Positions 1 through 57,232 of a DNA stretch of 57,232 nucleotides are shown here, piece by piece. How positions within the stretch are numbered: position 1 is the stretch's first letter; every line of letters starts with the position of its first letter. Below the pieces are notes generated by a model. It had not been told where the DNA came from and did no database searches. It worked only from the letters and a program-made list of their open reading frames with translations. The DNA comes from Desulfovibrio sp. (GTDB taxonomy: Bacteria > Desulfobacterota > Desulfovibrionia > Desulfovibrionales > Desulfovibrionaceae), in NCBI GenBank assembly GCA_031272715.1, contig JAISTH010000067.1, positions 1 through 57,232 on the forward strand, written 5' to 3'. The position numbers and the translations under genes are program-made.

Positions 1-118
1 GAAGACAACGGCCCGTGATGATGCATGCGCCACGCCTGCGTCCGCCTCACCGGGAACGGCGGGGCGCCGTATGTGCGGGATGCCATTGCAATCAACACGA
101 CGCCACAACAGAGCGAAT
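1..118. repeat. Terminal inverted repeat, left copy
   Basis: Bases 1-118 are the exact reverse complement of 57115-57232; the match breaks at base 119. Seen directly. The sequence is GC-rich and I recognise no transposase or other gene in it. Identical ends in opposite orientation are what an assembly leaves when both contig ends run into copies of one dispersed repeat; a genuine inverted pair bounding the segment is also possible. Confidence 0.93.
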
Positions 119-149
119 CGGGAGACGGGACGGGCAGACCGATTGCATG

Positions 150-390
150 AAAAATGCCGTTGACGGAACCGATTCCCCTCCCTCGAATCGGCTCACCTTC
201 CCCGAATACCCAGTGGCCGGCATCCGCCTGTGGCACGAGTCTTGCGCACATGCTCTCCACCCAACGACCGGACGCCTCGTTCGCCCGGGCCGATCCGCTT
301 CAGGCCACGGTCGCCGGGGCAAATGCCGGCACAAGCGGCAAACCGGGCCCGGTTTCATGCGGACGGGCCCTGCATGCCCAAGCCGGCCCT
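150..390. repeat. Diverged direct repeat, left copy
   Basis: This stretch upstream of lysS resembles 53885-54080 in the same orientation, including near-matching blocks such as GGCCGGCATCCGCCTGTGGC here against GGCCGGCACGCCGTCTGTGG there, each followed by a CTTGCGCACATGCTC-like block. The similarity is patchy with indels. The right copy lies just upstream of the first small-RNA unit of the tandem array. No convincing ORF is present. The boundaries are approximate. Confidence 0.5.
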
Positions 391-429
391 TAGTCCATGC
401 AAGCGCCCGAACACGATGGACCCTGTTCC

Positions 430-458
430 TTGACGCGTCTACGCCTAAGGCTTATTTT
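430..458 (+). promoter_or_regulatory. Sigma70-type promoter of lysS
   Basis: TTGACG (430-435), a 17-base spacer and TATTTT (453-458) lie about 30 bases before the lysS start. Spacing is ideal and no other promoter-like pair is nearer. It probably drives lysS and perhaps the following lolC-lolD genes. Confidence 0.55.
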
Positions 459-489
459 GCCCCTTTTGCGTTTAGGAGAAGGGGCTTTC

Positions 490-2067
490 GTGGACACGCG
501 GGAAAAGCGGAAAAACACCGTCAAGCTCGGGACGAAGTCGTCCTACCAGGGCTACTTCATGCCCATGCTCGAGAGCCTGGCGGCCCAGGACGACCTCAAC
601 GAGGTCATCAAGAACCGGGTCGTCAAGTCCTGCGACCTGCTCGACGCCGGCGTCCCCCTCTTCCCCAACACCTTCGACAGGCGGCACCACGTCTCGCAGA
701 TCCTCGACCGCCACGGGGAAAGCACCCCGGAAACCCTCGAGGCGGAACAGGAGACCTTCTCCATCGCGGGACGCATCATCTCCCTGCGCTCCTTCGGCAA
801 GGTCGCCTTCTTCGACCTGATGGACGACAGCGGCCGCATCCAGTGCTGGGCCTCAAAGGAACTCCTCGACGACACCGCCGCCATGATCGTCCGCAAGCTG
901 GACATCGGCGACATCGTCGGGGTGCGGGGCAGGCTCTTCCGCACCCGCACCGGGGAACTGACCGTGGCCTGCCGGGAACTCAAGCTCCTCACCCGGTCCA
1001 TGCGCCCCCTCCCGGAGAAGTACCACGGCCTCAAGGACAAGGAGGCCCGGTACCGGCAGCGCTACGTCGACCTCATCGTCACCCCCAGGACCCGGGAGAT
1101 ATTCCTGAAGCGGAGCCTCATCGTGCGGGAGTTCCGCCGCTTCATGGAGGACAACGGCTTCATGGAGGTCGAGACCCCCATGATGCAGCCCCTGCCCGGC
1201 GGCGCAACGGCGCGGCCCTTCACCACGCACCACAAGGCCCTGGACCTGCAGCTCTACATGCGCATCGCCCCGGAACTCTACCTCAAGCGGCTGCTGGTGG
1301 GCGGCTTCGAGAAGGTCTTCGAGCTCAACCGGAGCTTCCGCAACGAGGGCATCGACACCCGGCACAATCCGGAATTCACGATGTGCGAGTTCTACTGGGC
1401 CTACGCGACCTTCAACGACCTCATGGACTTCACGGAGCGGCTCTTCGGGCACCTCGCCCGGAAGGTCTGCGGATCCACCCGCATCACCTACCAGGGGACG
1501 GAGATCGACCTGACGCCGGGAACATGGGAGCGCATCAGCTTCCACGACGCCCTCGCCCGGATCGGGGGCCACGAGCCCTCCTTCTACAACGACTACAGGA
1601 AGATGCAGGATTACATCCGGGAGCGCGGGGAGAAGACCACCGAGCAGGAGTGTCTCCAGAAGCTCCAGGCCAAGCTCTTCGACCTGGACGTGGAGAGCCG
1701 CCTCGTGCAGCCCCACTTCATCTACCACTACCCCACCGAGATATCCCCCCTCTCCCGGCGCAACGACGCCCACCCGGAACTCACGGACCGCTTCGAGCTC
1801 TTCGTCGCGGGGAGGGAACTCGCCAACGCCTTCTCGGAGCTCAACGACCCCGTGGACCAGCGCATGCGGTTCGAGGAGCAGGCCAGGGAGAGGGCGGCAG
1901 GGGACGACGAAGCCCACAGCATGGACGAGGACTATCTGCGGGCCCTGGAGTACGGCATGCCTCCCGCCGCCGGGGAGGGGGTCGGCATCGACAGGCTCGT
2001 CATGCTCCTCGCGGACTGCGCCTCCATCCGGGAGGTCATCCTCTTCCCCCTGCTGCGCCCGGAATGA
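490..2067 (+). CDS. lysS: Lysyl-tRNA synthetase, class II
   Basis: Charges tRNA-Lys with lysine in the cytoplasm for translation. The 525-residue product has an N-terminal OB-fold anticodon-binding region (about residues 75-180, with the FSIAGRIISLRSFGKVAFFD stretch) and a class II catalytic core with motif 2 (FELNRSFRNEGID) and motif 3 (GVGIDRLVML). Length is close to the usual 490-510. The reading frame is open further upstream, but GTG at 490 is preferred because AGGAG lies 11 bases before it and the upstream residues are unlike the family. lolC follows after 64 bases, so the genes may be co-transcribed. Confidence 0.96.
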   Translation: MDTREKRKNTVKLGTKSSYQGYFMPMLESLAAQDDLNEVIKNRVVKSCDLLDAGVPLFPNTFDRRHHVSQILDRHGESTPETLEAEQETFSIAGRIISLRSFGKVAFFDLMDDSGRIQCWASKELLDDTAAMIVRKLDIGDIVGVRGRLFRTRTGELTVACRELKLLTRSMRPLPEKYHGLKDKEARYRQRYVDLIVTPRTREIFLKRSLIVREFRRFMEDNGFMEVETPMMQPLPGGATARPFTTHHKALDLQLYMRIAPELYLKRLLVGGFEKVFELNRSFRNEGIDTRHNPEFTMCEFYWAYATFNDLMDFTERLFGHLARKVCGSTRITYQGTEIDLTPGTWERISFHDALARIGGHEPSFYNDYRKMQDYIRERGEKTTEQECLQKLQAKLFDLDVESRLVQPHFIYHYPTEISPLSRRNDAHPELTDRFELFVAGRELANAFSELNDPVDQRMRFEEQARERAAGDDEAHSMDEDYLRALEYGMPPAAGEGVGIDRLVMLLADCASIREVILFPLLRPE

Positions 2068-2131
2068 CCGTCCCCCCGGCCATCCCCCAACGCCGCGACA
2101 ACCCCTGATCGCCGCCACGGCACCGGTCCCG

Positions 2132-3361
2132 ATGTCCTTCGAACTCTTCGTCGCGCTGCGCTATCTCTTCTCCCGCCGCAAGCAGACCTTCATCTCGGTC
2201 ATCTCCCTCATGTCCATGCTGGGCGTGGCGCTGGGGGTGGGAGCCCTCGTCGTGGTGCTGGGCGTCTACAACGGCCTCACCACGGACATGCGGGACAAGA
2301 TCCTCGGGGCCAACGCCCACGGGGTCGTGCTCTCCCACTCCCCCTCGGCCTTCGGCCTCGACCCCGCCCCCCTCGTCCGGCGCATCCTCGACAACCCCGA
2401 GGTCACGGGGGCCATGCCCTTCATCTACGCCGAGGTGATGCTGTCCGCCATCGGAGGCGTCAAGGGCGTGGTGCTCCGGGGCATCGACCCCAAGGTGGGC
2501 CCGGAGGTCCTCTCCATGCTCCGGGAACTCAGGGAGGGCGCTGCGGCCGACCTCGCCCGGACCGATCCCCCCGGCATCATCATCGGCAAGGAACTGTCCA
2601 ACCGGCTGAACGTCGACATGGGCAGCCGCGTCAACCTGCTCTCCCCGGCCGGCCAGAAAGGCGCCTCGGGGTACTCCCCGAAGATCCGCCCCTTCGAGGT
2701 CGTGGGCATCTTCAAGACCGGGATGTACGAATACGACTCCTCCCTCGCCTTCGTGAGCCTCGACGCCGCAAGGGACGTCCTGGGCTATCCCCCGGACTTT
2801 CTCACGGGCATCGAGATCACCGTGAAGGACGTCTTCACCGCGGACGAGACGGCGATGAAACTCATGCGGGCGTTGAAATCCCCCTTCTACGTCAGGACCT
2901 GGATGGACATGAACGCCAATCTCTTCGCCGCCCTGAAGCTCGAGAAGATCGGCATGTTCATCCTCCTGACCATGGTGGTGCTCATCGGCTCCTTCTCCAT
3001 CGTCACGTCCCTCGTTATGCTGGTGATGGAGAAGACGCGTGACATCGCCATCCTCATGTCCATGGGGGCGACGCGAGGAAGGATACGGCGGATATTCATC
3101 TATCAGGGCACCATCATAGGCGCCATAGGGACGCTTCTGGGATACGCCTTCGGACTCACGCTGGGGGCGCTGCTCAAGAGGTACCAGTTCATCAAGCTCC
3201 CGGACAACGTCTACACCATCGACCACCTGCCCATCATCATCACCACCACCGACGTGCTGGTCATCGGGGCGAGCGCCATGGTCCTGTGCTTCCTGGCGAC
3301 GCTCTATCCGGCGGCCCAGGCGGCGCGGCTCAATCCCTCCGAAGCCCTCCGGCACGAGTGA
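2132..3361 (+). CDS. lolC: Lipoprotein-releasing ABC transporter permease LolC/LolE
   Basis: Inner-membrane permease of the Lol complex that extracts outer-membrane lipoproteins for transfer to LolA. The 409-residue protein has the family layout: one N-terminal membrane segment (about residues 25-50), a large periplasmic MacB-PCD-like domain, and a C-terminal FtsX-like block with three membrane segments (about residues 270-400) ending in the typical YPAAQAARLNPSEALRHE stretch. The ATPase gene lolD begins 16 bases later. Only one permease gene is present, so LolC-LolE probably acts as a homodimer (LolF-like), as in many bacteria outside the gammaproteobacteria. Confidence 0.93.
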   Translation: MSFELFVALRYLFSRRKQTFISVISLMSMLGVALGVGALVVVLGVYNGLTTDMRDKILGANAHGVVLSHSPSAFGLDPAPLVRRILDNPEVTGAMPFIYAEVMLSAIGGVKGVVLRGIDPKVGPEVLSMLRELREGAAADLARTDPPGIIIGKELSNRLNVDMGSRVNLLSPAGQKGASGYSPKIRPFEVVGIFKTGMYEYDSSLAFVSLDAARDVLGYPPDFLTGIEITVKDVFTADETAMKLMRALKSPFYVRTWMDMNANLFAALKLEKIGMFILLTMVVLIGSFSIVTSLVMLVMEKTRDIAILMSMGATRGRIRRIFIYQGTIIGAIGTLLGYAFGLTLGALLKRYQFIKLPDNVYTIDHLPIIITTTDVLVIGASAMVLCFLATLYPAAQAARLNPSEALRHE

Positions 3362-3377
3362 CGGCAAGGACCCGACG

Positions 3378-4157
3378 ATGCCACCGATCTACGCATTCCA
3401 CGACGTGGGCAAGACCTACGCTGGTCCCGGGGAATCCCTGGACGTGCTGCGGGACGTGAACCTGACCGTGGAGGAGGGGGAGTCCGTCGCCATCGTGGGG
3501 GCCTCGGGAAGCGGAAAGTCCACGCTCCTGCACCTGATGGGGGCGCTGGACGTGCCGACCCGGGGCGTCATCGACTTCGAGGGCCGGGACATGGCGTCCA
3601 TGGGGGAAAGGGAGAAGGCGGCCTTCCGCAACAGGACCCTCGGCTTCGTCTTCCAGTTCCACCACCTGCTGCCGGAATTCACGCCGGTGGAGAACGTCGC
3701 CATGCCCTTCCTCATCGGAGGCGTCCCGCAGGCGGCGGCCCGTGCAAGGGCGAGGGAGATACTGGAGCGGGTGGGACTCGGGCACCGGCTCGACGGGAAG
3801 GTGGCCACGCTTTCCGGAGGGGAGCGCCAGCGCATCGCCATCGCCAGGGCCGTCTCCATGACGCCCAGGGTGCTTCTGGCCGACGAGCCCACGGGGAATC
3901 TGGACGAGGGCACCGGCGGCACCGTGGTCGACATGCTGCGGGAACTCAACCGGGAGATGTCCATGACCATGGTCATCGTGACGCACAACCGGGATCTGGC
4001 GTCGCGGATGCATCGCGTGCTGGAACTCAAGGGCGGGAACCTCGTGCCTGCGCAAGACATAGGGACGGCGGCGCCGGAGAGGGCCTTCCATCGAGAAGAC
4101 GGTTCAGCGTCCCTGCAGGAGGGTGAGGAGTCCCGAGACGGCGACGGCACCCCCTGA
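3378..4157 (+). CDS. lolD: Lipoprotein-releasing ABC transporter ATPase LolD
   Basis: Cytoplasmic ATPase that powers lipoprotein release with the permease encoded just upstream. Walker A GASGSGKST (about residues 41-49), the Q-loop region FQFHHLLPEFT, signature LSGGERQR, Walker B LLADEPTGNLD and the H-loop VTHN are all intact. It is 259 residues; the last 30 or so form a charged, poorly conserved-looking tail beyond the usual LolD length. A short stem (CGAGAG/CTCTCG, 4161-4180) follows the gene but lacks a T-run, so I do not call it a terminator. Confidence 0.95.
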   Translation: MPPIYAFHDVGKTYAGPGESLDVLRDVNLTVEEGESVAIVGASGSGKSTLLHLMGALDVPTRGVIDFEGRDMASMGEREKAAFRNRTLGFVFQFHHLLPEFTPVENVAMPFLIGGVPQAAARARAREILERVGLGHRLDGKVATLSGGERQRIAIARAVSMTPRVLLADEPTGNLDEGTGGTVVDMLRELNREMSMTMVIVTHNRDLASRMHRVLELKGGNLVPAQDIGTAAPERAFHREDGSASLQEGEESRDGDGTP

Positions 4158-4771
4158 TCCTTTCGAGAGGCATTGGCTCTCGTCGACCCGACGCAGCCAT
4201 CGGCGCGGAAATCCCCTCCCTCCCCGAAATGCGGATGGTGTTTTCAAAATTTTTTTTAGACTTTGTCCCCCGAAATCCATGGGACCCTCTTGACAAAATA
4301 TGGCAAGAAGCCGTTTACTGCTTCCGAATGTTGGGCATCCCCTTTGCCGGAACGCCGGCGAACCCTTCGATGCGGGCATGGAGTCTGAATTGTGCCACGC
4401 GTCGGATGTGGTAGGATGCTTGTTTTCCGTCCCTGCGGGCGGGACGGCGCACGCGCTTCACGCTGCGTCGCCGGCCGCGGAGGGGAAGATGCCGCGTGAA
4501 GGCCGCCGGGGATCCCGTGCCCTGAATCCGGTGCGAGATTCCAAGGTCGATGCGTGGCAAAAGGTACGTCCGCGCCGCGGACTCCGTGCCAGGGGCCGGT
4601 TCGCCCCTGCGGAGCGAGGCGTGGCGGGGCCCTGACGATGTTCAGGGGGCGGTGCCCCCGGGGCCCCCGTGACGGGGAGTGGGAACACAGCGCGGCCGCT
4701 GGCCGCGATCTATAAACCGTGGGGCGCGGTTCCGGCTATCGGTGCGGGCTGCGTCCTCTCTGGGGTACGTC
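4158..4771. other. Long leader region upstream of bamA
   Basis: About 614 bases with no supportable gene. It contains an AT-rich block with a T8 run near 4250, the promoter at 4290-4319, and GC-rich inverted repeats nearer bamA (for example GCGGCC-GCT-GGCCGC around 4691-4705). If that promoter is the one used, bamA mRNA has an untranslated leader of about 450 bases. Confidence 0.6.
4290..4319 (+). promoter_or_regulatory. Sigma70-type promoter upstream of bamA
   Basis: TTGACA (4290-4295) and TTTACT (4314-4319) are separated by 18 bases in an AT-rich pocket. The -35 is a perfect consensus; the -10 is weaker. Confidence 0.55.
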
Positions 4772-7531
4772 ATGATGAAGCCTGCCATCGCAATGCTGCG
4801 CGCGACCGTGTGCCTGCTGGCCTTGGGTTGTCTGCCGCTCCTGTCGCCCACCGTCGCGACCTCGGCCGAGCGGCCCCTGGTGCTGGTATTGCCCTTCCAG
4901 GTCAACGCCGGCCCGGAGATGCCCAACGCCTCAAGGGATGTCCCCCAGCAGATCGCCGCGCAGATGGAGGCTTCGGGCCTCAGGACCGTGCCCATGGACA
5001 AGGCGCGGCAGCTGGTCCAGTCCCTGAAGGACGGCACCCTGAACCTCGCCGCCGCCCGCAAGCTGGGCCGCGAGGCCGGCGCCTCCCTGGTCGTCTACGG
5101 ATCCTTCAACCAGCTCGGCAACGGCTTCAGCATGGACACCCGCACCGTGCCCGTGGACAGGGGCGAGGCGGTGCCGGACCGCTTCGAGCGCAACTCCCTG
5201 ACGGCGCTCTCGGAATGCGCCGCCACCCTCGCCGGCAGGGCGAACACGGTCCTGGGCTCCGGCCCGTCCCAACTCCCGCCGAAATCCGGCCCCGGCACCG
5301 TCCCCATGGTCGCCCCGGACACCAAGGGCGGCCTCGCCGACGTCCAGATCCGCGGCATGCAGATCATGGATCCCGACACGGTCCTCATGCGCCTGACCAT
5401 CCGCAGGGGCGACAGGCCCGACCAGCAGGCCATCAACGACGAAATCAAGCGCATCTGGGACATGGGCTACTTCAGCGACGTCCAGGCCCATCTCGAAGGC
5501 AACGTGCTCATCTTCACGGTGACCGAGAAGCCCCGCATCGACAACATCGTGGTGGAGGGCTCCGACAACATCGACAAGGACGACGTCCTCGCGGCCATGA
5601 GCACCAAGGCCGGCAACGTCCTCAACGAGCAGATGCTCGCGGACGACCTGCAGAAGATCTCCGAGCTCTACCGCAAGGAGGGCTACTATCTGGCGCAGGC
5701 GTCCTACAAGCTCCAGGACCGCCAGGGGCCCCAAGGCGGATCCGTGCTCGTCATCAGCGTCAACGAGGGCAAGAAGCTCTACATCACCGAGGTGAAGGTC
5801 GAGGGGCTCCACGACCTGAAGCAGGGGGACATGGAGAAGTACATGGCCCTCAGGCCCCGGGGCATCCTCTCCTGGTTCACCGGCACGGGCACCCTCAAGG
5901 AGGAGTACCTCGAGCGGGACACGAACGCCATCGCCGCCTACGGGCTCAACGAGGGCTACGTGGACATCCAGGTCTCGGCCCCGGAGATCCAGTATCTCGA
6001 GGACGGCATCCACGTCATCTTCCACGTCCACGAAGGCCCCCGCTACACCGTGCGCAGCGTGAAGTTCGCCGGCGACGTCATCGACAGCGAGGAGCGGATG
6101 CGTGAAGTGATAGAGATGGACGACTGGAGCGAGAAGGAGAAATACTTCTCCCTCACGGTGATGCAGGAGGACGCGAAGAAGCTCACGGAATACTACACGG
6201 ACTACGGCTACGCCTTCGCCGAGGTGGACACCCGGCTCATGAAGGCCAACGACGGCTCGGCCCAGGTGGACGTGGGCTACATGATCAACAAGAAGCAGAA
6301 GGTCTACATCCGCAGGCTCATGGTGGAGGGGAACACCAAGACCCGGGACAACGTGATCCTCCGGGAGATGCGGCTGGGCGACGGGGACATGTACGAGGGA
6401 GCCAAGCTGCGCCGCTCCACGGAGCGCCTGAACCGGCTGCGCTACTTCTCCGCCGTGGACACCGAACTCATCCCCACGGGGGTCGAGGACGAGGTGGACC
6501 TCAAGGTCAAGGTCAAGGAGGCCAACACCGGCGCCCTCATGGGCGGCATCGGCTACTCGACGTACTACGACGTGGGCGTGTCGGCGTCCATCATGGAGCG
6601 GAACCTCTTCGGCCGGGGCTACTGGCTGCAGCTGCAGGGCTTCTTCTCGTGGCGCCGCACCTCCGGCATGCTCTCCTTCACCAACCCGAGGGTCTACGAC
6701 ACCGAACTCTCCGCCGGCAACGACATCTACTACATCCACGACTACTGGGACGACTTCACCAAGGAGACCATAGGCGACACGATACGGCTCGCCTACCCCA
6801 TCGGGGAGTACACGTCGGTGGGCATCAGCTACCGCCTGGAGCGGTACATCCTCTCCGACGTGGACGCCGGTTCCTCCCCGTACATCGCCGACTACGAGGG
6901 CACCAACTGGACCAGCGCCCTCTCCGGCAGGATCCTGCGGGACACCACGGACATCAAGGAACGGCCGACGAAGGGCACCATCGCCCGGCTCTGGGCGGAA
7001 TACGGCGGCGGCGGCCTCGGGGGCACGGACAACTTCGTCAAGGCCGTGGCGGACTGGCAGGGATTCTGGTCCTTCAACCCCGAAAACACGATACACGTGC
7101 GTGGCCGCATCGGCGGGGTATTCCAGAACACGGGGGACAAGGTCCCGGTCTTCGAGCGCTTCTGGCTGGGCGGCATGGACACCATCCGGGGCTACACGTA
7201 CTCCGACATCTCCCCCCGGGACTACGAGAACGGCCACGGCGAGCACATCGGCGGCGATCGGATGGGCGTCGTGAACCTTGAGTACATCTGGACCTTCCAG
7301 AAGGAGCTGGGACTGGCGATCGTGCCCTTCCTCGACGGCGGCTTCAACGTCGACCAGAAGACCATGAACAAGGGCCTGAACGAGTACATGGTCTACTCCA
7401 CGGGTCTGGAACTGCGGTGGCGCTCTCCCATGGGGGATCTGCGCATCGCCTACGGCTATCCCCTCTCCAAGGACTACGACAACGAAAGGACGCCCGGACG
7501 GCTGGAATTCAGCATGGGCCAGTTCTTCTAG
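4772..7531 (+). CDS. bamA: Outer-membrane protein assembly factor BamA
   Basis: Central subunit of the machinery that folds beta-barrel proteins into the outer membrane. The start at 4772 gives a 919-residue protein with a Sec signal peptide (about residues 1-30). Residues about 35-170 form a domain not found in enterobacterial BamA, resembling TolB-N/FlgO-like periplasmic domains (RPLVLVLPF at its start). POTRA repeats follow (about 185-560), then the barrel, which contains a WLGGMDTIRGY stretch like the conserved VRGF-type loop motif, and the chain ends in Phe as expected for a barrel. ORFs opening further upstream add residues with no signal peptide and are rejected. Usual BamA length is about 800; the excess is the N-terminal domain. 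Confidence 0.95.
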   Translation: MMKPAIAMLRATVCLLALGCLPLLSPTVATSAERPLVLVLPFQVNAGPEMPNASRDVPQQIAAQMEASGLRTVPMDKARQLVQSLKDGTLNLAAARKLGREAGASLVVYGSFNQLGNGFSMDTRTVPVDRGEAVPDRFERNSLTALSECAATLAGRANTVLGSGPSQLPPKSGPGTVPMVAPDTKGGLADVQIRGMQIMDPDTVLMRLTIRRGDRPDQQAINDEIKRIWDMGYFSDVQAHLEGNVLIFTVTEKPRIDNIVVEGSDNIDKDDVLAAMSTKAGNVLNEQMLADDLQKISELYRKEGYYLAQASYKLQDRQGPQGGSVLVISVNEGKKLYITEVKVEGLHDLKQGDMEKYMALRPRGILSWFTGTGTLKEEYLERDTNAIAAYGLNEGYVDIQVSAPEIQYLEDGIHVIFHVHEGPRYTVRSVKFAGDVIDSEERMREVIEMDDWSEKEKYFSLTVMQEDAKKLTEYYTDYGYAFAEVDTRLMKANDGSAQVDVGYMINKKQKVYIRRLMVEGNTKTRDNVILREMRLGDGDMYEGAKLRRSTERLNRLRYFSAVDTELIPTGVEDEVDLKVKVKEANTGALMGGIGYSTYYDVGVSASIMERNLFGRGYWLQLQGFFSWRRTSGMLSFTNPRVYDTELSAGNDIYYIHDYWDDFTKETIGDTIRLAYPIGEYTSVGISYRLERYILSDVDAGSSPYIADYEGTNWTSALSGRILRDTTDIKERPTKGTIARLWAEYGGGGLGGTDNFVKAVADWQGFWSFNPENTIHVRGRIGGVFQNTGDKVPVFERFWLGGMDTIRGYTYSDISPRDYENGHGEHIGGDRMGVVNLEYIWTFQKELGLAIVPFLDGGFNVDQKTMNKGLNEYMVYSTGLELRWRSPMGDLRIAYGYPLSKDYDNERTPGRLEFSMGQFF

Positions 7532-7573
7532 GATAGATCCCCCGCTGGGCGGGGGCGAAATGCATGGCACGAC

Positions 7574-7611
7574 GGAAGGCCCTTCCCGGATCGGGGAAGG
7601 GCCTTCCTTTT
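7574..7611 (+). terminator. Intrinsic terminator of bamA
   Basis: GGAAGGCCCTTCCC pairs with GGGAAGGGCCTTCC across a short loop and is followed by TTTT, 43 bases after the bamA stop. Confidence 0.85.
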
Positions 7612-8115
7612 GACGGGCAGTCCAGGCGGTTCCTGTGGGCCGCCGCGAACAACGAGAATTTCCGCCACGGGAAACGGGAACGGCGGCGGCCCACGGCAGG
7701 GATGCCTGCCCTGGGCCATATCCCCGCCCTGGAGGGGCCATCGCAAGGATGCAGGCCATCAAGGCCGGGCCAAGCACGGCATGGGCACGGCATGTGCTTG
7801 GACGGCGTGCGCCCCAAGGGGGCATGAGGAGGCTTTCCGGGGATCCGGGAGGCTCGCGGGCAGGCCCGCCAGGCCGGGGGAGAGGCGGGACATCGATGGA
7901 GAGAATGGCGCCGTGTTTGCCGGGAGAAGGCCCGGCACGGGCCGAGGCGCTCCGGGAACCGGTTCAGGCGCCTGCCGGGCCCTTCGCGGCGCCCATGCAG
8001 GCCCGCAACGCCCGCCGGCGGCCGATCGTCCCCCCGCCGGGAGACCTTCAGGAACGCCCTCGAATCGCCCGAACGCCAATCACCGACGCAGTCCCGACCC
8101 GCCTTGGAAGCGCCC
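7612..8115. other. Intergenic region, nothing recognised
   Basis: About 500 GC-rich bases between convergent bamA and the M23 peptidase gene. Short ORFs exist in several frames but none has a ribosome-binding site or protein-like composition. Confidence 0.6.
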
Positions 8116-9438
8116 CTAGCTCGGCTGGTCCGTGACGCGCAAGATCACGTTGTCGTGGATCCACTTCGCGTCGATCCACTCCAGCGGCGTCACCTCCACG
8201 CCCCCCACCAGCATCCCGAAATGCAGATGGTCCCCGAAGGCGAGCCCCGTCGTCCCCGTGCGGCCGATGGTCTGCCCCTTCATCACCGCGGCCCCCTCCT
8301 GGACCAGGGGCTCGCTGAGATGGGAATAGAGACTCATGACCCCCAGCCCATGGTCCACGACGACGATGTTGCCGTAGATGCCGAGATTTCCCACGAACAC
8401 GACCCGCCCGTTGTTCGCCGCGGGGACCTCCGCGTTGCGCAGGGAGGCCAGATCGAGCCCCAGATGGTAGGACTCCGCGATGGTCTTGCCCTGATACGTG
8501 TAGAAGCGGTGGTCCGCGAATCCCGCCTTGGAGGCGGACCTGGGCAGCCGCTGGAACGCGCCGCCCCACAGCATCCCCGACACGGTGTTCCTGCCGATGT
8601 CCCTCAGGAACGCCGCGTTCTCGGCCCGCACATCGTTGTTTATCTTAAGGAAGCAGTCCAGGGGCGTCGGCGCGTCGGGCGCAAGGTTGCCGAGTTTCGT
8701 CTGCACAGCGTTCAGGAAGCTCTCGTTGACCTCCAGCGTGTCGTTCTTGAAGACCCGCTCCAGCGTCACCACCGTCAGACGGCTTCTCGTCACGTTGCCG
8801 GCCAGATCCGTGGCCATGATCTCCACGGAGCTCTTGAAGTCCTTGGCGGTCATCGTGTAGGGGAAGGGGAAGAAGCAGACGTAGCTTCCGTCCTGCTGCA
8901 GAAAGCCCGGCACGAAATAGCCCTGGATGAGGATGCCGCTCTCCGAGACCTCCTCGTCGACGCCATAGCGCACGACGGCCGACCCGCCCCGCCGGATGTG
9001 TGGAGGCAGCGTCTTCACGGAGATCCTCGGCGGCTGCAAGTCGTACCGCATGGGGATCTGGAGCGTCCGGGTGTTCCCCTGCCCGAATCCCGCCATGGAG
9101 CCGTCCGTCGCCCGTATCTCCAGATCGAAGGCGCCCTCCCGGAGGTTGGCGTCCCTGAAGGACAGCTCCACGACCCGATGGAGGTCGTAGCTGTCATAGT
9201 GCCGACTGTACAGAGGACTGAAGACGTTGTTCTTGCGCACGCCGGCCGTGATGGATCTGATGCCGGAAGGATCGTCAAGCTCGATCCTGAGCACGGATGC
9301 CGCCGAAACCTTTCCGGTGGCGGGCGCGATGACGATGGTGGGGCCGTCCATGTCCTTGAGGAACGAGAAGGCGATCGCCCCCAGAACCACCAAGAGCACC
9401 ACGGTCAGCATGCCGGGGAATATGCTACGTCTACGCAT
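8116..9438 (-). CDS. M23 (LytM-type) membrane-anchored peptidase
   Basis: Predicted periplasmic zinc endopeptidase that cuts peptidoglycan cross-links or regulates amidases. The 440-residue product begins MRRRSIF, followed by one membrane segment (about residues 7-27), an elongated all-beta region (about 35-270), and a C-terminal M23 domain. The zinc ligands are intact: HLGLD (about residues 325-329) and HLHFG (about 403-405), so the enzyme is probably active. The start at 9438 has GGAG about five bases upstream; the frame is open for 82 more codons but these look non-coding. It stands alone, convergent with bamA and divergent from the reductase gene. Confidence 0.9.
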   Translation of the reverse strand: MRRRSIFPGMLTVVLLVVLGAIAFSFLKDMDGPTIVIAPATGKVSAASVLRIELDDPSGIRSITAGVRKNNVFSPLYSRHYDSYDLHRVVELSFRDANLREGAFDLEIRATDGSMAGFGQGNTRTLQIPMRYDLQPPRISVKTLPPHIRRGGSAVVRYGVDEEVSESGILIQGYFVPGFLQQDGSYVCFFPFPYTMTAKDFKSSVEIMATDLAGNVTRSRLTVVTLERVFKNDTLEVNESFLNAVQTKLGNLAPDAPTPLDCFLKINNDVRAENAAFLRDIGRNTVSGMLWGGAFQRLPRSASKAGFADHRFYTYQGKTIAESYHLGLDLASLRNAEVPAANNGRVVFVGNLGIYGNIVVVDHGLGVMSLYSHLSEPLVQEGAAVMKGQTIGRTGTTGLAFGDHLHFGMLVGGVEVTPLEWIDAKWIHDNVILRVTDQPS

Positions 9439-10097
9439 CGCGACTCCGAACGGGGATGCGGTCTCCCTGTTCCGGCGTCCTCCCCCGGATCGATCCGCCC
9501 GGATCGGGGGAGGCGAAGGGACAAGGATTTCGTCCCTCATGGAGAACCGCATCCGATGACATTCCGCACAAGGGGGTGCGATGCGCACCGCCGGACTTGC
9601 GGGAACGGGCCTGCATCCGTCGCGGGGATGTGGCGTCACGTGGAGGGCTGGCACATCGGCATCGGCGGCCGACATGCGTGTCATCGCATCGGGAGATGAT
9701 GTCGTTTTTGCCCGAAGACGCGACGTCGGCAGGAATGGGGACGCATCTTCCCGGGAATCCGCCGAACCGTCTCGACGGACTCTCGTCGCGCGACATCGCC
9801 TGATCGGCGGGTTCGCGCACCCATCCTGCCGGAAGGAGCGAGGAGACCGAAGCCATCATCGGCCATGCCACCCGCCGCCTTCCTTCGACGAAGCCGATCC
9901 CTCGAGGAATCGGACTTGCAGTGGGCACAGTCTGGCACATTTCACGAAAATTGCAAGCCCGGACCTTGACGCGTCGCGGCCCGTCCTTTCCAATCCGCCG
10001 TTTTTTGGCTATAGATGGGCCATATCGATTCGAATCGACGCGACACATGCTGTTCCTATGGGACGGGGGGACTCTTGGACGGCCACAGGGAGGTAGC
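9439..10097. other. Divergent intergenic region, no gene seen
   Basis: About 660 bases between divergent genes. A GGCTATAGAT stretch near 10006-10015 could be a -10 for the downstream gene, with a poor TTTCCA 17 bases before it. No RNA gene or supportable ORF was recognised. Confidence 0.5.
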
Positions 10098-10970
10098 ATG
10101 GACAAGGCCCTCGTGCTCGGAGGAGCGACCGGACTGCTGGGCAAGGCCCTGGTCCGGGAACTGGAACGGCAGGGATGGCAGGTCGGGACCCTCGGCCGCG
10201 GCGATGGAGACATCACGGACAGGGGCTTTCTGCAAGGGAGCATCGAGGCATTCCAGCCGGACGTCGTCCTCAACGCCGTGGCGTGGACGCAGGTGGATGC
10301 CGCCGAGGACGATCCCGAAGGGGCCCGGCGCATCAACCGCACCCTGCCCGACACCCTCGCGCGGATACTGAAGGGGCAGGGGGCCGGGCATCTGGTGCAT
10401 TTCGGGACGGACTTCGTCTTCTCCGGCGCCAGGGACCGTCCGTGGACGGAGGAGGACACCCCCGAGCCGACCAGCGTCTACGGCAACACCAAGCTCCAGG
10501 GGGAGCGGGCGGTGCTGGACGTCCTTCCCGACAGGGCGTGCGTCGTGCGCACGGCGTGGCTTTTCGGGCCGGACCGGGAGAATTTCGTCAGCAAGATCAT
10601 GGATGCCTGCAATCGCCGGGACTCCGTCGACGTCGTCCACGACCAGACGGGGTCGCCCACCCTCACCCTCGACCTGGCCGTCTGGACCGCAGCATTGGCC
10701 GCAGGGCGCGCCTGCGGACTGTGGCACGCCGTCAACGGAGGCACCGCCACATGGTGCGACCTCGCCTGCGAGTCCATCTCCATGGCCGGACATCTGTGCC
10801 GGGTGAACCCCACCACGTCCGACAGGTGGCCCCAGAAGGCCAAGCGGCCGAAATACTCGGCCCTTGACTGCTCCAAGCTCGCCGCGTACCTCGGGAAGGC
10901 GCCCCGGCCATGGCCTCAGGCACTGCGGGACTACATCTTCAACCATGCCCAGATGAGCCGGTCGGCATGA
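10098..10970 (+). CDS. rfbD: dTDP-4-dehydrorhamnose reductase (RmlD-like)
   Basis: NAD(P)H-dependent short-chain reductase, in the canonical case making dTDP-L-rhamnose for surface polysaccharide. The 290-residue protein has a Rossmann motif (GGATGLLGKAL, about residues 8-18), a TDFVFSG stretch typical of RmlD, and the catalytic YGNTK (Tyr-x-x-x-Lys). The start at 10098 is backed by AGGGAGGT seven bases upstream. No other rml gene is nearby, so the exact substrate is inferred. The stop overlaps the next start as ATGA. Confidence 0.85.
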   Translation: MDKALVLGGATGLLGKALVRELERQGWQVGTLGRGDGDITDRGFLQGSIEAFQPDVVLNAVAWTQVDAAEDDPEGARRINRTLPDTLARILKGQGAGHLVHFGTDFVFSGARDRPWTEEDTPEPTSVYGNTKLQGERAVLDVLPDRACVVRTAWLFGPDRENFVSKIMDACNRRDSVDVVHDQTGSPTLTLDLAVWTAALAAGRACGLWHAVNGGTATWCDLACESISMAGHLCRVNPTTSDRWPQKAKRPKYSALDCSKLAAYLGKAPRPWPQALRDYIFNHAQMSRSA

Positions 10971-12202
10971 CCAAGACCCAAGGAAACGACGAACGGCGCC
11001 GAAAGGCCCGGTTCAGGCCATGGATGCCGCTGGCCTGCCTCGTCATGCTCCTCGCGTGGTGCCTGCCGCCGACCCCGGCGCAGTCCCGGCCCGGCAGCCT
11101 GCAGGAACTCGCCGACATCAACAACAAGCTCATCCAGACCAAGGTGAACTACGGGGACATCCCGACCCTCTACCGTCCACGCTACGACCGCGTCCAGGAC
11201 GCGGATCTCAGCCTGAGCCACGAGGAGCCCGTCTTCGTGGTCACGCTGCCCGGCGGCCCCCGCATCTACCCGCAGAAGTACATGGTGTGGCACCAGGTCG
11301 TGAACGAGGTCATCGACGACATCGCCTACGCCATCACCTACTGCCCCACGTCGGGCACCCTTCAGGCCTACGACGCGTCCATGACCGGCATCAATCTCAT
11401 CTTCGATCTCGACGGGCGCATCTTCGACGGCAACAGCGTGATGATCGACCGCAATTCCGGCAGTCTCTGGCTCCAAGAGCTGGGGATGGCCTTCGACGGC
11501 CCGCTGCTTGGGCGGGGCATGCCCATGCTGCCCGTCTTCTGGACCTCCTGGCAGGCGGCGAGCCGGACGTACCCCGACGCCAAGGTCCTCGCCCAGCCTC
11601 CCGGCAGGAGGTCCTACGGGCGGGATCCCTACGGCAACTACCTCAAGAAGGGCACTTACTACGACAGCGACACGCTGGTCTATCCCATCCGCCATCTGGA
11701 CAAGCGCCTGCCCAAGAAGACCCCGATGCTGTGCCTCGAGTACGAGCGGTTTCTCGTCGCGGTGGACATCGGGTACGTCAAGAAGCGGGGCGCGGTGAAC
11801 TTCTTCGTGGGGCCGACGCCCATGGTGGCCCTCCACGACACGGGGCTGGACGTGGTGCGGATCTTCGACCGCCGCATCTGGGACGATCCTTTCCTCTTCG
11901 TGTCGCAGTACGGCAGGATACGGGACATAGCCACGCGCAGCCTGTGGAGCCCGGAGACGGGGACGGCCCTGGACGGGAACATGAAGGGGGCGCGGATGCG
12001 CGAGTACTTCGGGAGCTATTCCATGTGGTTCGCCTGGTCCAGCATGAACCCGGAGACGCTGGTCATTCCGGGTCCCGGGGAGGTGCCGGCGGAACTGCTG
12101 TCCCTAACCCCGCCGGGGACGCCGTCGCCGCAGACGCCCGAGGATGGCGGTGCCGGGAAGGGAGGCGCCCCGGGCGCCGCCCCGGGACAGGGCCGCCGGT
12201 GA
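10967..12202 (+). CDS. DUF3179 domain-containing secreted protein
   Basis: The family has no established function. The 411-residue product has a basic N-terminus and a hydrophobic segment (about residues 20-42), consistent with a signal peptide, then the DUF3179 body, recognisable from ITYCPTSGTLQAYD, DRNSGSLWLQELG, GPLLGRGMPMLPVFWTSW and YPDAKVL. Many homologues read CPLCGS where this one has CPTSG, so one of the paired cysteines appears to be replaced. The tail (about 385-411) is Pro/Gly-rich. It overlaps rfbD by four bases (ATGA), so the two are translationally coupled. Confidence 0.85.
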   Translation: MTKTQGNDERRRKARFRPWMPLACLVMLLAWCLPPTPAQSRPGSLQELADINNKLIQTKVNYGDIPTLYRPRYDRVQDADLSLSHEEPVFVVTLPGGPRIYPQKYMVWHQVVNEVIDDIAYAITYCPTSGTLQAYDASMTGINLIFDLDGRIFDGNSVMIDRNSGSLWLQELGMAFDGPLLGRGMPMLPVFWTSWQAASRTYPDAKVLAQPPGRRSYGRDPYGNYLKKGTYYDSDTLVYPIRHLDKRLPKKTPMLCLEYERFLVAVDIGYVKKRGAVNFFVGPTPMVALHDTGLDVVRIFDRRIWDDPFLFVSQYGRIRDIATRSLWSPETGTALDGNMKGARMREYFGSYSMWFAWSSMNPETLVIPGPGEVPAELLSLTPPGTPSPQTPEDGGAGKGGAPGAAPGQGRR

Positions 12203-12414
12203 GCGGGGGGAAGCGCGAAATCCGTGCCATGGATGCCCGTCGGCAGTGCGGTCGATGAAAGGGGCACAATGCGGAACAGGGGAAGGCACGCGGGAATCGA
12301 CACGGGCCGATGTCGCTTCCCCGCCCCATGAAACTCGACGGCCAAGGCGGACGCGGACGAAAGGACGCCACACGGCCCCTCTCGGACGTCACGCCCAGCG
12401 AAAAAGGTGCACCA

Positions 12415-12693
12415 ATGCCCGAAGGAACCATCTTCCCCCCCGACGTGGACAGCAAGACGAAGCAGATGGCCGTGGCCGTCCTCGCGAACTACGGACTCTC
12501 CCTGTCCGACGCCTTCGACATCATGGTCGCGGAGATCGCCAAGACGAAACGCTTCCCCTTTGCCGAGGACGCCCCCGGCGTGGAGGCGGCCGATGCGGCC
12601 GGGGCCGCGGCCGACACGGGCAATCCAGCGACGCCCCCCACATCCGGCGATGCGGGACCGATGGCGGAACCCAACGCCCACGGGCCGGATTAG
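12415..12693 (+). CDS. RelB/DinJ-like antitoxin, orphan
   Basis: A 92-residue protein whose first 50 residues resemble the ribbon-helix-helix dimerisation region of RelB/DinJ antitoxins (KTKQMAVAVLANYGLSLSD, then AEIAKTKRFPF). The rest is Ala/Pro-rich and looks disordered. ATG at 12415 follows AAAGGTG; an earlier in-frame ATG at 12310 gives a less protein-like N-terminus. No RelE/YafQ-type toxin gene lies on either side, so it may be an orphan antitoxin or a transcription regulator. The match is by eye and short. Confidence 0.55.
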   Translation: MPEGTIFPPDVDSKTKQMAVAVLANYGLSLSDAFDIMVAEIAKTKRFPFAEDAPGVEAADAAGAAADTGNPATPPTSGDAGPMAEPNAHGPD

Positions 12694-13158
12694 CGCCTGC
12701 AGACAATCGCCCCAAGGGAACCCCGGGAGGATCCCGGCCGCAAATCCCCGATCCCGTCCGCCAGTCTGGCGACCACGGCCGACTCCCCCTCCGCCGCGAG
12801 AACCCTCCCGCGCCCTGACACCCTCGCCCCTCGACTGGACGCCCCTCCCAATCTGCGCTAGACTGCCTCCTGCACGCCCTTGCAAGGGCGCCGCATCCAC
12901 GGGAAGACGACCCCCAACAGCAAACCGCCCTTCCGCCCGACGACCCGGAACGTGAAGGGCCTGTCGTCCACGGGGCATAGGCGCAGGACGCCTTCCCCGA
13001 TGGCGGATGGCCGGAGCGCCCGCAGCGGCGCCATCCGGCGCGACGGCCAAAATTCCGCGCCGGCCCATCCAGCAACCACAAGTCAAGGAGGACACCCTCC
13101 CTCCCCTCCGACCCAAGCCCGTCGGAGTCCGGGAGACTCCCTTCGGAAGGACACGACC
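12694..13158. other. Leader region upstream of the putative citrate synthase
   Basis: About 465 bases without a gene. It holds a promoter-like pair TGGACG (12836-12841) and TAGACT (12859-12864) with a 17-base spacer, a palindrome GCCCTTGCAAGGGC near 12878, and a 7-bp stem (CTCCGAC/GTCGGAG) around 13115-13136. Confidence 0.5.
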
Positions 13159-15033
13159 ATGAGCATTCTCTACCAGACGGGGGGCATCCGGCATCTGGAA
13201 CTCCAGGAACCCGAAAAGCCCCAGCTTTACCGCGACATGTTCCCCTACTCCAGCGTCTGCCGCACCACCTTCGACCAGGTGCTCCTCACCCCGCGCCCAA
13301 GCTCCGTCATGCGGATAACCGACACGACGTTCCGGGACGGCCAGCAGGCCAGACCGCCATATACCGTCAAGCAGATCTGCCACATGTTCGACCTGCTCCA
13401 CCGGCTCGGCGGCAAGACCGGCCTCATCTCCATGTCCGAGTTCTTCATATACTCGCCCAAGGACCGCAAGGCCGTCGACAGCTGTCGCGCCAGGGGATAC
13501 CGCTACCCGAAGATCACCTCCTGGGTCCGCGCCACCAAGGACGACCTGCGGCTGTCCAAGGACATGGGCTTCACCGAGACGGGCCTGCTCACCAGCGTCT
13601 CCGACTACCACATCTTCCTGAAGCTCAACAAGACGCGGCAGCAGGCCATGGACATGTACCTCTCCATCGTCGAGCAGGCGCTGGACTGGGGCATCGTCCC
13701 CCGCTGCCATTTCGAGGACGTGACCCGGTCGGACATCTACGGCTTCTGCCTGCCCTTCGCCCAGAAGCTCATGGAACTCTCCGAACAGAGCGGGATGCCC
13801 GTCAAGATCCGCCTGTGCGACACCATGGGGTACGGCGTGCCCTACGCCGGATCCGCCCTTCCCCGCTCGGTGCAGCGCATCGTCCGGGCCTTCATCGACG
13901 AGGCCGGCGTGCCCGGGGAGAACCTGGAATGGCACGGGCACAACGACTTCCACAAGGTGCTGGTCAACGGGGTCACGGCGTGGCTCTTCGGGTGCAGCGC
14001 CGTGAACAGCACCCTGCTCGGCTTCGGCGAGCGCACCGGCAACTCCCCCCTTGAGGCGCTGGTGATCGAGTACATCTCCCTGACCGGGGACGACGCCGCC
14101 GCCGACACCACGGTCATCACCGAAATCGCAGAGTACTTCGAGCGTGAGCTCAAGTACCACATCCCCCACAACTACCCCTTTGCGGGCCGCGACTTCAACG
14201 CCACCAGCGCAGGCGTGCATGCGGACGGCCTCACCAAGAACGAGGAGATCTACAACATCTTCGACACGAGAGTCCTGCTCAACCGCCCCGTGCCCATCAT
14301 CATCACGGACAAGACCGGCCGCGCGGGGGTGGCCTACTGGATCAACAACAATCTCCACCTGCCCGAGGGCAAGCGGGTCAGCAAGAAGCACCCGGCCGTG
14401 GGGCAGATCTACGACGCCATCATGGCCGTCTACGCGGAGACCGGCCGAACCACCAGCTTCTCCCACGAGGAGATGGAGACCCTCGTCGGGCGCTTCATGC
14501 CGGAGCTCTTCTCCACGGAGTTCGACCACGTGAAGCTGCTGGCCGGGGATCTCGCCGCCAAGCTGATCCTGCGCCTCGCCGCCCACAAGGATCTGCTGGA
14601 CTTCGGCGAAAAGGCCCAGGCCAAGCTGGAAGCCTTCGCGGCGGAGTTCCCCTTCATCCAGTACCTCTATCTCACGGACACCAAGGGCCTGCTGAAGTGC
14701 TCCACCATCACGGACCCGAACTACAAGGCGAAGTACGAGGCCCTTCCCATCGGCTACGACTTCTCCCAGCGGGAATGGTTCCAGATCCCCATGCACACCG
14801 GCGACCTCCACATCATGGACGTGTGCCAGTCCCTGTTCACGAGCAAGCTCATCATCACGGTGTCCTGCGCCGTCACGGACGCCAAGGACATCATCGTGGG
14901 CGTCCTCGGCGTGGACATCCAGCTGGAGAGCCTGCTCAAGCACGCGCGATCCCTGAAGCAGCAGCAGGAGGCCCAGTCCTCAGAGGAACAGGAGGAGGGC
15001 GAGGCGCTGCCTCCTCCCGACGGCACCGACTGA
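13159..15033 (+). CDS. Putative Re-citrate synthase (HMGL-like) with C-terminal Cache domain
   Basis: The N-terminal part (about residues 45-330) is an HMGL-like/pyruvate-carboxyltransferase TIM barrel, shown by DTTFRDGQQ (about 54-62), CDTMGYG (about 220) and the metal-binding HGHND (about 259). This is the isopropylmalate/homocitrate/Re-citrate synthase superfamily. A helical region follows and then a Cache-type sensor domain (about 490-595; YDFSQREWFQIPM, IIVGVLGVDIQLE). Re-citrate synthase is the likeliest activity because desulfovibrios are known to use it and an aconitase-family gene follows after 118 bases; homocitrate synthase is the alternative. No signal peptide or membrane segment precedes the Cache domain, so it should sense something in the cytoplasm. 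GGAAGG precedes the ATG. Confidence 0.7.
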   Translation: MSILYQTGGIRHLELQEPEKPQLYRDMFPYSSVCRTTFDQVLLTPRPSSVMRITDTTFRDGQQARPPYTVKQICHMFDLLHRLGGKTGLISMSEFFIYSPKDRKAVDSCRARGYRYPKITSWVRATKDDLRLSKDMGFTETGLLTSVSDYHIFLKLNKTRQQAMDMYLSIVEQALDWGIVPRCHFEDVTRSDIYGFCLPFAQKLMELSEQSGMPVKIRLCDTMGYGVPYAGSALPRSVQRIVRAFIDEAGVPGENLEWHGHNDFHKVLVNGVTAWLFGCSAVNSTLLGFGERTGNSPLEALVIEYISLTGDDAAADTTVITEIAEYFERELKYHIPHNYPFAGRDFNATSAGVHADGLTKNEEIYNIFDTRVLLNRPVPIIITDKTGRAGVAYWINNNLHLPEGKRVSKKHPAVGQIYDAIMAVYAETGRTTSFSHEEMETLVGRFMPELFSTEFDHVKLLAGDLAAKLILRLAAHKDLLDFGEKAQAKLEAFAAEFPFIQYLYLTDTKGLLKCSTITDPNYKAKYEALPIGYDFSQREWFQIPMHTGDLHIMDVCQSLFTSKLIITVSCAVTDAKDIIVGVLGVDIQLESLLKHARSLKQQQEAQSSEEQEEGEALPPPDGTD

Positions 15034-15151
15034 TCCAGATCGCAACCTGGCCGCCACTTCCCGTCCACGGGGAGTGGCGGCATGTCGTCCTTGCGGCGAC
15101 GCCAGCCCGACACCACTATCCCCTTCGCCGGGGGCGGCACCCGGAGCCACA

Positions 15152-17458
15152 ATGATCACCCTGCTCGACTCCCCGAGAATCCTCGACAAGGACGGCCTGC
15201 TCACGCCCGAGCAGGCCGCATCCCGATCCATCCCCACGGACGGCGCCGACGGACGCACTCTGGCCGCCCGGATCCTCGCCGCCCACGACACGGGAGGGAG
15301 CGACGGGCAGCTGCGCATCCGCTTCGACGCCCTGACGTCCCACGACATCACCTTCGTGGGCATCGTCCAGACGGCCCGCGCCAGCGGCATGGAGCGATTC
15401 CCCCTGCCCTACGTGCTCACGAACTGCCACAACAGCCTCTGCGCCGTGGGGGGGACCATCAACGAGGACGACCACGTCTTCGGCCTGTCCGCGGCCCGCA
15501 AATATGGCGGCGTCTACGTCCCCCCGAACCTCGCGGTGATCCACCAGTACATCCGGGAGCGCATCGCGGCCTGCGGCGCCATGGTCCTCGGCTCGGACAG
15601 CCACACGAGATACGGCGCCCTGGGGTGCATGGGCGTCGGCGAGGGCGGCCCGGAACTCGTCAAGCAGTTGCTGGAGCACACCTACGACCTCCCGAAGCCC
15701 AAGGTGGTGGCGGTATGGCTCGAGGGAACCCCGCAGCCGGGCGTCGGCCCCCAGGACGTGGCGCTGGCCCTCGTCGGCGCCGTCTTCAAGAGCGGCTTCG
15801 TGAAGAACGCCGTCCTCGAGTTCTGCGGCCCGGGCATCGCGGGGCTTTCCGTCGAGTACCGCTGCGGCATCGACGTGATGACCACCGAGACGACCTGCCT
15901 CTCCTCCATCTGGCCGACGGACGACAAGGTGCGGGACTATCTCGCCCTCCACGGCAGGGCCGAGGACTACAAGCCCCTGACCCACGAGGGGCACCCCCTC
16001 TTCGACAAGGCCATCGTGGTGCGGCTGGACAGGATCCGCCCCATGATCGCCCTGCCCTTCCATCCCAGCAACGCCATGCCCATCGAGGAGTTCGCGAGGA
16101 ACGCGCAGGACGTCCTCGCCGGCATCGAGGAGGAGGCCCGCAGGCTCTTCGGGGACGCCGCCAAGGGCTTCGACCTGCGGGGGAAGATCCGGGACGGGGC
16201 ACTTCGGGCCGACCAGGCCATCATCGCCGGCTGCGCGGGAGGCTCCTTCGAGAACCTGTGCCTCGCGGCATCGGTCCTTGACGGCAAGAGCACCGGGAAC
16301 GGGGAGTTCAGTCTCTCCGTCTACCCCGCCAGCGCCCCCCAGTCCCTGGAACTGGTCCGTTGCGGCGCGGCCGCGAAGCTCCTCGCCAGCGGCGCCGTCA
16401 TGAAGAACGCCTTCTGCGGCCCCTGCTTCGGCGCCGGGGACACCCCGGCCAACGGCGCCCTGTCCCTGCGGCACTCCACGCGGAACTTCCCCAACCGGGA
16501 AGGTTCCAAGCCCCTTGACGGGCAGCTGTCCGCCGTGGCCCTCATGGACGCCAGATCCATCGCCGCCACCGCAGCCAACGGCGGCCGCCTGACCCCGGCC
16601 ACGGAAGTGGACTGGAAGGGCATCTCCGCGCCCGAGTACCATTACGACAAGGCCATCTACGAACGGCGCGTCTACGATGGCCGGAACCGCCCCCAGCCCG
16701 ACGCGCCCCTGGTCCTCGGCCCCAACATCGCCGACTGGCCCGCCATGGATCCGCTGCCCCGGCACCTCGTCCTCGGCATCGCCAGCGTCATCCGCGACCC
16801 CGTGACCACCACCGACGAACTCATCCCCTCAGGGGAGACCTCCTCCCTGCGGTCGAATCCCGTCAAGCTCGCCCAGTTCACCCTGGGACGGAAGGATCCC
16901 GGCTACGTGGCGCGGGCCAAGGAGATCCAGGCGGAGGAGCGCTCCCGCAAGGCCGACCCCGCCGACCCCGAGGTGCTGAAGATCCTCGCCCGGGACTGCA
17001 AGGCGGTCCCGGGCCTTCCCGCCGCCATCGACGGCGCCGCCGCGGCCACCATCGGCATCGGCTCCGCCATCTACGCATGCAAGCCCGGAGACGGTTCGGC
17101 GAGGGAACAGGCGGCGTCCTCCCAGAAGGTGCTGGGAGGGTGGGCCAACCTCGCCCAGGAGTACGCGACCAAGCGCTACCGCTCCAACCTGATCAACTGG
17201 GGCATGCTGCCCTTCGTCGTCGATGCGGAACTGGGCGACCAACTCGCGGTGGGCGACCGGATCGTGATCCCGAACGTGCGGGAGAGCGTGGAGAAAGGCC
17301 GGGAGACGCTGAAGGCGTGGCTGGTCCGCCCCGAGTCCGGCCCCCCGAAGGAGATATCCCTGAACCTTCCGGCGCTGCCCGACGACCAGCGGCGCATCGT
17401 GCTGGAGGGCTGTCTCATCAACTTCTACAACAGCGACCGGAGGCCGGCCAAAGGATGA
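15152..17458 (+). CDS. Aconitase-family hydratase (aconitate hydratase)
   Basis: Fe-S isomerase expected to turn citrate into isocitrate. The 768-residue single chain contains both catalytic and swivel parts. Cluster ligands are visible: Cys361 in GCAGGSFEN and Cys422/Cys425 in FCGPCFGAG, and the N-terminal GSDSHTRYGALG motif is intact. The swivel domain contains YRSNLINWGMLPF. ATG at 15152 follows GGAG. An IPM dehydratase is possible but the neighbouring putative citrate synthase favours aconitase. Its TGA overlaps the next ATG by four bases, so the exporter is translationally coupled. Confidence 0.85.
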   Translation: MITLLDSPRILDKDGLLTPEQAASRSIPTDGADGRTLAARILAAHDTGGSDGQLRIRFDALTSHDITFVGIVQTARASGMERFPLPYVLTNCHNSLCAVGGTINEDDHVFGLSAARKYGGVYVPPNLAVIHQYIRERIAACGAMVLGSDSHTRYGALGCMGVGEGGPELVKQLLEHTYDLPKPKVVAVWLEGTPQPGVGPQDVALALVGAVFKSGFVKNAVLEFCGPGIAGLSVEYRCGIDVMTTETTCLSSIWPTDDKVRDYLALHGRAEDYKPLTHEGHPLFDKAIVVRLDRIRPMIALPFHPSNAMPIEEFARNAQDVLAGIEEEARRLFGDAAKGFDLRGKIRDGALRADQAIIAGCAGGSFENLCLAASVLDGKSTGNGEFSLSVYPASAPQSLELVRCGAAAKLLASGAVMKNAFCGPCFGAGDTPANGALSLRHSTRNFPNREGSKPLDGQLSAVALMDARSIAATAANGGRLTPATEVDWKGISAPEYHYDKAIYERRVYDGRNRPQPDAPLVLGPNIADWPAMDPLPRHLVLGIASVIRDPVTTTDELIPSGETSSLRSNPVKLAQFTLGRKDPGYVARAKEIQAEERSRKADPADPEVLKILARDCKAVPGLPAAIDGAAAATIGIGSAIYACKPGDGSAREQAASSQKVLGGWANLAQEYATKRYRSNLINWGMLPFVVDAELGDQLAVGDRIVIPNVRESVEKGRETLKAWLVRPESGPPKEISLNLPALPDDQRRIVLEGCLINFYNSDRRPAKG

Positions 17459-18651
17459 ACGCCGCAACACGGGGAGGCATGTCCCTCGGCATCCTGCTGT
17501 CCCTGTCCGTCGCCCACTGCCTCAACGACACCACCCAGTGGCTGGTGATCGCCCTCTATCCGCTGTTCCGGGACAGCTATTCCCTGAGCTACACGCAGCT
17601 CGGGCTGCTGTCCTTCGCCTACCAGATGACGGCTTCCGTGCTCCAGCCCGTCGTCGGCTGGTACACGGACCGACGCCCCAGCCCCTGGTCCCTGCCCAGC
17701 GGCCTCGCCTTCTGCCTTGTCGGTCTGGTGATCATGGCGCTGGCCCCCGGCTTCCATCCCATGGTGATCGGGTGCCTCATCCTTGGCATGGGGTCGGCCA
17801 TCTTCCACCCTGAGTCATCCCGGATGGCCTTCATGGCCTCCGGGGGGCATCTGGGCTTCGCCCAGTCCCTCTTCCAGCTCGGCGGCAACGCCGGGCAGGC
17901 GCTGGGGCCGCTGCTGGCCGTGCTCTTCGTCACCCAGTGGGGGCAGCGGAGCCTGCTGCACTTCTCCGCTCTCCCGCTGGTCTGTCTCGTGGGGCTGTGC
18001 TTCGTCTGCCGATGGGCCATCCGGCAGGGGATCGAAAGGCCGACGCCGCCCGCCCGGAGCACCGAACCCCCAAACCTCGTGCACAAGTCCCTGGCCCTGC
18101 TCTTCCTGCTCATGACCTCGAAGCAGCTCTACACGGTCTCCATCGCCAACTTCTTCACCTTCTACCTCATCCACAAGTTCGGGCTCAGCGTCCAGTCGTC
18201 CCAGTTCCACCTGTTCCTCTTCCTGGCGGCCGTGGCGGCGGGGACGTTCGTCGGGGGGCCCATCGGGGACCGGATCGGGCGCAAGGCCGTCATCTGGGTG
18301 TCGATCCTCGGGCCTGCCCCCTTCGCGCTGATGATGCCCTACATGGACCTCTTCTGGACCTCGGCGCTGGCCACCGTCATCGGGTTCTTCATGGCCTCGT
18401 CCTTTTCGGCGATCCTGGTGTTCGCGCAGGAACTGATGCCGGGGCGGGTGGGGACCGTCGCCGGGCTGTTCTTCGGGCTGGCCTTCGGGCTGGGTGGGCT
18501 GGGAGCCGCCGTGATCGGCCTGCTCGCGGACCACACGGACATCGTGCTGGTCTACCGGGTCTGCTCCTTCCTGCCCCTCATGGGGTTGCTGACCTTCTTC
18601 CTGCCGTCCGATCCGTCGCGGAGGGTCCGGCAGGGCGCGGCCAAGGGGTGA
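17455..18651 (+). CDS. MFS transporter, fosmidomycin-resistance (Fsr) type
   Basis: A 398-residue inner-membrane protein with about 12 hydrophobic segments. Fsr-family hallmarks are HCLNDTTQW near the N-terminus, FHPESSRMAF followed by SLFQLGGNAGQALGPLLA, and GGPIGDRIGRK in the second half. Members are proton-driven exporters; Fsr of E. coli confers fosmidomycin resistance, but natural substrates are mostly unknown. Coupling by ATGA to the hydratase gene suggests export or uptake of a related carboxylate, which is inference only. Confidence 0.85.
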   Translation: MNAATRGGMSLGILLSLSVAHCLNDTTQWLVIALYPLFRDSYSLSYTQLGLLSFAYQMTASVLQPVVGWYTDRRPSPWSLPSGLAFCLVGLVIMALAPGFHPMVIGCLILGMGSAIFHPESSRMAFMASGGHLGFAQSLFQLGGNAGQALGPLLAVLFVTQWGQRSLLHFSALPLVCLVGLCFVCRWAIRQGIERPTPPARSTEPPNLVHKSLALLFLLMTSKQLYTVSIANFFTFYLIHKFGLSVQSSQFHLFLFLAAVAAGTFVGGPIGDRIGRKAVIWVSILGPAPFALMMPYMDLFWTSALATVIGFFMASSFSAILVFAQELMPGRVGTVAGLFFGLAFGLGGLGAAVIGLLADHTDIVLVYRVCSFLPLMGLLTFFLPSDPSRRVRQGAAKG

Positions 18652-18755
18652 GGGGGCGGACCGAAGGCGGGAAGGGCGCGGACGCCCACGAAGAGGACGG
18701 TGCCACGGGAGGCGGAACGGGGAGGGACGCGGATCCCGCCGTCACATGGAGGGCA

Positions 18756-19000
18756 TCAGGATTGCGGCGTGGCGGCGGCCTCACGCTCGGCGACTCGGCG
18801 TTCCGCCCTTCGGAACGCCGAGTCGTTGCCGACGAACGGGGGAAAATAGCCAAGGTCGGATGGATGGCCGACGAACCGGGCGAGTCGGTCGGGATTGTCC
18901 TTCCGGTACCGCTCCATCTCCTCGTCGAAGAACGGATCGTCGCCAGAACCGAAGGGATCGCATCCAGATCCTTGCTGGCAGGGGTCTGTTCGGCGGCCAT
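18756..19000 (-). pseudogene. Small cytoplasmic protein gene with an apparent frameshift
   Basis: ATG at 19000 has an excellent ribosome-binding site (AAGGAGG, five bases away) and opens MAAEQTPASKDLDAIPS. Protein-like sequence then continues in another frame (DPFFDEEMERYRKDNPDRLA, further FPPFVGNDSAFRRAERRVAE) to a TGA at 18756. The span is 245 bases, so one missing base near 18950 would restore one frame of about 81 residues. Inside the 3-prime part a perfect 14-bp inverted repeat with a five-base loop lies at 18792-18824. Sequencing error, a real mutation or programmed shifting are all possible. The family is not recognised. Confidence 0.5.
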
Positions 19001-19147
19001 GAGGGCCTCCTTGCAGGGACCTTGCCATCCGTGCCGTGAACCCCGCCCCTGCCCTGCGCCGCACAAGGAACGGCGCCGCACCGTTCCCCGCCCTTTGCGC
19101 CCGCAACGGCAGGGCGCAAAGGACGCGGCGTCGGCGACCGGCACGGC

Positions 19148-20545
19148 CTACTTGAACCAGCCCGGCTCGAACTCCTCCCTGGGATCCGCGGGATCGGCCA
19201 CCGGCTTCGTCCCGAACAGGGGCGCGGTGTCGATGGACATCTGGGGAAGCATGTCGCCGGTCAGGGCGCAGAGACGGTAGGCGCCCACGAGGATGTTCCC
19301 CCTGGCGGTCTCCGCCTGCGTGGAGGAGTTGTAGAGCTCGCTCTCCGTGTCCAGCACGTCCAGAAGGCTCCTGCGGCCTATCTGGAACTGCTCCATGTAG
19401 GCGGAGCGGGTGAACTTGTTGTACTCGATGGCCTTGCTGTAGTGCTTGTACTGCTCCTGGGCGGCCACGTAGTTGGCCCACGTGCTCTGGATGTCCAGCT
19501 TCAGGTCGTCGATGAAGTTGTACATCACCTGCCGGGACTGGCGGATCCGCGCCGCCGCCGCCTTGTGCTCCGCGACGTCGGCGCCGCTGTTGAAGAGATT
19601 CCAGCGAACGGTGCCCAGCACGTCGAAGCTGTAAATCCATCGGTCCTTGGACCCGCCCCGGTCGGTGTAGTTGGGGCCGGCCTCAAGGTTTATCGTGGGG
19701 TAGAACGCGGCGTCCGATCCCTGCTGGTCGGCCCGCAGCGCCTTGGTGTCCTGCAGATAGGCGGCCAGCTTGGGATTGTGCTTTTCGGCCAGCTCGAAGA
19801 CGATGTCCGTATGCTTGTAGATCTGGGGAGGCATGGGGACCGGGAGGAGCTTCATGGACGGCGAGTAGCCGGTGAGCCGGACGTAGGTGTCCTCGGCCAC
19901 CTGCAGGGCCGCCTTGGCCTCCGATCGGCTGGACAGCGCCCTCGAAAGGCGGGACTGGGCCTGGGTCACGTCGGCGGCGGTGTCGGCCCCCAGCGTTGCC
20001 CGTTCCTGGGCCTGCCCCAGGATCATCTGGTGCTGGGCGACGTTGCGCTCGGAAAGCGCGTAGATGGCCCGGCGCCGCAGCAGATCGATGTGGGCGATGA
20101 TGCCGTCGAGGGAGAGGGACGTGGCCGCATCGAAGACCCGGTGCTTCACCGATTCGAGGGTCGCGCTCGCGCTGCGCACCCTGGATCGCGTGGCGAAGCC
20201 GTCCCATATCGGCTGCACCAGCGTGGCGGAGACGTTGGCGTAGCCCCACAGCTGGCTGTCCAGATCCAGGGCCCGCGTCGTGGAGTCGCTATAGACGGAT
20301 CCGCCGGTCCGGCTCGCCACGTCCACCTTGGGCCCGAAGCCCGCCTTCGCCTTGTCCACCTCGTGCTCCAGCACGTCCCGGTTCTCCTGCAGCCCCCGTA
20401 TCGAACGATGGGTGCGCAGCACGCCGTACACAGTGTCCTCCACTGTCAGGGCGTGTCCCGGAGAGGGGGGTGGCGGAAAACCCCTTTCGGCGGCAAAGCC
20501 CGTCAGGGGGAACAGCACGATCAGGCACACCAGCAACACACGCAT
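19148..20545 (-). CDS. TolC-family outer-membrane efflux/secretion protein
   Basis: Outer-membrane channel partner for a type I secretion or efflux pump. The 465-residue protein starts with a signal peptide (MRVLLVCLIVLFPLTGFAAE) and has the two homologous helical halves of the TolC/OEP family, with the second-half WNLFNSGADVAEHKAAAARI block and the terminal helix containing GRRSLLDVLDTESELYNS. GGGAGGG lies before the ATG at 20545. No periplasmic adaptor or ABC/RND pump gene is adjacent, so the partner is encoded elsewhere. Confidence 0.92.
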   Translation of the reverse strand: MRVLLVCLIVLFPLTGFAAERGFPPPPSPGHALTVEDTVYGVLRTHRSIRGLQENRDVLEHEVDKAKAGFGPKVDVASRTGGSVYSDSTTRALDLDSQLWGYANVSATLVQPIWDGFATRSRVRSASATLESVKHRVFDAATSLSLDGIIAHIDLLRRRAIYALSERNVAQHQMILGQAQERATLGADTAADVTQAQSRLSRALSSRSEAKAALQVAEDTYVRLTGYSPSMKLLPVPMPPQIYKHTDIVFELAEKHNPKLAAYLQDTKALRADQQGSDAAFYPTINLEAGPNYTDRGGSKDRWIYSFDVLGTVRWNLFNSGADVAEHKAAAARIRQSRQVMYNFIDDLKLDIQSTWANYVAAQEQYKHYSKAIEYNKFTRSAYMEQFQIGRRSLLDVLDTESELYNSSTQAETARGNILVGAYRLCALTGDMLPQMSIDTAPLFGTKPVADPADPREEFEPGWFK

Positions 20546-20875
20546 CACAACCCTCCCGCATTTCCGCAGTCCAAGCCGTCCAGGCGCCGCAGGACGGCAC
20601 ATTGGAGGCAAACCCGGGGGGGAGGCCGCCGTCCGCAACAAATGTCCTGTTTTCAAGTTCGTTGCACTTCCCCGACCTCTCGACGCATCTGTCGAAGCGT
20701 CAAACATCGGTCTGAAATGCGCCCCCGCGCTTGTCTAGCAACAAGCGTGCCGAGGCGGAATTTCAAAACGCCGGCTGGATTCCTGGCGAACATGCGTCAG
20801 GAAATCCGAACCGCGCAACGGGAATCCGGGTGCAGGGGACCTGCAGCAGTTCGTTCCCATGGCGCGTCCGGAAGG
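20546..20875. other. Intergenic region between M16 protease and TolC genes
   Basis: 330 bases, noticeably less GC-rich near 20640-20770, and probably holding the minus-strand promoter of the TolC gene. I see no clear -35/-10 pair and no supportable ORF. Confidence 0.5.
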
Positions 20876-23809
20876 TCAGGGTTGCATGGTTATCCGATAC
20901 GCCGAGGCGGGCAGCAGATACCGCTTCGCGACGGCGTGAACCTCCCCCGGCGTCAGTGACGCCGCCTTGTTCAGCAGTTGCAGGCGGAACTGGGGAGGAT
21001 ACCCCAGCAACGCGTCCACTGCGGCCTCTTCGGCCCTAGAGCCCAGGCTCTGCCGCCCTCTGTGGTACTCTCCCTTCATGCGGTTCGAGGCCGCCTTCAG
21101 CAGCGCCTCCGGCAGCGGTTTCGCGACGAGGTCGGCGATGACGGCCGAGATGCCCTTGACGGACTGCTCGAGCCTCTCCGGGGTCGTGCCGATGTAGAAG
21201 GCGAGCCAGCCGGCCTTCTGCAGGGTCCGGTTGATGGACGTCACCGTGTACCCCAGCCCCTGATCGTCCCGCAGCCGCGTGAAAAGCAGTCCGCTCTGCC
21301 CGGACAGTGCCGTCTTGAGAAGCATCAGCGCCGGCGCGTCCGGATGGGTCATGGGAACGGTCTTGAAGAGTTCCATGTAGTGCGTCTGGTTGCGGCCGGG
21401 CATGTGCAGCGTCAGTTCCCGGTCCTTCCCCCAGACGGGTTCCGCGACCTCCAGGGGGGGATTGTCGGTGCCCGTCAGGGATCCTGCGAAGTCGACCACG
21501 CTCTTGCGCCGGATGTCCCCGGCGACCGACAGGACCACGGGCTGCGCCAGCTGGCGGCTCCAGAACTGGACGACGTCGTTCCGATTGAAGCGGTCAAGGT
21601 TCTGCGCCGTCCCCAGAGTGTCGAATCCGTACGGATGCTTGTCGGAATACAGGAAGGGGGCGAGCTTGGCGAAGAGCTCCGACATGGGGCTGTCCTGCCG
21701 CTGGCGCAGCGCCGCCTTCATCTCGTTCGCCTCCCGGCTGACCTCCTTGGCCTCGAAGCGGGGGGCGACGATGATGTCCTTCAGGATGGAGAGATAGTCG
21801 TCGGTGTAGCGGGAGGGTCCGGAGACCTTGATGGTGAAGCTCTGCCTGGAGGCCGAGGCCGAGATGGAGGCCGCCCTTTCGGAGAAGAAGCGTTCCATGG
21901 CCTGGTTGTCCCTGGTTCCGCAGCCGTCGGTCAGGGTTCTCGCCGTCAGTTCCGCCAGTCCCTGCTGTTCGGGGGTGAGGAGGGCGTTGCCTCCCGGCAG
22001 CTTGATCTCCAGGGAGATGTAGGGCACCGAGTCGTCGGGGAGCAGGAGCACCTTGCGTCCCTTGCCGAGGTCCAGGGTCTCCGGCTTGTCCAGCGTCTCC
22101 GCCTTGACGGCGGGTTTGGCGTCGGTCTTGTCGCTCCAGTTGGCGGCCATCACGGCCTCGAAGTCCGGGAGGTTCGCGCCGGTGGGGGCGAGCACCCTGA
22201 CGCGGGCCCGTCCGGGGACGAGCCACTTGTTGATGGCCTCGGTGAGACGGGTGCGATCCACGCCCTTGAGGGCGTGGCGCAGGTTCTCCTCCCCCTGGGC
22301 GCCGCCCAGCTGGTCGTGGATGTATCCCTGCCAGCCGGTGAGGCCGCTGAGGGTCTCGGAGGCGCGGTCCATGTCGTCCTCGATGTTGTACCGGGCGCGT
22401 TCGACGGCCTCCTCCTTGAACTCCACGGACTTCAGGCCCGCCATGTCCTTCATCAGCTCCTGCCAGAAGGTCGCCACCTTCTCGGGATCGAGGCGGGCCG
22501 TCACGGTGAAGAGGCCGGCGCCCTGCATCCCCATGTTGTGCACGGAGATGGCGTCCACCAGCTGCCGTTCGTATTCGTATTTCCGGTAGAAGCGGGAAGT
22601 GCCGTCGCCGCCCAGGAGGTGCGCCAGCACGTCGAGGTCCACGCTGCGCATGTCGAGGAGTCCGGGGACAGGGAAGGCGATCCCGAGGTAGACCTTGTTC
22701 CATGGGCCGTGGACGACATGCACTCTGGCCTTGGTGTCCGCGTCCTTCAGGATGCCCGGGACCTGCGGTGCGGAGGCGGCGGCATCGGGGGCTGTCGCCG
22801 GGGCCGCGGGAGCGGCCGGGGTTTTCGAGGCCGGCGGAGTCTTCGGCGCCGCGGAAGTCGAGGGAGCGGCCGGAGTCTTCGGGGTCGCGGGAGCCGCGGG
22901 AGCGGCCGAAGCCGCCGGAGCGTCCGGAGTCTTCGAAGCCGCGGGCGCGGCAGGGGTGGACGGAGCGGCGGAAGCGGCCGTGGCGGACGGAGTCGTCGGG
23001 GCCGCCGGAGCCGCCGAACCCGCCAGGGCCAGTTGCTGCGCCGCCACGACGTCGTCGAAGACCTCGTCGTTCTCGGGCATGGGAATCGTGTTGACGAGAT
23101 TGCCGAAGGCCTTCTCCGCATGCTCCAGCACGGCATGGGGGTCCACGTCCCCCGCCACCACCAGCATCATGTTCTGGGGCTGGTACCAACGCTTCACATA
23201 GTCCTGCAGGTCCTTGGCCGTGATGGCCCGTATGGTCTCCCTGTACCCGATGATGGGACGCCCGTACGCCGTGTCCGCAAGCGCCGCCGTCTGCATCCGC
23301 TCGAAGAGATTGCGGCCCGGGGAGTCCTCGTTGCCCTCAAGCTCCGAGATCACCACCGTCTTCTCGGCGTTCAGCTCGGCGGGATCGAGCTGCGCCTGGA
23401 AGGCCATCTCCTTGACCACGTCTATCCCGGTGCGCCAGTTCTCCGCAGGCATGTCCGTGATGTAGCAGGTCCGGTCGAAACCCGTGGTGGCGTTGAGATA
23501 GCCCCCGAGCGACTCCACGTCCTTGGCCACCTGTCCCTTCGCACGATGCTCGGTCCCCTTGAAGACCATGTGCTCCAGCAGGTGGCTTATGCCGGCCTGG
23601 GCCGGCTCCTCGTTGGCGGAGCCGGTGTGGACGTAGAGCCTCGTGCAGACCAGCGGGAAGCGGACGTCCTTGATCACCAGAACCTTCAGGCCATTCGCAA
23701 GACGTGTCAGATGTTTGTTCAAGGTGGCTCCCTCGGCCGTCACCGCCCCAAGGACGAAAACACAGATCAGGCACCATGCCAGAGAACGAAAAGCAAGACG
23801 TATCATCAA
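20876..23809 (-). CDS. M16-family zinc metalloprotease with Ala/Pro-rich linker
   Basis: Predicted exported pitrilysin-type protease of 977 residues: signal peptide (about 1-28), an active M16 half with the inverted zinc motif HLLEH (His76, Glu79, His80) and third ligand Glu156 in SELEGNE, and an inactive second half (about 580-970), the usual bacterial two-half layout. Residues about 263-345 are a low-complexity Ala/Pro/Thr/Ser insert (repeated AAPA, KTP and SAAP units) that I would not expect in the family. It sits between subdomains of the first half, not between halves. GGAG precedes the start. The DHH gene ends 63 bases upstream, so the two may form an operon. Confidence 0.92.
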   Translation of the reverse strand: MMIRLAFRSLAWCLICVFVLGAVTAEGATLNKHLTRLANGLKVLVIKDVRFPLVCTRLYVHTGSANEEPAQAGISHLLEHMVFKGTEHRAKGQVAKDVESLGGYLNATTGFDRTCYITDMPAENWRTGIDVVKEMAFQAQLDPAELNAEKTVVISELEGNEDSPGRNLFERMQTAALADTAYGRPIIGYRETIRAITAKDLQDYVKRWYQPQNMMLVVAGDVDPHAVLEHAEKAFGNLVNTIPMPENDEVFDDVVAAQQLALAGSAAPAAPTTPSATAASAAPSTPAAPAASKTPDAPAASAAPAAPATPKTPAAPSTSAAPKTPPASKTPAAPAAPATAPDAAASAPQVPGILKDADTKARVHVVHGPWNKVYLGIAFPVPGLLDMRSVDLDVLAHLLGGDGTSRFYRKYEYERQLVDAISVHNMGMQGAGLFTVTARLDPEKVATFWQELMKDMAGLKSVEFKEEAVERARYNIEDDMDRASETLSGLTGWQGYIHDQLGGAQGEENLRHALKGVDRTRLTEAINKWLVPGRARVRVLAPTGANLPDFEAVMAANWSDKTDAKPAVKAETLDKPETLDLGKGRKVLLLPDDSVPYISLEIKLPGGNALLTPEQQGLAELTARTLTDGCGTRDNQAMERFFSERAASISASASRQSFTIKVSGPSRYTDDYLSILKDIIVAPRFEAKEVSREANEMKAALRQRQDSPMSELFAKLAPFLYSDKHPYGFDTLGTAQNLDRFNRNDVVQFWSRQLAQPVVLSVAGDIRRKSVVDFAGSLTGTDNPPLEVAEPVWGKDRELTLHMPGRNQTHYMELFKTVPMTHPDAPALMLLKTALSGQSGLLFTRLRDDQGLGYTVTSINRTLQKAGWLAFYIGTTPERLEQSVKGISAVIADLVAKPLPEALLKAASNRMKGEYHRGRQSLGSRAEEAAVDALLGYPPQFRLQLLNKAASLTPGEVHAVAKRYLLPASAYRITMQP

Positions 23810-23872
23810 AAACGCTCCGGGATAGACGAACCGATCCGCTTTGCGGGCCGGCGTCGCATGTTGCGCCGTTGG

Positions 23873-24799
23873 CTAGACTTCGAATATCTCGATCAGTTTC
23901 GCCTTGACGGCATCCGCCGTCTCATTGGGCACCTGGCAAGTGCCTGCGGCCTTGTGGCCGCCGCCACCGTAAGACAGCATGATTTCCCCGATGTTCGCGG
24001 GGTTGGATCGGTCAAGGATGGACTTGCCCACGGCGAAGACCGTGTTCTGGCGCTTGAGCCCCCAGAGCACGTGCATGGAAATGTTGCACCGGGGGAACAA
24101 CGCATAAATCATGAACCGATTGGTGCACCAGATGTTCTCCTCGCCGCGCATGTCGAGGATGACGAGTTTGCCCCGCACCGAGCCGCATCGCCTGATCTGT
24201 TCCACGGCATCGACCTGCTGGTCGAGGTACAGATCCACCCGCTCCTGCACATCGGGCAGTTGGAGTATCTGGTCGATGGATTCATTGCGGCAATGTTCGA
24301 TGAGTTCCATCATCAGATCGTAGTTGCTGATCCTGAAATTCCTGAACCGTCCGAGTCCCGTGCGTGGATCCATGACGAAATTCAACATGGTCCAGCCGGT
24401 TGGCTGCAGAATCTCCATCTTCGTGTAGTTCGCCGAATCCGCCTTGTCCACGGCCTCGAGCATGTCCGGGTAGCGGCCGCCGAACCGCGCATCCCCGCCG
24501 AAGTGTCGATACACGATCCTTGCCGCCGATGGAGCATCGGGATCGATGATGTAATTGTCTGGACGTTCTCCGGTGATCCGCAGCGTCTCCGACAGATGAT
24601 GGTCGAAGACCAGATGGGCATTCGGACTGAAGGGCAGATTGGTGGTGATGTCGCGCCCCGTGATCTCCACTTTGCCGTCCTGCACGTCCTTGGGGTGCAC
24701 GAAGGTGACCCCGTCCAGCATGTCCATCTCCTTGAGCAGCGCGGCGCATACCAGGCCGTCGAAGTCGCTGCGCGTCACCAGTCGATATCTTTCTGACAT
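23873..24799 (-). CDS. DHH-family phosphoesterase (NrnA/exopolyphosphatase-like)
   Basis: Cytoplasmic metal-dependent phosphoesterase of 308 residues. It has the DHH-domain motifs DFDG (residues 12-15), the diagnostic DHH (66-68) and the C-terminal DHHA1 motif GGGGHKAAG (about 278-286). Proteins of this size and layout include NrnA-like oligoribonucleases/pAp phosphatases and proteins annotated as exopolyphosphatase-related; the substrate cannot be decided from sequence alone. GGGAG lies before the ATG at 24799. It lies between the LivJ-like gene (53-base gap) and the M16 gene (63-base gap) on the same strand. Confidence 0.88.
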   Translation of the reverse strand: MSERYRLVTRSDFDGLVCAALLKEMDMLDGVTFVHPKDVQDGKVEITGRDITTNLPFSPNAHLVFDHHLSETLRITGERPDNYIIDPDAPSAARIVYRHFGGDARFGGRYPDMLEAVDKADSANYTKMEILQPTGWTMLNFVMDPRTGLGRFRNFRISNYDLMMELIEHCRNESIDQILQLPDVQERVDLYLDQQVDAVEQIRRCGSVRGKLVILDMRGEENIWCTNRFMIYALFPRCNISMHVLWGLKRQNTVFAVGKSILDRSNPANIGEIMLSYGGGGHKAAGTCQVPNETADAVKAKLIEIFEV

Positions 24800-24852
24800 C
24801 TCAACGATCTCCCTTAACGCCGGTTGCGCCGCATCCCAAAGGATCCGGCTGG

Positions 24853-26019
24853 TCAATGGGGCATGACTTCGCCGATGTAGACTCGCTTGCCGTTCGTGTA
24901 CGTGATGATCCCCACGGGCATCTCGGCGTCGTGGGACTTGTTGATGGTCAACGCGCCCATCACGGAGGGCAGGTTGCTGGTGGTGGCCAGAGCCTGGGCG
25001 ATGGCGTCGGGTTCGACGCTCCCCGCCCTCGTGATGGCGTCGAGGAGCAGCAGATAGGTGCTGTATCCCTGGGCGCCGTTGACGTTGGTCTCCCTGTCGG
25101 GGTAGGCCCGCTTCCATGCTTCGGTGAAATGTTTCGCCTCCGGGTTCATGCTGGGCATGGCGGGATCGTACGGGAAGGTCGTGTGCAGGAAGCCTTCGGC
25201 CGCCTTGCCCGCCAACCGGGCCGTGTCGGGGTTGTCCATGGCGTCGGCCCCCATGAGCATGAAGTCTGCCCTCATCTCCCTGGCCCTGCGCATGATGGCG
25301 ATCCCCTCGTCGAAGTACGCCGGCATGAAGACCAGATCGGGCTTGCGCTCCTTCAATTCCGCAATCTGCCCCGTGAAGTCCCTGTCGCCGGAACTGTACT
25401 TGAGCGTGGCCAGAATCTGCCCGCCCTGTTTCTTGAAGGAGCGGACGAAGAAGCTGGACAGGCCCACGGAATAGTCGTTGCTCATGTCCATCAGGACGGC
25501 GGCGGTCTGCGCCTTGAGCACGTCCCTGGCGTAGGTGGCCGCGGCGGCCCCCTGGTAGGGGTCGATGAAGCATGCCCTGAAGTAGTACTTCCTGCCCTGG
25601 GTCACCAGGGGATTCGTGCAGGTGGTGCCGATGCCCGGGATCCTCGCCTTCTCCGCGATGTCGGCCCCGGCCATGGCCAGGGAGGAGCCGTAGGTGCCGA
25701 TGAGGGCCACGACATTGTCCCTCTCCAGCAACCGCTTGACCACCGTGATCGTCTCCGCCTTGTCGGACTGGGTGTCCGCAAAGACCAGTTCGACGGGACG
25801 GCCCAACACCGTGGGGCGCTCCTGATGGGCCAGCCGCACTCCGTCCATCTCCAGCTGGCCGCCGAAGCCGTTCTGCCCCGTAAGCGGCAGATACACCCCG
25901 ATCTTGACAGGATCACCCGCGGCTTCGCCGTGTGCCGGGCATCCCAGACACATAAACAGCACCGCGATCGTCGCGGCCACATGCGCCAGTGCGTTCACGT
26001 TACCCCCGGGCAAGACCAT
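24853..26019 (-). CDS. Branched-chain-amino-acid-type ABC substrate-binding protein (LivJ-like)
   Basis: Periplasmic binding protein of the type I peripla-BP fold. After a hydrophobic signal segment (about residues 8-33) the mature part opens DPVKIGVYLPLTGQNGFGGQ, the classic LivJ/Leu-Ile-Val start. It continues with LVFADTQSD, VVALIGTYGSSLAMAGADIA and PGIGTTCTNPLV. No liv permease or ATPase gene is adjacent, so the transporter is incomplete here or the protein acts as a sensor. ATG at 26019 or GTG at 25998 could be the start; the latter has GGGGGT before it. Ligand unknown. Confidence 0.87.
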   Translation of the reverse strand: MVLPGGNVNALAHVAATIAVLFMCLGCPAHGEAAGDPVKIGVYLPLTGQNGFGGQLEMDGVRLAHQERPTVLGRPVELVFADTQSDKAETITVVKRLLERDNVVALIGTYGSSLAMAGADIAEKARIPGIGTTCTNPLVTQGRKYYFRACFIDPYQGAAAATYARDVLKAQTAAVLMDMSNDYSVGLSSFFVRSFKKQGGQILATLKYSSGDRDFTGQIAELKERKPDLVFMPAYFDEGIAIMRRAREMRADFMLMGADAMDNPDTARLAGKAAEGFLHTTFPYDPAMPSMNPEAKHFTEAWKRAYPDRETNVNGAQGYSTYLLLLDAITRAGSVEPDAIAQALATTSNLPSVMGALTINKSHDAEMPVGIITYTNGKRVYIGEVMPH

Positions 26020-26130
26020 CCGCTTCAACAATGCCGCAACGGGACGACACCCTGAAGCCCCCATATTATGCCATCCGGGCGACAAAAGCGCAACGAAAGG
26101 CAAACCCCGCGTCAACGCGCAGGGCGTGTT

Positions 26131-26159
26131 TTGACCTCCAGGCACCCTTACGCTACGCT
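26131..26159 (+). promoter_or_regulatory. Sigma70-type promoter of the 1001-residue membrane protein gene
   Basis: TTGACC (26131-26136), a 17-base spacer and TACGCT (26154-26159) lie 35 bases before the GTG start. Confidence 0.55.
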
Positions 26160-26193
26160 GTCCTCTTCGGGCTTTCGCAGGGGGGACGACACG

Positions 26194-29100
26194 GTGTCAC
26201 ACGAACACGGCCAGCACGGCACCTTGTTCTTCGATCGGCAGGACCGGGACATCCTCGTCCTGGTCAACCGTCTCAGGGACGGCAAGCACGGAGCCGGCGC
26301 CGACTGCCTCTTCGACCCTTCGCTCCATCCCCACGGCATCAAGGAACTGGTCGCCACCCCGGTGTTCCGGATCGCCTACGCCGTGGCCAACCTCCTCAAC
26401 AGCCTGGACTCCGGCATCACACAGGCCAGGGACCGCCTCAGCGCCCTCCAGAGCCTCTACGACGAGGTGCTCAACAACACTCACACCTCCCTGCGACGGA
26501 ACACCGCCCGCGTCCTCGTGCAGATCATGAAGCGGATGGTCCAGGCCACCGGCCGCCGCACGGAACAGCTCAAGCTCGCCCACGACTTCCGCAGCACCGT
26601 CCAGGGTTCCCCCCGCATCGTCCGACGCATGCTCGCCCGGTACCACCTGCCGGAAATGCCGGAGGACTGGTCCCAGATCGCCTTCGACGACCACGTCTAC
26701 GACGCCAACACCAAGGGCCGGAAAACCCCCACGCACCTCGTCATGGACGCGTGGATCAAGGGGTTGCGCGCCCTCACCGTGGTCTACGGCTACTGCATGG
26801 ATCCCGCCGTGGCGGAGGAGTTCCTCCGGGCCGCCGAGATCACCGGCATCATCGCCCGCGTCGGCCTGGAGTACCAGTGCCCCTTCAGGGACGCCTTCAT
26901 CACCCTCTACTGGATACCCAGGGGCTTCAGCTCGAACCAGGACTTCCTCGCCTTCCTGGAGGAACCCGCCGTCGTCGCCATGATGAACAAGGGCAGAAAG
27001 GTCGTGGAATGGCGCAAGGGACGCACCCTCGCCTGCCTCGCCCGGTGGAACGCCGTGGATCGCCCCAGGCTCGAGGCCGAATGGGACATCTCCATCCCGG
27101 AGCTTCCGGAGGAGACCTTCATCGACTACGTGGGACAGCGCCAGACCTGCACGATCCATCTCGCCGAATGCCTCCACAGGCATCTGCTGCCCTGCATGCG
27201 CGAACTGGCGCAACGCTTCGAAAGCGCCGGAGACGAGGAGTCCCTGAAACGGCTGCACGTCCTCGAGACGCTCAGTCCGGAGGTGATCATCGACGAATGG
27301 CTCGTCCAGGACGACCTCGGCCCCGATGACCGCCACCTGGAGGGTCTCCCGGAACTGCTGACGCTGTCCCCGCAACAGCTCGTCCAGGAGCTGACGGACC
27401 TCAATCCCGGCTACCGCCTCACCCTGGACTCCACGGGACTCTCCGTGGAGGACGTGGCGGAACTGCTCTGGGAATGCAAAGGGGCCATCACCCACCTCGA
27501 GATTTTCAACCTCAAGGGCTGGGTCGAGGGCCGGATGCAGAGCCTCGACGAAATCGGGGAACTGCAGCGGGCGCTGAACCTCGGCCAGGGCTCCCGCCTC
27601 AAGCAGCTGCTGCAGCAGATGACGCGGAACATGGAGGTCGCCGGAGACCTGGAGCGGGCCGCGAAGTTCAAGACCATACAGCGCATGGTCCCGGTGCTCT
27701 GGGAGCACTACCGCAACAACCCCCTCAAGTCCCGCATGGGCTCGAAATCCGCCAGCCGCCTCTCCTACGGCATGGGCTTCATCTTCCGCGAGACCCTGCC
27801 CAGACGGGGACAGATGCAACTGATCGCGAACCAGCCCGAAAAGCCGATCCCGATCTTCACCCCGGTGACCGAGTGCCTCAGCTACCGGGAACACACCACC
27901 CCGACCTTCTGGCAGAACTTCTGGGCCGGCTTCCGACGGCTGCCCGGATGCTCCCACCTCGGCATGCGCCGTTCCAGGGAATGGCAAAGCACGCGGGAGA
28001 AATGCCAGGTGTCGCCCGCGGGCAACATGCTGAGCCTCGGCGGCCTCGTCCGCTTCACCGGGAACAACCTCCTGGACAAGCCCGAGGACGAGACGAAACG
28101 CGGTCCGGGCCTCGAATATCTCAACAGCGGCCTCACCAACCTGCTCAAGGTGCTGGTGGGCTTCGTCCCGGCCTTCGCCTCCTTCCTCTACACCCAGAAC
28201 TGGTGGTTCCTGGCGTGGTTCGGGACCATCATATGGTTCGGGATCACCGGCGTGCGCAACGTCATCCAGATGGTTCTCGCGGCGAAGGGCATCAACCGCA
28301 ACACCCTCCTCAACTGGCGCAACCAGGTCAACGTCAGCAGGCTCTGCGACTCCCTGATGTACACGGGGATCTCCGTCCTGCTGCTGGAGGTCATCGTCCG
28401 CGAATGGCTCCTGAATGACATGATGCACGTCACCATCGCGGACAACCCCACCCTCGTCTTCACCGTCCTGAACATCGTCAACGGATTCTACATCTGCGCC
28501 CACAACGTGTACCGGGGATTCCCGCGAGAGGCCGCGATAGCGAACCTCTTCCGCAGCGCCATCGCCATACCCGTATCCTCGCTATACAATGTCCTTTTCT
28601 TCAACATCCTGCTGCTCTGCGGCACAGCGGATCCGTCAGTGTACATCATCCCGAGTGCCGCAGTGATCTCGAAGATGGCCTCGGACACGGTCGCCGCAGT
28701 GATCGAAGGCTATGCGGACAGCCAAGTGAATCTCAGGATCCGCATCTGGGACTACAAGACCAAGCTTGCAAGCATCCTCAACTGCTACACACGCCTAGAA
28801 CTGCTTCTCCCCCAGGAGAATGCACTGGCCAAGCTCGCAAAGCCCAACGGCATAGGAAACCGTGGCGGCACAGAAGCCCGCGATCTCGAGAGGGTCTTCG
28901 TCATCCACGCCCTAGATCTGCTGTACTTCTGGTTCTATCAACCTCGAGCCCAAGACGCTTTCATCCAGCTTGTGCGGAACATGCCGCAGGCGGAACGGAC
29001 GGCATTCCTGACATCACAGCTCGTCCTGATGCACAGGAAAGAAATATCCCAGATGTTCGTTGACGGGCTGCTTGGGCGCAACTTCGACGTTCCCTTGGCG

Positions 29101-29199
29101 TTCTACCTGAGCAAATACAGGGCATACCTGCGGGATCTTGCCCGGTACTGTAGCATCGGGAAGTCGAAGACGGCACTTTTTGGAGGGAATGGGAAATAG
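26194..29199 (+). CDS. Large membrane protein of unknown function
   Basis: A 1001-residue protein I do not recognise. GTG at 26194 (VSHEHGQHGTLFF) is preferred because protein-like sequence begins there, close behind a good promoter. Residues about 1-640 are soluble, mixed alpha-helical, with His-rich ends (HEHGQH; DPSLHPHGIKEL). A cluster of about five or six hydrophobic segments lies at about 655-830 (for example WWFLAWFGTIIWFGITGV), followed by a C-terminal soluble part of about 170 residues. Codon use shifts toward AT over the last 600 bases, at the edge of the AT-rich island. Its end overlaps the pnuC start by 11 bases. Confidence 0.85.
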   Translation: MSHEHGQHGTLFFDRQDRDILVLVNRLRDGKHGAGADCLFDPSLHPHGIKELVATPVFRIAYAVANLLNSLDSGITQARDRLSALQSLYDEVLNNTHTSLRRNTARVLVQIMKRMVQATGRRTEQLKLAHDFRSTVQGSPRIVRRMLARYHLPEMPEDWSQIAFDDHVYDANTKGRKTPTHLVMDAWIKGLRALTVVYGYCMDPAVAEEFLRAAEITGIIARVGLEYQCPFRDAFITLYWIPRGFSSNQDFLAFLEEPAVVAMMNKGRKVVEWRKGRTLACLARWNAVDRPRLEAEWDISIPELPEETFIDYVGQRQTCTIHLAECLHRHLLPCMRELAQRFESAGDEESLKRLHVLETLSPEVIIDEWLVQDDLGPDDRHLEGLPELLTLSPQQLVQELTDLNPGYRLTLDSTGLSVEDVAELLWECKGAITHLEIFNLKGWVEGRMQSLDEIGELQRALNLGQGSRLKQLLQQMTRNMEVAGDLERAAKFKTIQRMVPVLWEHYRNNPLKSRMGSKSASRLSYGMGFIFRETLPRRGQMQLIANQPEKPIPIFTPVTECLSYREHTTPTFWQNFWAGFRRLPGCSHLGMRRSREWQSTREKCQVSPAGNMLSLGGLVRFTGNNLLDKPEDETKRGPGLEYLNSGLTNLLKVLVGFVPAFASFLYTQNWWFLAWFGTIIWFGITGVRNVIQMVLAAKGINRNTLLNWRNQVNVSRLCDSLMYTGISVLLLEVIVREWLLNDMMHVTIADNPTLVFTVLNIVNGFYICAHNVYRGFPREAAIANLFRSAIAIPVSSLYNVLFFNILLLCGTADPSVYIIPSAAVISKMASDTVAAVIEGYADSQVNLRIRIWDYKTKLASILNCYTRLELLLPQENALAKLAKPNGIGNRGGTEARDLERVFVIHALDLLYFWFYQPRAQDAFIQLVRNMPQAERTAFLTSQLVLMHRKEISQMFVDGLLGRNFDVPLAFYLSKYRAYLRDLARYCSIGKSKTALFGGNGK

Positions 29200-30076
29200 C
29201 TGCCACTTGAACAGTTTTTATGATATCAGGATATTTCCCATTATCTTCAAAAACAGGAATTGCGTAACAACTGTGTTCAGCATACGATTCCAGGAATGGA
29301 GCAAGTTCGAGAAGATCTGGTTTTGCATCTTCTCCATTGTAATACTTTGCACTACTATCATTTTTTCTTATGAAGGGACAGACTATAAAGAAACGTTTAG
29401 TATAATCTTGAATTGGTTCATATCTCCGATAAGCGCATTGACGGGCATCCTCTGCGTAGTGCTTGCGGCGAAGGCGAAGATTTCCACATGGACTTACGGG
29501 GCAGTTAACAGCATATTCTATGGATGTGTGGCATGGTATAGCGGCTATTATGGGGACTTCCTCATAAATATCTTCTATTTTCTTCCTTCACAATTTATAG
29601 GATTGTACTATTGGCGGAGGCATCTGAAACCACTTTCAAAAGTAGACGTAACCATAAAGAAAATATCGAAAAAGAGCTTTCTAGCAATTTTGGTTTCCTG
29701 CATACTATTGGCAGTATTATGGGGGCTATTCCTTCATTACGTGGATTCATGGTTCACAAACGTGATGAAGAGGAACATCTCCATCTACGGAGATCTTGCT
29801 GGGATATTTGGCCCTGCATACACACTGCTGGGCCCGATGCTGGACAGTTCGACAGAGATATTGCAATTGGCAGGACAACTTCTCATGATACTGGCTTTGC
29901 CTCAACAATGGATATTCTGGATAGCGACAAATGTCATAACGATACTCATGTGGACTGCGGTGCTACTCGTCAATCCTGGGAGCGCTGCATGGGCTGTTCC
30001 GACATTGGTGATGTGGATTGCGTATCTGATAAATTCCATATATGGATGTTACAATTGGAACAGGAGATTGTCATAA
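29189..30076 (+). CDS. pnuC: PnuC-family nicotinamide riboside transporter
   Basis: Inner-membrane carrier that takes up nicotinamide riboside by facilitated diffusion, trapped inside by phosphorylation. The 295-residue protein has about seven hydrophobic segments and PnuC hallmarks: WISPISALTGILCVVL-like opening (NWFISPISALTGILC), AKISTWTYGAVNSIFYG, a tryptophan-rich YYWRRH stretch, and near the end a WIAYLINSIYGCYNW block. ATG at 29189 has GGAGG close by. The DNA is AT-rich, unlike the core genes. The NadR-like kinase needed to trap the substrate follows, which supports the assignment. Confidence 0.9.
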   Translation: MGNSCHLNSFYDIRIFPIIFKNRNCVTTVFSIRFQEWSKFEKIWFCIFSIVILCTTIIFSYEGTDYKETFSIILNWFISPISALTGILCVVLAAKAKISTWTYGAVNSIFYGCVAWYSGYYGDFLINIFYFLPSQFIGLYYWRRHLKPLSKVDVTIKKISKKSFLAILVSCILLAVLWGLFLHYVDSWFTNVMKRNISIYGDLAGIFGPAYTLLGPMLDSSTEILQLAGQLLMILALPQQWIFWIATNVITILMWTAVLLVNPGSAAWAVPTLVMWIAYLINSIYGCYNWNRRLS

Positions 30077-30110
30077 TTCAAGAAAGACAGACCGTGACGA
30101 TATACTAACC

Positions 30111-30155
30111 TAAAAGACGAATGAAATATATTGCAGGCACTTGAATCGTCTTTTA
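30111..30155 (+). terminator. Inverted repeat between pnuC and nadR, possible attenuator
   Basis: TAAAAGACGA (30111-30120) is repeated inverted as TCGTCTTTTA (30146-30155) with a 25-base loop; the right arm ends in a T-run. It could end part of the pnuC transcript or be a regulatory hairpin in front of nadR. Confidence 0.4.
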
Positions 30156-30195
30156 CGATTTTGAAATTTTAAAAAAAATGATGCGGGACGTTGAC

Positions 30196-31242
30196 ATGGG
30201 AACAGAGATTGGCTTTTACCTTGGAAAATTCACTATTTTGCACCGAGGCCATCAGCATGTCATTGATCTTGCACTCCGTGAAACGGACAAGCTCATAATC
30301 TTGATTTATGACTCGCCCACTTGCACAGACATCCCCTTGAGCGTACGAGCCGACTGGATCAGGGCTATCTATGCAAAGAAAAATATTGAAGTGATTGAAG
30401 GGTGGAATTCCCCTGAAGACCAAGGCTACACCGACGAAATCACAAGAATCCAGAATGAGTATATCCTTGAAATGGTCGGGGAAAAAGGAATAACGAAATT
30501 TTACAATGCCGAGGCATATGGAGACCACGTTAGCGAAGCGCTACACTGCGAAAATTGTCACAAAGATAAAGTAATGACTATCAAGGACGGCAACGGACAG
30601 GATCAACCACTTGGAGCACATTATATACAGACTGACGCTTATCTCTACAGGGAATTCATCCATCCGACAGTTTACAAAGATCTGATTACAAAAGTGGTTT
30701 TTCTTGGCGCAGAGTCGACAGGGAAGTCAACAATAGCAGAAAAACTTGCGCTTGAATACAACACGCAATGGATGCCCGAGTACGGAAGAGAGTACTGGTT
30801 TGCGAACCAAGTCGATGGGAAGCTCACCCCGGAACAGTTGGCAGAAATTGCAAAAACACATGTCCGGCAAGAATCAAGTCTTATACATGACAGTAACACA
30901 TATCTATTTGTTGACACGAATGCCTTGACAACATACATTTTCTCTCTAAACTATCATGGCTATGCAAATGAAGAATTGCAAACACTCGCCGACAGATGCG
31001 CCAGGGCCTATGACCTTGTATTCTTATGCGACACCGACATCCCCTACGATGCCACATGGGATAGAGGCAGCAGAGAGCATCAGCTCCGTACGCAACGTAG
31101 AATCAAATGCGATTTGATAACAAGAAAAATTCCATTTATGGAACTTTCCGGAAGCCTGCAAACACGGATTGACAAAGTTAAAAATATATTGTCATCGTTT
31201 AGCAAGTGGAAAAATCATTTCGTTGAACAGTCCGTTAATTGA
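30196..31242 (+). CDS. nadR: NadR-like NMN adenylyltransferase / ribosylnicotinamide kinase
   Basis: Bifunctional salvage enzyme: phosphorylates nicotinamide riboside to NMN and adenylates NMN to NAD. The 348-residue protein has an N-terminal nucleotidyltransferase domain with GKFTILHRGH (residues about 10-19, the GxFxxxHxGH signature). The C-terminal P-loop kinase has Walker A GAESTGKST (about 171-179) and the MPEYGREYW stretch typical of NadR. There is no helix-turn-helix repressor domain, unlike enterobacterial NadR. ATG at 30196 is chosen; ATG at 30178 is possible but has no ribosome-binding site. Confidence 0.9.
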   Translation: MGTEIGFYLGKFTILHRGHQHVIDLALRETDKLIILIYDSPTCTDIPLSVRADWIRAIYAKKNIEVIEGWNSPEDQGYTDEITRIQNEYILEMVGEKGITKFYNAEAYGDHVSEALHCENCHKDKVMTIKDGNGQDQPLGAHYIQTDAYLYREFIHPTVYKDLITKVVFLGAESTGKSTIAEKLALEYNTQWMPEYGREYWFANQVDGKLTPEQLAEIAKTHVRQESSLIHDSNTYLFVDTNALTTYIFSLNYHGYANEELQTLADRCARAYDLVFLCDTDIPYDATWDRGSREHQLRTQRRIKCDLITRKIPFMELSGSLQTRIDKVKNILSSFSKWKNHFVEQSVN

Positions 31243-31295
31243 TACCATTGCATATCTTACAAGAAATCCTCTATCACGCAATTGGAGTCGCTTCA

Positions 31296-32336
31296 ATGCC
31301 GAATGACACGTACCCAAGCCCGATAATCGCAGCAGTCCAAGCTGCACCTGTATATTTTGACAGGAATGCCTGTCTCAAAAAAGTCCGTAAATTTACCGAG
31401 GAGGCAAAAGCCAATGGGGCCGACATGGCCATATTCTCCGAAACCTTCATCCCTGGCTTCCCCTCTTGGGTGCATATGCACGCACCGATGGACCAGCACG
31501 TCTGGTTTCAAAGGATGATAGAAAGCGCCATCGAAGTGCCAAGCCCAGCATTTCGAGAACTTCAGCAAATTGCTCGCGACAATGAAATATTCCTGTCCAT
31601 CGGCGTTTCCGAGAAAGCGCCAACGGAAAGCCTCGGCGTCATGTGGAATACAAATCTCATATTTGATCGCATTGGCAACATGATCGCCCGTCACAGAAAG
31701 TTGCTTCCGACATGGTCGGAAAAACTTATCTGGTCCTTTGGCGATGGGTCATCTCTAAATGTTCACGATACGGAAATAGGACGCCTCGGAGTGCTCATTT
31801 GCGGTGAGAATACCAATTCCCTTGCAAAGTATGCACTCATATCACAAGGAGAACAAATCCACATATCCACATACCCTGCGTGCTTTCCGACTTCCCGCAA
31901 TCCTGAAGGTGGACAAGACTACCTTGACACGCTCATGGTACGAGCTTGTTCAATGTCATATGAGGGGAAGGTTTTTACGGCTGTTTCCTCACAGGCGCTT
32001 GACGAACAAGGCTACGAAGTACTGTCCATGGGCAACAAGGAAATTCGAGATCTGTTGGATAAGCTGACTTATGCGGGTTCAATGATTGTCTCGCCATCTG
32101 GTACTGTTTGTAGCGAAATAATACGTGACAACAAGGAAGGCATTGCATACGCAAAATGTGACATCTCGGCTCAGATACCTCTCAAGGCAATGCACGATAT
32201 CTCGGGGAACTATCAGAGATCTGATGTTTTCAAATTTCAAATCAATAAGGCCATTCTTTCTCCTGTCCATATTACCGGCATAGAAACTATTGCAGAAAAT
32301 AGAGACTGGCTTCCGTATAACGGTGAAGTTGAATGA
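31296..32336 (+). CDS. Nitrilase (carbon-nitrogen hydrolase superfamily, branch 1)
   Basis: Predicted nitrilase, hydrolysing a nitrile to the acid and ammonia. In the 346-residue protein the catalytic triad is complete: Glu49 (FSETFIPGFP), Lys135 (RHRKLLPT) and Cys169 (LICGEN). The CGEN around Cys and a length near 350 fit true nitrilases/cyanide-degrading enzymes better than amidases. ATG at 31296 has GGAG nine bases upstream. It begins 53 bases after nadR on the same strand, so it is likely part of the NAD-salvage cassette. A nicotinonitrile-type or pyridine substrate would make sense of the context, but that is inference. Confidence 0.88.
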   Translation: MPNDTYPSPIIAAVQAAPVYFDRNACLKKVRKFTEEAKANGADMAIFSETFIPGFPSWVHMHAPMDQHVWFQRMIESAIEVPSPAFRELQQIARDNEIFLSIGVSEKAPTESLGVMWNTNLIFDRIGNMIARHRKLLPTWSEKLIWSFGDGSSLNVHDTEIGRLGVLICGENTNSLAKYALISQGEQIHISTYPACFPTSRNPEGGQDYLDTLMVRACSMSYEGKVFTAVSSQALDEQGYEVLSMGNKEIRDLLDKLTYAGSMIVSPSGTVCSEIIRDNKEGIAYAKCDISAQIPLKAMHDISGNYQRSDVFKFQINKAILSPVHITGIETIAENRDWLPYNGEVE

Positions 32337-32467
32337 TGCGACAAATAGCACAATCGTCAACAATACTGCAATGTTAACACATATTGAACCGCATATCACC
32401 GTTGAGATGACCTAAAACACCCACTCTGCGGTTGCCATATACCTTCATTTTCCAAATAATTCAAAAC

Positions 32468-32496
32468 TTGACTCCTCTATTGTCCGCTCATATTTC
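32468..32496 (+). promoter_or_regulatory. Sigma70-type promoter of the 215-residue unknown gene
   Basis: TTGACT (32468-32473), a 17-base spacer and TATTTC (32491-32496), just ahead of the ribosome-binding site CGGAG. Confidence 0.5.
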
Positions 32497-32517
32497 ACAT
32501 AAAATATCGGAGCAGAA

Positions 32518-33165
32518 ATGAAAAAACACAAATCTTCAAAATCTCGTAAGTCATGCCTTCTCTCAAAAAGAATTGGCGCGCCCGAAATTTCATCAATACC
32601 TCAAATAAATTCGACAGATAATTTGACAGATCCGATGTCACAAGAAGAACTACACCATATCATTGATAGAACTGGCCTCACGACTTACACGCCGGAAAAA
32701 ACTTTGCCAACAATGTCTCCTACATTTTTTGAATCCCTAACAGCAGGGAAAGCGCTAATTTCTGGGATTATTGCTAAATTACTCAGGCTTCTTAATATAA
32801 AATATGAAAATGATGCACAGGAAATTGCAAATATCGTCTTCCGTAGAGCGTTAGAATCTTCAGCGTCTCATGCGCCATTCTTAACTTTTGCAAATGATGC
32901 TGACTTACAGGCAAGATTTGATGCATGGGAGAACAAATCGTCAGTATCGTTTAACATGCATTCGAAGCGTGTCGCAGAACTACTTGAAGCAAAAGGACTG
33001 CGCACTATTCACGTTCCGTATGATGATGCGAGTTACACGGAGTTTCTTGCGTCAATTGGACAAAAGCATTCTGCGCAGACGCTGACAGCATGGCTGAAAA
33101 AACGCGGTAATGAAATCGCCGCTGAAATGGACAAGAAGTTATCACCCAGTGATAAAAAACGCTAG
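32518..33165 (+). CDS. Unknown cytoplasmic protein of the AT-rich island
   Basis: A 215-residue protein I do not recognise. It has a basic, Ser/Lys-rich N-terminus (about residues 1-20), a disordered-looking linker to about 65, and a mostly helical body with no membrane segment. The C-terminus is Lys-rich. GGAG lies six bases before the ATG, and it has its own promoter 20-50 bases upstream. It follows the NAD cassette with a 181-base gap and AT-rich codon use like its neighbours. A DNA- or RNA-binding role is possible from charge alone. Confidence 0.7.
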   Translation: MKKHKSSKSRKSCLLSKRIGAPEISSIPQINSTDNLTDPMSQEELHHIIDRTGLTTYTPEKTLPTMSPTFFESLTAGKALISGIIAKLLRLLNIKYENDAQEIANIVFRRALESSASHAPFLTFANDADLQARFDAWENKSSVSFNMHSKRVAELLEAKGLRTIHVPYDDASYTEFLASIGQKHSAQTLTAWLKKRGNEIAAEMDKKLSPSDKKR

Positions 33166-33451
33166 ATATAGCCTCACTAGCCTGATCGCAGTGGTTCTGA
33201 GGCCATATGTGAAGTGATTAGGAATCAATAAATCATGCTGCAGATTTTGCAAGATGGACTATGTGCTGCATATCGCACGTGGACGAGAAAGTTGCCATCG
33301 GCATTGAGACCAGCCATAATTGCAGTCATGCAACTGGAGAATAATTTGATTTTCACCTTACCCCTGTGAGGGCAAGCTATTTCCGGCCGTTCCATAACAG
33401 TGGCGCAATGGTGCATTTTTTCGTTGACGAAAACAGATTTCCGTCTAACAG

Positions 33452-33493
33452 CGTGTCCGAAGTCGCCGAAAGGCGCAGCCCGGACACGGTTTT
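33452..33493 (+). terminator. Terminator-like hairpin with GAAA tetraloop
   Basis: CGTGTCCG (33452-33459) pairs with CGGACACG (33481-33488); inside is a GCC-GAAA-GGC mini-hairpin, and GTTTTT follows. It would stop plus-strand transcription from the island genes upstream. It is flanked by two copies of a GTCTAACA sequence. Confidence 0.55.
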
Positions 33494-33719
33494 TCCCTGT
33501 CTAACAAACATGCGTTTCCGGCTCTTCCATATGCTGCTGCGGCGTGTCCCTTGTCAAGGGCGTGTCCCATCCTTCAGGCGGTTCCCCAGTGTCCGCATGT
33601 GCGTCCGAACGCAAACAAACCGTGCGGATGCGTCTTAGGCTTTTTCGGCCGTTCCATGCACGTTCGCCTAGATATCCGTGCGCACAAGTGCATGCATGTG
33701 CAGCTTCGGGCATGCTGTT

Positions 33720-33761
33720 GTCAACTACCCCCCCCCCCCCCGACGAAGCGGGGGAGTTGAC
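33720..33761. repeat. Hairpin containing a run of 14 cytosines
   Basis: GTCAACT (33720-33726) and AGTTGAC (33755-33761) are inverted arms. The left arm continues into 14 consecutive C (33728-33741), five of which can pair with GGGGG on the right. The homopolymer length may be unreliable in sequencing. Confidence 0.7.
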
Positions 33762-33770
33762 TTTCCTTTT

Positions 33771-34073
33771 ATCATTCCAAGAGCAGCTGGAACTTAACAC
33801 AGTACATGATGGTGAGTTCCAGTGCATTCCAGACGTATCTTGTTCCTTCCAATATGTGTATATGAACAGCCAGTCCGGTTCAATATGAAAGTCGCGCGAT
33901 TTTCGCCAAATCCCCGAAAGCTGGTGGTCGCGGTACTTTTTCGGCGAAGGCTTCCGGTTAACGAGAAAATCCAGGGCCTTTACGAGTTCGGCGAGGTCGT
34001 GGCCTTGTTCGCGAAGCACCTCGACGTCGGCAATGTATTCAGGGCTGGGGAAGGCTACAAGAGGCTTCGCCAT
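33771..34073 (-). pseudogene. YafQ-like type II toxin, C-terminus disrupted
   Basis: From 34073 the frame reads MAKPLVAFPSPEYIADVEVL, then REQGHDLAELVKALDFLVNR and PSPKKYRDHQLSGIW, with HIEPDWLFIY further on. This is the YafQ branch of the RelE/ParE mRNA-interferase superfamily, in which KYRDHxLSG and HIEPDW are hallmark stretches. After IY the expected final strand and catalytic C-terminus do not follow in frame. In a neighbouring frame WNALELTIMYCV leads to a TGA at about 33771. I read this as a decayed toxin that has lost its active C-terminus. Confidence 0.6.
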
Positions 34074-34249
34074 TCCGGAATTCCCATCGCACGGAAAAGT
34101 TCGTCCTCGGTCATGCCGACCAGGCACGGATCGTCGTCCGGCCTGCTCAGGATTCTCTGCGTCCGCTCATTGGGGTAGTGCGAGCAATTGCACTCCCACT
34201 GTTCTTCGTCCTGGTCCCCGGCCACATTCTTCGGCGTCTGGGAGACCAT
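34055..34249 (-). CDS. Possible antitoxin-like small protein before the YafQ remnant
   Basis: A 64-residue ORF ending GMTEDELFRAMGIPEWRSLL that overlaps the YafQ-like start by 19 bases, the position expected for its antitoxin. An acidic stretch (GDQDEEQWE) and an ERTQRILSRPDDDP segment precede. A strong ribosome-binding site (AGGAGG) and ATG occur about 90 bases upstream but in another frame, separated by C-runs, so this gene may also be frameshifted. I do not recognise a family. Confidence 0.3.
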   Translation of the reverse strand: MVSQTPKNVAGDQDEEQWECNCSHYPNERTQRILSRPDDDPCLVGMTEDELFRAMGIPEWRSLL

Positions 34250-35411
34250 GTCGTCTGACTTCGGGGAAGGTGCTGTCGTCTTCAGCGGCGACGGGGGGGC
34301 GGGGACGGGGTGTTGCGTGCCGCGTTCATGGGGAACCTCCTGGGTAACATGGTGGTGGCTGGGACAGGAACCTGGGATCCCAACGCACATGGAACTTCCA
34401 GAGGGTACATCGGGGTTGCGCCGCTGGCAACAACGTCCGGCGGATCTCTTCGCGGCTGCGGGACCCATCTCGCAGTCTCCCTGTCCTCGCGCCCGCTTCT
34501 GTCGTCCCCCATCAAGAGCAGGACCGTTCCCCACCGGTGTTGCCGGAGGGACCGCAACCGGAACGGCAGGGCGGTCCTCGAGCGGACCTCGAGGTCAGGC
34601 CACGAAAATGCGCGGGGTGACACACGGTGTTCAGGCGGCCCGTCCGTCCGCACACGCTCCGGGCGGCGCAGTTCAAAGGTTTGATGTGTTTGTTCCGTTC
34701 GAACAATGCATTGTCCGAATCTCCGACCGCAGATAGCCCGATTGCCTTCCCGCCCTAGAGCCAAGCCGAAATCCTGAGATTCCTCCCTTGCCGGGCGTGT
34801 GCATCCGTGTGTCGGACTTCGGCATGCGGCGTGTCCGACGTCTACGGATCCCGCGAAACCCGCCTGCCTCTAGGCGAATCTCTGAATGCTCCTCCCTGCC
34901 GGGCGCGTCGCGCATGCGAGTGTGTCGAGTCGGAACGGCCAACCGGGCGGCTTTGCCGCGATTTTTTTCCAGATGTGGACCTTGGTCCAGAACGTGCGAG
35001 GCTTGCGCTGGCAGAATGCAAGGCATCGTGTGTTGCGGCGCTTATCGGCCATGCAGGCCGACTTTAGAGGATTGGCAACGATAGTGTCGGGTTCCACTGT
35101 CTGGTTCCTCCCTGGCTCCTGTCTCCGCCCGGCCGCGCCTTGCGGCAACCGCAGTATCCGCATACGGCGGCCATGCAGGCCGTCCCGGCCGGACATTCGA
35201 ATGGTGCCAGCGTGTGTTGCCGTCTGGATCGACTCGCCAGGCATATTTTTTTCTGCCGTTTTCGGCCGTCCGGGCGCGCATGCGCTGGCGCGAATCTCCG
35301 CCTGACTCTAGGGCAATTCCCTCCCTGAGAAACGACGATGCCCTGGAATCGGCCATGCAGGCCGCTCCGCAACGAGTGGTACCACAGTGGTACCACCGAG
35401 ACGTTTGAACG
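34250..35411. other. Gene-poor stretch with degenerate repeats and palindromes
   Basis: About 1.2 kb with no supportable gene. It holds three copies of a GGCCATGCAGGCCG-type palindrome (near 35046-35061, 35165-35180, 35348-35363) and T-runs near 34966 and 35246. Recurring CTCTAGG/CCTCCCTGCCGGGCG blocks are seen around 34770-34910, and degenerate CGGCCGTTCC motifs recur here and at 33383 and 33645. It looks like eroded mobile or repeat DNA. Confidence 0.5.
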
Positions 35412-35444
35412 AAAAAGGGCTTCCGCCCGATCGGCGGAAACCCT
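35412..35444 (-). terminator. Intrinsic terminator of tRNA-fMet
   Basis: On the minus strand GGGTTTCCGCC pairs with GGCGGAAGCCC around a GATC-containing loop, followed by TTTTT. It starts about 10 bases beyond the tRNA CCA end. Confidence 0.85.
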
Positions 35445-35453
35445 TGATTTTGC

Positions 35454-35530
<77 letters not shown>

Positions 35531-35555
35531 ATACCTGTTTGGCAGTGAATTTAAG

Positions 35556-35584
35556 AAGATACTCCTTCCCGGGACGGATGTCAA
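35556..35584 (-). promoter_or_regulatory. Promoter of tRNA-fMet
   Basis: On the minus strand TTGACA (35584-35579), a 17-base spacer and TATCTT (35561-35556), ending 25 bases before the tRNA 5-prime end. Confidence 0.8.
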
Positions 35585-35761
35585 GCATCAAGAAACAGGC
35601 CGCCGACCATCGCCCCGCTTGTCCGCCCAGGGCCTTGGTTTCCGGGATGCCAGGGCGTGGGTGGCGATGTCGCCCCCAACCGAAAATGTGGATACTTGGC
35701 AACACAAGGGACCAATCCCCGCCGGCATTTCCACGATCGACCCTGCTTTGATGGCGACCTT

Positions 35762-35858
35762 CACGGAGTCGACCAGCACGGCAAATCGCGACAGTGGACC
35801 AAATACCGGAACTTCCCACGGAGTAGACCAGCGCGGCAAATCACGACACTGGACCAAA
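35762..35858. repeat. Two-copy 42-bp direct repeat
   Basis: 35762-35803 and 35817-35858 are near-identical (about four to five mismatches in 42) at a 55-base period, each beginning CACGGAGT and ending TGGACCAAA. Two copies only. They lie upstream of both tRNA-fMet and the AAA ATPase region, where nothing else is recognised between 35585 and 36055. Confidence 0.85.
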
Positions 35859-36055
35859 CGCGAAAGGTGGAATCGGCCCGCCAAGCGGCCCGGGGCCCGC
35901 CACATCCGGATCCGATGCGCCGAGGCTCGCCACAACCAAGACTCCGTTGGCAGGGGCCTTCCTTCGAAGCCCCCATGAGAGTAGAGACGAACTGGAGTTC
36001 TGGAGCGGATGCCAGCCATCCATCGCCTAAAAAAACCTACCCTGACGCATCGACA

Positions 36056-37633
36056 TCAACAACCGACTACATTTACAGTCTTGCCATTCGGGAGGAACTC
36101 CACCCTCCATGTAATTTTTTCATCTCGGGATCTCGATTTAGATCGGTCGAAGACGACAAGCCATCCCTCATAAGCGCCACAACGGTCGATATATCTGCTC
36201 AATTGTTCCAAGGCATCGGGCATTGACGTGGTATTCGCCTGCCTGATTTCAATGGGGTAGGCAGTCCCCTCGTAGATCACACACACCCCGACACGGAAGG
36301 ATCCCAAGGCTAGTTCATATTTTAACTCTGCTGCGTCAATAATTACGCCTTGAATAAATCCCAGTAGAGAAAGTTGTTGTACGGACTGTTTATAACTATA
36401 ATGTTTTTTGCAAGTTTTTATATGTACATACCAAAATTTCTGAAATTCTTTGAGCAACGATGATATATCAAAATTTTCTTCATCCATCCACTTATACACG
36501 ATGGTTTCAGGCAGATCTGCCTGTATATCAAAGCTCAAAGTCCAGACAATTGCCTCACAATAAATTGGATTTGATGGACATATATCACCAGACGCATTTT
36601 TTGATAATAACCCGATGTCTAAGCAATATGTCAAATCATCAAAAAATGAGTCTGATACATAGTTTTCACCGCATAACATCGGGTCCACGACACGCTCGAC
36701 ACGTGGATCCTCAAGTACTTCAAATAAATAGCCAATATGCGGATCGTTTCGTCCCAATATAGCATGAACTGCTTCATTAAAATGTTCTGCAGTTATGACT
36801 TTTGAATAATCTAAGCGTAAATCGTTTTCAACAACTTGATGCGCCAAGGCATTTACTAGCCAAGGTTGGCCATTGGACCAGTAGAATGCACACTTCATCG
36901 CATCCGGTGTAAATTTTTGTCCTGTTGCATCTGTGTGTTGCTTGTAGAGTAACTCAACCTGTCTCTCGTCAAAACTCTCAAGTCTAAAAGACTCTGCGAT
37001 AATATTAAATGGACTCGCTGTCTCAGGGTCTTCACACTTAGCATTGAGTCTCACTTTATAACTATGAAGACTGCTTAACCCTATATAAGCAATGGACCAC
37101 GGAAACATTAATTTACGCCGGTAGTTGAACCCAACGCGTATCTGACTTAAAAAAGTAATAAGTATCTCGTCATGTATGCAGTCTACGTCATCAAAGAAAA
37201 CAATAAGTTTACGGTCAATTGCTTTTGCAATATTATGTAATGCCAATCTGATACCGGAAATTAAACTGCCAGATTTTTGTCGTTCTATGCCAAAGCTAGA
37301 TAGATAATGGGAACACTCAATCTCATTATTGATTATATCAATAATTATTGAGAGACCGTCATTAACATCGCTGAATTCATTCAGTGGCTCAAGTGAACAA
37401 TATATTGCATGGAAGTCGTTTGTTTTATTAATTTCATTAACAATTTGTTCAGAGAATGTTGATTTTCCAGACTGAGACGGCGCATGAATGAGAAAATAAT
37501 CTCCTCTGATTGCAATATCCCGCGCAATTCGTAATCGTTCCAAAGCAGGTACCATGTAGTGCCTTTCGGGATCGCATGGCCCTTCAATATTAAATCTTTT
37601 TTCAGTGGTAGTATCATCTAGATTTATTTTCAT
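36056..37633 (-). CDS. AAA-type P-loop ATPase with PD-(D/E)XK-like C-terminal region
   Basis: A 525-residue protein in AT-rich DNA. The N-terminal ATPase (about residues 15-280) has Walker A APSQSGKST (about 50-58), Walker B LIVFFDDVD (about 143-151) and an SNGQPWLVNALA stretch typical of AAA_35/AAA-like proteins of this length. The C-terminal region (about 440-510) with GVCVIYEGTAYPIEIRQAN and LSRYIDRCGAYEGWLVVFD resembles the nuclease-like end of such proteins, with Glu present but the catalytic Lys apparently replaced (EIR rather than EIK). Such proteins are common in genomic islands and their role is not established. ATG at 37633 follows AGGA. Confidence 0.75.
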   Translation of the reverse strand: MKINLDDTTTEKRFNIEGPCDPERHYMVPALERLRIARDIAIRGDYFLIHAPSQSGKSTFSEQIVNEINKTNDFHAIYCSLEPLNEFSDVNDGLSIIIDIINNEIECSHYLSSFGIERQKSGSLISGIRLALHNIAKAIDRKLIVFFDDVDCIHDEILITFLSQIRVGFNYRRKLMFPWSIAYIGLSSLHSYKVRLNAKCEDPETASPFNIIAESFRLESFDERQVELLYKQHTDATGQKFTPDAMKCAFYWSNGQPWLVNALAHQVVENDLRLDYSKVITAEHFNEAVHAILGRNDPHIGYLFEVLEDPRVERVVDPMLCGENYVSDSFFDDLTYCLDIGLLSKNASGDICPSNPIYCEAIVWTLSFDIQADLPETIVYKWMDEENFDISSLLKEFQKFWYVHIKTCKKHYSYKQSVQQLSLLGFIQGVIIDAAELKYELALGSFRVGVCVIYEGTAYPIEIRQANTTSMPDALEQLSRYIDRCGAYEGWLVVFDRSKSRSRDEKITWRVEFLPNGKTVNVVGC

Positions 37634-37865
37634 TGTTTTTCATCCTGACATGTGTGCATGTTTTTTAAAAATCAACTTAAAAAGTAGCATCAAGGCCAAT
37701 GGACACACAGACTGAAAATTCACCACATGCCTTCTGCAATACGCAGGAGAGGAAAATCGGGCGCCACCGGCCTCTCCCGCAGCCGAAGGGGGAACGGAAC
37801 GCGCCTACTTCCTGTTCTTGCCAGGCTCCCTCCTTCTGATCTTCACGTCATTTGCGGACGCCGGC

Positions 37866-38360
37866 TCAACCGGTCCGACGTCGGCGCAGTCCCGCGAACA
37901 GGGCCAGCACCGCCTCCCCGTATAGATCCTCGCTCCGCGTCCGCAAGACATCGAGCAGTCTCCTCGCTTCGCCTTCCGTCAGGCACCGCAGGCGCCTGTG
38001 GTCTCGTCTTGGCAAGGTCAGGCACTTCACCGGGCAAGCGTGGAAGACGATACCATGAGCCCTTGCGCGGTTCCAGACCGCCGAGACGAGTCCGCATGCT
38101 CTTCTGGGTCTTCGGGAGCAGCCCCTCCGCCGCAGGGTCGCCACGAGTCGCTCCATCGCCGCCAGATCGATCTCCTGCAGCGGGATGTCGCCAAGGGCCG
38201 GCTTCGACCACTTCTCGTAGTTCCTTATGTCCGTTCGGAGCGTCCCGGGAGCCTTGTGCTGCACAGTCGGCCAGCACCGTTCCTCCCAGAACCGGGAAAA
38301 GCCGAGTTTCTCCTTGGCATCGCCATCGTCCGCGGCTTGCGGGCGGCATCTTCGTTCCTT
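37866..38360 (-). pseudogene. Tyrosine recombinase (phage integrase) remnant
   Basis: In one minus-strand frame a core-binding domain is readable (FSRFWEERCWPTVQHKAPGT, TDIRNYEKWSKPALGDIPLQ, then ERLVATLRRRG), followed by the start of the catalytic domain: LTEGEARRLLDVL and LALFAGLR. The catalytic Arg region (AGLRxGE) is then lost to RRRTG and a stop, and no HxxR or catalytic Tyr follows. Upstream residues are split among frames. GC content matches the core more than the AT-rich genes. It is likely the dead integrase of the element that brought in part of the island. Confidence 0.7.
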
Positions 38361-38537
38361 TCGGCCTCGTTCCCGTCATCCCGTTCCCGCCGTTCCTTCG
38401 GCGTCCGTCGATCGGTGCTCTCCATGGGACCACTCCTGCCTTCGTCGGGCCATGCGCCAACGCTCTTGGCGAAGCCGATGTGAAACCCGCCGTCATCCGC
38501 ATCCTTGGCATCGTTCCACGCCTGCGACGACCAGGCT

Positions 38538-40019
38538 TCAGCTGCGCCCGTAGCGGTCCTCGTACCGCTCTATGTCGTCCTCGCCGAGGTAGCTGCCGCT
38601 CTGCACCTCGATGACCTCCAGGGGGAGCTTCCCGGGATTGTACAGCCTGTGCCGCAGTCCCAGCGGGATGTACACGGACTCGTCCTCGTGGAGCAGGCGG
38701 TCCTCCTCCTCTATGGTGACGCGCCCCGTCCCGTGCACCACGACCCAGTGCTCGGCCCGATGGTAGTGCCGCTGGAGGGACAGCTGCGCCCCGGGATTGA
38801 GCATGATGCGCTTCACCTGGAACCGCTCCCCAAGCACCAGGGTCTCGTACCAGCCCCAGGGACGGAACACCCGCAGATGGATGTCCTTCTCGTCCCGGCC
38901 GTCGGCGGCCAGGCGCTGCACCAGCGTCTTCACGGCCTGGGACTTGTCCTTGTCGGCCACCAGCACGGCGTCGGCCGTCTCCACCACCACCACGTTGTCC
39001 AGCCCCAGCACCGCCACCAGACGGCCGCTGGAATGGATGTAGCTCGACCTCGTCTGCTCGGCGAGAACGTCCCCCACACACACGTTCGCGGCCTCGTCCT
39101 TGTCCGACGCATCGTAGACGGCATCCCAGGCCCCGAGATCGCTCCAGCCCGCCTCAAGGCCCACCATGGCGGCGTATTCCGTCTTCTCCATCACCGCATA
39201 GTCGATGGAATCCGCAGGACACGCCCGGAACGCCTCCTCCCCCACCCGCAGAAAATCCATGTCCGCGCTCCGGCCCTCGAAGGCGAGCCCGGTCAGCCGG
39301 TGTATCTCCGGGGCGTGGACGGCGAGTTCCGCGAGGTAGCGATCGGCCCGGAAGAGGAACATGCCGCTGTTCCAGCAGTAGCCGCCCTGGGAGAACATCC
39401 TCTCCGCCGTCTCGCGGTCGGGCTTCTCCACGAAGCGCTGGACCTTCCAGCCGCCGGCGAGAGGCTCTCCCTGTTTCAGCCAGCCGTAGCCGCTTTCCGG
39501 AGAGGTCGGCACGATGCCGAAGGTCACGAGATACCCGTCCCTGGCGATGTCGGCGGCCTTCGCGGCGGCGGCGGCGAAGGCCGCCACGTCCTTGATCACG
39601 TGGTCGGAAGGCAGGACCAGCAGCATCGTCCCTTCGTCACGGGACAGAGCGCCTTCGGCCCGGGTGATCTCGGCTTCGGCGAGCATCGTCCCTTCGTCAC
39701 GGGACAGAGAGATGTCGGTCAGGGCGCGGCATGCCACGGCAATGGCCGGCGCCGTGTTGCGTCCCACGGGTTCCAGCAGGACCTTCCCGTCCGTCGCGTG
39801 CCCGGCGGCCTGGAGTTGCGCGGCGGCGAAGAAGCGCTGCTCCTCGTTGCAGACCACCAACGGGGATTCGAGGCCGGGCAGGGCGCGCAGACGCTCGAGG
39901 GTGTCGGAGAACAGCGTCCTCCCGCCCAGGTCCATGAACTGTTTCGGATACAGCTTCCTCGACAGCGGCCACAGTCTGGTGCCCGCCCCGCCACACAGGA
40001 TCACAGGGCATATCGCCAC
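38538..40019 (-). CDS. manC: Mannose-1-phosphate guanylyltransferase / mannose-6-phosphate isomerase
   Basis: Bifunctional enzyme making GDP-mannose for surface polysaccharides. The 493-residue protein has the nucleotidyltransferase signature LCGGAGTRLWPLSR (about residues 8-21), the pyrophosphorylase motif FVEKPD, and a C-terminal cupin isomerase part (PWGWYETL; LSLQRHYHRAEHW). Residues about 104-132 contain an in-frame tandem duplication: a 28-base unit at 39622-39649 recurs exactly at 39682-39709, giving SRDEGTML twice and adding about 20 residues just before the LLVLPSDHVI strand. The SPOR gene lies 18 bases upstream on the same strand. Confidence 0.93.
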   Translation of the reverse strand: MAICPVILCGGAGTRLWPLSRKLYPKQFMDLGGRTLFSDTLERLRALPGLESPLVVCNEEQRFFAAAQLQAAGHATDGKVLLEPVGRNTAPAIAVACRALTDISLSRDEGTMLAEAEITRAEGALSRDEGTMLLVLPSDHVIKDVAAFAAAAAKAADIARDGYLVTFGIVPTSPESGYGWLKQGEPLAGGWKVQRFVEKPDRETAERMFSQGGYCWNSGMFLFRADRYLAELAVHAPEIHRLTGLAFEGRSADMDFLRVGEEAFRACPADSIDYAVMEKTEYAAMVGLEAGWSDLGAWDAVYDASDKDEAANVCVGDVLAEQTRSSYIHSSGRLVAVLGLDNVVVVETADAVLVADKDKSQAVKTLVQRLAADGRDEKDIHLRVFRPWGWYETLVLGERFQVKRIMLNPGAQLSLQRHYHRAEHWVVVHGTGRVTIEEEDRLLHEDESVYIPLGLRHRLYNPGKLPLEVIEVQSGSYLGEDDIERYEDRYGRS

Positions 40020-40037
40020 GTTGTTCCTCCGAAAGGA

Positions 40038-40766
40038 CTATTGCTGTTTGACCAGTTTGCGGCCGCGCAGGATGGGCTTCCCGAGGTGGAGGGCCTCCGT
40101 CGTCTGGGCGACCTCCTCGGCGCGCGCCTCGTCGCCGCGCATGAGTATGTACACCACGTACATCTTGCCCTCCCGCTTCATTTGCGTGCGGAATCCGCGT
40201 CCCTCCAGCCGCTGCCGGAGCCCGTCCCCGCTCCCTTCGTCCTTGTAGGCCGCCACCTGGAACACGAAGTCGTACATTTTGCCTTGGACGCGCCCTTTCT
40301 CGGTGGTCGTGATGACCGGCGCTTCGGGGGCCGCGCCAGGAGGCGCGGCTCTTGTCCCGGGTGCGGTTCCGGGCGCCGTTCCGGCCGCAGGATTCGAACC
40401 GGGGGCGGCATCGGCTCCAGGCGTCGTCTGCGGTCCCGGGGGCGTCTGGCCCGGAGCCGCAGGAACCGGCCTGCGTCCGCGACCTCCTGCCTCGTCCCGA
40501 AGGGCCTGCACGTATCCCAGTTCCTCCGGCGGCAACACCCCGCCCTTGGCGGCTTCCGACTCCTCCTGCTTCCGCCCCTCCACCACGATGCTGTTCTGAC
40601 GTTGCGACGAGGCGCTGTCGCGGCCCTGCATGACGCCATACAGGTACGCCAGCGCCATGGCCGCCACCACGCAGACGCATATCGCCAGCACCGAAGAGAG
40701 GGGGAGGCGCAGGGTCCGTTTCGATGGGCTATGTTCGGGGACGTCGGACAGGGAAACGTTTTTCAT
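40038..40766 (-). CDS. SPOR-domain membrane protein
   Basis: A 242-residue protein with a short cytoplasmic N-terminus, one membrane segment (about residues 24-44), a Pro/Ala/Gly-rich periplasmic spacer (about 90-150) and a C-terminal SPOR domain (about 160-240, starting YDFVFQVAAYKDEGSGDGL). SPOR domains bind denuded glycan strands at the division septum, so it probably acts in envelope division or remodelling. It is followed 18 bases later by manC. Confidence 0.8.
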   Translation of the reverse strand: MKNVSLSDVPEHSPSKRTLRLPLSSVLAICVCVVAAMALAYLYGVMQGRDSASSQRQNSIVVEGRKQEESEAAKGGVLPPEELGYVQALRDEAGGRGRRPVPAAPGQTPPGPQTTPGADAAPGSNPAAGTAPGTAPGTRAAPPGAAPEAPVITTTEKGRVQGKMYDFVFQVAAYKDEGSGDGLRQRLEGRGFRTQMKREGKMYVVYILMRGDEARAEEVAQTTEALHLGKPILRGRKLVKQQ

Positions 40767-40986
40767 GAAGAGATCTCGTCAAGCCGTGAGAAGGCGCCCC
40801 TTCCGCCATGTCCCGCCGGAGAGGGGCGAGAGGACCGACCCGATCCCCCGCGCCGTCCGGGGAGGGACGGGGCATGCCGGGGACGAAGCCGGACCGGCGG
40901 ACGCGCGTCCCCACATGTTGCCGGGCGGACGGGCCGGACCGCGTCTTCCGGAAGGATCCGCCCGTTCCGGCGCGCATCCTCGCCGC

Positions 40987-41757
40987 CTACGCCTCCCGGC
41001 GGAGCAGGAGCCACATCCCCACCAGGAAGAGGGGAATGCACAGCGTCTGCCCCATCGTCAGCCAGCCGAACGCCAGATATCCCAGTTGCGGATCCGGCAC
41101 CCGGACGAATTCCACGGCGAATCGCGCCACGGCATAGCCCGTGGCGAAAAGCCCCGAGACGGCGCCGACCTTGCGGGGCTTCGCCGAATACGCCCACACC
41201 AGCGCGAAAAGGAGGATACCCTCCAGCGTCGCCTCGTACAACTGGGACGGGTGGCGGGGGAGGGGCCCTGCGCCGGGGAAAAGCACGCCCCAGGGAAGGT
41301 CGGTCGTGCTTCCCCAGAGTTCCCCGTTGATGAAGTTGCCCAGCCGTCCCAGAAATATCCCTGGTGGCACCAGGGGTGCCACGAAGTCCGACACGGCGAG
41401 GAAGGGGAGTCCCCTGTTGCGGGCGAAATACCAGAATGCGGCGAGAACCCCCAGCAGGCCCCCGTGGAAGGACATCCCGCCGTTCCACAGGCGCAGGATC
41501 TCCGAGGGGTGCTCGATGTAGATCGAGAGGTCGTAGAAGAGGACGTAGCCGAGACGGCCGCCGAGGATGACCCCCACCATGGCGCAGGTGAGCAGGTCGT
41601 CCACTTCGGATTTCGGCCACTGTCCCTTGGACCGTGCCGCCCGCCAGCGTCCCAGCGCCCAGCCGACCACGAAGCTCGCCAGGTACATGAAGCCGTACCA
41701 GCGCACGTGGAAGGAACCGATGGAGAAGGCGATGGGGTTGATGTCGTGGACGATCAT
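40987..41757 (-). CDS. lgt: Prolipoprotein diacylglyceryl transferase
   Basis: Inner-membrane enzyme that transfers diacylglycerol to the lipobox cysteine of preprolipoproteins. The 256-residue protein has about seven membrane segments and the Lgt signature [17 protein letters not shown], as well as [11 protein letters not shown] and the HPSQLYEA region. The ATG overlaps the moaC stop (ATGA), so translation is coupled. The pairing with lolCD elsewhere in the window shows a complete lipoprotein route, though not one operon. Confidence 0.95.
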
Positions 41758-42326
41758 GGAGCGGGCGCGCCTTTCATGGAGACTCCGGAAGACTCGATGG
41801 TGGAGGAAGACTCGATGACGGAGGAAAGCTCTATGGAGGAAGGGGGGAGGAACCCTTCGGCGTTGTAGGTTCCGCGCCGTCCGCCGCTCTTGTGGAGCAG
41901 CCGCACGTCGCGGATGACGATGTCCCGCTGCACGGCCTTGCACATGTCGTAGATGGTGGCCGCCGCCACCTGGGCCGCGACGATGGCCTCCATCTCCACG
42001 CCCGTGGGGCCGGTGCACCGTGCCTCGGTCTGGATGCGCACCGTGTCGCCCTCGATGCAAAAGTCCACGTCAACGAAGCTCAGGGGCAGCGGGTGGCACA
42101 GGGGGATGAGTTCCCCCGTCCGCTTGGCGGCGAGGATGCCCGCGACCTTGGCGCAGGCGAGCACGTCCCCCTTGGGCAGGGCCTTGCGGCGCAGCAGGTC
42201 CATGGTGGCCGGCGCAAGCTCCACGATGGCGCCCGCGATGGCGCGGCGGGCGGTGGAGTGCTTCCCTCCCACGTCCACCATGGTCATGGAGCCCTGGGCG
42301 TCGATGTGCGTAAGCTTCTCTTCCAT
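41754..42326 (-). CDS. moaC: Cyclic pyranopterin monophosphate synthase MoaC
   Basis: Second step of molybdopterin synthesis, acting on the MoaA product. The 190-residue protein has the MoaC motifs [38 protein letters not shown] and a YDMCKA helix, then KSGG. Residues about 160-190 are an unusual Ser/Glu-rich tail with two IESS repeats, beyond the usual length of about 160. ATG at 42326 is preferred over an upstream extension that looks non-coding. lgt is coupled downstream. Confidence 0.95.
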
Positions 42327-42506
42327 GCCGTCTGCTTGGGGGGTGGTTCCAGGGGATCCGAACGGGGGCGGGCGTCTGCCCAATAGAATAGACCATCTCG
42401 TGGGCCGGGACAAGCCGCGGATCCTCCCTTCCCGCCAGCGGGGCCGCAGGCCGTGGCCGAAACGGCGCGGACCGCGCAGACCCGGACAGAACGCCCTCCG
42501 GAAACG

Positions 42507-42534
42507 GAAAGGGCCCTCCGAGGAGGGCCCTTTC
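42507..42534 (-). terminator. Intrinsic terminator of groESL
   Basis: AAAGGGCCCTCC pairs with GGAGGGCCCTTT, about 30 bases past the groEL stop. The arms supply an A/T-rich base on both strands, so it can act in both directions. Confidence 0.75.
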
Positions 42535-42565
42535 GCTGTTCGCTATTGGCGAGGCGCCATGCGGC

Positions 42566-44269
<1,704 letters not shown>

Positions 44270-44557
44270 CTAGTCGATGATGGCGAGGATGTCGTCCTCG
44301 CGCATCACGAGGTGCTCCACGCCGTCCAGCTTGACTTCGGTGCCGGCGTACTTGTTGAAGAGGACCTCGTTGCCCTCCTGCACCGCCATGGCAACGCGGG
44401 TGCCGTTGTCCGCCACCTTCCCGGGCCCGACCGCGACGACCTTGCCCTTGGAGGGCTTTTCCTTGGCCGTGTCGGGGATGTAGAGGCCCCCGGCGGTCTT
44501 CTCTTCGGATTCGAGGCGTTTGACCAACACACGGTCGTTGAGGGGTTTCAGCTTCAT
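44270..44557 (-). CDS. groES: Co-chaperonin GroES
   Basis: Heptameric lid of the GroEL chamber. The 95-residue product has the GroES fold motifs [11 protein letters not shown] at the N-terminus, the mobile loop [19 protein letters not shown] and the [16 protein letters not shown] strand. GGAGG lies before the ATG at 44557. I looked for a CIRCE operator or a clear sigma32 promoter upstream and saw neither. Confidence 0.99.
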
Positions 44558-45004
44558 AACAACAAATCCTCCGTGGAATTAGTATTGCCTATCGGCACTG
44601 CGGCGGACCCGCAGGCGGCCCGCCGAAAATTGGTACACGTCCTGGACCTGAGCAGACGCGTTTCGTCGGCCGGTCCGGTACAGGCATAGAGATAAGTCCG
44701 CCTTGGCGTTTGGGAAGGGGGGGAGGCAAAATTTTTTTTGGAAGACCCTGGGATCGGCCGTGGAGGCCGATTTCCGGGAGCCTGGGTCCGGGGCGCGGGA
44801 TCCGGGATGGATGGAGGGGATGGGGACCGACCGGGGGGACGAGGGCGAGAGGACATCCCCGTGTCGGTGGAATCGACTCTTCGAGGGAAATGTCCCGCCC
44901 CCCGCGAAGGCGTATAGCCGCCCCCCGGTCGACGACGATCTTGCGGGAAGCATGGACGCCTGGCCTGGAAGGCCCGGACTCGGTCCCGGAAAGGACGGGC
45001 CCCC
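44558..45004. other. Region upstream of groES, no gene seen
   Basis: About 450 bases between the ACT-protein terminator and groES. It includes a palindromic CGGCCGTGGAGGCCG block near 44755 next to a T8 run, and must contain the groESL promoter, which I could not identify with confidence. Confidence 0.5.
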
Positions 45005-45041
45005 GGAAACGACGAGGGGCCCCGGTGTCCGGAGCCCCTCG
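45005..45041 (-). terminator. Terminator-like hairpin after the ACT-protein gene
   Basis: On the minus strand CGAGGGGCTCCGG pairs with CCGGGGCCCCTCG, followed by TCGTTTCC. The T-run is weak. Confidence 0.5.
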
Positions 45042-45065
45042 CCGCGCATGCGCACGGGCGCGGCG

Positions 45066-45497
45066 TCAAATGGTGCAAAGCGTGTCGCCGGGGATGATGG
45101 TGAAGCCCTCCGCCTGCAGCACTTCCACGGCCCTGTCGACCTTGTCGAAGCGGAAGATCATCACGGCGCTATCCTTGGCCCGCTGGACGAAGGCGTACAT
45201 GTACTCCACGTTGATCCCGTGCTTCGAGACCATATCCAGCACGGCGTGGAGCCCCCCGGGCCTGTCGGAGACCTCCACCGCGACCACGCTGGTGCGTCCC
45301 AGGGTGAAGCCCTTCTCCTTCAGCACCGACTGGGCCTTGGCGTTGTCGCAGACGATCATGCGCAGTATCCCGAAGTCGGACGTGTCCGCCAGGGAAAGGG
45401 CCCGGATGTTGATGCCCGCATCGGCCAGTATCTTGGTGACCTCCGCAAGGCGCCCCGTGCGGTTTTCCAGGAAGACGGAGAGTTGCTCGGCTTTCAT
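45066..45497 (-). CDS. Tandem ACT-domain protein
   Basis: A 143-residue protein made of two ACT domains (about residues 3-68 and 72-140), each starting with the typical pattern (LSVFLENRTGRLAEVTKILA; VSDRPGGLHAVLDMVSKHG). Such stand-alone double-ACT proteins bind amino acids and act as regulators; close homologues often sit beside phenylacetate-CoA ligase genes, which is not the case here. The tatA gene lies 81 bases upstream on the same strand. Confidence 0.9.
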   Translation of the reverse strand: MKAEQLSVFLENRTGRLAEVTKILADAGINIRALSLADTSDFGILRMIVCDNAKAQSVLKEKGFTLGRTSVVAVEVSDRPGGLHAVLDMVSKHGINVEYMYAFVQRAKDSAVMIFRFDKVDRAVEVLQAEGFTIIPGDTLCTI

Positions 45498-45578
45498 TTT
45501 TTATAGTCCTTGCGAGATGTGCCGTTGCACGGAGAAGGGGGCGCATGCCGTCCCGGGACGGGCGCGGCCGCGACCTCC

Positions 45579-45779
45579 CTAGGCCTTGGACACCTTTTCC
45601 TCCGTGGCGTTCCTGCCCGGAGGGGTGATGTCGATCTCGTCGGGTTCCGTGGTCGCGCGACGGAAGTTGCGGATGGCCCGACCGAGCCCCCCGCCGATCT
45701 CGGGCAGCCTCTTGGCCCCGAAGACCAGCAGGACCACCACGAGGATGAGCAGCAGTTCCTGCATGCCGATGCCGAACAT
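45579..45779 (-). CDS. tatA: Twin-arginine translocase subunit TatA/E
   Basis: Pore-forming subunit of the Tat system that exports folded proteins. The 66-residue product has one N-terminal membrane helix (about residues 5-21), the [14 protein letters not shown] hinge and the amphipathic helix [11 protein letters not shown], then a charged tail. No tatB or tatC is adjacent. Confidence 0.95.
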
Positions 45780-45995
45780 TGTGGTCGCCTCCCTTGCGCG
45801 TCGCCCCGTCCGCCGAAGCCGGGATCGCGCGATGCCGTGCCTTGCGCGGACGTCCGGCCCTTGACGCGGACCGGGAACCGCCCGGCGGCCGGGACATCCC
45901 CGGCGCGGTCGGTCCCGCGTCCCAATCTATACCTTGGGGCGGCCTCCCGGTCAAGGACGCCAACAGGAACGTCCTCCCATGTGGCCCCTCGCCCC

Positions 45996-46871
45996 CTAGC
46001 GCCGACGCTTCGCCTTCACCGCCTTCCGCACGCCGCCCCGTTCCCCCATCGACAACAGCCGCCGCACGGCATCGTCCCGCCGATCCTTGTTCCGGGCCCC
46101 CAGCACCACCGCAACCAATCGCTTCCCGCGGCGATTGGCCGTCACGATGATGTTGTAGCCCGAGGCCACGGTCCAGCCGGTCTTCAGCCCGTCCACGCCG
46201 GCCATGCCGCCGTCCAGCAGGGAATTCGTCGCCGAGTGCATGCGCCCCCTGTACCGGAAGAAGGTCAGGCCGTGGATGTTGCGCGCCCCGGGGTGCGTCC
46301 GCAGATAGGCCCGGGCAAGGGTGGCCATGTCGCGGGCGCTGGTCTTCTGCCCCTCCGCCGGAAGTCCCGTGGGATTCCTGAACACGGTGTTCCGCATCCC
46401 CAGCATCCTGGCCTTGGCGTTCATCTGGGTCACGAAGCGTGAGACGCTCCCGCCGATGTATTCCGCGACGGCCATGGCGGCGTCGTTCCCGGAGGCCACG
46501 GCCGTCCCCGTGAGCAGCTGCAGCAGGGTCACCCGGTCCCCCCGGCGCAGATCCATGGAGGACCCCCCCGTGGCCGCGGCGAGCTTGCTGACCTTCACCT
46601 TGTCCTTCAGCCCGACCTTGGATCTCTTGACGGCGTCCATGGCCAGGAACATGGTCATGACCTTGGTCAGCGAGGCCGGGGCCACCGGAGTGTCCGGACG
46701 CTGGGAGTAGTAGATCTGCCCGGAATCGAAGTCGACGCATATGGCCGCGCGGCAGGGCACCGCCCCGTGACAGGGCGTCACGAGGAGAAGGCAGCACAGG
46801 GCCGCAATGCAGACCAGCAGCGACGACGACGCCCGCCACGGCGCCGCCGTCGGTCGGAACCGGACGTTCAT
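45996..46871 (-). CDS. D-alanyl-D-alanine carboxypeptidase (S11, PBP5/6-like)
   Basis: Periplasmic enzyme that trims the terminal D-Ala of peptidoglycan stem peptides. The 291-residue product has a signal peptide (about residues 1-36), active-site Ser67 in SLTK (67-70), SGN (127-129) and a later KTG (in DGLKTGWT). It lacks the long C-terminal amphipathic domain of PBP5 and ends in a very basic tail. Its ATG overlaps the upstream permease stop (ATGA). Confidence 0.92.
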   Translation of the reverse strand: MNVRFRPTAAPWRASSSLLVCIAALCCLLLVTPCHGAVPCRAAICVDFDSGQIYYSQRPDTPVAPASLTKVMTMFLAMDAVKRSKVGLKDKVKVSKLAAATGGSSMDLRRGDRVTLLQLLTGTAVASGNDAAMAVAEYIGGSVSRFVTQMNAKARMLGMRNTVFRNPTGLPAEGQKTSARDMATLARAYLRTHPGARNIHGLTFFRYRGRMHSATNSLLDGGMAGVDGLKTGWTVASGYNIIVTANRRGKRLVAVVLGARNKDRRDDAVRRLLSMGERGGVRKAVKAKRRR

Positions 46872-47986
46872 GAAACTTGCGGAGGACAATAGAAGCGGTT
46901 GCCTTCCTCCACCGCCTGGACGGCGACGGTCAGCAGTATGGGACCGACGATCAGGCCCACGGCGCCGAAGCTGGCGAGCCCGCACAGGATGGCGGTCAGC
47001 AGGACGAAGAAGGGGGCCCGGATGGCCCTTCGGAGGAACAGGGGGCGCAGGATGCTGTCCACGTTGGCCACCACCAGCAGTCCCCAGAGGACGAGTCCCA
47101 CCGCGGCCACGGTCTTGCCCGTGAACCACAGGGACAGGCTCAGGGGGAACCACACGATGGCCGTCCCCACCATGGGGATGGGCGCGGTCAGCGTCGAGAG
47201 CAGACCCCAGAAGGCGGGCTGCTTGAAGCCCGCGACGCCGAAGGCGAATCCGCACAGCACGCCCTGCACCACCGCCACCAGCGCGATCCCCAGCATGATC
47301 CCCCCCAGCGCCCGCTGCAGGGCCTCGATGAACCGCCGGATCACCGCCTGGGGCAGGAAGAGGATGCGGCCCGCCACCCTGCGGATGTTCCGGGAGTAGG
47401 CCACGAAGAGCACGCTCAGGGTGAAGAAGAGGAACGTGGTCCACAGCACGGTCATGGTGCCGCCCAGCACGTCGAGGCTCCTGTTCACCAGCACGCCGGT
47501 GATGTCGGCGAGGAACGCGTCCAGGTCCATGAAGAAGTCCGTGACGATGCGCTCGAGCCTGGGGTATTCGGCCAGCATGGCCCGGCCGTGGTCCATGTAG
47601 ACGGACCACTCCGGAGGTATCTGGAAATTCTGTGACTGGAGCTGGCGCAGCCGCTGCAGGCCCGCGGAGGCCTGCGGCGAGACCAGGAGGACGAGGGCGG
47701 CGAAGGGGGCCATCACCATCAGGATGACGGAGATGGTGTAGAGGGAGATGTGCGCGCCACGGGAGAGGGGGATGAGCAGACGCCGCCGCAGGATCGTCGG
47801 TTTGCGCCGCTCCAGGTTCCTGCGCCACACCCTCGCGCGGTGCTGTATCCTCCGGTAGAGCGGGAGCGTCAGGCAGGCGAAGCAGGCCGCCATGAACACC
47901 GTCACGGGATTCGGCACCAGCAGCAGCGCCAGCGCCACCAACGCGGCGATGTACAGGAGGCGCGACAGGATGACGTGGCGCAGCAT
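46868..47986 (-). CDS. AI-2E family (PerM-like) transporter
   Basis: A 372-residue inner-membrane protein with about eight hydrophobic segments, a large extracytoplasmic region in the middle (about residues 110-170) and the family end with GLIVGPILLTVAVQAVEEG. The family includes TqsA and YdiK; despite its name many members are not known autoinducer exporters. It begins eight bases after greA and overlaps the carboxypeptidase gene, so the three form an operon. Confidence 0.85.
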   Translation of the reverse strand: MLRHVILSRLLYIAALVALALLLVPNPVTVFMAACFACLTLPLYRRIQHRARVWRRNLERRKPTILRRRLLIPLSRGAHISLYTISVILMVMAPFAALVLLVSPQASAGLQRLRQLQSQNFQIPPEWSVYMDHGRAMLAEYPRLERIVTDFFMDLDAFLADITGVLVNRSLDVLGGTMTVLWTTFLFFTLSVLFVAYSRNIRRVAGRILFLPQAVIRRFIEALQRALGGIMLGIALVAVVQGVLCGFAFGVAGFKQPAFWGLLSTLTAPIPMVGTAIVWFPLSLSLWFTGKTVAAVGLVLWGLLVVANVDSILRPLFLRRAIRAPFFVLLTAILCGLASFGAVGLIVGPILLTVAVQAVEEGNRFYCPPQVS

Positions 47987-47994
47987 GGAGGGAC

Positions 47995-48483
47995 TCAGGC
48001 CGACATGCCGCTGCCCTTGAAGGCGACGCTCACGACCTCGTAGGTGACCTTGCCCCGGGGGATGTTCACCGTCACCTCGTCCCCCTCCTCCTTGCCGAGC
48101 AGGGCCTGGCCCACGGGGGACAGGTAGGATATGGACCCCTTCGCGGGCTCGGCCTCGTCGGGGCCGAGGATGGTGTAGACCTTCTCCTCGCCGCTATCCA
48201 CGTCGACGACGGTGACCGTGGCGCCGAAGATGACCTTCTCCCCGCCGAGGCCGTCGAGGTCGACCACGTGGAGCTGGCCCAGCCGCCCCTCGATGTAGTT
48301 GATCCTGGCCTCGGCCATGCCCTGCCGTTCCCTGGCGGCGTCGTACCCGGCGTTCTCGCGCAGGTCTCCCTCCTCCCTGGCCTCCTTGATGGCCTGGATG
48401 ATTTCGGGACGCTCATTCTTCAACCGCTCGAGTTCGTCCTGGAGTTTCTGGAACCCCTGGACGGAGATGGGTATGGCTGGCAT
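47995..48483 (-). CDS. greA: Transcription elongation factor GreA
   Basis: Rescues backtracked RNA polymerase by stimulating transcript cleavage. The 162-residue product has the N-terminal coiled coil (about residues 8-75) with the conserved acidic tip GDLRENAGYDAARERQG and a C-terminal FKBP-like domain (ISYLSPVGQALLGKEEGD). ATG at 48483 has AGAGGTG upstream; an earlier in-frame ATG adds only non-conserved residues. Confidence 0.97.
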   Translation of the reverse strand: MPAIPISVQGFQKLQDELERLKNERPEIIQAIKEAREEGDLRENAGYDAARERQGMAEARINYIEGRLGQLHVVDLDGLGGEKVIFGATVTVVDVDSGEEKVYTILGPDEAEPAKGSISYLSPVGQALLGKEEGDEVTVNIPRGKVTYEVVSVAFKGSGMSA

Positions 48484-49313
48484 GTGCACCTCTGTGACGT
48501 TGTCCGGTTCCATTCCTGCGGAAACCCGGCCGGAAGAGCCTAGTCCCACGGCGCCTTGCGGTCAAGAACCGCGGACGGGGCGGCGCGGAGGGATGGAATC
48601 GGGAACGGGCCTGCAAGGCCCGGCATCGGCCATGGCCGCCTGTCGTGGCCGTTTGCGCCCCGGGTCCCGAAAAAAACGCGACGACGGCGTCCGTTTCCTG
48701 GGAGGACGTGCCAAGGGCGACCCGGGACTCCGGCCGCGTCTCGCCCGGGACCGATGAAGTCGGGAGGCGGTTCCGGAGAACGGACCGGCGCCTCGGGCGT
48801 CGCGAACCAGGGGCCGTTTCGTGGGGATCGCCCCGGTGGCCGCCAGGAAGCCGTCCCCGGCCCGGAGTCCCCGGTCGCCATGCCCCTGCCGGCATTTCGG
48901 ATCCACGCCCCCGAACATCCTGTCCTGTGCGCCGCCAAACACGCGCCCCGCATCCGCCGGACAGGAGAAAACGTCGTCCCCGACTCACTCGGGAAGCGCC
49001 TTCCCCCACGGTCCCTAATCGCATAAAAACCACGGCTTGCACCACATCCGCCGGGGAGTATAGTGTCCCGCTGTTTCCGCTTTGCCGCCGCTTCGGTTCC
49101 TCGTTTTCCGCCCCCGTTCGCCTTTTCTTCCCTCCCCCGGGCACCCTGCGAGGCCTGCACGGAGAAGGCGCGCGGCACGGCATCTTCCGGGACGGAGGCG
49201 GTTCGCCATTTCGTGCGCGGGAACTTCCCCGAGCGGATACCCGGCACCGCGACGCCGCCATCCCCCTGCCCTTCGGGGCGGCCGGAACGGCATCGCCGCA
49301 GTCGAGCTGCATA
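48484..49313. other. Divergent region between greA and the flippase gene
   Basis: About 830 bases without a supportable gene. It contains GC-rich palindromes near 48614-48640 next to an A7 run, and the plus-strand promoter at 49037-49064, which implies a leader of about 240 bases before the flippase GTG. Confidence 0.5.
49037..49064 (+). promoter_or_regulatory. Promoter of the flippase gene
   Basis: TTGCAC (49037-49042), a 16-base spacer and TATAGT (49059-49064). Confidence 0.55.
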
Positions 49314-50864
49314 GTGAAGAAATATCTGCGATATCTCGGCCCTGTGCTCGTGACGGCGATCTTCCTGCTCGCCGTCTACCTGCTGTACGACAAGCTCAAG
49401 GCCTACAGCATCGCCCAGATACGGGAGAGCCTGGATCGCATCTCACACGTGCGCATCGCCCTCTCCCTCATGCTCACGGCGGTCAACTACCTGATCCTCG
49501 TGGGGTACGACTGGCTCGCCCTGAAGGCCATCGGCAAGAGCCTCGCCCTGCCGAGGGTCGGGCTCGTCTCCTTCGTGGGGCAGGCCGTCAGCTACAACTT
49601 CGGGGCCCTGCTGGGGGGCACCACCGTCCGGTACAGGTTCTATTCCGCCTGGGGCTTCTCGGTGGCGGACATCGTCCGCCTCGTCCTCATGCTGGCCGTC
49701 ACCTTCTGGGTGGGGGCGCTGGGGCTGTGCGGCTTCATCTTCATCGTGTCCCCCCCGAGGATCCCGGACTCGATCCTGGAACGCCTCCCCGTCGCCGACA
49801 TCCGCATCCTGGGGGTGGCCCTCTTCCTCGTGGCCGTCTCCTACATCATCTGCTGCTTCGTGGTGCGCAAGCCCCTGCACGTCTTCGGCAAGGAGTTCGT
49901 CTTCCCGCCGCCCCGCATCGCCCTTGCGCAGGCGGCGGTGGCCAGCGTGGACATCGTCGCCGCGGCGGGCTGCATGTACGTGCTGCTCCCCTCGGACATC
50001 GGCGTGAGCTTCATGGATTTCCTGCCGGGCTATCTCATGGCCCAGGTGGCCGTGGTCCTCACGCACATCCCCGGAGGCGTGGGGGTCTTCGAACTCGTCA
50101 TCCTCCACCTGACCCACACCCCCCAGGAACAGACCGTCTTCGCGGCCGTCCTCATCTTCAGGCTCGTCTACTACATCATCCCGCTGCTTGCGGCGGCGGC
50201 CATGCTGGCCGTCTACGAGGCGCACCAGAACAGCGCCCTGCTGCGGGGCGCCGGACGATGGCTCGCGGTCCTCTCCCACTCCATCGCGGCCTACACCACC
50301 TTCCTCGGCGGCGTCATCCTGCTGGTCTCGGCGACCCTGCCCAGCAGACCCCGCACCTTCGCCCTCCTCGCCGAACACCTGCCCAAGGCCGCGACCGACG
50401 TCGCGCACATGGCGTGCGCGCTGGCCGGGGCGGCGCTGCTCTTCCTCTCCTACGGTCTCGAACGGCGGCAGACGCAGGCATTCCGCCTGTCCATCGCCAT
50501 GCTGGCCATCGGGTGCGTCTGCGCGACCCTGAAGGGGCTGTCCTGGGAGGTCTCGGTGATGGTGGGGATCGTGCTGACTGCCGTCTGGCTCGCCCGGCGC
50601 CGCTTCTACAGGGCCTCGAACTTCTGGGACGAGCCCGTGCCCTGGACGTGGATCGGGGCCTGCTTCGGGGCGCTCACGGTCACCTTCGCGCTGGGATGGT
50701 TCCTCTACCATCCCATATGGGACAGGGTCGCCGGCTGGGGGTTCGAGCGCTACCCCAACGCATCCCGGACCCTGCACGCCTTCATAGGCGTGGGGATCGA
50801 GGTGGCGGGCGCCCTGCTGTGGCGGGTGGCCCGTCGGCGGGTGGCGATGCCGAAGCGGCGGTAG
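49314..50864 (+). CDS. MprF/UPF0104-type lipid flippase-like membrane protein
   Basis: A 516-residue polytopic membrane protein with about 12-14 hydrophobic segments. The first 310 residues match the lysylphosphatidylglycerol synthase transmembrane (flippase) region: FVGQAVSYNFGALLGGTTVRYRFYS and VLTHIPGGVGVFE are hallmark stretches. The soluble aminoacyl-transferase domain of MprF is absent, so it may move a lipid without modifying it. GTG at 49314 (VKKYLRYLGPVLV) is chosen as the first start before the first membrane segment; no ATG suits. It is convergent with pyrR. Confidence 0.82.
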   Translation: MKKYLRYLGPVLVTAIFLLAVYLLYDKLKAYSIAQIRESLDRISHVRIALSLMLTAVNYLILVGYDWLALKAIGKSLALPRVGLVSFVGQAVSYNFGALLGGTTVRYRFYSAWGFSVADIVRLVLMLAVTFWVGALGLCGFIFIVSPPRIPDSILERLPVADIRILGVALFLVAVSYIICCFVVRKPLHVFGKEFVFPPPRIALAQAAVASVDIVAAAGCMYVLLPSDIGVSFMDFLPGYLMAQVAVVLTHIPGGVGVFELVILHLTHTPQEQTVFAAVLIFRLVYYIIPLLAAAAMLAVYEAHQNSALLRGAGRWLAVLSHSIAAYTTFLGGVILLVSATLPSRPRTFALLAEHLPKAATDVAHMACALAGAALLFLSYGLERRQTQAFRLSIAMLAIGCVCATLKGLSWEVSVMVGIVLTAVWLARRRFYRASNFWDEPVPWTWIGACFGALTVTFALGWFLYHPIWDRVAGWGFERYPNASRTLHAFIGVGIEVAGALLWRVARRRVAMPKRR

Positions 50865-50885
50865 CCCTTGGGGGCGGAACCCGGA

Positions 50886-51443
50886 TCAGCAGGCGACCAG
50901 ACGAACCCCGTCCTCGCCGTCCCGTTCCCGCAGAAGCACGTCCACGTGCTCCATGCGGCTCGTCTTGACGACCCGGCCCACGTAGTCCGGCTGGATGGGC
51001 AATTCCCTGTTCCCCCGGTCCACCAGCACCAGCAGCTCCACGGCCCTGGGGCGGCCGTAGTCGAGGATGGCCTCCAATGCGGCCCGGATCGTCCTGCCGG
51101 TGAAGAGCACGTCGTCCACGAGGATGATCACGCTCCCCTCGACGGTGTCGGGGATGCTGGACACGCCGATGTGGGGCTTGCCCTCGACGCTGGTCCAGTC
51201 GTCCCGGTACAGGTTGATGTCCAGCGTCCCCATCGCGGGAGGCTTTCCCATGCGCCTCCCGATGCAGGTCGTCAGGCGGCGCGCGAGATCGGCCCCGCGG
51301 CGCTGGATGCCCACCAGCATGATGTCGTCCGTCTTGTGGCGGGCGCACACCTCGTCGGCCAGGTTCTCCAGCATGGAGACGATCTCCAGTTCTCCGAACA
51401 GCATGTGGGATGGGGATGTTTGCGTCATGCGGGTGTCCGCCAT
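50886..51443 (-). CDS. pyrR: PyrR-like uracil phosphoribosyltransferase / regulator
   Basis: PyrR binds UMP and in Gram-positive bacteria controls pyr operons by attenuation; many homologues have uracil phosphoribosyltransferase activity. The 185-residue product has the PRPP-binding motif VIILVDDVLFTGRTIRAAL (about residues 105-123) and the PyrR-like IQRRGADLARRL and DINLYRDD stretches. ATG at 51443 is used, though it has no clear ribosome-binding site and Met6 is possible. An intrinsic terminator sits 81 bases upstream of the start and a strong promoter some 340 bases upstream, an attenuation-like arrangement. Confidence 0.9.
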   Translation of the reverse strand: MADTRMTQTSPSHMLFGELEIVSMLENLADEVCARHKTDDIMLVGIQRRGADLARRLTTCIGRRMGKPPAMGTLDINLYRDDWTSVEGKPHIGVSSIPDTVEGSVIILVDDVLFTGRTIRAALEAILDYGRPRAVELLVLVDRGNRELPIQPDYVGRVVKTSRMEHVDVLLRERDGEDGVRLVAC

Positions 51444-51523
51444 GGGGTCACGAGGGTTGGGCCGGGGTGTGCGGAATTCGATGGCGAAGGGGAGGAACGA
51501 CGTCGCGGACGGAACGGGAGGAC

Positions 51524-51581
51524 AGAAAAGACGCGTCCCCCTCTCCCGCCCTGAACGTGACCGGAAGAGGGGGCGTGTCTT
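51524..51581 (-). terminator. Terminator in the pyrR leader (attenuator candidate)
   Basis: On the minus strand AAGACACGCCCCCTCTTCCG pairs with CGGGAGAGGGGGACGCGTCTT (two mismatches in about 21 pairs), followed by TTTT. It lies between the leader promoter and pyrR. A smaller stem, TTCAGGA/TCCTGAA (about 51580-51601), overlaps its base and could compete with it. Confidence 0.75.
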
Positions 51582-51787
51582 CAGGAGTGACCTTTCCTGA
51601 ACCAAGTCCTAACGGATGTTGCACCGCCCAACCCTCCGTGCTGTTTCCCGGAGTTCACGCGCCAGACCAAAGGGGGAAGGAGCCCCTCCGATGCAGACGC
51701 CCCCGGCCGTAGGGTGCGCAGTCTGCACGCGGCCACTTTACATGCCCGCGTCGACACGCGCAATGGGCGACTTCCATCCAGGAAGCG

Positions 51788-51816
51788 AGAATACACAAAA
51801 GTCAACTTCCTGTCAA
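51788..51816 (-). promoter_or_regulatory. Strong sigma70 promoter of the pyrR leader
   Basis: On the minus strand TTGACA (51816-51811), a 17-base spacer and TATTCT (51793-51788). Transcription would begin near 51781, about 340 bases before pyrR. Confidence 0.75.
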
Positions 51817-51960
51817 GAGGCGATATCCCAATTTGGCTACCTCGTCTGACAACGCTTCCCTCCGGGTTCGCCCCGGCGGCAGACGGCCTGGGGGCCGTCC
51901 GGGCCGAAGGGCGACGATTTTGGCGACGATGCGGCTTTCCACTGGATTTTTCCCCGCCCG

Positions 51961-51976
51961 GGGGAGTATACTCCCC
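51961..51976. promoter_or_regulatory. 16-bp perfect palindrome before the 579-residue gene
   Basis: GGGGAGTATACTCCCC is a perfect palindrome 50 bases before the ATG at 52026. Its centre TATACT could be a -10 element, so it may be an operator overlapping the promoter; no strong -35 is seen. Confidence 0.45.
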
Positions 51977-52025
51977 GCAGCCCACCCGCCCCGTTTTTTT
52001 CGAAAACCCCACGAGTCTCCGGCCC

Positions 52026-53765
52026 ATGTTCAACTGGCAAGACGTTTTCAGCAAGGACGGACGTCGCTGGCACCAGGACGGCGCTTCACTGCCCGACCCG
52101 GTGAGCCTCAGCACGCTCCCCGACCTGAAGGCCTTCCTGGACGCCGTGCACATCCGCACCTGCCTCGTGAAGCCCTACCAGGAGCACAAGAACTACCCCC
52201 TCGTCGAGTCCCGGGAGCTGCTGCCCTCCTTCGACAACGACATGTTCGAATACAAGACCCTGCCGGGATTCGCCCTCGTCGCCTTCGCCCGCCAGCTGAA
52301 CTACTTCGCGGAGATCTTCCAGTACGACAAGCTCTACCCGGTGATCACCGACGCCGACGGCGCCTGCTGCCCCCTGGAGAACCAGGTGCTGGCCTACAAC
52401 CTCCACACCCTGGCCTCGCGCCTGCCCCGGATGCACCAGGAGGTCTTCCGGCAGCAGTTCCGGTCCCTGGACACGGTGCAGCTGGAGAACTACCCGACGC
52501 TGCTGCCCTACCTGCTCAGCATGGACAGGGCCCACGTCATGTCCTGGGACGCCGCGAACAACTTCCACCTCTCCGGGGTCTACGCCTCCTTCCCCTCGGA
52601 CATCGACAGCGAACTCAAGCGCTTCGGGGTGCGCATAGGCAAGTTCGAGTTCGGCAACAACGAGATGTACGAGCGCAACCGCATGTTCGTGTACCAGTAC
52701 CTCATGGAGCTCTACGGCTTCCCCATCGTCTCCGAGCGCCGCACATCCAGCGCCCTCTTCGCCCGCAAGCTCCACCGCATCTGCGAGCCCTTCCTCATCC
52801 GCGTGCTGGGGCAGACCGACCGCACCCTGACCACCTACACCAACGTCTCCCCCACCTCCCCTTACCTGCAGCTGGAGAAGATCGCCCTGGTGTCGGTGGA
52901 TCCGGACCAGACCGAGGCGCTGGACATCATCGAGAAGGAGGGCTTCTTCCTGGACAACCGGCGACGGGCGGTGATCATGCGGGTCACCTACCGCCAGCAC
53001 CGCTTCGACCGCAGCAACGTGCGGCAGGACCGCGCCCTCTCCGTGGAGGGGCAGGAGATCCTCCATCCCCTGACGGGCAGGCCCCTCATGGGGCTGAACA
53101 TCATCAAGGACAGCACGAACATGTTCCTGCGGCTGAACGACATCGTCCGCGGGGAGTACACCGGCCGCACCCTCTACAAGCGCACGGAGATCGTGGAGAA
53201 CACCGACACGCCGGAGAAGCGCCTGAAGTTCCTCTACTCGTGGCTGAGCAAGCACCAGCGGCGGATGATCAGCTACAGCGACGAATTCTTCGGCAACGTG
53301 AGCAAGGTGCTGGACCACTACCTCTACTGCCCGGAGCACGAGGAGCCCTTCCACAGCCTGCCGGAACTCCACAAGGAGGTCTGCTCCCGGTTCAGCTACA
53401 TCCAGCAGGCGCGCACGGTGCGCATCCTCGACGACCTCTGCCAGCGCAACGTCAAGGGGGAGCGCATCACCTACGCCCAGATGCTCAAGGACATCGTGGA
53501 ACTGTGCACCAAGATCAAGTTCGACATCGGCAACTACTTCCCCGCCCTCGTCGACGAGATCATCGCCTGCGTGGACCGGGTCCTCCGGGACCGCTACATC
53601 CAGCGCACCTACATCGAGCCCTCCGAGGAATCCCTCACCCCGGCCGGGCAGGAGATCCGCAAGAGCTACCGCCGGCTGGTCTCCCTCCACGACGCCTTCA
53701 AGGCGGTGCGCAAGTCCCGGACCGCCACGGACTCCGCGGCCAAGGCGAAACAGGCCGTATCCTGA
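52026..53765 (+). CDS. Unknown 579-residue cytoplasmic protein
   Basis: I do not recognise the family. The protein starts MFNWQDVFSKDGRRWHQDG, has no signal peptide or membrane segment, and is rich in charged and aromatic residues with many predicted helices. Notable stretches are NNEMYERNRMFVYQYLMELYG (about residues 215-235) and a basic C-terminus. GC and codon use match core genes, and the frame is unbroken, so it is a real gene. The ORF opens further upstream, but coding-like sequence begins at 52026. It diverges from the pyrR leader, and the repeat array begins about 100 bases downstream. Confidence 0.8.
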   Translation: MFNWQDVFSKDGRRWHQDGASLPDPVSLSTLPDLKAFLDAVHIRTCLVKPYQEHKNYPLVESRELLPSFDNDMFEYKTLPGFALVAFARQLNYFAEIFQYDKLYPVITDADGACCPLENQVLAYNLHTLASRLPRMHQEVFRQQFRSLDTVQLENYPTLLPYLLSMDRAHVMSWDAANNFHLSGVYASFPSDIDSELKRFGVRIGKFEFGNNEMYERNRMFVYQYLMELYGFPIVSERRTSSALFARKLHRICEPFLIRVLGQTDRTLTTYTNVSPTSPYLQLEKIALVSVDPDQTEALDIIEKEGFFLDNRRRAVIMRVTYRQHRFDRSNVRQDRALSVEGQEILHPLTGRPLMGLNIIKDSTNMFLRLNDIVRGEYTGRTLYKRTEIVENTDTPEKRLKFLYSWLSKHQRRMISYSDEFFGNVSKVLDHYLYCPEHEEPFHSLPELHKEVCSRFSYIQQARTVRILDDLCQRNVKGERITYAQMLKDIVELCTKIKFDIGNYFPALVDEIIACVDRVLRDRYIQRTYIEPSEESLTPAGQEIRKSYRRLVSLHDAFKAVRKSRTATDSAAKAKQAVS

Positions 53766-53884
53766 CCCTGGCCCCGGATCGTCACCACGTCCACGCTTCC
53801 GCTCTGATCCGGGCCGATGCAGGGAACTGCAGCCAGCCATCCGGGCCGATCCCGGGGCGGTTGCCTGAAAAAACGGCCTTGCTG

Positions 53885-54080
53885 GAACCGGTTCCTTCCC
53901 CGAAGCCCCCCTGGCCGGCACGCCGTCTGTGGCACGGGCCTTGCGCGCATGCTCCCCGCCCCAACGATCTGGCGTCTCGCCCCCGGAACATCCCGCATCC
54001 GAGGGTGGACGGCGGAGTGGAACCGGCACGACGGCCAACCGGGCGAAGTTTCATGGGGACAGGCCCCTGGCGGCCAAAAA
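53885..54080. repeat. Diverged direct repeat, right copy
   Basis: Partner of the stretch at 150-390 in the same orientation, with shared blocks around the CTGTGGCACG, CGCATGCTC and GGGTTTCAT/AAGTTTCATG segments. It lies immediately before the first small-RNA unit. A weak GGCCCCGGATC/GATCCGGGCC stem at 53771-53817 precedes it. Confidence 0.5.
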
Positions 54081-54123
54081 AGCCTTACGTTCACGGAATC
54101 ACCTTGGGGTCGGACGAAAAAAC

Positions 54124-54153
54124 TTGACATCCTGGTGGACGGTGTGCTATTTG
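54124..54153 (+). promoter_or_regulatory. Promoter of small-RNA unit 1
   Basis: TTGACA (54124-54129), 18-base spacer, TATTTG (54148-54153). The equivalent elements in units 2 and 3 read TTGACA-18-TATAAA, so this copy has a weakened -10. Confidence 0.6.
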
Positions 54154-54159
54154 GGAAAA

Positions 54160-54263
54160 GCGGAGGGGCAGGATGCGCTATACGTCCCCCCTCCCGGGGC
54201 AAACCCTCCGAGTTTGCAGTACTCGAAAGAAGCCCCCAGGATCGCGGCTTGGTCCTGGGGGCC
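54160..54263 (+). ncRNA. Small structured RNA, unit 1 (degenerate locus)
   Basis: Same architecture as the RNAs at 54438 and 55957: a 5-prime stem (GGAGGGG near 54161, pairing with CCCTCCC), then the unpaired GGGGC-N4-CCTCC motif (54196-54209), a CGAGT/ACTCG hairpin, and an intrinsic terminator (54232-54262, GCCCCCAGGA/TCCTGGGGGC). The peptide gene that should face it is broken, so this may be a solitary antitoxin-like RNA. Confidence 0.6.
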
Positions 54264-54307
54264 CTCGGTTTGCGGGGGCCTCGGTTTGCGGCGGCGGCAC
54301 CTTCGCC

Positions 54308-54362
54308 GTCAGACAACACCGTGGCCAGTACTCTGGGATCGCTGCGCCAACGGCCGAACCAA
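54308..54362 (-). pseudogene. Decayed copy of the 30-residue peptide gene
   Basis: On the minus strand a frame reads VGSAVGAAIPEYWPRCCL, clearly related to VGSAIGTVIAAYWLRCFF of the intact copies, but with two prolines inside the membrane segment, the stop lost, and the start, ribosome-binding site and 5-prime region deleted. Seen by eye against the intact copies. Confidence 0.65.
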
Positions 54363-54402
54363 CTCCTTGTTCGCACAATCGCCCTTGGCCCCGGCGAGGG
54401 TC

Positions 54403-54432
54403 TTGACATTCCGACGTGCGTCGTGCTATAAA
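54403..54432 (+). promoter_or_regulatory. Promoter of small RNA, unit 2
   Basis: TTGACA (54403-54408), 18-base spacer, TATAAA (54427-54432): one of the strongest promoter matches in the window, with no ORF downstream on this strand. Confidence 0.8.
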
Positions 54433-54437
54433 GAAAA

Positions 54438-54548
54438 AAGTGGAGGGGCAGGATGCTGTCAACATCCCACCCCTCCTGGGGCAAGCCCTCCGAGTTGATG
54501 TACTCGAACGACGCCCCTTAGGACCGCAGCGTGGTCCTAAGGGGCATT
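54438..54548 (+). ncRNA. Antitoxin-like small RNA, unit 2
   Basis: Predicted RNA of about 110 nt. It opens with a long stem-loop (GGAGGGG-CA-GGATG pairing with CATCC-CA-CCCCTCC). Then comes an unpaired segment with GGGGC (54478-54482) and CCTCC (54487-54491). A CGAGT/ACTCG hairpin and a perfect 13-bp terminator stem follow. The GGGGC and CCTCC blocks are complementary to GCCCC and GGAGG that flank and form the ribosome-binding site of the facing peptide gene. This is the expected design of a type I antitoxin. Ends are predicted from the promoter and terminator. Confidence 0.75.
54513..54545. terminator. Shared bidirectional terminator, unit 2
   Basis: GCCCCTTAGGACC (54513-54525) and GGTCCTAAGGGGC (54533-54545) form a perfect 13-bp stem. 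It lies at the 3-prime ends of both the plus-strand RNA and the minus-strand peptide transcript, so the two RNAs would be complementary over the whole hairpin. Confidence 0.75.
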
Positions 54549-54576
54549 TAGTTAGCGGTGATGGCGCCTTGCGCCG

Positions 54577-54669
54577 TTAGAAGAAACACCGCAACCAGTA
54601 AGCTGCAATCACCGTGCCGATGGCCGAACCGGCCGCCAACACGGCTATCTCCCGTAGGATTTTCGCCAC
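54577..54669 (-). CDS. 30-residue hydrophobic peptide, putative type I toxin (copy 2)
   Basis: GTG at 54669 opens VAKILREIAVLAAGS; the peptide ends VIAAYWLRCFF and is 30 residues long with one predicted membrane helix (about residues 8-26) after a short charged start. GGAGG (54678-54682) sits eight bases before the GTG, inside a CCUCC-GGAA-GGAGG hairpin whose loop is a GNRA tetraloop. Against the copy at 56098 seven codons differ; six changes are synonymous and one is Ala13 to Val, which is strong evidence of selection on the peptide. A minus-strand promoter lies about 40 bases upstream. Small hydrophobic peptides of this size are typical type I toxins that damage the inner membrane. Family not recognised. 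Confidence 0.8.
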   Translation of the reverse strand: MAKILREIAVLAAGSAIGTVIAAYWLRCFF

Positions 54670-54707
54670 GGGGCTAACCTCCTTCCGGAGGACTCGCCAC
54701 TGGCGGC

Positions 54708-54736
54708 ACCCTACCAGCTTTTTCGACGACCTTCAA
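54708..54736 (-). promoter_or_regulatory. Promoter of the peptide gene, unit 2
   Basis: On the minus strand TTGAAG (54736-54731), 17-base spacer, TAGGGT (54713-54708). The leader from here to the GTG is identical in the copy at 56191-56234. Confidence 0.65.
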
Positions 54737-54789
54737 GAAAAAACCGTTACAAAAAACGACTTCTGACGGCTCTCCTCCTTCGCCTGCCA

Positions 54790-55920
54790 AGCTCGACGGC
54801 TCCAGCAGCCCTTCCCGTCGCCACTGGTCGATCCCTCGCCGTTGAGATCCTCCGCCGCGACCATGATTGCCGCACCTTCGCCTACACTCCGCAAGTCCTC
54901 ATTGGCGCTCCGCGCCGCGACGACATGCTGGAGGCCTCACCCATCTGGTCGTCCAGGCCGCCCGCAGTGCTCGTCCCACTCCATCGACGATCCCGAACAC
55001 GACGTGACACCTGGCACGAGTCCACATCTGCCATCAGCCCCCCATCGCCACAGACGAAGACCCGTGGACACATCCCGGACATTCATACCCACACAAATGC
55101 ACACGGCCACACGGATTTGCTGGGTGAGCGAGGCGGCACGCAACACCGATGCCATCCGGGATGCAAGGACATCGGCGCCAGATCGACATGTCGGCACCTG
55201 ACGTCCACGGCCGACCCCACGCCCGCACATGGCTTGGGCCGGTGTACCTTGCCCCGACTGGCGCCGATCCCTTGGACACAGGCATTGATGCCTGCTCGAG
55301 CGGCGTCTGGACGCCACGGGACGCACCTCTGGATTCGTCGGAGAACCGCAACGGGAGCGACTTCGTCTGGTCCATCATCGTCCGCGGCACGTGCTGGTCC
55401 ACCATCGTCTGTGGCATGTGCTGGACCAGCATCATCATTGGACGATACCGGACCAATATCGTCTGCACATGTTCTGGTCCAAGGGATGTCCGCCTCAAAC
55501 CTGCGAGTCTAGACGTGCGGGCCGGCTCATCCTTGCCGCCCCATGGGCACGGCCGTTCCGGACAAGGCCGCCGGCCCATCCATTCGGCAACGTGGCGTTG
55601 CGGGAAGGCAGGCCCGTTTCTTGTTGTCCGCCCACGAGGAAGGCTGCGTTGCTGTCAGCATGGACGGCCCTGAAAAAAACGTGGCGTCCACGTGTATATT
55701 CTTCAAAGGTCTTGGGCATGGGGAGCGGGACGGCCCCGACATCAGGTCGTCGATGCCGACGCCTCAGCGCTGGGGCAGGACTGGACAGGACTTCCTGCGG
55801 TATCCCATGGCATCTGGGTTGGGCAGCGATTTCCCGGCATTGCCCTTGCGCATGCCCATGCATTCCCCCTGCGGCTTCCCGGAGGCGGACGCATCTTGCG
55901 GAGGCATCCGGGCGAGGGTC
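54790..55920. repeat. Spacer of the tandem repeat, first copy
   Basis: About 1.1 kb similar to 56310-57109, so the repeating unit includes this spacer as well as the peptide/RNA module. Best-conserved blocks: GACGTGACACCTGGCACGAG and following bases (55001 onward against 56511 onward), and a CACGTGTATATT-TTCAA block near 55690 against 56895. Minus-strand frames share PCP-PLKNIHV-AT and MADVDSCQVSRRV between copies, but no long open frame survives in both, so a decayed gene is possible and unproven. Confidence 0.6.
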
Positions 55921-55950
55921 TTGACATCCCGACTGGTACCGTGCTATAAA
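55921..55950 (+). promoter_or_regulatory. Promoter of small RNA, unit 3
   Basis: TTGACA (55921-55926), 18-base spacer, TATAAA (55945-55950), same as unit 2 although the spacer sequence differs at several positions. Confidence 0.8.
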
Positions 55951-55956
55951 GAAAAA

Positions 55957-56069
55957 AGCGGATGGGCAGGATGCACGCAACATCCCACCCCTCCTGAGGC
56001 AAGCCCTCCGAGATTATATTCTCAAGAAGACATGCCCCTTAGGACCGTGGCGCGGTCCTAAGGGGCACT
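55957..56069 (+). ncRNA. Antitoxin-like small RNA, unit 3
   Basis: Counterpart of the RNA at 54438. The order of elements is the same: 5-prime stem (GGATGGG-CA-GGATG with CATCC-CA-CCCCTCC), GAGGC (55996-56000) and CCTCC (56005-56009), a GAGA/TCTC hairpin, then the 13-bp terminator (56034-56066). The third hairpin changed from CGAGT/ACTCG to GAGA/TCTC with both arms altered, so pairing is kept. Confidence 0.75.
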
Positions 56070-56097
56070 TAGTTAGCGGTGATGGCGCCTCTCGCCA

Positions 56098-56190
56098 TTA
56101 GAAGAAACACCGTAGCCAGTAAGCAGCGATCACCGTGCCGATGGCCGAACCGACCGCCAACACGGCAATCTCCCGAAGGATTTTTGCCAC
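56098..56190 (-). CDS. 30-residue hydrophobic peptide, putative type I toxin (copy 3)
   Basis: GTG at 56190 opens VAKILREIAVLAVGS and the peptide ends VIAAYWLRCFF, one residue different from the copy at 54577. The ribosome-binding site, its sequestering hairpin and the 5-prime leader are identical to those of copy 2 over about 65 bases, whereas the inter-unit spacer has diverged widely, so the leader and peptide are under constraint. It faces the RNA at 55957 across a shared terminator. Function as a membrane-acting toxin is inferred from architecture. Confidence 0.8.
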   Translation of the reverse strand: MAKILREIAVLAVGSAIGTVIAAYWLRCFF

Positions 56191-56228
56191 GGGGCTAACC
56201 TCCTTCCGGAGGACTCGCCACTGGCGGC

Positions 56229-56257
56229 ACCCTACCAGCTTTTTCGACGGCCTTCAA
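56229..56257 (-). promoter_or_regulatory. Promoter of the peptide gene, unit 3
   Basis: On the minus strand TTGAAG (56257-56252), 17-base spacer, TAGGGT (56234-56229), identical in both elements to unit 2. Confidence 0.65.
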
Positions 56258-56309
56258 GAAAAAACCGTTACAAAAAGTGACTTCTGACGGCTCTCCCCCT
56301 TCGCCTGCC

Positions 56310-57109
56310 AAGCTCGATGGCTCCAGCAGCCCTTCCCGTCGCCACTGGTCGTCGCCGTTGAGGTCCTCCGCCGCAACCATGATGGGCAGCACCTTCGCCC
56401 ACACTCTGGAGTGTCCTCGTTGACGCTCCGCGGCGACATGCTGGAGGCCTCACCCGGCTGGTTGTCCAATCGCCCGTGTCCCTGCCCCCATCGACGATTT
56501 CTCAGACACGACGTGACACCTGGCACGAGTCCACATCTGCCATCAGGTCCCCATCGCCACAGGTGAAGAACCGTGGACACTTCCCGGTGATTCGCGACCA
56601 CACATATGCACACGGCCACACGGATATGCTTGGTGACGGGGCGGCATACAACAACGCAGACATCTGGGATTTCAGGACATCAGCGCCTGCCCCCTGCTGG
56701 CACCTGACGTCCACGGCCGACCCTACGCCCGCACATGCCTGTTCCAGCGTGCCTTGTTCCCGACCGGCGCCGTTCTCTCAGGCACGAGCATCGATGCCTG
56801 CTCGGTCGGCGACTGGACCACAGGACACCCCGTGCAAGGCTGTGTTCTGTCTGCATGGACGGCCCCTGAAAGAGGCGTGGCGTTCACGTGTATATTTTTC
56901 AAGGGCTGTGGGCATGGGGACACGGCCCCGTCATCAGCCCCCCCGATGCCTATGCCCTCAGCGCAGGGGCACGTCTGGACAGAACTCCATGCAGTGTCCA
57001 TGCCGTCTGGCCGGACGGTGACTTCCCGGTCATGCCCTTGCGCGAACCCTTGCCTTCCCCTGCGGCTACCCGTAGCGGGCACATCCTGCGGAGCCATCCA
57101 GGCGAGTGC
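56310..57109. repeat. Spacer of the tandem repeat, second copy
   Basis: Partner of 54790-55920, shorter by about 300 bases through deletions. It ends with the block that precedes the small-RNA promoter in unit 3 (GCGGAGCCATCCAGGCGAG here against GCGGAGGCATCCGGGCGAGG there), so a further unit was about to begin. Confidence 0.6.
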
Positions 57110-57232
57110 TTGACATTCGCTCTGTTGTGGCGTCGTGTTGATTGCAATGGCATCCCGCACATACGGCGCCCCGCCGTTCCCGGTGAGGCGGACGCAGGCG
57201 TGGCGCATGCATCATCACGGGCCGTTGTCTTC
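57110..57232. repeat. Truncated fourth unit and right terminal inverted repeat
   Basis: TTGACA at 57110-57115 is in the position of the small-RNA -35 of a fourth unit, but no TATAAA follows at the right distance. The unit sequence is lost exactly where the 118-base inverted repeat (57115-57232) begins, so the repeat replaces or interrupts the fourth unit at its promoter. Confidence 0.7.

What the first reader, a model, noticed from the sequence alone, without database searches (positions are those of the whole stretch)
54403..56257. Tandem par/Fst-like type I toxin-antitoxin modules with an unrecognised 30-residue peptide
Seen in two copies: a plus-strand TTGACA-18-TATAAA promoter, a roughly 110-nt structured RNA, a perfect 13-bp bidirectional terminator, and facing it a minus-strand 30-codon GTG-started hydrophobic peptide with its own TTGAAG-17-TAGGGT promoter. 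Convergent RNAs sharing a terminator is the layout of the enterococcal par (Fst) locus. Between copies the peptide differs at seven codons, six silently and one Ala to Val. The peptide family is not one I recognise, and I know of no such system described in desulfovibrios.
Basis: partly seen in the sequence, partly recalled or inferred. Interest (0 to 1): 0.92.

Follow-up and report, generated by a model that had tools for sequence, protein, structure and literature searches.

The report
Par-like toxin–antitoxin family in desulfovibrios
Two repeated DNA modules in a probable Desulfovibrio genome each appear to encode a tiny membrane peptide and a facing small RNA that should silence it, and they belong to a large, apparently undescribed family of such toxin–antitoxin modules in related bacteria and their prophages.

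Summary
Promoters, structured RNA, 13-bp palindromic hairpin and facing 30-codon GTG peptide are at the stated places in both copies. A third, decayed copy lies at 54123-54400. The genome has 11 antitoxin-RNA loci and 8 peptide hits. A covariance model of the RNA finds relatives in 80 of 348 genomes of the order, own genome included (E<=1e-4), 15 of 37 in a second Desulfobacterota family, Desulfovibrio piger ATCC 29098 and 9 IMG/VR contigs.

RNA and peptide profiles co-locate: 72 of 78 peptide hits face an RNA hit, 0.01 expected; 36 of the 72 were in neither training set. RNA stems covary, Shine-Dalgarno sequences sit in hairpins, the RNA linker is anti-Shine-Dalgarno, and the peptides' leading NCBIfam matches are type I toxins, absent from shuffled controls.

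Best reading: a type I toxin-antitoxin family with par-like layout. Correction: U-tracts suggest the toxin mRNA ends at the antitoxin's 5' hairpin, not at a shared terminator. The window peptide passes no Fst/Ldr model. Transcription and toxicity are untested.

The parts
54403..54432 (+). antitoxin promoter, copy A (TTGACA-18-TATAAA)
   Evidence: the -35 is identical in the 8 close copies of the genome, the -10 varies
54438..54548 (+). antitoxin RNA, copy A (predicted)
   Evidence: models R1/R2/R3; transcription start inferred from the -10
54442..54476 (+). antitoxin 5' hairpin 1; read on the minus strand it is followed by ACTTTTTTCT and is the likely toxin mRNA terminator
54478..54491 (+). 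antitoxin linker GGGGCAAGCCCTCC, antisense to the toxin SD/start region
54513..54545 (.). central hairpin, 13-bp perfect stem, read by both transcripts
   Evidence: covarying stem
54577..54669 (-). toxin peptide, 30 codons, GTG start, MAKILREIAVLAAGSAIGTVIAAYWLRCFF
54678..54691 (-). Shine-Dalgarno hairpin CCTCC-GGAA-GGAGG upstream of the toxin start
54708..54736 (-). toxin promoter TTGAAG-17-TAGGGT, copy A
   Evidence: best box pair at 67 nt from the start; 65-69 nt in 15 of 35 modules, these copies included
55921..55950 (+). antitoxin promoter, copy B
55956..56069 (+). antitoxin RNA, copy B (hairpin 1 55960-55994, linker 55996-56009)
56034..56066 (.). central hairpin, copy B
56098..56190 (-). 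toxin peptide, copy B, MAKILREIAVLAVGSAIGTVIAAYWLRCFF
56199..56212 (-). Shine-Dalgarno hairpin, copy B
56229..56257 (-). toxin promoter, copy B
54123..54267 (+). third copy: antitoxin promoter and RNA, hairpins 54162-54194 and 54232-54262
54313..54366 (-). decayed toxin remnant of the third copy
   Evidence: residues 12-29, 50% identity, E 0.2, inside a longer frame

Best explanation
Each module is a type I toxin-antitoxin locus. The minus-strand transcript encodes a hydrophobic peptide of about 24-30 residues with basic residues near its C-terminus, which by analogy inserts in the inner membrane and stops growth when made. Its Shine-Dalgarno sequence is held in a local hairpin. The plus-strand ~110-nt RNA is the antitoxin: a 5' hairpin, a linker that carries an anti-Shine-Dalgarno stretch, and a 3' hairpin. 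It is expected to pair with the toxin mRNA over the facing region and at the ribosome-binding site, blocking translation and probably leading to RNase III cleavage. U-tract positions suggest that the toxin mRNA runs through the central hairpin and ends opposite the antitoxin's 5' end, so the antitoxin would be fully antisense to its 3' UTR. Shown here: gene anatomy, conservation, covariation, co-location, coding constraint and family resemblance. Inferred: transcription, RNA-RNA pairing in cells, toxicity, membrane target and biological role.
For: Co-location of two profiles: 72 of 78 peptide hits in 16 genomes lie convergent to an RNA hit, gaps 6-39 nt (median 9), expected 0.01; 36 of the 72 modules are in neither training set, though they can be close relatives of trained ones. 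ORF test: 50 of 65 distinct RNA loci have an SD-preceded hydrophobic 19-40 aa ORF in place, against mean 1.7 (max 4) of 65 in shuffled DNA; 17 of the 65 came from a toxin-side DNA pattern, so the unbiased figure is 35 of the 48 found by RNA model alone. RNA: 23 of 26 pairs with two-sided changes, 91.7% of cells paired against 67.9% shuffled, 0 of 500. SD pairing probability 0.97 against 0.70 with flanks shuffled, n 35; linker:start-region duplex -15.6 against -9.6 kcal/mol for shuffled linkers, better in 35 of 35. Peptide under constraint: pooled pN/pS 0.44 over 97 non-independent pairs. NCBIfam scan of 53 peptides: CD_typeI_toxin matched by 25 and Fst by 6 at E<=0.1, neither in 53 shuffled peptides; Pfam Ldr 5 and Fst 1, neither in shuffled; best PDB sequence match of the peptide profile is LdrD, E 0.067. 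Antitoxin-only loci are commoner than toxin-only ones: 32 of 104 RNA loci without a peptide hit; 6 of 78 peptide hits without an RNA hit, two of them at contig ends.
Against: No expression or toxicity data. Most family matches are below curated cut-offs; of the scores printed individually, one peptide passes a type I toxin cut-off (Fst), and one (G057) passes the TAT-signal domain cut-off (18.3 against 16.7), which I take as chance. PAP2 is the commonest Pfam match (8 of 53). Linker:SD pairing is not cognate-specific (permutation p 0.09, Wilcoxon p 0.35, thinned set p 0.15; whole-linker test p 0.21). The linker's first 18 nt are predicted only a little more open than the rest of the antitoxin (0.41 against 0.31 unpaired). 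The YUNR U-turn of par is rare in the toxin hairpin loop (5 of 35). Toxin promoters are weak matches (7.4 against 6.8 of 12 in shuffles). Some array neighbours differ only by amino-acid changes (L131 pairs). Copy c7 lacks the usual SD hairpin. The surplus of antitoxin-only loci may partly reflect lower sensitivity for short peptides. The T-run after hairpin 1 on the toxin strand could instead reflect the A-rich start of the antitoxin unit.
Confidence: 0.86

Rival explanations
1. Strict par architecture (a variant within the type I reading): both RNAs end at the one central hairpin, they pair first at that hairpin, and the antitoxin linker then covers the toxin start, as in pAD1 par.
For: Perfect shared palindrome, SD hairpin and anti-SD linker; in the window the stem is called terminator-like, on + for copy A and on - for copy B.
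Against: On the toxin strand the central hairpin has a U-tract in only 2 of 48 members, against 38 of 48 for hairpin 1. YUNR in 5 of 35 toxin loops.
Confidence: 0.35
2. A small membrane regulator (not a toxin) under antisense RNA control, for example modulating a membrane enzyme or a phage process.
For: No toxicity data; some copies sit inside prophage packaging genes or next to an endolysin gene, where small membrane proteins of other roles exist.
Against: Tandem multicopy arrays, antitoxin-only loci, and leading NCBIfam and PDB matches to type I toxins.
Confidence: 0.1
3. The peptide is a chance ORF and the repeat is only a mobile or structural RNA element.
For: The region is repetitive; the flank 53900-54122 matches 23 other places in the genome.
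Against: ORF in the same place across genera, pN/pS 0.44, SD and its hairpin kept; the repeated flank mostly lies on contigs or at places without modules.
Confidence: 0.02

Closest known systems
par/Fst of Enterococcus faecalis pAD1 (Fst/Ldr superfamily)
   Same: Convergent toxin and antitoxin units, shared palindromic hairpin, SD-sequestering stem-loop, antitoxin complementary to the translation start, ~30 aa membrane-type peptide; one relative reaches NCBIfam Fst (26.6 against cut-off 26).
   Different: Gram-negative Desulfobacterota; no PXXXG in 53 peptides; W near the C-terminus in 10 of 53; U-tracts favour separate terminators; one bipartite anti-SD stretch, not two demonstrated direct repeats.
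ldr/rdl of enterobacteria
   Same: Gram-negative hosts, related peptide profile (Pfam Ldr 5 of 53 at E<=0.1; LdrD best PDB match); tandem copies (for ldr, recalled).
   Different: ldr/rdl is regulated more like hok/sok than like par (PMC7472228, section 4); here the RNAs converge.
Clostridioides difficile type I modules (CD2517.1-RCd8 and kin)
   Same: Convergent overlapping genes, prophage association, 25 of 53 peptides match NF047374 at E<=0.1.
   Different: The described C. difficile toxins are 47-53 aa, with homologs of 30-56 aa, and have a lysine-rich tail (PMC6563280 passages); here about 24-30 aa, and every printed match is far under the 60-bit cut-off.
txpA/RatA and bsrG/SR4 of Bacillus (recalled; only named in passages seen)
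   Same: Antitoxin antisense to the toxin mRNA 3' region, as proposed here from U-tracts.
   Different: Longer toxins (recalled); not compared by sequence here.

Membership tests
Fst/par | convergent promoters facing each other | tested here: met
   sequence-level; the toxin promoter is a weak match
Fst/par | one bidirectional intrinsic terminator shared by both RNAs | tested here: inconclusive
   shared stem met; U-tract on toxin strand 2 of 48, on antitoxin strand 15 of 48
Fst/par | 5' stem-loop sequestering the toxin SD | tested here: met
   SD pairing probability 0.97 against 0.70, >0.9 in 31 of 35; exception c7
Fst/par | antitoxin complementary to the toxin start region (DRa/DRb in par) | tested here: met
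   35 of 35 better than the shuffled mean; not cognate-specific; two separate direct repeats not shown
Fst/par | U-turn YUNR in the toxin terminator loop | tested here: not met
   5 of 35; PMC7472228 says not all homologs have it
Fst/Ldr superfamily peptide | tryptophan between the TM helix and the charged C-terminus | tested here: inconclusive
   W in the last 9 residues in 10 of 53; present in the window peptide (AYWLRCFF); replaced by valine in the Fst pAD1 prototype
Fst/Ldr superfamily peptide | P/D/S/TXXXG motif (majority of members) | tested here: not met
   12 of 53, PXXXG 0 of 53, not in the window peptide
Fst/Ldr superfamily peptide | curated profile match | tested here: not met
   window peptide: none in Pfam (copy A), no Fst in NCBIfam (both copies); one relative passes NF033608
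type I toxin-antitoxin | RNA antitoxin antisense to the toxin mRNA | tested here: met
   sequence-level only
type I toxin-antitoxin | peptide toxic, RNA protects | not testable with these tools
   needs expression experiments

The most novel reading that the evidence does not exclude
A family of type I modules spread over several families of Desulfobacterota, with a hybrid control logic: a convergent antitoxin nested in the toxin mRNA's 3' UTR that also mimics the toxin's own anti-SD arm and attacks the ribosome-binding site. It is kept in tandem arrays and as prophage morons within packaging genes, so that antitoxin-only copies in the chromosome can neutralise toxins of related prophages in trans.
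Probability: 0.3. Interest if true: 0.85.

Novelty: new variant of a known kind. Interest (0 to 1): 0.74.

Why it matters
A 2025 paper (PMC12390103, abstract and passages) says type I systems were known only from Proteobacteria, Firmicutes and Tenericutes before its cyanobacterial case; whether its 'Proteobacteria' was meant to include the former deltaproteobacteria I could not tell. A family found in 80 of 348 genomes of one order would widen that range, bring par-like layout into Gram-negative bacteria, where the related Ldr toxins are said to be regulated differently (PMC7472228), and give a testable system in a cultured species, D. piger. It also shows how to find such loci: with an RNA covariance model rather than a 30-residue peptide query. 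The antitoxin-only copies make trans-protection against related prophages directly testable.

Tried and rejected
Single-peptide searches, scans with the alignment of five own-genome peptides and its profile in the genus found nothing credible beyond the genome; the hits were weak and mostly short stretches of longer ORFs. The first RNA model broke this open.

Rfam at gathering thresholds finds only one tRNA in the window. Other loci were not scanned with Rfam.

Cognate specificity of linker:SD pairing was tested and not found. The par U-turn was tested and mostly absent, though a YUNR occurs in the antitoxin hairpin 1 loop in 19 of 34; what that loop would touch was not worked out.

A mobile-repeat explanation was considered because of the repeated flank and set aside, as the flank mostly occurs away from modules.

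Plasmid and phage record collections gave no match to the D. piger module DNA. Of the 17 phylum-sample loci read, five have a credible peptide (L149, L150, L151, L153, L164); the others, among them two same-genus loci with good RNA scores (L152, L154), show none, or a doubtful one (L155), or an unrelated ORF. Of 13 further loci in the second family, 8 showed a peptide by the automatic rule. The peptide side of the one hit in another family of the order (G330) was not looked at.

Rows left out of counts: 7 partial or antisense rows of the 111. Of the 34 rows, 23 went into; left out were 4 duplicates, 2 cut by contig ends and 5 partial or antisense rows. The 71 loci fell to 65 after identical antitoxins were merged. 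Of the 22 pattern loci, 16 are supported by the RNA model; unsupported are L123 (Microvirga), L128 (Desulfosarcina), L133 (Bacteriovoracaceae) and L139 (Aquimarina), and L129 and L138, whose match lies near the edge of the fetched stretch.
Full report
WHAT IS THERE. A third copy at 54123-54400 keeps the antitoxin RNA and a decayed peptide. Copies A and B are part of a ~1.5 kb tandem duplication whose best-conserved parts are the modules. In the same genome (101 contigs, 80% complete) further copies lie on three other contigs: in all 11 antitoxin loci and 8 peptide-profile hits. Three of the 11 (third copy in the window, C31:30296, C100:10829) have the RNA and no peptide hit.

FINDING THE FAMILY. 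The peptide and a profile of the five close own-genome peptides find nothing credible outside the genome. A covariance model of eight antitoxin copies (R1) found three more divergent copies at home and clear hits in three other species of the genus. Each of these six had, facing the RNA and a few bases beyond the central hairpin, a hydrophobic peptide of a different sequence; a weaker seventh locus, G019:C63, had none. Models R2 and R3 extended this: 76 of 288 genomes of the family at E<=0.1 with R2 (weak hits included), 80 of 348 of the order at E<=1e-4 with R3, own genome included and 79 of them in the same family, 17 of 395 in an even sample of the phylum at E<=1e-3 (several of them probably chance), and 15 of 37 at E<=1e-4 in a second, unnamed family (a few of them weak). 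In the wide searches only the best few candidates per genome were scored, so copy numbers there are lower bounds. Sixteen genomes that already had hits, searched more fully, gave 111 rows, 104 of them taken as antitoxin loci; 12 rows in the own genome and 3 to 11 in the others. Named hosts from a toxin-side DNA pattern scan, supported by R2 in 16 of 22 loci, include Desulfovibrio piger ATCC 29098, Mailhella sp., a water-buffalo rumen Desulfovibrionaceae MAG and several Desulfovibrio sp. MAGs. G057, of the window's genus, has a contig of the same length as the D. piger scaffold NZ_DS996354 with the same module, so the window's genus is probably Desulfovibrio in the GTDB sense (inference).

IT IS MORE THAN CHANCE. 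Fifty of 65 distinct antitoxin loci have a qualifying ORF in place, against a mean of 1.7 and at most 4 in shuffled downstream DNA. Since 17 of the 65 were fetched with a toxin-side pattern, the cleaner figure is 35 of the 48 found by RNA model alone. Searching 16 genomes once with the RNA model and once with the peptide profile, 72 of 78 peptide hits face an RNA hit at 6-39 nt, with 0.01 expected; 36 of these 72 modules were in neither training set, though they can be close relatives of trained ones. No peptide hit lies on the same strand as an RNA hit within 300 nt. Covariation on 48 antitoxins: 23 of 26 pairs with two-sided changes, 91.7% paired against 67.9% in shuffles and 40-52% when the partners are slid (the alignment was fitted to the structure, which favours it). 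Peptide codons are constrained: pooled pN/pS 0.44 over 97 overlapping pairs, although some pairs within the L131 array differ by amino-acid changes only. A control of the RNA model on unrelated genomes was not run.

HOW IT PROBABLY WORKS. The toxin SD lies in a hairpin (commonly CTCCGAAAGGAGG), with mean pairing probability 0.97 against 0.70 when flanks are shuffled. The first 20 nt of the antitoxin linker pair with SD-to-start at -15.6 kcal/mol, against -9.6 for shuffled linkers (35 of 35 better) and -9.5 for other windows of the coding sequence (32 of 35 better). This pairing is not specific to the cognate partner, so antitoxins of paralogous modules could act in trans at this site; full antisense pairing elsewhere would be specific. 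The linker is predicted only slightly more open than the rest of the antitoxin (0.41 against 0.31). In copy A the tail after hairpin 1 is ACTTTTTTCT. I therefore favour separate ends: antitoxin at the central hairpin, toxin mRNA opposite the antitoxin's 5' end, so that its 3' UTR is antisense to the whole antitoxin. The A-rich start of the antitoxin unit is a confounder, and 3' end mapping must decide. Weak toxin promoters are supported mainly by position: best box pair at 65-69 nt from the start in 15 of 35.

WHAT THE PEPTIDE RESEMBLES. Scanning 53 peptides against NCBIfam at E<=0.1, the two most-matched families are type I toxins: C. difficile type (25) and Fst (6), neither matched by 53 shuffled peptides; TAT signal is matched by 4. 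In Pfam, PAP2 is matched by 8, Ldr by 5 and Fst by 1, none of these by shuffled peptides. The best PDB sequence match of the profile is LdrD at E 0.067. Among scores printed one by one, a single peptide passes a type I toxin cut-off (G040, 26.6 against 26); ten peptides, mostly of the second family, pass none; and the window peptide passes none. Par features from Weaver 2020 (PMC7472228: abstract, passages, sections 4 and 6) are met for layout and SD control, and unmet for the XXXG motif and U-turn. I therefore say it works like par and overlaps the Fst/Ldr and C. difficile toxin profiles, without filing it as Fst.

CONTEXT. In D. piger one module lies between terminase large subunit and portal genes. 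Of 31 module loci checked with eight phage proteins, six had such a neighbour within 5 kb: the D. piger place (fetched twice, L091 and L126), G019 (L092) and viral contig L167 with the same portal neighbourhood, and L166 and L175 next to an endolysin gene. The other 25, including the C3, C31 and C100 copies of the own genome, had none of these eight, which is weak evidence of absence. Nine IMG/VR contigs carry the module. Both prophage and chromosomal settings are likely.

LITERATURE. Searches for type I toxin-antitoxin with Desulfovibrio (7 papers, listing and abstract starts seen, none on this), with Desulfobacter (one paper, passages read, no such system there), D. piger with small RNA and toxin-antitoxin (0), and Fst with Desulfovibrio and antisense RNA (0) gave no report of this family; nor did the listings. 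Passages only were read of PMC6563280 and PMC12390103; 'desulf' does not occur in these two nor in PMC7472228. The library lacks most subscription papers, including the T1TAdb paper, so a prior listing elsewhere cannot be excluded.

Noticed in passing
window 53900-54122: A ~200-nt dispersed repeat: 23 further matches in the genome (68-80% identity), mostly away from the modules; identity unknown.
   Followed up: partly
window 51714-53765 (+): Long ORF (683 aa from the first start) directly upstream of the array with no Pfam match at E<=10 and no PHROG match at E<=1e-5.
   Followed up: partly
L131 6154-7516 (Desulfovibrio sp. Nm470_bin149): Five modules head to tail at 301-307 nt spacing, a compact array.
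   Followed up: partly
L126 1683-2530 (D. piger ATCC 29098): Module sits between phage terminase large subunit and portal genes, just before a small ORF that recurs in G019; a moron-like position.
   Followed up: partly
antitoxin hairpin 1 loop, family-wide: Loop often contains a YUNR (U-turn) sequence such as CUGGUAA or CGCUAA (19 of 34); target unknown.
   Followed up: no
L094 and L077 (G019:C63): Antitoxin RNA without a peptide hit, followed downstream by a small plus-strand ORF that looks membrane-spanning (read by eye: MEKLKRIADILEKLGVAGIALAIYQ...).
   Followed up: no
window 55368-55455: Imperfect inverted repeat of 37-nt arms (70%) in the spacer between copies A and B.
   Followed up: no
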